From an uncultured Bacilli bacterium (GTDB taxonomy: Bacteria > Bacillota_I > Bacilli_A > RFN20 > CAG-826): a DNA stretch of 36,169 bases. Positions 1 to 36,169 of the stretch are shown piece after piece; position 1 is the stretch's first letter, and each line of letters starts with the position of its first letter. The notes beneath the pieces are model-generated. The model made no database searches. It was not told where the DNA came from and saw only the letters and a program-made list of their open reading frames with translations. Made by a program: the position numbers and the translations under genes. The stretch lies in the NCBI GenBank assembly GCA_944351395.1, contig CALVPP010000008.1, positions 1-36,169 on the forward strand, read 5' to 3'.

Positions 1-78
1 TTTGCAACACAAGACCAAAACAAAATATTAATCTTTGATTAAACAAAAATAATTAATTAGTATCTACGGAAAACAGGT

Positions 79-110
79 ATTGTAGTGTAGTTCGTCAATA
101 CTACAATTTT
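79..110 (+). terminator. possible rho-independent terminator
   Basis: A perfect 8-bp stem (ATTGTAGT at 79-86 pairing with ACTACAAT at 100-107) encloses a 13-nt loop and runs into TTTT at 107-110. It would end a plus-strand transcript entering from left of the window, but no such gene is visible. The long loop and short T run keep this tentative. Confidence 0.35.
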
Positions 111-156
111 CAATAATTTAAAATTTCTAGTTTGGCTCTAACATAAATTTCATAAC

Positions 157-194
157 AAAAAGAAAGGCTATCCTTAATTAGGCTTAACCTTTCT
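157..194 (-). terminator. rho-independent terminator of the surface protein gene
   Basis: Read on the minus strand, AGAAAGG (188-194) pairs with CCTTTCT (161-167) around an AT-rich partly paired interior, and is followed by TTTT. It lies 35 bases beyond the stop codon of the gene ending at 230, the expected place for its terminator. Confidence 0.7.
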
Positions 195-229
195 AAAAAT
201 GTAGTCTTGAATTTATTTTTTTATATTAA

Positions 230-2818
230 TTATTTGTTCACGCGACGTTTCTTATCGTAATAACGGAAACCGATGAGAGAAGAGACGCTAGCGAGAGCGA
301 TGACGATGATGACGACCATCAATGTCGTGTCATTATTACCAAAGACAGATGGAGCATTCACTTGTGCGCCAACATGGTATCTTGCTTCACAAGCAGCAAG
401 TTTTTCTGCGACAGTAATGATACGTGTTTTTAGAGCACCATTGACGTAGACTTCATTAGCATACGCATCATTTTCATAATCATGTACGTAAACTTCATTC
501 ATACTTCTTAATGTCTCTAATACGCCGGCATGTGTCGTTAAGAACGTACCAAACGCTTCGTGACCTTGCGTGATATCGCAAGTTCTGAAATCCGTCAAAG
601 CATTGATAGCAGCGACAACATCAGTTGTAATAGTTGCATCTGCTTCAGCGTAGATATCGACACCGCCAATATACATAGCAGCTTTACTGCCACCATTCGT
701 TAAAGCAATTTCAACAACACCCCATGCTGGAGTAGGTAAGACAAATGAATAATCAGTCGCATCTCTCGTAAGAGTAACACTACCGACGACAGCGTTATTA
801 ATCTTAACATCCATCTTGGCACTGCCATCGTTACCATTAGCAGATGAAGCGTTAACGACAATGCGATTAATCATCGTTTCACCTATAGAAGCAGCAAAGG
901 CATCACTATAAAGAGTTACTGTGTCAGCTGGATAATCGCCAGTACCAAAGTGTAGACCTTTAGTATCATCAAACGCTGAAGTTGCAGCTTTTGCGCCAGT
1001 CATATAGAAATTCCAATCTAATCCTTCGCCAGTGAACGTACCTGCACTACCAGTGAATCCTTCTGGATCTGCAGTTGGATGGAATGAATAAACTGGTGCA
1101 ACATATTCTTGAACTGTTACATTGAATGTAACTGGTTCAGAATTGACATTATTGTATGTAGCAGTAACACTAACTTGTTCAGTTCCTAATGTTGGGGTAG
1201 CAGGATCCCAAGTTAATGTATAGCCAGACGTAATGTTAGAAACTTCACCATCAGAATAATGGAGATTAACACTTAAACCATCAGCCTTCCACTCTTCATT
1301 AGTGTAGTATTCAGTTTTGTTCATTGTGCCGACTACTTCGACAGATTCTACAGTTGTTATAACGTCTGCTTGCCAAACAAATGTTATTGAGTTGAGATAT
1401 AAAGCTCCATCCTCGGAGCGTACACCAACATAAGAATATTCGTCAGTAAAGGTGTATGTAGTCTCATTGTTACCTTTGTTTAGTGTAGTAACAGGATTGG
1501 TACCACCATATAAATCAGATGGGGCACTATATGGTGAATTAGAAGCATAAATGCCTAATTCTCTACCCGCTGCAGTGTTGCTTGCCCATTCAATTGTAAT
1601 AGATTTAATTTTTCCACCAGATAAAGTCGAAACAATGCCTGAGTTTGAGTTGTCAGTTCTAATTTGAATATAATTTTGGCTTCTGTTGCTTAGAATTGAG
1701 TATTGTGCAGTACTTCCGCTATAAGTCCAGCTGCCATAGCCACTTCCGGTTGGCACGTTATTACCAGTAATAGTATCAGTAATTTCATGAACAACAGTGA
1801 TACCAGTAACAGTGATGTTTGCAACTAGTTCATTGTAAGTAGCAGTAACTTTAACTTCGGTTGTGCCAAGTTCTGCAGTCGCAGGATCATAAGACCACAC
1901 AACTTCGTTCGTTAAATCAATTGTTCCTTCTGGACTTAATGTGCCTGTGACAGTTAATCCAGTTGGATCCCATTCCAAGCCAACAGCATAATTCTTCGTT
2001 GTCATATCGCCAGAAATGGTAATTTGTGTGACCGCTGGTTCACTTACATTAATTGTCACATCATATGTCTCATATTCACCACTTGTATTAGCGAGCAATG
2101 AAGTAAATCTAACAGTTGTGTCGGTGACTAAAGGTTGAGTGACACCCCATTCGACTGGACGAAATTCGGTATCGTGACCAATTTGAGCAGTTACATCTTC
2201 AAAAGTGACTTCGGTACCATCGCTTTTGATTCCATCTAATAAGAAATCTTCGGTAGTAAGTACATCAAAAATTGTGAAAGTTTCTTCTCCCATAACATAT
2301 AAGTTATCTAAGGTAATGTCTTCAGATGTGACTACAATCACAAAACTTTCAATTCTTAACGTTCCGGTGATAGATAGGGAAACAGATTCCATACCGCCAG
2401 CATCATTACTAGTAATCGTTGGATTTGAATAAGTGGCATTCCCTGAGGAAATGGAGATATAACTTCCTCCTCTTTCAAATGTCATAGTAATTGATGTCAT
2501 CTTTCCGATAGTACTAGTTATAGAAAAAGTATTACCTTTATACATGCGGACTGTCGAATCCGAAGTCCAATAAGACGGGGAGCTATTTGTATGCGTGCCT
2601 TTGGCACCGTCAAAGATGATACCCTTGACGTTTGCGTTGCTTATAGCAGCGCCATCCCCAAGACCAAAATCAGCAGCTGCGATTGTAACCGTTTCCTCAG
2701 CTGCGTCGAGTTCTACGCCCCCCTCCACGGAATTTGCAAAAGCGCCACCACCGACCGCGCCGCCAAGCATTACTAATCCAAGGAGAAAGGCCGTAACTTT
2801 TTTCCATGTTTTTGTCAT
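230..2818 (-). CDS. secreted, membrane-anchored surface protein with Ig-like domains
   Basis: This 862-residue protein starts with a signal peptide (positive MTKTWKK, hydrophobic 9-25, likely cleavage after AFA at 28). Two Ig-like (Big_3-type) domains lie at roughly 262-341 and 488-570; each contains a W-x-x-x-G-L strand and ends in LGTxxVxVTATYN. Segments around 46-180 and 350-483 look like related beta-sandwich modules. The C-terminus has a membrane segment (about 830-852) followed by the basic tail DKKRRVNK and no LPxTG motif, so I infer membrane anchoring with most of the protein outside. GGGAGG at 2827-2833 precedes the ATG at suitable spacing. Ligand and role are unknown; adhesin-like or carbohydrate-binding function would be a guess. 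Confidence 0.75.
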   Translation of the reverse strand: MTKTWKKVTAFLLGLVMLGGAVGGGAFANSVEGGVELDAAEETVTIAAADFGLGDGAAISNANVKGIIFDGAKGTHTNSSPSYWTSDSTVRMYKGNTFSITSTIGKMTSITMTFERGGSYISISSGNATYSNPTITSNDAGGMESVSLSITGTLRIESFVIVVTSEDITLDNLYVMGEETFTIFDVLTTEDFLLDGIKSDGTEVTFEDVTAQIGHDTEFRPVEWGVTQPLVTDTTVRFTSLLANTSGEYETYDVTINVSEPAVTQITISGDMTTKNYAVGLEWDPTGLTVTGTLSPEGTIDLTNEVVWSYDPATAELGTTEVKVTATYNELVANITVTGITVVHEITDTITGNNVPTGSGYGSWTYSGSTAQYSILSNRSQNYIQIRTDNSNSGIVSTLSGGKIKSITIEWASNTAAGRELGIYASNSPYSAPSDLYGGTNPVTTLNKGNNETTYTFTDEYSYVGVRSEDGALYLNSITFVWQADVITTVESVEVVGTMNKTEYYTNEEWKADGLSVNLHYSDGEVSNITSGYTLTWDPATPTLGTEQVSVTATYNNVNSEPVTFNVTVQEYVAPVYSFHPTADPEGFTGSAGTFTGEGLDWNFYMTGAKAATSAFDDTKGLHFGTGDYPADTVTLYSDAFAASIGETMINRIVVNASSANGNDGSAKMDVKINNAVVGSVTLTRDATDYSFVLPTPAWGVVEIALTNGGSKAAMYIGGVDIYAEADATITTDVVAAINALTDFRTCDITQGHEAFGTFLTTHAGVLETLRSMNEVYVHDYENDAYANEVYVNGALKTRIITVAEKLAACEARYHVGAQVNAPSVFGNNDTTLMVVIIVIALASVSSLIGFRYYDKKRRVNK

Positions 2819-2890
2819 GCGTTATGACCTCCCATAAAATGTTTGTTCAACGATTTCGTTACGAATATCGCTGATTTATTATATTTATGT

Positions 2891-2919
2891 ATTAAACATA
2901 CTTTACGCATGCGTGTCAA
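2891..2919 (-). promoter_or_regulatory. sigma-70-type promoter with palindrome in the spacer
   Basis: On the minus strand, a perfect -35 TTGACA (2914-2919) is followed after 17 bp by TTTAAT (2891-2896), giving a leader of about 65 nt to the surface gene ATG at 2818. The spacer contains the perfect 10-bp palindrome ACGCATGCGT (2905-2914), which touches the -35 element and is a plausible repressor operator. Confidence 0.65.
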
Positions 2920-2965
2920 CTTGTAAATTATTTTCTACCACTCAATACAAGTGTACAACTTAAAT

Positions 2966-3898
2966 TTATTTTTGATTTTTATTCACTTCAATTTTATTTC
3001 GATAGTTGTATTTATTAAGAATTTTCTTCTTCTGTTTTGTATCGATATGAGTGTATATCTCTGTCGTCGATATAGATGCATGTCCTAATAATTCTTGCAA
3101 CGTTCTTAAATCGCTGCCCGCTGATAGTAATTCTGTAGCGAATGTGTGTCTCAATTGATGAGGTGTTATTGATTTATTTAACTTTAAAACTTTTATCATC
3201 TTTCTAAATACACTGTCGATAGTGTGCACTCCTAACTTGGTTTTACTTCTGTTGATGAAAAGATAATTGTTATGAGTTTTTATACTCGTTCTTAAATTTA
3301 GGTAATCTTTTACGTTGCTTAAGCATTCTGCACTAGAAATGTAGACAATTCTTTCTTTGTTTCCTTTACCGTGTATTAGAATAGTCTTCTCTATCACATC
3401 TATATCGTCGAACGTAATGTTGGATGTTTCAAATATTCTGATGCCAGTCGTAATAAGAAGATCAAACAGGGCAAGATTTCTCACACTTATGAAGTGTTGA
3501 TAATAGTGGTTTGATTTACTAACTTGGTTCGTTAAATATTTTAAGATTTTCTTAATGTTTGTTAATGGTATTACCTTAGGCAATCGTTTTTCTTTTTTAA
3601 TTCCTATATCTAACACTACTATAGGGTTTCTTTTTATTTGCCTTAATCCTAACAAATAATCATAAAACAACTTTATCGAAACCTTTTTTCTTTTTATAGA
3701 TGCACTTGAGTACTTTTTATGAATCAATTTAGCAAAATAATTTGAAACCGCTTCATCACTTAATAAATTAGAACACTCACCAATAAAATGATTCACATCG
3801 TAATAATATGATTTAGCTGTTGCTTCGTTCACCCTCCTAACATAAATTAATTCATCATAAAACTTGAGATTCAAAGCATGTAATTTTTCGGTTTTCAT
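2966..3898 (-). CDS. tyrosine recombinase (XerC/XerD-like), candidate invertase of the adjacent cassette
   Basis: The 310-residue protein has an N-terminal SAM-like core-binding half (about 1-95) and a C-terminal catalytic half. All active-site residues are present: R154 in TTGIR, K178 in HGKGNKER, H247 and R250 in PHQLRHTFA, H273 in LLGHASISTT and nucleophile Y282 in EIYTHI. The length matches Xer and phase-variation integrases. AAAGGAGG at about 3909-3917 precedes the ATG. The gene is divergent from the 3984 gene, and its start is only 60 bp from the left copy of a perfect 22-bp inverted repeat. That position suggests a dedicated site-specific inversion enzyme. The chromosomal XerC/D role at dif is the alternative. 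In Mollicutes, Xer-family enzymes are known to drive surface-gene inversions. Confidence 0.85.
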   Translation of the reverse strand: MKTEKLHALNLKFYDELIYVRRVNEATAKSYYYDVNHFIGECSNLLSDEAVSNYFAKLIHKKYSSASIKRKKVSIKLFYDYLLGLRQIKRNPIVVLDIGIKKEKRLPKVIPLTNIKKILKYLTNQVSKSNHYYQHFISVRNLALFDLLITTGIRIFETSNITFDDIDVIEKTILIHGKGNKERIVYISSAECLSNVKDYLNLRTSIKTHNNYLFINRSKTKLGVHTIDSVFRKMIKVLKLNKSITPHQLRHTFATELLSAGSDLRTLQELLGHASISTTEIYTHIDTKQKKKILNKYNYRNKIEVNKNQK

Positions 3899-3925
3899 GT
3901 ATTCTTTTTTCCTCCTTTACCATAT

Positions 3926-3954
3926 TTGCAATTACATGCTTTTTACTTTAAAAT
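3926..3954 (+). promoter_or_regulatory. promoter facing the invertible cassette, outside the left repeat
   Basis: TTGCAA (3926-3931) and TAAAAT (3949-3954) are separated by exactly 17 bp. Transcription would start near 3961, inside the left inverted repeat, and run into the gene at 3984. The promoter lies outside the repeat, so it would stay in place if the cassette inverted. Confidence 0.55.
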
Positions 3955-3958
3955 GAAC

Positions 3959-3980
3959 TTACAGTAATTAGGAATTATTG
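3959..3980 (+). repeat. left copy of a perfect 22-bp inverted repeat
   Basis: The sequence begins TTACAGTAATTAGG and ends AATTATTG, and its exact reverse complement occupies 5634-5655. Identity stops abruptly on both sides. The copy contains the only SD-like element (AGGA, 3970-3973) for the gene starting at 3984 and a short dyad TAATT-AGG-AATTA (3965-3977). It is proposed as a recombination site of the adjacent tyrosine recombinase. Confidence 0.9.
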
Positions 3981-3983
3981 AAT

Positions 3984-4481
3984 ATGCTATTAAAAGGCGG
4001 AGCAGCTAGAAACGCTGCGACAATATTACAAAACAACATTTCTCGTATGAACGAAAATTCAGGACGATTAAAGGCTTTATATTTGCCTTATGTTGGTATC
4101 ATCGTTTCAATCATGTTCACTGTTGGATTATCTAATATCAATGATTGGTTTAAAGTTTATATACACCGTCTCTGGTTTGGCGGAATAATGGTAGGGTTAC
4201 TGCTCATATCTGCGATTGTTTTTGTTCTGCTTGATTGGAAATATCTTTCTGTAGAAAGAAAATTTAGACATATGTACACTGAACTAGCTACAAAATATCC
4301 AGATGAAATATATGACATATCTGCTGAATTGCATAAAACTGAATTGCATAAAAAATCTAAGAATAAACTAGGATTATTTTTCTACAAAATAGGTGGATGG
4401 TCTATTTTGCCATACTACACTAGTTTTGTAGCTCTAATTACTGTCGCCTATTTTGTTACAGTGCAACTAACCATTCACTAA
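3984..4481 (+). CDS. three-TM membrane protein of unknown function, currently in the promoter-proximal position
   Basis: From ATG 3984 this is 166 residues; an in-frame TTG at 3978 lies too close to the AGGA to be preferred. Hydrophobic segments are at about 37-56, 70-92 and 142-163. The stretch between the second and third is basic and helical (about 93-138), so by the positive-inside rule it is cytoplasmic. Two TM helices followed by a cytoplasmic helix resemble SLATT-type (SMODS/SLOG-associated 2TM effector) topology, but I see no diagnostic motif and do not assign the family. The stop overlaps the stop of the convergent gene at 4478. It is one of two alternative gene sets inside the inverted repeats. 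Confidence 0.75.
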   Translation: MLLKGGAARNAATILQNNISRMNENSGRLKALYLPYVGIIVSIMFTVGLSNINDWFKVYIHRLWFGGIMVGLLLISAIVFVLLDWKYLSVERKFRHMYTELATKYPDEIYDISAELHKTELHKKSKNKLGLFFYKIGGWSILPYYTSFVALITVAYFVTVQLTIH

Positions 4482-5032
4482 ATCTTTTTGGCTTTCTTAA
4501 TCAAACGTCGTTCAAACGATTCGAATGTTTGATTTTTGTTTTTATTGTCTGCTTTTGTTTTTTCAATAACGCTTATAAAATCTTGAACCGTTAACCAATA
4601 TAATTCAGCCTCTTTTGATATAGCATTTAATATTTCTACACTTTGCCACGGACCTAGCTTTTCATCATTGTTAAGAATTATGATCTTGTACTTTAAAGCT
4701 GGCAGTGTCTTTTCATCATCTAATGACATTGCCTCTTTTTTATAATGTTCGCTAAGTTTATTGAATAATTGCTGCCACTTTAAAAAGATTGAAACAGGCG
4801 AAGTATCGTTTTTAAAATTATCTTCAACCCGTTCATAATATACCTGGTTTTCATTTTTGTGTTTAATTATTGCATCAAATATATCTTCAAGGCTATTGTT
4901 GATAATGTTCATACTGATAGCAAAATTGCAATCATCAAAAAATTGATTAATTACTTTATATGCGACGCATCGCTCTTTATTGTAATTATAAAATTGTTTT
5001 AATTCTGATGTTTGATAGGTGATAAAGATCAT
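4478..5032 (-). CDS. hypothetical soluble protein, partner of the upstream TM protein
   Basis: The start chosen is the ATG at 5032, giving 184 residues, because it overlaps the stop of the upstream gene as ATGA (5029-5032), the signature of translational coupling; the frame stays open further upstream but only inside that gene. The protein is hydrophilic and largely helical, without signal peptide or TM segment, and ends in a basic tail (RRLIKKAKKI). I do not recognise the family. Coupling implies near-stoichiometric production with the membrane protein at 5029-5631, so a cytoplasmic partner or effector is a reasonable inference. It lies within the inverted-repeat cassette and in the present orientation faces away from the fixed promoter. 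Confidence 0.65.
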   Translation of the reverse strand: MIFITYQTSELKQFYNYNKERCVAYKVINQFFDDCNFAISMNIINNSLEDIFDAIIKHKNENQVYYERVEDNFKNDTSPVSIFLKWQQLFNKLSEHYKKEAMSLDDEKTLPALKYKIIILNNDEKLGPWQSVEILNAISKEAELYWLTVQDFISVIEKTKADNKNKNQTFESFERRLIKKAKKI

Positions 5033-5631
5033 ACTAAGAACCGCCCGGAAAGATTCAAGATAAATACAAGCATCCAAAAAACGATAAGAAGAACAAGCGG
5101 TATTAAACAAAGTGTCAAATCTTTAACTTGCTTCCGAAACTTTATTTTTACTGACATGGATGAAATTTGCCTTATGCTGTTATAGTAACCATTAAGTTTA
5201 TCAACCGTCATTAATATAGAATTATTATTTAATTCTAAGATAAATTTTTCTTTTAATGTTTCAAGTGATTCAATAACTTTACGATATTGCGCTTGCCTTT
5301 TATAAAATTCCCTGTGCAAGAAAAACACGATGAAAGTTATCAGTACATAAAAAACAAAAACAATACCAGACACAATCTTCGCTTCAGTTTGTGAATTGTA
5401 TATTCCACAAGAGAAGTAAAGAGCGAACCATGCGGCAGTAACAGGCATACAAAAAGTAATGAAAAATATTTTTAAATTTGAACACTGTTTAGATGCGTTG
5501 TCCGTTATTTTGTTAGCAGCATCTATCTTATCATCAAAACAATTTATGTTATATTCTGACCAACTAATTGGAACTTTTTTTCTATCTTTTTTTGGACGAT
5601 AAGAATCTCTATATTTTCTATAATATGTCAT
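5029..5631 (-). CDS. three-TM membrane protein of unknown function, alternative gene of the cassette
   Basis: This 200-residue protein has a basic N-terminus (MTYYRKYRDSYRPKKDRKK), TM segments at about 54-77, 86-106 and 170-195, and a cytoplasmic helical stretch between the second and third. The topology is the same as that of the protein starting at 3984, although I see no clear sequence identity. The ATG lies two bases after the right inverted-repeat copy, so the sequence upstream of its start is identical to that of the 3984 gene. It is translationally coupled to the 184-residue gene downstream. In this orientation a terminator, not a promoter, lies upstream, so it is probably silent until inverted. 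An SLATT-like effector is possible but not shown. Confidence 0.75.
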   Translation of the reverse strand: MTYYRKYRDSYRPKKDRKKVPISWSEYNINCFDDKIDAANKITDNASKQCSNLKIFFITFCMPVTAAWFALYFSCGIYNSQTEAKIVSGIVFVFYVLITFIVFFLHREFYKRQAQYRKVIESLETLKEKFILELNNNSILMTVDKLNGYYNSIRQISSMSVKIKFRKQVKDLTLCLIPLVLLIVFWMLVFILNLSGRFLV

Positions 5632-5633
5632 CG

Positions 5634-5655
5634 CAATAATTCCTAATTACTGTAA
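5634..5655 (-). repeat. right copy of the perfect 22-bp inverted repeat
   Basis: This is the exact reverse complement of 3959-3980. On the minus strand it supplies the AGGA ribosome-binding element and ends two bases before the ATG at 5631. The sequences beyond the repeat differ completely from those of the left copy. Confidence 0.9.
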
Positions 5656-5658
5656 TCT

Positions 5659-5689
5659 TAAAAAACAAAAAAACACCACTAGTGGTGTT
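5659..5689 (-). terminator. strong rho-independent terminator at the end of the glmU operon
   Basis: The 18-bp perfect palindrome AACACCACTAGTGGTGTT (5672-5689) is followed on the minus strand by TTTTTTTGTTTTTT. It ends the operon whose last gene stops at 5717 and shields the inverted-repeat cassette from read-through. On the plus strand the downstream sequence is not T-rich, so it works in one direction. Confidence 0.85.
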
Positions 5690-5716
5690 AATTTATGATA
5701 ACCGTTGAATTATGAC

Positions 5717-5959
5717 TTAAATTTCTTCAAAAATTAAATCATTATCTGGCCCAAGATATCCTCTTATTTTTCCTCTAAAATGAATATCTCCTCCATCATC
5801 AATATAGCCAACTTTTTGTTCGTTGACTAAAATGTCACCGTTTTCTTCTAAGTAGCCGATAAGTTTACGATAAACATACATATTACCGTCTTTATCAACA
5901 TAACCAATTAGTTGGTTCTTTAAATAGATGTTTTTAGTGTAACAATCTAAGACTAACAT
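5717..5959 (-). CDS. small beta-repeat protein (beta-flower-like)
   Basis: This 80-residue protein is built from about four imperfect units of 17-19 residues, each shaped IGYxDxxGDIxxxxx: GYVDKDGNMYV, GYLEENGDILV, GYIDDGGDIHF and GYLGPDNDLIF. Regular G-Y and D-G spacing suggests a symmetric beta structure such as the 4-fold beta-flower families; that assignment is by pattern only. There is no signal peptide or TM segment. The ATG begins one base after the glmU stop with no clear SD, so translation is probably coupled to glmU, and it is the last gene before the terminator. Function is unknown. Confidence 0.7.
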   Translation of the reverse strand: MLVLDCYTKNIYLKNQLIGYVDKDGNMYVYRKLIGYLEENGDILVNEQKVGYIDDGGDIHFRGKIRGYLGPDNDLIFEEI

Positions 5960-5960
5960 C

Positions 5961-7355
5961 TTACTCTTTTTTAGATTTCGCTCTTTCCACTAATACTTTA
6001 GCGTAGCCTTTTTTATTAACCTGTCTCGCTCTTGCTATAGCTAAATCCCTTTCTTCGACATTTGACGTTATAGTTGATCCAGCAGCGACAAAAGCTTCGT
6101 CTTTGACATCAATCGGAGCGATAAGTGTTGCGTTTGATCCAATGAATGCTTTTTTACCGATGTGTGTGTGGAATTTATTAGCCCCATCATAATTCGCAGT
6201 GATGACACCACAACCAATATTAGTTTCATCGTCAATTTCTGCATCGCCTAAATAAGTTAGATGCGCTGCTTTAACACCATTATGTAAGGTGACATTTTTT
6301 AATTCGACATAATTACCAACACGGCAATGATCACCAATGACACACCCACCCCTCATACGGGTGAATGGACCAATTTCGTTATGATAACCAATTTTCGTAT
6401 CAGCGATATGACTCATAAGAATTGTATTAGATTCTCCTAAAATTACATTTTCCAAATACGAATTAGGGCCGATAACATTATTCGGTAAGATGACGCTTTG
6501 TCCTAAAATCCAAGTATTAGGATAAATCTCTACGTCGTTTGATATCGCAACATCTGGCCCAATATATGTGTTGTTAATATCAGCGATAGATACGCCATTT
6601 AATATGTGTTGTGTATTGATTCTAATTTTTAAATATTCAAACGCTTTCAATAAATCTAATCTATCATTTACTCCACCTATCTCTTTAGCGTCTTCGATTG
6701 AGAACGCTCCAACCTTGTAGTGGTCTTTAATAGCTAAAGAAACGATATCAGTTAAATAATATTCGTGTTGTGCGTTTTTAGGTTGAATCAAATCAATCTC
6801 TTTATATAAAACTTCGTTGTCGATGAAATATATACCAGAGTTGATTTCGTTTAAATTCTTTTCGTCTTCTTTTAAATCTTTCGTCTCGATGATAGCCGCT
6901 ACCGAATGATCTTCATTTCTTTTAATGCGACCATAAGAATTTGGTTCGTTTAGCGTAGCGGTAATAAGTGTAATTTTATTTTCGTTAGCGAGGTGAAATT
7001 CATATGCTTTTTTAAGTGTTTCTCCGCGAATTAAGGGAGAATCCCCGTTTAAAATGACAGTTACGCCTGGTTCATCATTTAATTTTTCCATACCCGCCTT
7101 AACTGCATCAGCAGTGCCTAATTGCCTTTTTTGTTCAGCGGTTAAAGCTTTGCCGTAAACGATTTTTGCTAACGCTTCTGCGCCTTTACCAACGACGACG
7201 ACATTACGATCTGGTTTAAGATCATTAACTGCATCTAGGACATAAAGTATTAATGGCTTATGAAATAATTCAAATGAGCATTTCGATTTATTTTCATCTA
7301 AAGAACGCATTCTCGTTCCTTTGCCTGCTGCTAAAATAATAGAATTTAATTTCAT
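5961..7355 (-). CDS. glmU: bifunctional UDP-N-acetylglucosamine pyrophosphorylase / glucosamine-1-phosphate N-acetyltransferase
   Basis: GlmU acetylates glucosamine-1-phosphate and then joins it to UTP, making UDP-GlcNAc for peptidoglycan and other envelope polymers. The 464 residues are full length. The N-terminal nucleotidyltransferase carries LAAGKGTRM (8-16) and the LNGDSPLI metal-binding region; the C-terminal left-handed beta-helix has repeated hexapeptides and the acetyltransferase motif AAHLTYLGDAEID with its catalytic His. The usual LPKVLH after the P-loop is replaced by a divergent SKCSFELFHKPL, with a Lys still present. It starts 5 nt after the ispE stop with an AGGAG site, in one operon with ispE. 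Its presence suggests that UDP-GlcNAc is still made, presumably for a wall or glycolipids. Confidence 0.95.
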   Translation of the reverse strand: MKLNSIILAAGKGTRMRSLDENKSKCSFELFHKPLILYVLDAVNDLKPDRNVVVVGKGAEALAKIVYGKALTAEQKRQLGTADAVKAGMEKLNDEPGVTVILNGDSPLIRGETLKKAYEFHLANENKITLITATLNEPNSYGRIKRNEDHSVAAIIETKDLKEDEKNLNEINSGIYFIDNEVLYKEIDLIQPKNAQHEYYLTDIVSLAIKDHYKVGAFSIEDAKEIGGVNDRLDLLKAFEYLKIRINTQHILNGVSIADINNTYIGPDVAISNDVEIYPNTWILGQSVILPNNVIGPNSYLENVILGESNTILMSHIADTKIGYHNEIGPFTRMRGGCVIGDHCRVGNYVELKNVTLHNGVKAAHLTYLGDAEIDDETNIGCGVITANYDGANKFHTHIGKKAFIGSNATLIAPIDVKDEAFVAAGSTITSNVEERDLAIARARQVNKKGYAKVLVERAKSKKE

Positions 7356-7360
7356 GATGA

Positions 7361-8227
7361 TTATTTCTCCTCTTTTTTATAAATTTTACAACGCTCAACT
7401 GTGTAACCTAATTTATCGAAATGAGCCTCAGCTTTTTTGACGATCTTTTTATTATCGCTTAATGCGAAGAAACTAGAACCGGAACCACTCATGCAAACAA
7501 TTTTAAAACCAAATTCTTTCAATTGATTTTCGATAGTGATAAGTTTAGGCAACATATCTTTAGCAGGAATGTATAAAGCGTTGCTTAAATTAGTAGCGAT
7601 TAATTCGTCGTTCCCTTCTTTTAAACCACGTTCAATCGCATCTAAATTAGCGACAGGCAAATCTTCGTATTCATCGCTTTTTTCATAAACTTCTTTCGTC
7701 GATAAAGATTCATCTGGTTTTACTAATAAACAGTAGTAATCTTTTTTTATTTCAATTGGTCTTAATCTTTCCCCTACTCCATCGACACGAGCGGGCTCAT
7801 CGAGCAATAAAAAATAAACGACATCTGCTCCAACGGAAAGGGCTAAAGAACGTAATTCTTCTTTACTAGGATGAATATTGAGCATTTTGAAAATAGCACT
7901 CAAGCACGCAGCGGCATCGCTACTTCCGCCTCCTAAACCCGCTCCCATAGGAATTGATTTATGAATGTTTATTCTAAATTGTTCTTTGAAATGAAAAATA
8001 TCTCTTGCTTTGCTAATTGCAATATGGGCGAGGTTATAGGTAGAAGGAATAGAAACGAATGAATCGCAAGTGACATATGTATCATTCGCTCCAGGAATAA
8101 TTTGAATTTCAATCGAGTCATGTAGGGTTAATGGTAGATAAATGGAATCAATTAAATGATATCCATCATCTTTTTTACTCAGGACATTGAATCCCAGATT
8201 AATTTTCGCATTAGCTTTCGTAAACAT
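7361..8227 (-). CDS. ispE: 4-diphosphocytidyl-2-C-methyl-D-erythritol kinase
   Basis: IspE phosphorylates CDP-methylerythritol in the non-mevalonate (MEP) isoprenoid pathway. The 288 residues show the GHMP kinase plan: substrate-binding KANAKINLGF at the start, the ATP loop PMGAGLGGGSSDAAA near 92-106, the catalytic Asp region GADVVYFLL, and the C-terminal CMSGSGSSFFAL. The start is fixed by alignment of KANAKINL, yet no SD precedes it; the 29-base gap after rsmA is AT-rich (TAATATATTTTACATA), so a leaderless internal start or coupling is possible. Its presence implies that the organism uses the MEP route. Confidence 0.95.
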   Translation of the reverse strand: MFTKANAKINLGFNVLSKKDDGYHLIDSIYLPLTLHDSIEIQIIPGANDTYVTCDSFVSIPSTYNLAHIAISKARDIFHFKEQFRINIHKSIPMGAGLGGGSSDAAACLSAIFKMLNIHPSKEELRSLALSVGADVVYFLLLDEPARVDGVGERLRPIEIKKDYYCLLVKPDESLSTKEVYEKSDEYEDLPVANLDAIERGLKEGNDELIATNLSNALYIPAKDMLPKLITIENQLKEFGFKIVCMSGSGSSFFALSDNKKIVKKAEAHFDKLGYTVERCKIYKKEEK

Positions 8228-8256
8228 AGTGGTATGTAAAATATATTAAAAAGTGT

Positions 8257-9066
8257 TCAAGAAATTTTCAATAAAGTTTCATAAAGTGTTAAATAACTTT
8301 TAGGTTTTATATCCTCGGGTCTCAAATTATTTTGAATACCAACCTGACTTAAAACACTTTCTATTTTTTCTTTTTCTAAAGACGTTCCTTTTATCAAATT
8401 ATTAAGAATAGTTTTGCGAGGGTGTAAAAAACACTTCTTTAAAAATTTATAAAAATGGTTTTTATTTTTTATTAAAGGCTGATCATGATTAAAAGTTAAA
8501 GATAAAATAACGCTATCGACATGCGGCTTAGGAATAAATGCGTTTCTTGAAACATAAGCTAAAACTTTTACATCGCAAAGAAAAGCAGAAAGAATGCTAA
8601 TTGGGTTATAACCTTCTTTACCAAAAGGAGCAAATATTCTTTTATAAGCGTCGCTTTGTATCATGATGTGCGACAAGGAGCAATTACCTTCAATTAATAT
8701 TTTTACTATGATGTCGCTTGTAATGTAATAAGGAAGAGAACCAACAATTTGTTCGTATTCACTTATATCAAATTTTAAAATGTTCTCGTTATATACACAC
8801 ACATGCACATAATCTTTAAATTGTTCTTTTAAAAAATTGAATGATGATTTATCTAACTCTACAACATCAAGTGAACTAGCATTCATTTCTAGGTAATGAG
8901 TGAGGTTCCCTAACCCACCACCAATCTCTAAAGTATTCTTTTGTTCAACATCACTTAAAATTAAAAGACATCGTTCGTCGATAAGGTAATTTTGTCCTAA
9001 AGTTTTTTTAGGTTCCCCTAATAATTTAAGCGCTTGCTCGACGTAACTTTTAACCTCAATTTTCAT
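8257..9066 (-). CDS. rsmA: 16S rRNA (adenine1518-N6/adenine1519-N6)-dimethyltransferase
   Basis: RsmA (KsgA) dimethylates two adjacent adenines in the 3' hairpin of 16S rRNA late in 30S assembly. From ATG 9066 it has 269 residues; upstream in-frame ATGs at 9075 and 9102 would lengthen an already large overlap with rnmV. Motifs: TLGQNYLID (22-30), SAM motif LEIGGGLGNLT (46-56), VVELDK (68-73), ENILKFD (94-100). Motif IV reads GSLPYYIT at 109-116, with Ser110 where the family has Asn (NLPY); the codon is TCT at 8737-8739. Neighbours rnmV and ispE match the usual Bacilli arrangement. Function should be the same unless the Ser substitution weakens catalysis. Confidence 0.92.
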   Translation of the reverse strand: MKIEVKSYVEQALKLLGEPKKTLGQNYLIDERCLLILSDVEQKNTLEIGGGLGNLTHYLEMNASSLDVVELDKSSFNFLKEQFKDYVHVCVYNENILKFDISEYEQIVGSLPYYITSDIIVKILIEGNCSLSHIMIQSDAYKRIFAPFGKEGYNPISILSAFLCDVKVLAYVSRNAFIPKPHVDSVILSLTFNHDQPLIKNKNHFYKFLKKCFLHPRKTILNNLIKGTSLEKEKIESVLSQVGIQNNLRPEDIKPKSYLTLYETLLKIS

Positions 9067-9607
9067 CTTCTTCATACCTCGATAATGCTTCATTGACCAC
9101 ATCTACACTAATGTCGTTTGCGTTCAATTTTCTTAATAATGTTTTTGCGTTATTATAGCCAAGATGAAAATGAGAGGAGATATAATTCCTTCTTTTAGCC
9201 GCGCCATCGCAACCGACTAATCCTAATCGATATAAATCTTGCATATTAAAATTGTTTTTCTCCGTCAAAACTAGCCTAGAATAGTGTTTTAACGCTTCTA
9301 ATACCACCTCTTTAGACGATTCGGCTACACCAACCTTATCTTTTTTAATAGCGAATCTCTTATCGATGTAAACATTGTCAAAATTCTCCACATATTTAGC
9401 AATTTCTTGCCTAATATACATACCTGGATAATCAGGATCAGTTAAGACGACGATATGTTTTTTATTTTGTATAGACTTTAGATAGTCAATTGTTTCACGT
9501 GGAACCGATGTTCCGTTCGTTATAACTATCTCTACATCGAGAAATGAGCGTATAAACTGTTCATCTTGTCGGCCTTCAACCACTAAAACGATTTCTTTAT
9601 CTTTCAT
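9056..9607 (-). CDS. rnmV: ribonuclease M5
   Basis: RNase M5 carries out the final cleavages of 5S rRNA precursor in low-GC Gram-positive bacteria. The 183 residues start with a Toprim domain: the catalytic Glu in LVVEGRQDEQ and the acidic pair in LTDPDYPG (about 56-63). A C-terminal part contains KNNFNMQDLYRLGLVG, typical of the family. It overlaps tatD by four bases (ATGA) and rsmA by eleven, so the three are translationally coupled. The tatD-rnmV-rsmA order is the same as in Bacillus. Confidence 0.93.
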   Translation of the reverse strand: MKDKEIVLVVEGRQDEQFIRSFLDVEIVITNGTSVPRETIDYLKSIQNKKHIVVLTDPDYPGMYIRQEIAKYVENFDNVYIDKRFAIKKDKVGVAESSKEVVLEALKHYSRLVLTEKNNFNMQDLYRLGLVGCDGAAKRRNYISSHFHLGYNNAKTLLRKLNANDISVDVVNEALSRYEEDEN

Positions 9608-10389
9608 ATATTTATTTTCACGTGGAACAATTTAGCAACATTTTGGCTAGTTACTAAACTCGCTTCTTCTTCACTAATATTTTTAATATTTGCAACCGAT
9701 TGCAACACAAGTTTGACTCGTGCTGGATGATTCTCTTGCCCACGAAACGGGTGCGGGCTAAGGTAAGGTGAATCTGTTTCAACTAATAATTTATCAAGTG
9801 GTGTTTTTAAGCATGCTTCTTTTGGTGTTTTGGCGTTAGTAAACGTAACGGGTCCACCAAAGGAAATATACATTCCTATCTTAATAAAATCATCGACTAA
9901 TTCAACGGGTCCACTATAACAATGCATCACTCCACCACATATGGGTTTATGTTCTTTTAATATTTTTAAAGTATCTTCAATTGCGTCTCTTGAATGAACA
10001 ATTATAGGTAGATGTAGTTCGTTAGCGAGATAAATTTGATTAATAAATGCATCTCTTTGTTTCTTCTTTATTTCTTCATCTTTGTCCCAATGATAATCTA
10101 AACCTATTTCACCAACCGCTACTATTTTTGGTGACTCATTAAATAATTTTTTTAGCTGGATTAAATAGTCGACAGTCGTGTTTTTAACTTCACTTGGGTG
10201 AATTCCGATAGCAGCATAAATTTCTTCATGTTTATTAGCTAATTCAATCGCTAGTCTAGAAGACTTGATTGTATCGCTTGGACAGATGATGATACCTACG
10301 TCATTTTTATGTGCTTCATCTAAAAGTTCATCTACTTTTGGGTAAAGCGCCTCATCATTAAGATGACAATGTGAATCAATGATGAACAT
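9604..10389 (-). CDS. tatD: TatD family metal-dependent DNase
   Basis: TatD proteins are TIM-barrel amidohydrolase-type nucleases acting as 3'-5' exonuclease or quality-control DNase in the cytoplasm. The 261 residues carry the metal ligands in order: DSHCHLND (5-12), VGEIGLDYHWD, IVHSRDA, VMHCYSGP and the terminal VETDSPYLSPHP. AGGTAAATAATAT precedes the ATG. It begins 3 nt after the mnmE stop and overlaps rnmV by four bases. Assignment to the YabD/TatD subgroup rests on its place beside rnmV and rsmA. Confidence 0.93.
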   Translation of the reverse strand: MFIIDSHCHLNDEALYPKVDELLDEAHKNDVGIIICPSDTIKSSRLAIELANKHEEIYAAIGIHPSEVKNTTVDYLIQLKKLFNESPKIVAVGEIGLDYHWDKDEEIKKKQRDAFINQIYLANELHLPIIVHSRDAIEDTLKILKEHKPICGGVMHCYSGPVELVDDFIKIGMYISFGGPVTFTNAKTPKEACLKTPLDKLLVETDSPYLSPHPFRGQENHPARVKLVLQSVANIKNISEEEASLVTSQNVAKLFHVKINI

Positions 10390-10392
10390 ATA

Positions 10393-11703
10393 TTATTTAC
10401 CTACACAAAATCTAGAGAAGATTTCTTCTTCATAACCTTGGTCATGATCTTCACCTAAAATTGCTAAGACACATGCGTATGCTTCTTGTAAAGATACACT
10501 TATGATATCTATCGGGAGATTTAGTGTTGCATCTTTGATGACTTGTTTTAAGGCATTTTTTGTTTTATTCAATAACGCTATCGCACGTGCATTATTGATA
10601 CTCGGATTTTTAAAATTGTCTTTTTCTAAATTCAAACGCTTCATCAATTCATCAAGTAAAGGTTTTACATCTCTTTTTTTAGCGGATACATAAATGTAGT
10701 CTTTATTCCTATTTTTAACGAGTTCGGATTTATTGACGACTTTGATTATTTTCTTTTTATCGATGTGTAATGGTTCTTCTTGATTTATATCGTCTAAAAC
10801 GTAGACGATGTAGTCCATTTCTTTCATGAGTTTTTTAGCTTTTTTAATACCAATTAATTCAATTTCAGATGTATTTTCTCTAAGACCGGCCGTGTCGTAA
10901 AAATGAAATGTAACACCTTGATAATTCATCTCGCCATCAACTATATCTCTCGTCGTACCTTCGATTGATGTCACGATAGCTTTTTCTTCATTTAATAAAG
11001 CATTTAAAAGCGATGATTTTCCAACGTTTGTATGACCAATAAGCATCACTTTTACACCTTCTATGATGATTTTGGCTTTGAGACCATCTTGCACTAAATT
11101 ATCGATAAGATTTATCATCTTTTTTGCTTCTTTAATGATTTTATCGACGTTTGCGACCTCTATATCTTCATATTCTGGAAAGTCGATATTGACCTCTAAT
11201 AAAGCGAGAAGATCTGCTAATTTATTACGTAATGGTTTCACAAGTTTAGAATTATCACCTTTTAAACCGAGTAAAGCTAGATTTTGTGCTTCTTTTGTTT
11301 TAGCGTCGATTAAATCATTTACCGCTTCAGCTTGCATCAAATCAATCTTGTTGTTTAGATACGCTCTTTCGCTAAATTCACCTCGTTCAGCCAATCTAGC
11401 ACCTCTTTTAATAAAAGCTTCGATGATGCGGTTAGCAATATTTACACTTCCGTGGCACATGATTTCACATGCGTTTTCGCCTGTATAGCCATGCGGCTTG
11501 GTATAGACGATAACTACGCATTGGTCTATCGTTTCTTCTTCATCTTTAATATAACCAAAATATACTTGCTTATCTTTAGATAAATCTAATTTTGCTGTAT
11601 ATATTTCTTCTAATATTTTTAAACAATCTTCGCCGCTAGCACGCACAATCGCGAGAGCGCTTTTAAGAGGTGGTGTAGCTAATGCAACAATTACTTCATC
11701 CAT
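10393..11703 (-). CDS. mnmE: tRNA uridine-5-carboxymethylaminomethyl modification GTPase
   Basis: MnmE works with MnmG to modify U34 of tRNAs decoding NNA/NNG codons. The start at 11703 (MDEVIVALATPP) matches the family N-terminus; the frame remains open upstream across a terminator hairpin but that stretch is not protein-like. The 436 residues include the folate-binding N-terminal domain, G1 GHTNVGKS (223-230), G2/G3 region GTTRD and YDTAG (269-273), G4 as NKSE instead of the usual NKxD, and the C-terminal C-x-G-K (CVGK 433-436) with its conserved Cys. There is no good SD close to the ATG; the nearest AGGAG is 23 nt away in the hairpin. First gene of the mnmE-tatD-rnmV-rsmA-ispE-glmU run. 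Confidence 0.94.
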   Translation of the reverse strand: MDEVIVALATPPLKSALAIVRASGEDCLKILEEIYTAKLDLSKDKQVYFGYIKDEEETIDQCVVIVYTKPHGYTGENACEIMCHGSVNIANRIIEAFIKRGARLAERGEFSERAYLNNKIDLMQAEAVNDLIDAKTKEAQNLALLGLKGDNSKLVKPLRNKLADLLALLEVNIDFPEYEDIEVANVDKIIKEAKKMINLIDNLVQDGLKAKIIIEGVKVMLIGHTNVGKSSLLNALLNEEKAIVTSIEGTTRDIVDGEMNYQGVTFHFYDTAGLRENTSEIELIGIKKAKKLMKEMDYIVYVLDDINQEEPLHIDKKKIIKVVNKSELVKNRNKDYIYVSAKKRDVKPLLDELMKRLNLEKDNFKNPSINNARAIALLNKTKNALKQVIKDATLNLPIDIISVSLQEAYACVLAILGEDHDQGYEEEIFSRFCVGK

Positions 11704-11720
11704 ACAATGTTTATTATAAA

Positions 11721-11748
11721 TAAAAACTCCTAATGTTTCCACTAGGAG
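11721..11748 (-). terminator. rho-independent terminator or attenuator between jag and mnmE
   Basis: On the minus strand, CTCCTA (11743-11748) pairs with TAGGAG (11727-11732), extended by a CA/TG step, and is followed by TTTTTA. It lies 22 bases past the jag stop and only 17 bases before the mnmE ATG, leaving no room for a separate mnmE promoter. Partial termination or attenuation inside the operon is the simplest reading. Confidence 0.65.
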
Positions 11749-11770
11749 CAGATAGATTGATAAATTATCT

Positions 11771-12385
11771 TTATTCAGCGTCTTTATATTTGATGACGAT
11801 ATGACGTTCTTTTCCATCGCCTTCAGATTCGGTTGAAATGTGCTTCATCTTCGCTAGTGCGTTATGAATTTGCTTTCTTTCGTCTGCGGTCATAGGATCT
11901 AACGCTACTGGAATGTGAGTTGTAACAACTCTTTTAGCTTCTTTTTTAGCGATGAATATGATTTTTCGATATTTCTTCGATTTATAATCGCCCACATCAA
12001 GCAATACTCTAAAGCGTCTTTTGAATTTAGCTGAGACTGCTGTTTTGACAATTTCATTAAGCGCTTGAAGTGTTGCTCCGCCTTTACCAATGATGACTGG
12101 ATTATGATTACTCATAATCGTCACTTTAATAATGTCATTATCTTTAATTGCAACATTTGTCGACGCTTCAATTCCTGCGTTTTCTAATATTGTGACGATG
12201 TAGTGATCGATATAATCTAATACTTCACTTAGGTCGTAAACATCGACATCGACGCTTTTTGTCTTACCAAAGAGACCTTTTTTCTCTTCGCCGACGATAT
12301 AGATTAACTCTTCAATAGTGATACCTGTCTCTTCACTTGCAATTTTAAGCGCCTCTTCGACAGTTTTACCAGTATAAGTTTTCAT
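11771..12385 (-). CDS. jag: KhpB/Jag RNA-binding protein
   Basis: Jag (also called KhpB or EloR) is a KH/R3H RNA-binding protein that, with KhpA, influences cell elongation and envelope gene expression in Gram-positive bacteria. From ATG 12385 it has 204 residues: a Jag-N domain (1-52, with GKTVEEAL and KKGLFG), a KH domain with the GKGG loop (VIIGKGGATLQAL) and a C-terminal R3H domain (DPMTADERKQIHNAL). AAAGGAAG precedes the start. Its ATG shares one base with the yidC stop (TGATG), so the two are coupled. The linker between Jag-N and KH is very short. Confidence 0.93.
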   Translation of the reverse strand: MKTYTGKTVEEALKIASEETGITIEELIYIVGEEKKGLFGKTKSVDVDVYDLSEVLDYIDHYIVTILENAGIEASTNVAIKDNDIIKVTIMSNHNPVIIGKGGATLQALNEIVKTAVSAKFKRRFRVLLDVGDYKSKKYRKIIFIAKKEAKRVVTTHIPVALDPMTADERKQIHNALAKMKHISTESEGDGKERHIVIKYKDAE

Positions 12386-13884
12386 CAATACTTCTTTCCT
12401 TTCTTCTTTTCGATTTGTTTTTGTTCGCGCTTTCTCATAATAGCGTTTGTAATTAGTGTTTGTGCAATCATGATAAGAGCGCCTGCTAACCAATAAATGC
12501 CCATACCTGCAGGTAAGGTGACACCCATGACGATAATGACTACCATCATGATGATAGACATCCACTTCATTTGTTTATTTTGAGCGGCTTGTGCTGGGTT
12601 TTTGCCAAGTTTTACAAGTTTTTTCATCTTTCTCTTCTGCAACCATTGCGGTAATAGGGTGGCAACTATTTGTGCGGCAGTCATGAATAATGCTAGCATC
12701 AAAGCGGTACCCCAAGCGTGCCAATTGCTAAAATCAATTAATGTGGATGCAATAGAATCACTTAATCTTAAACCAAAGATTTGGTCGCTCGATAAAATAG
12801 CACTTCCCTGCATTGCGCCCCACACAGCAATGAATATCGGGAATTGAATGATAAGAGTGATGAATGGGGCAATAACAGACACTTTGTGCTTCTTATATAG
12901 TTGCATCTGTTCTTGAGCGAGACGTTGTTTTTCGTATTGATTAGTTTTCGAGTTGGGATATTTGGCTTGTATTTTAGCTAATTCGGGTTGAAGAGCCTGC
13001 ATTTTAGTTTGTGACATGGTCGATTTGAAAGTGATGAGGATTAATAATCCTCTTACAATCAAAGTAACTAATAAAATTGCTCCTACTTGTCCCCAACCAC
13101 CAGCACCAAACACTGTAGCAAAATAGTCGACAAGCCAAGCAACTGGATAGACGAGTAAACCTTCAACAGGTCCTCTTGACCAAGCGTAGTTCCAATCTTT
13201 TGCTTGAATGTAAACTTCAGTTTGTTCGCCAGATGGACCATAAGAACCATAGGCACCACCATTAACAGAAATACAAGATCTAGAAGCGGCGACATAATTG
13301 TTCATGGTTCGTTTGTAAAGGTTTGTGAAGTCGTCGTTGGGTGTGTTTTCAGGTCCTAGTTTGGTTGCTAAGATGCTAGAATACTTATCCCAGTTCGACC
13401 AAAGAGTATTATTCTCACCTAAAAATTTGACATACCCGTAATTCACATAGTGTGTATTTTTGTCGTCTTGTAGTTTATATATTAATTCATCATTGATGAA
13501 ATCTGCAGTCACTTGTTCCACGCTTAAAGTAACACTATGATCTACCTCGTATTGACCAATCATATCTTCTAACGCTAAAAGGTCTAGTTGAACGAAGAAA
13601 TCAAGGGTTGGTTGAACGATGTTATTCGTCTGAGCTTGCGAATAAACACTCATCAACGTCGGGCTTCTTTCTAAATCGTTATCATAATAAATATTAGTGT
13701 ATGTTTCGTGCTGGGTTCTTCCTTCCCCTGCTTCACTATAATAACGAACTATGCCTTGATCATAAGCGAACAAAATAGAGGCAGTGTCTCTTGGTGAACA
13801 AAACGTGGCAGTACAACTAGTTACTAAAAGAACACCTAAAAATGCTCCAGCGGTATATAGGATTCTTTTTAGATTTTTATTCAT
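12385..13884 (-). CDS. yidC: membrane protein insertase YidC/Oxa1, lipoprotein type with a long extracytoplasmic domain
   Basis: YidC inserts and folds membrane proteins alone or with SecYEG. The chosen ATG at 13884 overlaps the rnpA stop as ATGA and has GGAGG upstream; it gives 499 residues. Residues 1-24 form a lipoprotein signal (lipobox LVTSC, Cys24). The insertase core is at about 245-485, with Arg278 in the first core helix (TLIVRGLL), the cytoplasmic QALQPELAKIQAKYP coiled hairpin, four further hydrophobic stretches and a basic tail (KREQKQIEKKKGKKY). Between Cys24 and the core lies an unusually long domain of about 220 residues; most Bacillota YidC are 250-330 residues in total. Confidence 0.93.
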   Translation of the reverse strand: MNKNLKRILYTAGAFLGVLLVTSCTATFCSPRDTASILFAYDQGIVRYYSEAGEGRTQHETYTNIYYDNDLERSPTLMSVYSQAQTNNIVQPTLDFFVQLDLLALEDMIGQYEVDHSVTLSVEQVTADFINDELIYKLQDDKNTHYVNYGYVKFLGENNTLWSNWDKYSSILATKLGPENTPNDDFTNLYKRTMNNYVAASRSCISVNGGAYGSYGPSGEQTEVYIQAKDWNYAWSRGPVEGLLVYPVAWLVDYFATVFGAGGWGQVGAILLVTLIVRGLLILITFKSTMSQTKMQALQPELAKIQAKYPNSKTNQYEKQRLAQEQMQLYKKHKVSVIAPFITLIIQFPIFIAVWGAMQGSAILSSDQIFGLRLSDSIASTLIDFSNWHAWGTALMLALFMTAAQIVATLLPQWLQKRKMKKLVKLGKNPAQAAQNKQMKWMSIIMMVVIIVMGVTLPAGMGIYWLAGALIMIAQTLITNAIMRKREQKQIEKKKGKKY

Positions 13885-14219
13885 TGATGTGCCTCCGAGC
13901 ATCTAACAACTAGGTTTTTTAATTCTTTTTCATTCTCTTCGTATGTTTTAGCGAGATAATCTGTCTTCACGACGATGATGATGTCTTTCGTCAAGATATC
14001 TTCTTTAAGAATTTTTTGACACATAGATCTAACTTGACGTCTTATATAATTCCTAACGTGCGCCTTCCCTAGTTTTTTTGAAGTAGCTATACCAATACGC
14101 GCAAATTCTTTCGCTTTTGCTTGATAGTAGATGATATAACTACTATTTTGAACCTTGTTCTTTTGAGAAACGATATTTTTAAATTCTTTCGTATCTTTGA
14201 TACGATACATAGAATTCAT
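13881..14219 (-). CDS. rnpA: ribonuclease P protein component
   Basis: RnpA binds the RNase P RNA and assists 5' maturation of tRNAs. The 112 residues contain the aromatic-basic N-terminal RIKDTKEFKNIV and the signature GIATSKKLGKAHVRNYIRRQVR, in which the usual RNR-I-KR core reads RNY-I-RR. It starts 5 nt downstream of the rpmH stop and overlaps yidC by four bases. The rpmH-rnpA-yidC order is nearly universal beside bacterial origins. Confidence 0.94.
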   Translation of the reverse strand: MNSMYRIKDTKEFKNIVSQKNKVQNSSYIIYYQAKAKEFARIGIATSKKLGKAHVRNYIRRQVRSMCQKILKEDILTKDIIIVVKTDYLAKTYEENEKELKNLVVRCSEAHQ

Positions 14220-14224
14220 AAAGA

Positions 14225-14359
14225 TTAAGCACTTAAAACTTTGCGTCCTTTTTGACGACGACGAGCTAGTGTTGCTCGACCGTTTGCGGTAGCCATGCGT
14301 GCTCTAAAACCGCTTACATTTTTATGTTGTCTTTTACTTGGTTGATATGTTCTTTTCAT
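14225..14359 (-). CDS. rpmH: 50S ribosomal protein L34
   Basis: Translating 14359 to 14225 on the minus strand gives a 44-residue highly basic protein beginning [19 protein letters not shown] and ending [12 protein letters not shown], unmistakably L34. A GAGAGGA element precedes the ATG and a strong promoter lies 40 bases upstream. It is the first gene of the leftward operon from the origin. Confidence 0.97.
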
Positions 14360-14396
14360 ATATTCTTTTTCATCCTCTCTTATATATGCGGTATAA

Positions 14397-14426
14397 ATTA
14401 TATAAGTTAATAAATATTAAAGTCAA
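14397..14426 (-). promoter_or_regulatory. promoter of the rpmH-rnpA-yidC-jag operon
   Basis: On the minus strand, TTGACT (14421-14426) is followed after 18 bp by a perfect TATAAT (14397-14402). It gives a leader of about 30 nt to the L34 start at 14359. Confidence 0.75.
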
Positions 14427-14751
14427 ACAATTATCGCGTGGGTGCGCTTAACCTATTTAAATAAGGTGTTGCATAAAAAGTATGCAAATTATTTTTTCCA
14501 CACTAATGTTAATTGTTTAATTTAAATTGGTTGATAAACGGAAAATATTTAGTTTTATTCTAATTATTTTTATTCACATTTACACCGTGTAATGTGGAAA
14601 ATATTCCACAGAATCCACCACAATTTATCCACAAAAAGTTTTCCACATTTTTTTCCACATTATAAAGATGTGGATTGTGTGTTTTATTACGTCTGTTCTC
14701 ATTATTTTTTCACCTTTTTTGTGGAAAAATCAAAAACGCTTTTGTTTTTCA

Positions 14752-14779
14752 TTGATTTAATTGTGGAAATTGGTATATT
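14752..14779 (+). promoter_or_regulatory. dnaA promoter with DnaA box in the spacer
   Basis: TTGATT (14752-14757) is followed after 16 bp by an extended -10, TGGTATATT (hexamer 14774-14779). A DnaA-box-like sequence (14762-14770, reverse) sits between them and would allow DnaA to repress its own gene. The promoter lies 30 bp before the dnaA ATG. Confidence 0.6.
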
Positions 14780-14809
14780 TTTGTTAGACAAAAAGGAGAA
14801 AATTAATTT

Positions 14810-16165
14810 ATGGATAAATCTGTCTCTGAACTAGCTAACTTGTGGGATAGGGTACTTTTAAAAGTACATAAAAACTTAGATCAGACGATTTTTAATTCGT
14901 TCTTTGCATCAACCTATATTCACAAATTAGAAAATAATGTTTTATATGTTGTGGTGGCAACTTCTTTAGCCCAGACTCTCTTATCTTCTAAATATAATGA
15001 TTTATTAACTTCTATCGTTAGTGAGGAGACGCAAACAACCTATGGTATTGAGTTCATTTTGCAAAGCGATGTAAACGCTAAGGCACAAAAAATAGAAGAG
15101 GTTAAACAGCCCTTCTTCGCGAACGTGCGCGTGAATTCTAATTATACATTTGATAACTTCATCGTTGGGACTTCGAATAGAGAAGCTTCTCAGGCTGCAT
15201 TAATGGTCGCTTCTAATCTTGGTAAGATGTTTAATCCTTTATTCATCTATAGCGACTCTGGTTTAGGCAAAACACATCTATTACACGCCATAGGAAATTA
15301 CGTTAAAAAGAACATCCCGAATTCTAAGGTTTTATACATACCCGCTGATGTGTTTGTCGATGAATTTGTCCGTGCTGTGCGGGGAGAATCTGATGATTCT
15401 AACATAAAAGGCTATATAAATAGTGCTGATGTCTTGCTCATTGACGACGTTCAATTTTTGGCTAATAAAAATCAAACGCAAGATATGTTTTTTAGTTGCT
15501 ATAACACCCTTGTTAACAATGGCAAACAAGTCGTCATCACTAGCGATCGTTACCCTAGCGAACTTAAAGGGCTTCCAGATAGATTGGTGTCTCGATTCAT
15601 TTCCGGTTTGACCGTTAACATGACTAAACCAGATTTAGATACTTGCGTGTCTATTTTGAAATCTAAAATTATCGCAAGTGGTTTAGATCCCAATAATTTT
15701 GATAAAGACGCATTAGAATTCCTTGCTGGTCAATATTCTACGAACATTCGTGAATTAGAAGGCGCATTGAATTCATTGCTTTATCACGTCGTAAACGAGA
15801 AAAAATCACAACATATTTCGTTTGATGTAGCTTTTGAATCGGTAAGAGGTAGTAATAAACCCACTAACGCAAATGATTCTATGTCTGAAGCACGCATCGT
15901 AAATGTTGTTGCAGATTATTATAATCTTACCCCATCTCAATTAACCGGTAAGATTCGTATCTCACAAATTTCTTGGGCAAGACACGTGGCGATGTATCTA
16001 ATTAGACTAATCATGGATGTGCCTTTCGCTTCTATCGGTGCGCTTTTTAGCGGGGCACACCATACAACTGTCATGTCTGCTGTGGAAAAAATTGAGTATA
16101 AATACAAACACGATATCACCGTTAAACAAGCGATTGACGAAATCAAAAAAAGACTTGGTCAATAA
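14810..16165 (+). CDS. dnaA: chromosomal replication initiator protein DnaA
   Basis: DnaA binds 9-bp boxes, oligomerises with ATP and opens the origin. The 451 residues contain domain I (1-85), a very short linker domain II, the AAA+ domain III from about 112 with Walker A SDSGLGKT (148-155), Walker B VLLIDDVQFL and sensor ITSDRYPSEL, and domain IV with the box-recognition region GAHHTTVMSAVEKI near the C-terminus. Walker A lacks the usual leading Gly (typically GGVGLGKT); Ser148 is AGC at 15251-15253. AGGAG precedes the ATG at about 12 nt. DnaA boxes flank the gene on both sides. Confidence 0.97.
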   Translation: MDKSVSELANLWDRVLLKVHKNLDQTIFNSFFASTYIHKLENNVLYVVVATSLAQTLLSSKYNDLLTSIVSEETQTTYGIEFILQSDVNAKAQKIEEVKQPFFANVRVNSNYTFDNFIVGTSNREASQAALMVASNLGKMFNPLFIYSDSGLGKTHLLHAIGNYVKKNIPNSKVLYIPADVFVDEFVRAVRGESDDSNIKGYINSADVLLIDDVQFLANKNQTQDMFFSCYNTLVNNGKQVVITSDRYPSELKGLPDRLVSRFISGLTVNMTKPDLDTCVSILKSKIIASGLDPNNFDKDALEFLAGQYSTNIRELEGALNSLLYHVVNEKKSQHISFDVAFESVRGSNKPTNANDSMSEARIVNVVADYYNLTPSQLTGKIRISQISWARHVAMYLIRLIMDVPFASIGALFSGAHHTTVMSAVEKIEYKYKHDITVKQAIDEIKKRLGQ

Positions 16166-16191
16166 AAATTATTTTATAAAAATAAAAATTA

Positions 16192-16220
16192 TTCATAACT
16201 CGTTGTGTTTATGGTAAAAT
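16192..16220 (+). promoter_or_regulatory. candidate dnaN promoter
   Basis: An extended -10 TGGTAAAAT (hexamer 16215-16220) has a weak -35 TTCATA (16192-16197) 17 bp upstream. It lies just before the DnaA-box triplet, so DnaA binding could affect it. Confidence 0.4.
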
Positions 16221-16238
16221 TATCAAGTAAGAAAATAG

Positions 16239-16284
16239 TTTTCCACAAAATCCACATAATCCACAACTGTTATTGTTATTATTA
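16239..16284 (+). other. three head-to-tail DnaA boxes followed by a DnaA-trio-like element (probable unwinding site)
   Basis: Boxes TTTTCCACA (16239-16247), AAATCCACA (16248-16256) and TAATCCACA (16257-16265) abut with a strict 9-bp period and the same orientation. One base later come six triplets CTG TTA TTG TTA TTA TTA (16267-16284). Read 3'-5' on the opposite strand they are GAC AAT AAC AAT AAT AAT, matching the DnaA-trio pattern (purine-A-N) that in Bacillus subtilis guides DnaA onto single-stranded DNA. AT-rich sequence follows up to dnaN. This is where I would place initial strand opening. Confidence 0.7.
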
Positions 16285-16309
16285 AATAATAAAGAAAGGA
16301 ATAGTAATT

Positions 16310-17431
16310 ATGATATTTACGATTAAGCGAGATGTCTTCTTAAAAGCCTTATCAATCGCTAATAGAGCATTATCTTCCAAAGTAGCGCTACCAATATTGA
16401 ATTCTTTAAAACTAGAATTAGATGAAGAGGGACTACACATCACCGGAAGCAATAATGATTTGACAATTAAAACCACTGTTCCTTTGAAAAATGGCGAAGA
16501 TGATATAATTAGCAACGCCAAATTTGGCGGAGCGTTAGTAAACGGAAGACTGTTGACAGAAATAGTGCGTAAATCAGAAAGAGAAATTATTACTTTTGAT
16601 ATATTCGATGACACAATCGTTAAAATTAGCGACGGAAAATCTAATTTTAGTCTTAATTCTGCCAAAGCAGAAGAGTACCCGGATTTTGATCTAGATCCAA
16701 ATGGTGTCGAAGTCGGGATGGAGGCAAAAACATTCTCCTCTATTGTTGATAAAGTCGCGTTTGCGGCGTCCACTAAAGAACAAAGACCAATACTCACAGC
16801 GATCAACTTTGAAGCGGAAGAGGGCACTCTTACTGCGACGACTACAGATGGGTTTAGATTAGCAAGAGTAGAACAAAAGATCGATACAAGTGAATCTTTT
16901 GTTGCTAACATTCCTGCCAAAATGGCTGTTGAAGTCGCGAGACTTATCGATAATGAAGAACATATTCAAGTTTATTTTGATGTGAAAAAAGCGTTGTTTA
17001 TTTTTGGTGATACCACGGTAAGCGTACGTTATGCTGGCGGTGAATTCCCGAACGCAAAAGCGATTATCCCAAAGAGTTTTAATTACTTTTTAGAAGTTAG
17101 CGCTCAAGAGTTATTATCTGCAATGGATAGAGTTTCTACTCTATCGGTAGAAAGAGATAATATCGTTACACTCAAAATGTCAGAGAGTGATGTCGAGGTT
17201 TCAAGTCGCGACGCTCAAACTGGTTCCGCAACTGAAGAATTAAGTGTTTTCCATTATGAGAACGATAACCTCTCTGTATCATTTAATAGTTCTTACGTAG
17301 CACAAGCTATAAAAGCAGTGGGTACTAAAGATGTCGTCTTAGCGTTTTTAGGGGAAATGAAGCCTTTTGCAATCAAATCCACTAAAGATGACTCGATTAT
17401 CCAAATAGTCACGCCACGCCGCACGTATTAG
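16310..17431 (+). CDS. dnaN: DNA polymerase III beta subunit (sliding clamp)
   Basis: DnaN forms the ring that tethers the replicative polymerase to DNA. The 373 residues span the three repeated clamp domains: MIFTIKRDVFLKALSIANRALSSK-type N-terminus, central EYPDFD and KVAFAASTKEQRPILTAINFE, and the C-terminal GEMKPFAIKS region ending PRRTY, close to the conserved clamp terminus. AAAGGAA upstream serves as SD. It is followed by a terminator, so dnaA-dnaN is separated from the yaaA-recF-gyr run. Confidence 0.97.
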   Translation: MIFTIKRDVFLKALSIANRALSSKVALPILNSLKLELDEEGLHITGSNNDLTIKTTVPLKNGEDDIISNAKFGGALVNGRLLTEIVRKSEREIITFDIFDDTIVKISDGKSNFSLNSAKAEEYPDFDLDPNGVEVGMEAKTFSSIVDKVAFAASTKEQRPILTAINFEAEEGTLTATTTDGFRLARVEQKIDTSESFVANIPAKMAVEVARLIDNEEHIQVYFDVKKALFIFGDTTVSVRYAGGEFPNAKAIIPKSFNYFLEVSAQELLSAMDRVSTLSVERDNIVTLKMSESDVEVSSRDAQTGSATEELSVFHYENDNLSVSFNSSYVAQAIKAVGTKDVVLAFLGEMKPFAIKSTKDDSIIQIVTPRRTY

Positions 17432-17464
17432 CCCAAAAACAGGCTATTTTAACCAAATGATTTC

Positions 17465-17497
17465 AAGGGAATAAATCGTTATTCCCTTTTTAATTAT
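17465..17497 (+). terminator. rho-independent terminator after dnaN
   Basis: A perfect 10-bp stem, AAGGGAATAA (17465-17474) with TTATTCCCTT (17479-17488), closes a 4-nt loop and runs into TTTTTAATTATTTTT. A smaller hairpin, TAGCC/GGCTA (17429-17433 and 17442-17446), overlaps the dnaN stop. Confidence 0.9.
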
Positions 17498-17504
17498 TTT
17501 TCTA

Positions 17505-17510
17505 TATAAT
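17505..17510 (+). promoter_or_regulatory. -10 element for the yaaA-recF-gyrB-gyrA run
   Basis: TATAAT stands just after the dnaN terminator and 22 bp before the next ATG. No convincing -35 is present at 17 bp because that position is inside the terminator stem, so the call rests on the -10 alone and on the need for a promoter here. Confidence 0.45.
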
Positions 17511-17532
17511 TGTGTCGTAGGGTTTTTATTAT

Positions 17533-17763
17533 ATGAATAAAAAAGAGCAAATTGTTACATTCTATGGTCCTTACATCACCTTAGGGCAATTGCTCAAAAA
17601 GACAAATCTCGTCCATATGGGTGGGGAAGTCAAACTTTTCTTACTAGAGCACGACATCTTGGTCGATGGCAAGAAAGAAAATAGAAGAGGAAGAAAACTC
17701 TACGATCGTTCTATCATCTCGGTTGATGGTGTAGTTTTTAAGGTGATGCAGGATGTTGATTGA
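17533..17763 (+). CDS. yaaA: S4-domain RNA-binding protein of the YaaA/RlbA family
   Basis: This 76-residue S4-like protein sits between dnaN and recF in most Bacilli and is thought to bind RNA, perhaps ribosomal RNA. The S4 core is visible as YITLGQLLKKTNLV, followed by GGEVKLFLLEHDILVDGKKENRRGRKLYDRSII. The product lacks any catalytic motif. Only a weak SD (TAGGG) is present. Its end overlaps recF by 11 bases. Confidence 0.88.
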   Translation: MNKKEQIVTFYGPYITLGQLLKKTNLVHMGGEVKLFLLEHDILVDGKKENRRGRKLYDRSIISVDGVVFKVMQDVD

Positions 17764-18808
17764 TAAGCTTCACCTCGAAAATTTTCGCTCCCACACGATG
17801 AATGATTATGTGTTCTCTAGCGGAATAAACGCAATCATTGGTCCAAACGGTTCTGGTAAAACGAGTATCGTTGAAGCGATATCTCTCATCGCTTCAGGCC
17901 ATTCGTTCAAAGGAGCGGAAGATAAAGAACTCGTAAGGCGAGGTGCGAATTATTTGAACATCGAAGCCACAACCATCAAAGGTAAAATAGCGACTAAAGT
18001 AAAAATCAACGTCGTGAATGGTCAAAAGCGCGTCTATATCGATGGTACAGCAATTAAACGTCTATCAGAACTTATAGAGGTGCTCAACGTAGTTACTTTC
18101 GAACCGAAGGAGGTAGGATTGCTACAAGGTGCCCCGCGACTAAGAAGAAAATTCTTAGATTTCGCTATTTCAAAGAGTTCACCGTTCTATTTAGCTAAAT
18201 TGCAAGAATATGACAAGTTACTCTCTGAGCGTAACAAAATTCTTAAGGAAGACGAAATTGATGAAACGCACTTAAATATAGTTACTGATTTACTTATCAA
18301 AGCTAGTCAACCGATATGCGAGATGAGAGAAAAATACGTAAAAGCGTTAAATGCTTGTTTAGGTAAAGTGTATAGTCGCATCGACTCTTCGAAAAAAAAT
18401 CCTAAAATCGTCTACGAACCATTCGTGAAAGTAAGCGACGCCTTCCTAATCGAAGCAAAAACCGCGTTTAAAGACGCTCTAACGAACGATTTAGCTAAAA
18501 AGGTAACATCAATCGGACCACAAAAAGACGATTTCCTAATCACGCTAAACGGAGAGAATGTCGCCACCTATGGTTCGCAGGGCGAAAACAGAATCGCTAT
18601 CATCGCATTAAAACTTGCGAGTCACCAAGTCGTCACATCTAGGGAAGAAAAACCCGTCGTCATCCTAGATGATGTGTTATCAGAGTTAGACGACGTGCAC
18701 AAAGATAAGTTATTAACTTATCTAAAAACAATTGATCAAGTCTTCATCACCGCTACCCATCTCAAAAAGAAAGATGATGCGGTTCACATAATCGATTTAA
18801 CTAAATAA
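17753..18808 (+). CDS. recF: DNA replication and repair protein RecF
   Basis: RecF is an SMC/Rad50-like ATPase that helps load RecA at gapped DNA. The 351 residues start LHLENFRSH, with Walker A GPNGSGKTS (about 30-38), the PRLRRKFLD motif, the ABC signature SQGENRI and Walker B VVILDDVLSELD; the C-terminal His motif is ITATHL. The length is normal (350-370). It starts inside yaaA and has no separate strong SD, so it is coupled to yaaA. GyrB follows after 20 bases. Confidence 0.95.
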   Translation: MLIDKLHLENFRSHTMNDYVFSSGINAIIGPNGSGKTSIVEAISLIASGHSFKGAEDKELVRRGANYLNIEATTIKGKIATKVKINVVNGQKRVYIDGTAIKRLSELIEVLNVVTFEPKEVGLLQGAPRLRRKFLDFAISKSSPFYLAKLQEYDKLLSERNKILKEDEIDETHLNIVTDLLIKASQPICEMREKYVKALNACLGKVYSRIDSSKKNPKIVYEPFVKVSDAFLIEAKTAFKDALTNDLAKKVTSIGPQKDDFLITLNGENVATYGSQGENRIAIIALKLASHQVVTSREEKPVVILDDVLSELDDVHKDKLLTYLKTIDQVFITATHLKKKDDAVHIIDLTK

Positions 18809-18828
18809 CGAGAAGGAGGTAAATCTAA

Positions 18829-20841
<2,013 letters not shown>

Positions 20842-20861
20842 TAGAAAGGTGGTAAAGGAAA

Positions 20862-23465
20862 ATGTTATTAGAAGAAGATAATGTCCTCGATACTGAAGAA
20901 GAAAATGAGGAACAACAAGAAGAAAAAGACGTTACCACCGAAGGTGGAAATGAAAACGGCGACACCTCAAGCGGCATTGTGCCAGGGCTTGTCGATGTCG
21001 ACATCGCTAACGAGGTGCGAAGCTCATTCTTAGATTATGCGATGAGCGTCATTGTCGCCCGTGCACTTCCAGACGTTAGGGATGGTTTAAAGCCAGTCCA
21101 TAGACGCATCATTTTTGGTATGAATGAATCCGGCATCACCCCAGATAAACCATATAAAAAATGTGCTCGTATCGTCGGTGACGTCATGGGTAAATATCAC
21201 CCACACGGCGACGCTGCTATATATTCGACGCTAGTACGTTTAGCACAATCCTTCTCCATGCGATATACACTTGTCGACGGTCATGGTAACTTTGGCTCTG
21301 TCGATGGAGATGAAGCAGCAGCTATGCGTTACACAGAAGCAAGAATGTCAAAACTATCTTTAGAAATGGTTAGAGATATTGACGACGACACTATTGATTT
21401 CGTCGATAACTACGACGGTACTGAAAGAGAACCTGTCATTTTACCAAGCAGAATTCCTAACCTCGTCATCAATGGATCTTCTGGTATCGCTGTCGGTATG
21501 GCAACGAATATGCCGCCACACAATTTAGGAGAGACTATTGACGCAATTAGAGCTATTGCTCTAAACCACGATATTAGTGTTGAGGAGTTGATGGCTAATT
21601 ACATCCACGGTCCAGATTTCCCAACTGGCGGTATCATCTTAGGAAGAAGCGGCATAAAGCAAGCTTACGAAACAGGACAAGGAACAATTACTATTCGTTC
21701 GAAATGTGATATTGAAGAACACGCGAATGGTAAAAAATCAATTATTGTTACAGAAATTCCTTACCAAGTTAACAAAGCGGCAATGATTGAAAAAATTGCT
21801 GATCTTGTTAAGAACAAAATCATTGAAGGTATTACTGATATTAGAGATGAATCTAACCACGAAGGTATAAGAGTAGTCATTGAAGTAAGAAAAGATATCA
21901 TTCCTGAAGTTTTGTTGAACCAACTATACAAAAATACACAACTACAAGTATCTTATGGCATCATCAACCTTTGTTTAGTGAACAACGCTCCTAGAATTTT
22001 AGGTATTAAAGATTTACTTAATGAATATCTTAACTTCCAAATCGAAGTCATTGAAAGAAGGACGAGATATAGACTTAAAAAAGCCGAACAAAGAGATCAC
22101 ATCGTGGTAGGTCTCTTGCTCGCAAGAGAAAACATTAAAGAAGTAGTGGACATTATCGTCGCTTCACCAAATGCTGAATCTAGTGCTAGAACACTCATGG
22201 AAAGATTTAATTTAAGCGAAGCTCAGACGCAAGCGATTTTGGCTTTACCGTTAAGAAGATTATCTGGTATTGAAATAGAAAAATTAAAACAAGAACGTAT
22301 TGAACTTGAGAAGAGCATTGCTTATTATCGTGACCTATTGAGCGATAGACTTAAATTGCAAGGTGTTGTTTTAGATGAACTAGAAGAAATTAAACATCGT
22401 TATAACGACGCTCGTAAGACAGAGATTAGCGATGCTTTATCAACAATCGAAGACGAAGATCTCATCCCAGTAGAAAATATCGTCATAACACTCACGCAAA
22501 CTGGTTACGTGAAACGTCTTGGCGTTGATACCTTCCATGCGCAAAATAGAGGCGGTAAAGGTATTAGAGGAACGCGTACACACGATAACGACGCAGTTAA
22601 GATTCTAGTCTATACGATTACCCACACTGACTTATTGTTCTTTACGACTTTAGGTAAGGTGTATCGTATGCGTGCACATCAAATCCCTGCCGCTAGTAGA
22701 GAATCAAAAGGACTACCAATTCAAAATCTCATCAATTTGGATGAAGGTGAAAAAGTTATCGCTATTATTTCGCTCGATCATTATGGTGAAGGATCGTATT
22801 TGACATTCATCACCAAGAAAGGTCTCATCAAACGTACAAAGATCGAAGAATTCTTATCCATCAGACAAAATGGTAAAATCGCCATCTCTTTAAGAGATGA
22901 TGATATGTTATTAGATGTTAAACACACATCTGGTAACGCTATTATTGGTATTGCATCTAGTTTAGGCAAAATGGTGAAATTTAACGAAAACGATGCTCGT
23001 GCGATGGGTCGTACAGCAAGCGGTGTTAAAGCTATGAATACCGATGGTGGAGAATGTATTGGCGCTATAACAAGTGAAGAAGGTAATTTAGTTCTTGCCC
23101 TTTCTGTGAATGGATATGGTAAAATGTCTCCATTCGAAGAATATCGCATGACGAACCGCGGCACGAAAGGTGTAAAGACTTTAAAGACCACAGATAAAGT
23201 AGGAAATATCGTCACCGTCGCAATGGTAAAAGGAGACGAAGACCTCATGGTCATCACCGATAATGGCGTTGTCATTCGTACACCATTAGAGCAAGTGCGT
23301 ATTGCTTCTCGTAACACCCAAGGTGTTCGCATCATCCAACTAGATAACAAGAGAAAAGTTTCTAGCGTAGCAATCGTCCCTCATGAAGACGATGAAGAAG
23401 AAGTTGTTGAAGCTTCTGAAAACGGAGCAACAACTGCAGAAAATGCGGTAAATTCCGAAGAATAA
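20862..23465 (+). CDS. gyrA: DNA gyrase subunit A
   Basis: GyrA breaks and rejoins DNA and wraps it. The 867 residues start with an acidic extension (1-42); the catalytic Tyr157 lies in AAMRYTEARMS, and the beta-pinwheel C-terminal domain carries the GyrA box QNRGGKG, which marks gyrase rather than topoisomerase IV. In the quinolone region KYHPHGDAAIYST (111-123), Ala118 and Ser122 replace the usual Ser83 and Asp87/Glu (Escherichia coli numbering); codons are GCT 21213-21215 and TCG 21225-21227. The C-terminal tail is acidic. AAAGG upstream; 20 bases separate it from gyrB. Confidence 0.96.
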   Translation: MLLEEDNVLDTEEENEEQQEEKDVTTEGGNENGDTSSGIVPGLVDVDIANEVRSSFLDYAMSVIVARALPDVRDGLKPVHRRIIFGMNESGITPDKPYKKCARIVGDVMGKYHPHGDAAIYSTLVRLAQSFSMRYTLVDGHGNFGSVDGDEAAAMRYTEARMSKLSLEMVRDIDDDTIDFVDNYDGTEREPVILPSRIPNLVINGSSGIAVGMATNMPPHNLGETIDAIRAIALNHDISVEELMANYIHGPDFPTGGIILGRSGIKQAYETGQGTITIRSKCDIEEHANGKKSIIVTEIPYQVNKAAMIEKIADLVKNKIIEGITDIRDESNHEGIRVVIEVRKDIIPEVLLNQLYKNTQLQVSYGIINLCLVNNAPRILGIKDLLNEYLNFQIEVIERRTRYRLKKAEQRDHIVVGLLLARENIKEVVDIIVASPNAESSARTLMERFNLSEAQTQAILALPLRRLSGIEIEKLKQERIELEKSIAYYRDLLSDRLKLQGVVLDELEEIKHRYNDARKTEISDALSTIEDEDLIPVENIVITLTQTGYVKRLGVDTFHAQNRGGKGIRGTRTHDNDAVKILVYTITHTDLLFFTTLGKVYRMRAHQIPAASRESKGLPIQNLINLDEGEKVIAIISLDHYGEGSYLTFITKKGLIKRTKIEEFLSIRQNGKIAISLRDDDMLLDVKHTSGNAIIGIASSLGKMVKFNENDARAMGRTASGVKAMNTDGGECIGAITSEEGNLVLALSVNGYGKMSPFEEYRMTNRGTKGVKTLKTTDKVGNIVTVAMVKGDEDLMVITDNGVVIRTPLEQVRIASRNTQGVRIIQLDNKRKVSSVAIVPHEDDEEEVVEASENGATTAENAVNSEE

Positions 23466-23474
23466 AGGAGAATT

Positions 23475-24488
23475 ATGAAAGTATTAGTCTACTTCTCGAG
23501 CGAAAAACATAAAGCAAATTTCGAAGGTGACAGATTAAGAAAAACTATCGCCGGCGCTTTAAATCGCTCGGAAGTAGAATATGCTTTAGAACCAAACGAT
23601 ACATCCGATATCGTGCATTTAGTCTCACCTGAAGATGTAGAAATTGCTGAAGCTGCGAACGACAAAGGTATACCCGTCGTCTATAGCGCTCTTTATACAG
23701 AAGGAGATCCAAAAGCTCGTTTTGTTGATAAAAAAACAGGTATTGCTCATCTGACCCCACAAGCAATTAAAGCACTATCTTATGCAAGTCTCATCCTTGT
23801 ACCTACGCCAGGATGTAAAAATTTTCTAATTAGCGAAGGAATAGAAGTGCCGATAGAGATTTCTAGTTGTGCAGTTAATAAATCAAGATTTAATCTTGAT
23901 AAAGATGTAGAGAAAGAATTGTTCTGGCGCTATTTTCAACGCGAACCAAATAATGAGCTTATCATTTGTACAGGTGAATACGATAACATCGACGCTATTG
24001 AAACATTTTTACAAGTAGCTAAAAGATTCCCACAAGTTGATTTTTATTTCTTCGGGAAACAAAAAAATTGGTTCACCTTGCCAAGAGTGTGCAAAAGAGC
24101 GATTAGAAGAAAATCTAAAAACGCTTATTTTAGTTCCTTAGTTCCAGATGATATTTATCGTTCAGGCATGATTAATGCTAAAGCTTACATCTTACCAGGC
24201 TACACGATGGCTGGTGTAGTTACCCTTATGGACGCGATGGCGTCTAAGACTCAAATATTCGCTTTAAATAAAACTGTTTTTAAGGATGAAGTGATCGATA
24301 AAGAAACAGGTTATGTAGCAATTTCAGGTATAGAACTAATAAATTTATTGACAAAATACCTCGATGGTGAAATACCTCCCACTGTTGAAAAAGCATACGA
24401 AATAGCCACAAAACAAACACTAGAGCAATTAGGTAGTTTCTTAAAAAAACAATATAATCGCCTTTTGGCGAATAGAAAGAAGGATTAG
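23475..24488 (+). CDS. GT4-like glycosyltransferase, possibly catalytically degenerate
   Basis: The 337-residue protein has a GT-B glycosyltransferase outline: an N-terminal half with GIPVVYSALYT and LVPTPGCKNFLISEGI, a central FWRYFQREPNNELIICTGEY entry to the second Rossmann half, and GYTMAGVVTLMDAMASKTQIFALN where GT4 enzymes have their E-x7-E acceptor/donor motif. Here that motif lacks the first Glu and has Asp for the second, so activity is doubtful. No signal peptide or TM segment is present. AAAGGAG precedes the ATG, and the gene sits between gyrA (10 bases) and serS (5 bases). Substrate unknown; a lipid-glycosylating role is only a guess. Confidence 0.65.
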   Translation: MKVLVYFSSEKHKANFEGDRLRKTIAGALNRSEVEYALEPNDTSDIVHLVSPEDVEIAEAANDKGIPVVYSALYTEGDPKARFVDKKTGIAHLTPQAIKALSYASLILVPTPGCKNFLISEGIEVPIEISSCAVNKSRFNLDKDVEKELFWRYFQREPNNELIICTGEYDNIDAIETFLQVAKRFPQVDFYFFGKQKNWFTLPRVCKRAIRRKSKNAYFSSLVPDDIYRSGMINAKAYILPGYTMAGVVTLMDAMASKTQIFALNKTVFKDEVIDKETGYVAISGIELINLLTKYLDGEIPPTVEKAYEIATKQTLEQLGSFLKKQYNRLLANRKKD

Positions 24489-24492
24489 GATT

Positions 24493-25776
24493 ATGCTAGA
24501 TTTGAATAAGATTCGTGAGAATCCTAAATATTTTGAAGAAGCTCTTCTTAAAAAAGAATGTCAAGTCGACATGAGCGTCGTTATAAAATATGACGACCAT
24601 AGACGTGCTTTACTTAGAGAAATTGAAGAGAATCAAGCGACACAAAATAGATTATCGAAAGAATTTCCTAAATATAAAGACGATCCTATAAAAAAAGAAG
24701 AGATTAAAAAACAAGTTAATGAATTGAAAACATTAATCGAAAACAAAAAACTTGAATTAGAACAAGTTGAAAAAGATATTTATAATTTTTTAATCGTCTT
24801 ACCAAACGTTCCGGACGACGATTTGTTGCCGGGTGAAAAAGAAAATAACCAAGTCATCGAAACAAGAGGTGTGAAACCATCATTTAATTTTAAAGTTTTA
24901 GATCATGTCACATTAGAAGAAAACCTCGGCCTTATCGATTATGAAAGAGGTGTTAAAGTGGCGGGTCATGGCAATTGGTTCTATACAGGTGATGGCGCTA
25001 AACTTGAATGGGCTTTACTTAATTTCTTCATTCAAGAGCATCTGAAGGATGGTTATCAATTCATTTTATCTCCATTACTATTAAATCTTGAAAGCGGTCT
25101 TGTATCTGGTCAATTTCCTAAATTTCAAAACGATGTCTTCTTAGTGGAAAATGTCGAACCTCATAAATTTCTTCTTCCTACCGCTGAAACATCTTTGGTG
25201 AATTTTTATCGTAACGAAATTTTAAAAGAAGAAGATTTACCTAAAAAATTCTTTGCCTATACACCGTGTTTTAGAAAAGAAGCAGGATCTTATAGGTCAG
25301 TGGAAAGAGGGACGATTAGAGGTTATCAATTCAACAAAGTTGAAATGGTTCAATATACGACGGAAGATGGGAGCGACGCTGCATTTATTGAATTGTTGAA
25401 CAAAGCAAAATCACTCATGGATAAACTAGGTCTTCATTATCGTATATCTAAATTGGCTGCTGCTGATTGTAGCGCTTCTATGGCTCGCACCTATGATATT
25501 GAGGTGTATTTCCCAAGCCTAGATATTTATAAAGAAGTTAGTAGCGTTTCTAACGCACGCGATTATCAAGCTAGACGCGGTAAAATGCGTTATAAAGATA
25601 AAACGACCGGACAAAATAAGTTTATGCATACACTTAATGGTTCTGGTTTAGCTACTTCACGTGTCTTTCCAGCGATTTTGGAACAATATCAACAAGAGGA
25701 TGGATCAGTAAAAATCCCTGAAGTATTGCGACCTTTCATGGGAGGACAAGAATTCATTTATCCAAAGAAAAAATAA
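24493..25776 (+). CDS. serS: seryl-tRNA synthetase
   Basis: SerRS charges tRNA-Ser. The 427 residues have an N-terminal coiled-coil tRNA-binding arm (about 25-105) and a class II catalytic core: LPTAETSLVNFYRNEIL, motif 2 CFRKEAGSYRSVERGTIRGYQFNKVE, the serine pocket EVSSVSNARDYQARR, and motif 3 NGSGLATSRVFPAILE. The length is typical. It is the last gene before a strong terminator and is separated by 5 bases from the glycosyltransferase-like gene, so no separate T-box leader exists. Confidence 0.97.
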   Translation: MLDLNKIRENPKYFEEALLKKECQVDMSVVIKYDDHRRALLREIEENQATQNRLSKEFPKYKDDPIKKEEIKKQVNELKTLIENKKLELEQVEKDIYNFLIVLPNVPDDDLLPGEKENNQVIETRGVKPSFNFKVLDHVTLEENLGLIDYERGVKVAGHGNWFYTGDGAKLEWALLNFFIQEHLKDGYQFILSPLLLNLESGLVSGQFPKFQNDVFLVENVEPHKFLLPTAETSLVNFYRNEILKEEDLPKKFFAYTPCFRKEAGSYRSVERGTIRGYQFNKVEMVQYTTEDGSDAAFIELLNKAKSLMDKLGLHYRISKLAAADCSASMARTYDIEVYFPSLDIYKEVSSVSNARDYQARRGKMRYKDKTTGQNKFMHTLNGSGLATSRVFPAILEQYQQEDGSVKIPEVLRPFMGGQEFIYPKKK

Positions 25777-25802
25777 GAACTAGTTCTTAATATAATTAAG
25801 AT

Positions 25803-25827
25803 AACCACGGAAACGTGGTTTTTCTTT
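25803..25827 (+). terminator. rho-independent terminator after serS
   Basis: AACCACG (25803-25809) and CGTGGTT (25814-25820) form a perfect 7-bp stem with a GAAA tetraloop, followed by TTTCTTTC. It closes the yaaA-to-serS transcript. Confidence 0.88.
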
Positions 25828-25854
25828 CATCTATAATTTTTTAATAACTTATTG

Positions 25855-25860
25855 TATAAT
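25855..25860 (+). promoter_or_regulatory. -10 element of the SRP RNA gene
   Basis: A perfect TATAAT within TTGTATAATGATA lies about 7 bases before the inferred RNA 5' end. The same 13-mer occurs before the P-type ATPase gene (30273-30285). No good -35 is seen. Confidence 0.6.
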
Positions 25861-25865
25861 GATAC

Positions 25866-25950
25866 TCGCCATCGCGATAGAGGGGCTATGAACCAGGTCA
25901 GGATAGGAATATAGCAGCCTTAAGTAATCTCTCTATGCGCGGTGGTTTGA
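25866..25950 (+). ncRNA. ffs: signal recognition particle RNA (small bacterial type)
   Basis: The core GGTCAGGATAGGAATATAGCAGCC (25897-25920) is the conserved SRP domain IV with its GGAA tetraloop and the asymmetric and symmetric internal loops bound by Ffh. Flanking arms CCATCGCGATAGAG and CTCTATGCGCGGTGG pair to form the long closing helix. The length of about 85 nt indicates the Alu-less 4.5S type. The ends are estimated from the helix and promoter. It lies between serS and tadA; in Bacillus the RNA lies after tadA and before dnaX. Confidence 0.9.
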
Positions 25951-25968
25951 CTTTATATAAAAACGATT

Positions 25969-26430
25969 ATGATAGAAGAAGATATTTACTACATGCAACT
26001 CGCTTTAAAAGAAGCTAAAAAAGCCTTATTAAAAGATGAAGTGCCTGTCGGAGCAGTCATCGTTAAAGACGGTCAAGTCATAGCCAAAGGACATAATTTA
26101 AGAGAAAGTAAACAAAGAACTTGCTCGCACGCAGAAATTATTGCAATCACGAAAGCTAATAAAAAACTTGCATCATGGAGGCTCCCCGGAACGACAATTT
26201 ATATCACAATAGAGCCTTGTTCCATGTGCGCTGGTGCAATATTATGGTCTAGGATCGATCGCATAGTTTATGGAGCAAAAGATATTAAAGGTGGTGCACT
26301 AGGCAGCTCATATAATTTATTTGATGTGCCAAACATCAATCATAGACCTACCATTAAAGGTGGGGTTTTAGAAGAAGAGTGTCAAAGTGTTATCAAGAAA
26401 TTCTTTAAGAATAAAAGGATGACAAAATAG
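25969..26430 (+). CDS. tadA: tRNA-specific adenosine deaminase
   Basis: TadA converts A34 to inosine in the tRNA anticodon. The 153 residues show the zinc deaminase motifs: SHAEIIAI with the catalytic HAE and PCSMCAGAI with the two zinc-binding Cys residues; GALGSSYNLF is typical of TadA. The start (MIEEDIYYMQLALKEAKKA) fits the family. No SD is present; TATATA at 25954-25959 lies 9 bases before the ATG, so the message may be leaderless or produced by read-through from the SRP RNA. Confidence 0.95.
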   Translation: MIEEDIYYMQLALKEAKKALLKDEVPVGAVIVKDGQVIAKGHNLRESKQRTCSHAEIIAITKANKKLASWRLPGTTIYITIEPCSMCAGAILWSRIDRIVYGAKDIKGGALGSSYNLFDVPNINHRPTIKGGVLEEECQSVIKKFFKNKRMTK

Positions 26431-26542
26431 CGTATTTAAAGGTGTTTTACCTGGATTTTTGGTTTTAAAAACAATCCTTTGCGCAAAACGTGTCGCATTA
26501 AATTTTATTTAATATCGATAAATATGATATGATATTAAAGTT

Positions 26543-27481
26543 ATGAGGAAACTATCATTACTTGCGTTATTAATATGTTCATTAATTTTAAGCGGTTGTA
26601 AAGGACCCGAAGACGATCCTTTTATTCCGCCCGATCCACCCATCGTCCATGACGAATATTTTAAATTTGATTTCGATACCACTCTTCAAGATAAAATTGC
26701 TTCTTTAGGCAACATCACAAGTTTAGATGAAAAGAGCGTTTTGGAATTGTTAGATATCTTGTCGACAAACGACGAAGTGATAAATTTTGCCACCATTAAA
26801 GAGATAGATAAAAACATTCCTATTGATGATAATCCCTATTCTATAAATAATTACTCTAACGAAAGCGAAAAAACGATTTCACGTTATCAAAACGAAGATA
26901 ACACCTTGCTTCTTTTAGATAGCTATAATCATGAAGTTGGCTTTAAATTTGTGTCTAACGAAGATAATCTAGTGCACGAAGATTTTGATGTTAATACGCA
27001 CACTCAAATTAATAGAGACATGACAAACGATTTGATCTACATGTTCGAACAACGCGAAGAAGAATCTTTAACACATACTTCAAAAACTTATAGTGACCTC
27101 GTTTATGAAAGTACACTTATTTTTGTCGATAATTCAACCTATGTTGATAGAGCTGAGCACATGATCGCTAATGCAGAAGAGATGAATGTGCCAGTACAAT
27201 TATCAGGCAATATAACAAATGGAACTCTTTCAATCGATATCGTCATTGATCAATCTCCAAAAGATACGAATCAATCTGGATTTCTTTTTGAGTTTCATGC
27301 AGTAGTGGATGATGGTGTCCTAATTGACATTTATGAAGAAGAAACAGTTTATTATCTTCCTTTAGTTGATGGTGAAGAAAAAGACATCACCTCGCAATTC
27401 ATATACGATGCGTCTTACTCGGTTAAGGATGATTTAAATTCATTATCTAGTGAGAATATATTCCCATTTCCTAATATTTAA
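26543..27481 (+). CDS. lipoprotein of unknown function
   Basis: The 312-residue protein starts with a lipoprotein signal peptide, MRKLSLLALLICSLILSGC, with Cys19 as the modified residue, followed by a proline-rich acidic linker (about 20-38). The rest is hydrophilic, acidic and without recognisable motifs; it should be anchored outside the membrane. There is no SD: TATGAT at 26528-26533 ends 9 bases before the ATG, suggesting a leaderless mRNA. It precedes the ABC transporter by 114 bases and might be a substrate or partner, but this is only positional. Confidence 0.75.
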   Translation: MRKLSLLALLICSLILSGCKGPEDDPFIPPDPPIVHDEYFKFDFDTTLQDKIASLGNITSLDEKSVLELLDILSTNDEVINFATIKEIDKNIPIDDNPYSINNYSNESEKTISRYQNEDNTLLLLDSYNHEVGFKFVSNEDNLVHEDFDVNTHTQINRDMTNDLIYMFEQREEESLTHTSKTYSDLVYESTLIFVDNSTYVDRAEHMIANAEEMNVPVQLSGNITNGTLSIDIVIDQSPKDTNQSGFLFEFHAVVDDGVLIDIYEEETVYYLPLVDGEEKDITSQFIYDASYSVKDDLNSLSSENIFPFPNI

Positions 27482-27519
27482 TAGACACATTGCTTAAAGA
27501 AATAAAATATTTTAAAACG

Positions 27520-27525
27520 TATAAT
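27520..27525 (+). promoter_or_regulatory. -10 element upstream of the ABC transporter gene
   Basis: TATAAT in the context GTATAATGTA, 70 bases before the ATG at 27596. No -35 at standard spacing. AAAGG at 27581-27585 is the SD of the gene. Confidence 0.4.
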
Positions 27526-27595
27526 GTATTTACTTTAACTTTTGTTAAAAAAACTATATTATGTTTTTTGCTCACTTTTTAAAAGGTAAAAACAC

Positions 27596-30268
27596 ATGTT
27601 AGAACTTAAACACATCGTGAAAGATTATTACATCAATAAAGAGCCATATAGAGCTCTACACGATATAAATATTACTTTTAGTAACAGCGGCTTTGTTACA
27701 ATTTTAGGTCCTTCTGGTTGTGGTAAAACAACCTTACTCAATATCATAGGCGGTTTAGATCATTATACAGAAGGTGATCTCATCATCAATGGCGTTTCTA
27801 CGAAAATCTATAAAGATGCAGACTGGGATGATTATCGCAATAAACGCATCGGTTTTGTCTTTCAACATTATAATCTTATTCCTCATTTAAGCGTTTTAGA
27901 AAATGTCGAATTAGCGCTTACTTTAACTGGAGTCGCTAAAGAAGAAAGAAAAAAACGCGCTTTAGAAGTATTAAAAATCGTCGGGTTAGAAAAAGAAGCC
28001 AAGAAGAAACCTAATACGTTATCAGGTGGTCAGATGCAAAGAGTCGCAATTGCAAGATCATTAGTTAATAACCCAGATATAATTTTAGCAGATGAACCAA
28101 CTGGTGCTTTAGATAGTATCACATCAGTTCAAGTGATGGATATTCTAAAAAATATATCTAAGAACAAACTTGTCATTATGGTCACTCATAACGTTGAAAT
28201 TGCTAATAAATATTCAACGAGAACCATTAGACTTAAAGATGGTAGCGTCATAAGTGATGAAGTAAAAAACGATGAAAGCGGAGAAGAAGAAACAAAAGAT
28301 AATAATATCTCTCAAAACAATAAAAAATCTTCTATGTCATTTTTTACCGCTAGTTGCATTAGCGCTAAAAACATATTCACCAAAAAAGGAAGAACGATTC
28401 TTACTGCCGTCGCAGGTTCCTTTGGAATTATCGGAGTAGCATTAGTGCTCGCTCTTTCTAGTGGCTTTAGTGCTTACGTTTCTAACGTCGAAACGACGAC
28501 CGCTAATTCTTTACCGATAAGCATCGCTCGTGCAACTGTTTCAGTCGATGAAAATGCAGATATTTATGAAAGATTCCCTAGTGATGACACTATAATTTCA
28601 TATTCTTCTAGTTCAACGACCGTTTATGATTACCATTACAACACTTTTACGCAAGAGTACATAGAATATGTAGAACAATTAAAAGAAGATGGCTTAGCTG
28701 GTTCAATTTTGTTTAATCAAACCGGGCTTTCGATGAATTTATTAAGCAAAACACCTAATGGTAATATCGTCAAAGTGGATGAAAATGGTTCGACAGGTTC
28801 GTTTAGTAGTGAAGTTGTATCATCTATCACCGCTTTACCCACTACCGTATGGCATGAATTATATGGTGATGAAGAATATACTTTATCGCTATATGATGTA
28901 CTTGCAGGGGAGTTTCCTCAAACGGATGACGAGGTCGTTTTGATCGTCGATTCATATAATAGAGTATATCGTGATGCGTTAATTAATTTAGGTCTTATCG
29001 ATGCGACGGATTATCGCGAATACATATCGTTTGATGAATTGGTGGGGCACGAATTTAAAGTATTTCCAAATAGTGATATCTACACAAATAAGTATATTGG
29101 TCAAGGGACCTACACTGATTTACATGGTGAAGTACAAACTATAGAAATTGATCGTTATGAAGCGCCTAATTTTGAAGATGATTCTAATGCAAGAAATACA
29201 TACTGGAACGATAGTTCGAAAGGTAGAAAACTTACTTTAAGCGGCATAATCCGCGTAAAAGAAAATTCTTATATCGATATTATGCAACCAAGTATTGGTT
29301 ATCTAAGTGGCTTAAAAGAAGACATATTTAACGCAAATAGAGTATCAGATATTTCCACATCATTATATGATAAAAACTGGGCCGTTGATTCTGTTTTACA
29401 ATCACCTTCTGCCCAAGCAGAACTTTTAAAAATGATTACTGACCCTACTTATGTACCTCAAGATCCTTCGCTTGAAGTGTTTAGAGATTATACGAACATT
29501 TACGACATTATTAATCGTGCATTTTATTTCTTTGATCCAGGTGATATTAAGACACCAAGCACAACACCTCTTACTAGTGTTGGTGTGAGTGAATATCTTA
29601 CTTTAGGTAGAAAATATTCAAGCGACTTATCTAATGAATATGGAACGCATGCAGATACTTATCTTAGCCTCTTAGCAAATTATCTCGCTTATTCATTAGT
29701 GACATCTATTGTCATTTTTCCAAATAGTCTCGACGATAAAGAACAAATACTAACTTATCTAGATGCATGGAACGAAGGGAAGCCAGAGGATGAACAAATT
29801 CTTTATACTGATACGATAGGCGAAATTACTAACGCTCTCGGTATCATGATTAATCTAATTTCTATCGTCTTGATTGCTTTTGCCAGCAGTGCATTACTCG
29901 TCTCTTGTGTCATGACTGCAATTATTACCTATACTTCCGTTTTAGAAAGAACCAAAGAAATAGGTATCTTAAGAGCTATTGGAGCGAGAAAGAAAGATGT
30001 TTCTCGCCTTTTCCAATCGGAAAATTTTATCATCGGTGCAGTTAGTGGTGTCTTTGGTGTCGTTGTGGCGGCACTACTTTGTTTTCCAATAAACGCAATT
30101 GTGAATTCTTTATACACAGAGACATATATTGGTAATATCGCTTTCCTGCCTTGGCAATATGGACTTATTCTCGTCGCGGTTTCTATCATTTTAAATATCA
30201 TCTCAGGTCTTATTCCATCTTTCATCGCTGCGAAAAAAGACCCTGTTGAGGCGTTACGTAGCGATTAA
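27596..30268 (+). CDS. ABC transporter with fused ATPase and FtsX-type permease (MacB-like)
   Basis: The 890 residues join a LolD/MacB-type ATPase (1-225: Walker A GPSGCGKT 38-45, Q-loop FQHYNLIPH, signature LSGGQ 142-146, Walker B ILADEP, switch His198) to an FtsX permease. The first TM helix is at about 268-290. A large extracytoplasmic domain follows up to about 735, then three TM helices, with the FtsX-type RTKEIGILRAIGARKKDV loop between the second and third. The C-terminus AAKKDPVEALRSD is the usual end of such permeases. Type VII (mechanotransmission) ABC systems act on lipoproteins, peptides or cell-wall enzymes. Neither substrate nor a partner is identifiable here; the lipoprotein upstream is a candidate. 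Confidence 0.88.
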   Translation: MLELKHIVKDYYINKEPYRALHDINITFSNSGFVTILGPSGCGKTTLLNIIGGLDHYTEGDLIINGVSTKIYKDADWDDYRNKRIGFVFQHYNLIPHLSVLENVELALTLTGVAKEERKKRALEVLKIVGLEKEAKKKPNTLSGGQMQRVAIARSLVNNPDIILADEPTGALDSITSVQVMDILKNISKNKLVIMVTHNVEIANKYSTRTIRLKDGSVISDEVKNDESGEEETKDNNISQNNKKSSMSFFTASCISAKNIFTKKGRTILTAVAGSFGIIGVALVLALSSGFSAYVSNVETTTANSLPISIARATVSVDENADIYERFPSDDTIISYSSSSTTVYDYHYNTFTQEYIEYVEQLKEDGLAGSILFNQTGLSMNLLSKTPNGNIVKVDENGSTGSFSSEVVSSITALPTTVWHELYGDEEYTLSLYDVLAGEFPQTDDEVVLIVDSYNRVYRDALINLGLIDATDYREYISFDELVGHEFKVFPNSDIYTNKYIGQGTYTDLHGEVQTIEIDRYEAPNFEDDSNARNTYWNDSSKGRKLTLSGIIRVKENSYIDIMQPSIGYLSGLKEDIFNANRVSDISTSLYDKNWAVDSVLQSPSAQAELLKMITDPTYVPQDPSLEVFRDYTNIYDIINRAFYFFDPGDIKTPSTTPLTSVGVSEYLTLGRKYSSDLSNEYGTHADTYLSLLANYLAYSLVTSIVIFPNSLDDKEQILTYLDAWNEGKPEDEQILYTDTIGEITNALGIMINLISIVLIAFASSALLVSCVMTAIITYTSVLERTKEIGILRAIGARKKDVSRLFQSENFIIGAVSGVFGVVVAALLCFPINAIVNSLYTETYIGNIAFLPWQYGLILVAVSIILNIISGLIPSFIAAKKDPVEALRSD

Positions 30269-30275
30269 AATTTTG

Positions 30276-30281
30276 TATAAT
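30276..30281 (+). promoter_or_regulatory. -10 element immediately before the P-type ATPase start
   Basis: A perfect TATAAT ends 12 bases before ATG 30294, so transcription from it would begin only a few bases ahead of the start codon. Confidence 0.5.
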
Positions 30282-30293
30282 GATATTAAATAT

Positions 30294-32789
30294 ATGAATT
30301 TTCTTACAAAAAAACAAAAAATATCTACCATTCAGCAAATTGAATCTGTTGAAAGATTTAATAAATCGTTAGATACAGGTTTAAACGATGAAGAAATTAA
30401 TATTCGAAAAGAACAAAGATTAACTAATAAGACGAAGAAGGCTAGCACCAAATCTTATCCGCGTATTCTTTTAGACAACGTTTTTACCTTTTTTAATATT
30501 TTATTGTTCGTCATCGCGGCACTGCTCATATATACCGCTAATTACTCCTCGTTATTTTTCCTCGTCATCTTGTTTTGTAATATGGCGATAGGTCTTTTTC
30601 AAGATATTAAAGCAAGACGTTTGGTCGATAAATTAAAAATAGTTATTAGTCCCAATATCGAAGTGATAAGAAATGGAATTAAAACGACGATTAATGTTGA
30701 TGATATCGTCTTAGACGATATAATTATTCTTTCAAGCGGACTACAAATACCATGCGATTGCAAAATTATAGAAGGAAGAGTTACTGTCGATGAGTCATTA
30801 CTCACAGGCGAATCAAAAGCCCTTGAGAAGAAAGCAGAAGATCTCTTATTTGCTGGTTCATACATAAGAAGTGGAGATTGTTATGCCAGAGTAGAAAGAG
30901 TAAAAGACGCAAATTATGCGACAGATTTAGAAAGAAAATCACATGAATTTAGAAGACCAAAGTCTGAAATTTTAAAGTCCTTACAAATATTATTTAGAAT
31001 TATTGCAATTATAGTGCTCTCGCTAGGCTTATTGATGATTGTCACTAACTACTTTAGAGGCGAATATAAAGACTTTACAGCTTTTAAAGAAAGCGTAGGT
31101 ACGACTGCCGGATCGCTCGTTGCGATGATACCTTCTGGCATGTATTTGTTAACTTCTTTAACTTTAGCAGTAGGTGTTATTAGACTAGCGAAGAAAAGAA
31201 CCCTAGTACAAGAATTATACGGTATCGAAATGCTCGCTAGAATTGATACCTTGTGTATCGATAAAACAGGTACATTAACCGACGGGAAAATGGAAGTTAA
31301 AGACATAATAACGTCAAAAGAATACAAAGACGGATTAGAAATCTTAGCGTCTTACGTGCATTTAGACGAACACCCTAACTTCACAGGTATTGCCTTACAA
31401 GAACATTTTAAAAAATACGAAAAAATTAACAGCTATAAATACACCCCTTTTAGTAGTGAATTTAAGACGAGCTTTGCAATTATCGATAAAAAAACATACG
31501 TTTTAGGTGCACCAGAATTCATCCAAACAAAAGATAGTGAAACTATTAAGAGATATGTAGATGAAGAAACTAGCAAGGGTTATCGTGTATTACTTTTTGC
31601 TAAGAGTGATAAAATGATTGATAAACACGAGAATATAAAGGACGAGATATTCACCCCTTTAGCGATTATTGTTTTAGTAGATCATATAAAAGACGACGCA
31701 AAAGCAACTTTAGAATGGTATGCCTCTAACGGTGTCAATGTTCGTGTTATAAGTGGCGATAACGTTAATACCGCTCGTGAAGTAGCAAAGAGAGTAGGAT
31801 TAAAAAACGCTGAAAAAGCCATCTCTTTAGAAAATATGAGTATTGATGACGTGAAGAAAATTGCTAACGATTATGTTGTATTTGCTCGTGTTAGCCCTGA
31901 GCAAAAAGAAGCTATTATAAAAGCGTTAAGAGAAGAAAAACATGTCGTCGCTATGGTCGGTGATGGCGTTAACGATATTTTAGCATTAAAGTCTAGCGAT
32001 TGTTCCATCGCTATGGCTAATGGTGCTGATGCGGCTAAAAAAGCCTCGCATTTCGTTATGCTCGATTCTAATTTTGCCTCATTATCTTCTGTCGTGGAAC
32101 AAGGGCGACAAGTTATCAATAATTTGCAATCTACCAACTCCCTATTTTTAGTAAAAACTTTCTTTGCTATGTTTATAACTTTTATTTTTACAGTTGCTTC
32201 TTTAGCTACGATTTCTGTCGAGGGCGTTGATATAATGTTCCCTTTCAAAACTAACAATTTTTACGTGTGGGAATTTTTAACAATTGGTATAGCTAGTTTC
32301 TTCTTAGCCCTACAAACCAACACACATCCTATTTCTGGTGCGTTTACTAAGAATACATTAAGAAACGCTTTCCCTGGAGCAATCGCTATCGCTTCTGGCG
32401 TAACTATTATTTATTTGTTTAATCTATTAGACGCTTTTAATGTCGTAAGTAGCGGTTTATCTGCCAACGAATCTATTGCGCTTACGATATCGACGATGTA
32501 TATGACTTTTATAAGCGCTGTCTATTTGTTTAGAAGATGTATCCCATTTAATCTTTATAGAATTGTACTTTTTGTTTCTATTTGTATCGTTGCAACTCTA
32601 GCAGTATTTACGATTAGTTGGATGAATTGGGATCTGCTTAATACCTCATTTATTGATTTCGATTGGCGTTCATATCTCATCTTATTATTCATCTCTTTAT
32701 CCGGTGCAGTATTTTATGTCATATTAGATTTGTTATTCCATAACATAAAAATTAGAAGAAGTAAGAGGACAAAACAATATGAAAATTAA
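30294..32789 (+). CDS. P-type cation-transporting ATPase
   Basis: ATG 30294 is chosen because the frame upstream overlaps the preceding gene; this gives 831 residues. P-type landmarks are all present: TGES (171-174, actuator), phosphorylated Asp323 in DKTGTLT, the nucleotide-domain region around GAPEFIQ, and the hinge GDGVNDILALK. About ten TM helices are placed as in P2-type pumps (two, two, then six). The M4 ion-site motif is PSGMYLL (280-286) where Ca-ATPases have PEGL, so the key Glu is absent. This resembles the CtpE/Exp7-type group, but the ion is not determinable. No SD. It overlaps psuG by 11 bases. Confidence 0.85.
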   Translation: MNFLTKKQKISTIQQIESVERFNKSLDTGLNDEEINIRKEQRLTNKTKKASTKSYPRILLDNVFTFFNILLFVIAALLIYTANYSSLFFLVILFCNMAIGLFQDIKARRLVDKLKIVISPNIEVIRNGIKTTINVDDIVLDDIIILSSGLQIPCDCKIIEGRVTVDESLLTGESKALEKKAEDLLFAGSYIRSGDCYARVERVKDANYATDLERKSHEFRRPKSEILKSLQILFRIIAIIVLSLGLLMIVTNYFRGEYKDFTAFKESVGTTAGSLVAMIPSGMYLLTSLTLAVGVIRLAKKRTLVQELYGIEMLARIDTLCIDKTGTLTDGKMEVKDIITSKEYKDGLEILASYVHLDEHPNFTGIALQEHFKKYEKINSYKYTPFSSEFKTSFAIIDKKTYVLGAPEFIQTKDSETIKRYVDEETSKGYRVLLFAKSDKMIDKHENIKDEIFTPLAIIVLVDHIKDDAKATLEWYASNGVNVRVISGDNVNTAREVAKRVGLKNAEKAISLENMSIDDVKKIANDYVVFARVSPEQKEAIIKALREEKHVVAMVGDGVNDILALKSSDCSIAMANGADAAKKASHFVMLDSNFASLSSVVEQGRQVINNLQSTNSLFLVKTFFAMFITFIFTVASLATISVEGVDIMFPFKTNNFYVWEFLTIGIASFFLALQTNTHPISGAFTKNTLRNAFPGAIAIASGVTIIYLFNLLDAFNVVSSGLSANESIALTISTMYMTFISAVYLFRRCIPFNLYRIVLFVSICIVATLAVFTISWMNWDLLNTSFIDFDWRSYLILLFISLSGAVFYVILDLLFHNIKIRRSKRTKQYEN

Positions 32790-33678
32790 TGATGATGTTT
32801 TAAAAGCCTTAAAAGAAAATCGACCTGTCGTCGCTTTAGAATCTACAATTATATCGCACGGCATGCCATATCCTCGCAACGTCGAAGTTGCACTAGCGGT
32901 GGAAGATATCATACGTCGAGAAGGTGCGGTCCCAGCGACGATTGGCATTATCGATGGTGAACCAATAATTGGCATGAATCCAGAAGAAATTGAACAGTTT
33001 GGTAAAAGAAAAGGAATTTTAAAAGTCTCGAGAAGGGATTTACCTTATGTGAAAGCAAATAAATTGTGGGGCGCAACTACTGTAGCGGCAACGATGATTT
33101 TAGCCAACCTCGCAGGTATAAAAGTTTTTGTTACAGGCGGAATTGGTGGAGTGCATCGCGGAGCGACAGAAACTTTCGATATTAGTGCTGATTTAGATGA
33201 ATTATCAAAAACCCCTATCACTGTTGTTTGTGCTGGTCCAAAAGCTATTTTAGATATCGATTTAACGATGGAATATTTAGAGACTAAGGGCGTTTTAGTA
33301 TTAGGTTATAAAACTGATACGTTACCTTGTTTTTATACAAGATCTTCTAACATTAAGTTAGAATATAATGTCAATTCCCCTTTAGAAATAGCTAAAGTAA
33401 TTAAAGCAAAAGATGAGCTCAAATTAGAAAACGGTATTTTGGTGACTAATCCTATTCCGGAACAATATTCTTTGAATCATTCAATGATGGAAGAGACGAT
33501 TAATAAAGCTATTGCAAAAATGAAATCTTTAGGCATTAAAGGTAAAGAAGAGACACCATTTTTATTAAAAGAAATCGTCGAATTAACGCACGGTGAATCT
33601 TTAGAAGCTAATATTGCCCTCGTAGAAAATAATGCCAAATTAGGAGCGAACGTTGCTATCGAATTAGCGAAATTATGA
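32779..33678 (+). CDS. psuG: pseudouridine-5'-phosphate glycosidase
   Basis: PsuG splits pseudouridine 5'-phosphate into uracil and ribose 5-phosphate (reversibly). The 299 residues contain the family signatures VVALESTIISHGMPYP (Glu21 is the probable catalytic acid), ATIGIIDGEPIIGM, KVSRRDLPY, GATTVAATM, FVTGGIGGVHRG, VVCAGPKAILD and VTNPIPEQY. AGAGGA precedes the ATG. It overlaps the P-type ATPase by 11 bases and the TetR-like gene by four. The kinase PsuK, which normally makes the substrate, is not beside it. Confidence 0.93.
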   Translation: MKINDDVLKALKENRPVVALESTIISHGMPYPRNVEVALAVEDIIRREGAVPATIGIIDGEPIIGMNPEEIEQFGKRKGILKVSRRDLPYVKANKLWGATTVAATMILANLAGIKVFVTGGIGGVHRGATETFDISADLDELSKTPITVVCAGPKAILDIDLTMEYLETKGVLVLGYKTDTLPCFYTRSSNIKLEYNVNSPLEIAKVIKAKDELKLENGILVTNPIPEQYSLNHSMMEETINKAIAKMKSLGIKGKEETPFLLKEIVELTHGESLEANIALVENNAKLGANVAIELAKL

Positions 33679-34208
33679 AAACAGAAGAACTATATAAGGA
33701 AGCTTTTAAACAAGCGTTACTAAAAGATAAACTGGATGAAATTTCACCTTTATCATTATCGAACATCATCCATAAGACTAAACAATCATTCTATTATCAT
33801 TTTCGTGATTTAAATGATTTATTGGCTTGTATTCTTATCGACGATTTAAAAAAAGAATTGGATGATAAAGTGAGCGTAAAAGCTTTCATCAACGTCATAG
33901 AAAATTATAGAAAAGCCAACGAACAATTATTTAAAGCAATTCTTGATAGTGCACTAGTAGTGGAATTAGAACAATTTATCATCTCTTCTAGCTCTTATTT
34001 TTTCACAAAAATATTGCAGTCGTCATACCCAAACTTAAAAATAGAAGAAAGATTAATTCTAGCTAAATATTTAAGTGGTGCCCTATCTAGCGTTTATCTT
34101 CTGTGCTTAAGAGACACTAGACTAACTAAAAAAATAGAAGCCATTCATCTTTTGTTCACCAAAGAAAAAATAGACGAAATATTATACACATTAAGTTATT
34201 TATTTTAA
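33675..34208 (+). CDS. TetR-family-like transcriptional regulator
   Basis: The 177 residues begin with a TetR-type helix-turn-helix, here LSLSNIIHKTKQSFYYHFRDLNDLL (about 25-50), retaining the diagnostic FYYHF at the recognition helix. The C-terminal part is all helical and would bind ligand and dimerise; the shape recalls DhaS/YxaF-like regulators. The start overlaps the psuG stop as ATGA with no SD of its own, so it is coupled to psuG and may regulate the ATPase-psuG-tetR operon. The turn before the recognition helix is shortened compared with most TetR proteins. Confidence 0.7.
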   Translation: MKTEELYKEAFKQALLKDKLDEISPLSLSNIIHKTKQSFYYHFRDLNDLLACILIDDLKKELDDKVSVKAFINVIENYRKANEQLFKAILDSALVVELEQFIISSSSYFFTKILQSSYPNLKIEERLILAKYLSGALSSVYLLCLRDTRLTKKIEAIHLLFTKEKIDEILYTLSYLF

Positions 34209-34290
34209 TTTTTACAGGCAAAACCCATGCGAAAATAGAATTTCAAAACAAAACACATTCTAATGGCTACCTTATTTTAAAAAGTTACTT

Positions 34291-34296
34291 TATAAT
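34291..34296 (+). promoter_or_regulatory. -10 element for the 34374 gene
   Basis: TATAAT in CTTTATAATGTAATAAC. Transcription starting near 34303 would produce a leader of about 70 nt with the hairpin at 34308-34360 at its very 5' end. Confidence 0.5.
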
Positions 34297-34307
34297 GTAA
34301 TAACGTT

Positions 34308-34360
34308 CTTAAGATACTTTGTCTGCTACACGTGTGATGAGCGCATCAGTTCATCTTAAG
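34308..34360 (+). promoter_or_regulatory. structured 5' leader overlapping the ribosome-binding site
   Basis: CTTAAGAT (34308-34315) pairs perfectly with ATCTTAAG (34353-34360), enclosing a second hairpin TGATG-AGCG-CATCA (34335-34348) and the palindrome ACACGTGT (34328-34335). The 3' strand of the closing stem contains the first half of the SD AAGGAG (34358-34363), so folding would hide it. I do not recognise a known riboswitch class. Confidence 0.5.
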
Positions 34361-34373
34361 GAGAAAAAGATTT

Positions 34374-35477
34374 ATGAAAAAAAATGAATTAGCGTCCTTG
34401 CTCGTCTACGCTCTCATGATCGTAGTTGCCATCGTCATCGGTCTATGTATTATAAGACCTGCTTTTGAATATTATCACGTTGAAATTGGCGTTGGTATTG
34501 GATTCGTTTTAGGGGCTATTTTAGGAGGCGTCATATTCAACGCTATCATCTTTGAATTAGGACATGTTATTGGTGCTAAACTTGGCAAATATAACATCAC
34601 ATCAGTTAATATTCTTTGGTGTAATTTTTATCGCAATAACGAGAACAAATGGAAATTCCGTTTCCAAAGTTATGATGGATTTGTAGGAGAGACAAAAATT
34701 GTTCCCAAGAGTGAAGATTCTAATCCCAAACCATACCTATTTTTAGGCACTATGTTATATCTCATAGAAGCTATCGTCGGTGTCTTGCTTTTCGTCTTCA
34801 TCTCACCCCAAACAGAGTGGAATTATTTTCCAATTATCATTCTAGCCGTAGGGGGCATGATTGCCATCTATCAAATAGTTCCGACACAACTCGACAATAT
34901 AAACGATGGATATCGTTTGACTTTGTTAGGCAATAAGGCAATTAATCGTGTTGCTTTTAACGAAATGCTACGTATTGAAGACGAAGAACGCAAAGGCAAC
35001 AAAAATATAGAAGTGAAAGTTTTTGATGAAATTACACCATATACCGCTGAAGTAAACTTCCTTACTGTCTATCAATATCTTAGTGCTAAAAAATATGATG
35101 ACGCTATTAAAATTATCGATAACATTTTAAATCATAAAGAAAATGTATCGATGAAGACCGCTAGACGTGTCGAAGCACAAAAATTATTTATGCTTCTACT
35201 CACAAAACCCATCGATGAAGTGAAAGTTTATTATGAAGAAAACACTACGATGGAGTCTAGGCGCTTCTTCGCCGAAGATAATTCCATGGAATCATTACGT
35301 GCTTATATGCTCATTGCTGGTTTATTAGATGATTCTTATGGCGAAGTTATCTATTGTATCAATCGCAAAGATAAAGCAATGAAGCGATGCTTAACTTCAA
35401 GAAAAGCGACAGAGGAAATACTCTTTAGCGAAGCAAAAGCTAAACTGAAAGAAGTACATCCAGATTGGACAATTTAA
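34374..35477 (+). CDS. membrane protein related to M50 site-2-protease-like proteins, active-site His missing
   Basis: The 367-residue protein has TM helices at about 9-27 and 38-58, a helix continuing into FELGHVIGAKLGKY (60-73), and two further TM helices at about 119-140 and 150-168. The 60-64 stretch aligns with the HExxH of M50 peptidases (HELGHxxxAK), but the first His is Phe60, while Glu61 and His64 remain, so zinc proteolysis is doubtful. The C-terminal half (about 195-367) is soluble and helical, TPR-like in pattern (YLSAKKYDDAIKIIDNIL). Preceded by AAGGAG within a structured leader. Family assignment is by motif only. Confidence 0.65.
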   Translation: MKKNELASLLVYALMIVVAIVIGLCIIRPAFEYYHVEIGVGIGFVLGAILGGVIFNAIIFELGHVIGAKLGKYNITSVNILWCNFYRNNENKWKFRFQSYDGFVGETKIVPKSEDSNPKPYLFLGTMLYLIEAIVGVLLFVFISPQTEWNYFPIIILAVGGMIAIYQIVPTQLDNINDGYRLTLLGNKAINRVAFNEMLRIEDEERKGNKNIEVKVFDEITPYTAEVNFLTVYQYLSAKKYDDAIKIIDNILNHKENVSMKTARRVEAQKLFMLLLTKPIDEVKVYYEENTTMESRRFFAEDNSMESLRAYMLIAGLLDDSYGEVIYCINRKDKAMKRCLTSRKATEEILFSEAKAKLKEVHPDWTI

Positions 35478-35516
35478 CAAATAAAAAAGCTAGGCGCTAA
35501 ACTGAACCGGTAAGAT

Positions 35517-35557
35517 AAAAGTAGACACGTAAAAAAGTGCGGTCTACTTTTTCTTTT
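35517..35557 (+). terminator. hairpin-T-tract at the IS left end
   Basis: AAAAGTAGAC (35517-35526) pairs perfectly with GTCTACTTTT (35542-35551), followed by TTCTTTT. It can stop transcription entering the element from the 34374 gene and so keep transposase expression low; the same inverted repeat may also be part of the transposase-binding end. Confidence 0.6.
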
Positions 35558-35584
35558 AGTATGATTTGGCAAAGGAGGAATTTT

Positions 35585-35965
35585 ATGGGAAGACCAAAAG
35601 GAACTAAAAATAATAGGCGTTCCCCTGAAGAGAAAGAATCAATTGTTCTTAAATTAATCAATGGTGAAGAATCGTCATATTCCATTTCAAGAAAATATGG
35701 TGTTTCTCGTAGTCTATTGTGGACATGGGTTGAAACTTATAGAAATGAAGGCATTAAGGGGTTTTCATCAAAAGTTGGAAAACATAAAAAGGGAAACCCA
35801 TATGCAGCATTACATACCAAAAAGAATCTTACCGAAATTGAAAGGTTAAGGCTCGAATTAGCCAAAAAGGAAGTTGAGTGTGAACGATTAAAAAAAGGTT
35901 ACTCAGTGAAAGGAGTTGGTCAAAGAAAAGAATACGTTATTATCAACAGAAAGAATTCGAAATAA
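35585..35965 (+). CDS. IS3-family transposase OrfA (HTH protein)
   Basis: ATG 35585 has an excellent SD (AAAGGAGG); this gives 126 residues. It begins MGRPKGTKNNRRSPEEKESIV, with a helix-turn-helix at about 30-50 (SYSISRKYGVSRSLLWTWV) and a C-terminal leucine-zipper-like coiled coil (LTEIERLRLELAKKEVECERLKK) that mediates OrfA/OrfAB multimerisation. It overlaps orfB, and an A7 run at 35890-35896 in frame A-AAA-AAA would give the OrfAB fusion by -1 frameshifting. Confidence 0.88.
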   Translation: MGRPKGTKNNRRSPEEKESIVLKLINGEESSYSISRKYGVSRSLLWTWVETYRNEGIKGFSSKVGKHKKGNPYAALHTKKNLTEIERLRLELAKKEVECERLKKGYSVKGVGQRKEYVIINRKNSK

Positions 35966-36169
35966 TCGAACTCTTGTCTAACAAATATCCAATTAAATTT
36001 CTATGTTCAATCATGGATGTAAATCGAAGTGGATATTATAAATGGAAAAATAGACAAATCAATAAGCCAGAATGGGTAAAAAGAAGGGAAGATAATCTAA
36101 AGATTATTCAAGAGGTTCATAACAAACATAAAACTCATGGATATAGATGGATCTCAGCGTATTTAAAGC
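35884..36169 (+). CDS. IS3-family transposase OrfB, partial (runs off the window)
   Basis: The -1 frame relative to orfA is open from 35884 (stop TGA at 35881-35883) to the window end. After the A7 run it reads KRLLSERSWSKKRIRYYQQKEF, then YPIKFLCSIMDVNRSGYYKW and IIQEVHNKHKTHGYRWISAYL, the usual N-terminal HTH_21 region ahead of the DDE integrase core. It has no ATG near its beginning, so expression is expected by frameshift, or from the ATT at 35887 as in some IS3 members. The DDE residues lie beyond the window. Confidence 0.85.

Follow-up and report, generated by a model that had tools for sequence, protein, structure and literature searches.

A candidate family-specific leader RNA with an ACACG pseudoknot upstream of a membrane-protein gene in uncultured Bacilli

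The window, a 36,169-nt stretch of DNA from an uncultured Bacilli bacterium (contig CALVPP010000008.1 of assembly GCA_944351395.1), carries a short structured leader directly ahead of a gene for a membrane protein, and the question it raises is whether this leader is a regulatory RNA and, if so, of what kind. A preliminary description of the sequence had proposed an 8-bp closing stem that overlaps the Shine-Dalgarno sequence (SD), enclosing a 53-nt domain with an inner hairpin and the palindrome ACACGTGT, and had suggested translational control by an RNA switch, a thermometer or a bound regulator. Our best explanation, to which we assign a probability of about 0.57 from comparison of related sequences, is that the window leader belongs, as a divergent copy, to a cis-acting RNA specific to this lineage, in which a pseudoknot whose ACACG loop is conserved lies within a closing stem (P0) and which may act as a ligand-driven OFF switch of translation. 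The parts of the leader are listed in Table 1.

Table 1. Parts of the window leader and the gene that follows it.
Feature	Position	Strand	Remark
-10-like hexamer TATAAT	34291..34296	+	35-37 nt before ACACG in 4/4 genus members
P0 5' arm (anti-SD), TTCTTAAGAT	34306..34315	+	10 bp with 34353-34362; kept in G001-G003
P1 5' strand, TGCT (congeners CTCT)	34324..34327	+	4 bp with AGCG 34340-34343
L1 loop, ACACG, conserved core	34328..34332	+	Position enrichment and apparent codon-level selection
P2 5' strand, register a, TGATG	34335..34339	+	Pairs with 34344-34348; GATG kept in congeners
P2 5' strand, register b, GATGAG	34336..34341	+	Pairs with 34350-34355
P1 3' strand, AGCG (congeners AGAG)	34340..34343	+	Pairs with TGCT 34324-34327
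P2 3' strand, register a, CATCA	34344..34348	+	Window only; first CATC absent from the three congeners
P2 3' strand, register b, TTCATC (congeners CTCATC)	34350..34355	+	Homologous position kept in 4/4 genus members
P0 3' arm, ATCTTAAGGA, includes AAGGA of the SD	34353..34362	+	Pairs with P0 5' arm
Shine-Dalgarno sequence AAGGAG	34358..34363	+	10 nt before the start codon; from sequence
Downstream gene, 367-aa membrane protein	34374..35477	+	ATG at 34374

The closing stem is where the preliminary description had placed it. Its 8-bp core pairs CTTAAGAT (34308-34315) with ATCTTAAG (34353-34360), measures 53 nt end to end and contains the beginning of the SD; A-U pairs make up six of the eight, and the stem extends to 10 bp, one of them G-U, when drawn between TTCTTAAGAT and ATCTTAAGGA. 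The inner hairpin GATGAG/TTCATC and the TATAAT upstream of the stem are also as described. By itself the 8-bp stem is unremarkable, because a perfect 8-bp inverted repeat with a loop of 15-50 nt arose in 56 of 3,000 dinucleotide shuffles of 34303-34373 and the whole window holds 43 matches of this type. In our comparison it is raised above chance by its conservation in the congeners, that is, the three other listed genomes of the window genus (G001, G002 and G003). In all three, arms reading CTTAAG cover the SD, and TACACG and GATGAG...(C/T)TCATC are both present, with differing bases between the helices. The distance from TATAAT to ACACG is also kept, at 35-36 nt in the congeners and 37 nt in the window. 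TATAAT is the probable promoter of the leader and, taken as the one guide, would place the transcription start near 34303. A consensus scan of 34150-34450 gave no promoter on the plus strand, so the -35 element must be poor; no terminator was found in the same interval.

We read the upstream flanks of the gene in 146 genomes, of which 133 belong to the 203 gene-bearing genomes of the window family and 13 to other families of the order, and took the 130 nt before the start codon as the expected place of ACACG. The motif was found there in 71 of the 146 flanks, from 17 genera, in 33 cases as non-coding sequence and in 38 as in-frame coding sequence. As a control, the 29 other arrangements of its five letters occurred on average in 3.6 non-coding and 1.3 coding flanks (largest, 10 and 7), so that chance may account for a few of the 71. 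The element is missing from many relatives, since 62 of the 133 family flanks lack ACACG at the expected place, and none of the 13 flanks from the other families has it there.

Around ACACG the strands follow the order P1 5', ACACG loop, P2 5', P1 3', P2 3', which is that of an H-type pseudoknot, with P0 enclosing the whole. Clear examples are TTAACAG, AACACG, TGTGATTGG, CTGTTAA and CAATCAC in G104, and GGAATGG, AACACG, TGCGTT, CTATTCC and AACGCA in G233. The preliminary description had missed this pseudoknot core, and with it the embedding of the element in coding sequence in many relatives that is described below. The palindrome that it had singled out does exist, at 34328-34335, but the unit that evolution has kept is the pseudoknot loop: across the family ACACG is the only conserved part of ACACGTGT, and the right half, which reads ACACGTAT, ACACGTTT, ACACGTAC or ACACGCGA among relatives, belongs to another helix.

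This pattern bears on the possibility that a DNA-binding protein, such as the TetR-like regulator encoded at 33675-34208, uses ACACGTGT as its operator and that the hairpins are incidental. The palindrome is perfect as DNA, and the TetR-like gene lies ahead of the leader in the window; in many relatives, too, an ORF that resembles it in length and ending is found there (one, at L185, profile-checked). An operator would, however, be conserved in both halves, and here the left half alone is conserved. The right half differs from genus to genus and, as P2, shows co-variation with a strand beyond it. Moreover, in the single g18 neighbourhood that was inspected (G097, locus L183) the order is PsuG-like ORF, dehydrogenase, gene, and no TetR-like ORF lies between. 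We consider an operator very improbable and rejected it.

Co-variation of the helices was assessed by a swap test, where each strand was scored against partner regions taken from other genomes, with anchors set by ACACG and position only. After removal of sequences more than 85% alike (33 to 24 non-coding, 38 to 31 coding), true partners in non-coding elements scored 276 for P1 against 176 ± 14 for swapped ones and 358.5 against 264 ± 14 for P2; in coding elements the values were 385.5 against 292 ± 15 and 465.5 against 385 ± 14 (0/1000 in all four cases). With one genome per genus, the median z over 20 draws was 4.4 for P1 and 4.2 for P2 in nine genera with non-coding elements, and 3.3 (lowest draw 0.9) and 2.7 in 12 genera with coding ones; the swap tests as a whole are somewhat inflated by the relatedness of the genomes. 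Two alignments, hand-picked from 55 elements and thus favouring well-formed examples, gave covariation scores of 0.349 against 0.191 ± 0.016 shuffled (0/500; at most 0.145 when slid) for A2, with 25 rows that include the window and were chosen to hold ACACG, and of 0.303 against 0.209 ± 0.016 shuffled (at most 0.133 when slid) for A4, with 16 rows. Double-change pairs in A2 (41/500) and further pair types in A4 (365/500) showed no clear excess over shuffles.

For P0 we used elements with ACACG and a pseudoknot score of at least 15 (24 non-coding and 31 coding, reduced to 15 and 22 without near-duplicates). The 15 non-coding elements scored 228 against 159 ± 12 (0/2000), and the signal was weaker in the coding ones (11/2000). 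The search for covarying stems in homologous leaders, which the preliminary description had named as its own check, came out in favour of P0, P1 and P2 at the family level. At that level the element has what is expected of a riboswitch, a folded aptamer with covarying helices and a conserved unpaired core; the window copy is weak in this respect.

In leaders of the window genus, and in many further non-coding ones, the 5' arm of P0 is complementary to the gene's SD. When anti-SD strands were swapped among 23 leaders (33 before removal of near-duplicates), true pairs scored 351 against 311 ± 12, a moderate excess (0/2000). The folded state with P0 closed would block ribosome binding and the open state would allow it. 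What we observe is complementarity and co-variation, and it is from these that we infer regulation and its direction. In part of the family (G143, G104 and the group of G227), P0 ends well upstream of the SD, so the expression platform must differ there.

The window copy itself is a weak, divergent example of the family-wide pseudoknot fold. Its P1 and P2 are both short. P1 has 4 bp, of which one is G-U, and differs from that of the congeners (TGCT/AGCG against CTCT/AGAG) by one U-A to G-C double change, compensatory by its sequence, and one C-G to U-G change. In the swap test it ranked at 0.52 for P1 and 0.26 for P2, neither of them remarkable alone. P2 can be drawn in two registers, a and b, and the conserved register b competes with P0, because its last three bases overlap the P0 3' arm. 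Nested folding of the window leader gave a minimum of -14.3 kcal/mol for a fold that contains register b and lacks P0, against -10.5 kcal/mol for P0 with register a, a value in which pseudoknot energy is not included. The mean pair probability of P0 was 0.25 in the leader alone and fell to 0.01-0.03 once coding sequence was added; in G002, P0 is found in the minimum-energy fold. Separately, nested folding with coding sequence pairs the SD with early codons (window 34355-34400), an alternative way of hiding the SD. The covariance model R2, built from P0 and P1 only, found no match in the four genus members (G000-G003) at E ≤ 0.01, nor, with filters off and E up to 10, a match at the element in the window genus.

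For the window alone, then, the leader might be a simple RNA thermometer or a passive SD hairpin made of P0 and the inner hairpin, the pseudoknot having decayed in this genus. An AU-rich P0 with the SD inside it would suit such a device, as would a P1 of 4 bp with a G-U pair, the failure of R2 to find the genus and the retention of P2 register b as a plain hairpin. A thermometer needs no conserved loop, however, and TACACG is unchanged in all four genus members, while P1 carries its one compensatory change. Because the loop sequence is conserved we regard a thermometer as the less likely form of control and, for the window, as quite unlikely. Of the points first suggested, a structured leader covering the SD has held up, regulation by it is a proposal, and the thermometer has lost ground.

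We then delimited the distribution of the element. The pattern ACACGTGYGRTTGG occurred in 43 of 220 family genomes, once in each, and its reversed control in none; at least 32 of the 43 matches lie just upstream of a listed orthologue of the downstream gene. R2 matched 66 of the 220, again once per genome, and at least 47 of these matches lie just upstream of a listed orthologue; one other (G041, E 9.6e-4) is on another contig and is probably due to chance. At E ≤ 0.001, R2 matched 62 of 279 genomes of the order and 10 of 346 of the class, all within the window family and none outside it among the order and class genomes searched. The suggestion that the leader is lineage-specific is thus borne out for these genomes, with stricter filters in the R2 genome searches and with family and class sets drawn from larger groups. 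R2 recovers the element in 4 of 17 mostly non-coding loci at E ≤ 0.01. The pattern TACACGTRTRGATGA, allowed two mismatches, was not clearly commoner than its reversed control.

The 38 coding cases among the 71 ACACG elements sit in the last codons of the upstream ORF, mostly an iron-type alcohol dehydrogenase. In genomes with the dehydrogenase immediately before the gene, ACACG forms part of ACA-CGN, the two codons of a Thr-Arg. We compared codon choice in 85 upstream ORFs longer than 650 nt, a few of them not dehydrogenases; the only two checked against profiles had PRK15138 as the nearest NCBIfam model, below its cut-off. Leaving out the 38 ORFs without Thr-Arg at this place, ACA-CGN was used in 38 of the remaining 47, and 5.8 ± 2.2 is predicted from their own codon usage; the 47 ORFs are related and do not count as 47 independent cases. 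Thr-Arg is written ACT-AGA in the ORFs of G050, G188, G197 and G045, and the protein therefore does not require ACACG. Together, the excess of ACA-CGN and the ACT-AGA alternatives suggest that selection acts on the nucleotides at these codons. We propose from these sequences that the same stretch serves both protein and RNA in many genera.

Traces of the enzyme are also found outside coding sequence. The non-coding leader of G254 (L152) still reads ETGNGTRVIG in the Thr-Arg frame, with none of 500 shuffles as good, and this is likely a remnant of the dehydrogenase C-terminus; it hints that the free-standing leaders derive from a lost enzyme. Could the non-coding motif, then, be nothing but such a remnant, functionless and decaying? 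In the dehydrogenase these letters code for GTRVIG, and beyond the clear case of G254 an enzyme-like reading before ACACG is weakly present in G234 (0.010) and marginal in eight related g25 leaders (0.04-0.07). The other 23 of the 33 non-coding leaders, however, have no clear reading of this kind, the helices covary over nine genera of non-coding leaders, and ACA-CGN in the upstream ORFs stands far above codon usage. With G254 alone of the 33 clearly enzyme-like, we rejected a pure remnant, which we find scarcely credible as the whole explanation.

We compared the element with known structured RNAs. No credible Rfam 15 match was obtained at the element, either in the window at gathering scores, at 20 loci with E up to 5, or in the window, L147 and L022 with E up to 10, in agreement with the earlier remark that no known riboswitch class could be matched. 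RAGATH-26 (RF03051) reached 12.9 bits against a gathering score of 86.3 (E 2.7) and spans only the inner hairpin and the P0 3' arm; AniS (on the opposite strand of L022), STnc430 and other low-score matches were far below gathering or located elsewhere, and all were set aside. The sole Rfam match in the window at gathering score is an SRP RNA (RF00169).

In its working the element appears to resemble small translational riboswitches such as preQ1-II most. The preQ1-II RNA has a UUACACG stretch ahead of its hairpin and SD. According to one account, preQ1-II is a pseudoknotted leader of Bacillota with HLout topology that controls translation with the SD inside a helix of the fold and has queT downstream, and preQ1 type III is grouped with full SD occlusion (PMC11625349). 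Our element is like preQ1-II (RF01054) in being a leader that builds the SD into its fold. Unlike preQ1-II, it is an H-type pseudoknot inside P0 and precedes a 367-aa protein without a queT-type match. As to occlusion of the SD by a pseudoknot helix, the SD of our element lies in P0, a stem that surrounds the pseudoknot and takes no part in its crossing. RF01054 was absent from the cmscan matches for the window, the 20 loci and the elements of the window, L147 and L022, and no queT-type (COG4708/DUF988) match was found for the window protein (Pfam E ≤ 0.1, NCBIfam E ≤ 0.01) or its 30 orthologues (Pfam E ≤ 0.01). With preQ1-I and other small H-type riboswitches that occlude the SD the element has in common a compact pseudoknot close to the SD; it differs from the preQ1-I type in the separate enclosing stem that holds the SD strand, in the conserved ACACG loop and in having no Rfam match. 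Ribosomal-protein leader pseudoknots are gene-specific and lineage-limited and stand before one gene, which they place under autogenous control. Unlike them, the element precedes a gene for a membrane protein, and again there is no Rfam match. Our literature searches found no description recognisable as the ACACG leader element, which may still have been published. The most fitting label for the element is that of a new structured leader restricted to one lineage, an orphan riboswitch candidate.

The downstream protein has membrane helices at its N-terminus and a helical, TPR-like C-terminus. It carries a degenerate M50-like motif, xExxHxxGA, in which the first histidine is absent: E61, H64 and G67 are invariant in 30 aligned members and residue 60 is never H (30/30). 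A Pfam M50 match at E ≤ 0.01 was obtained for one of the 30, and the protein resembles an M50 relative that has lost the first zinc histidine. Its structure model has a mean pLDDT of 88.1. It gave no PDB sequence match at E ≤ 1 and no Foldseek match at E ≤ 0.001; VIA-align Z values of up to 10.6 to TPR-like repeats may reflect just a common arrangement, and for this reason we do not take the likeness as function. Orthologues are present in 203 of 224 family genomes (E ≤ 1e-20) and in 76 of 95 mixed relatives (E ≤ 0.001); G052 has two gene copies with near-equal scores, on two contigs (L006 and G052:C78).

Upstream of the leader, positions 27596-34208 of the window hold, in order, an ABC-transporter-like ORF (named by eye), a P-type ATPase, a PsuG-like gene (PF04227) and the TetR-like gene, which matches the DhaS profile weakly (E 3.6e-7, short of its cut-off). 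A similar order was seen by eye in several relatives. In the neighbourhoods inspected, the genes before the orthologues, identified for the most part by eye with the window's profile matches as a guide, include an ORF like a P-type ATPase, one like PsuG, in most cases a TetR-like ORF and, in some, the iron-type alcohol dehydrogenase.

The conserved loop and the covarying helices would fit recognition by a protein as well as by a ligand, and the single match per genome before the same gene in most pattern and model matches is also what the binding site of a regulatory protein would give, whether through autogenous control or an RNA-binding factor. Against a protein site in place of a ligand aptamer, the downstream product is a membrane protein for which neither Pfam nor NCBIfam, nor Pfam for the 30 orthologues, gave an RNA-binding family match, and no candidate binder was identified. 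We judge a protein site unlikely.

We return to the ACACG pseudoknot as a switch. Since the loop is conserved, it may be a recognition site. In the mechanism that we envisage, the signal read by ACACG would stabilise the pseudoknot, P0 would be held closed and the SD would stay hidden; with the pseudoknot not stabilised, the 5' arm and P2 register b would refold and free the SD. A small molecule or ion would most likely bind the ACACG loop and turn translation OFF. Within this explanation a small ligand is our tentative choice of signal, and a protein or other factor would be a rather doubtful one. Going further, the element could represent an orphan riboswitch class of its own, an H-type pseudoknot of minimal size that has ACACG as its pocket loop and serves a single membrane-protein gene in a single family. 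It would be written in the 3' codons of an upstream alcohol dehydrogenase in many genera and stand free as a leader where no such enzyme precedes the gene; this is possible, with the odds against it. Were it true, a cis-regulatory RNA would overlap protein-coding sequence and might have been exapted from it.

The element adds a structured RNA without a credible Rfam 15 match, with comparative support from 17 genera in a lineage that seems to be uncultured, and one that is found as a plain leader in some genomes and within enzyme codons in others. If the coding overlap is functional, the next gene should respond to synonymous changes in the enzyme, and the coding-embedded case would help to find regulatory RNAs that scans confined to intergenic regions miss. 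A ligand, if found, would give a first clue to the role of the membrane protein.

Elsewhere in the window, the bacterial small SRP RNA lies at 25861-25958 on the plus strand (61.6 bits), and the GC skew turns from negative to positive near 15 kb (about 14000-16000). Right after the gene, positions 35585-36169 hold a transposase-type ORF, whose HTH_Tnp_1 match only just passes the cut-off, together with another ORF that is cut by the contig end.
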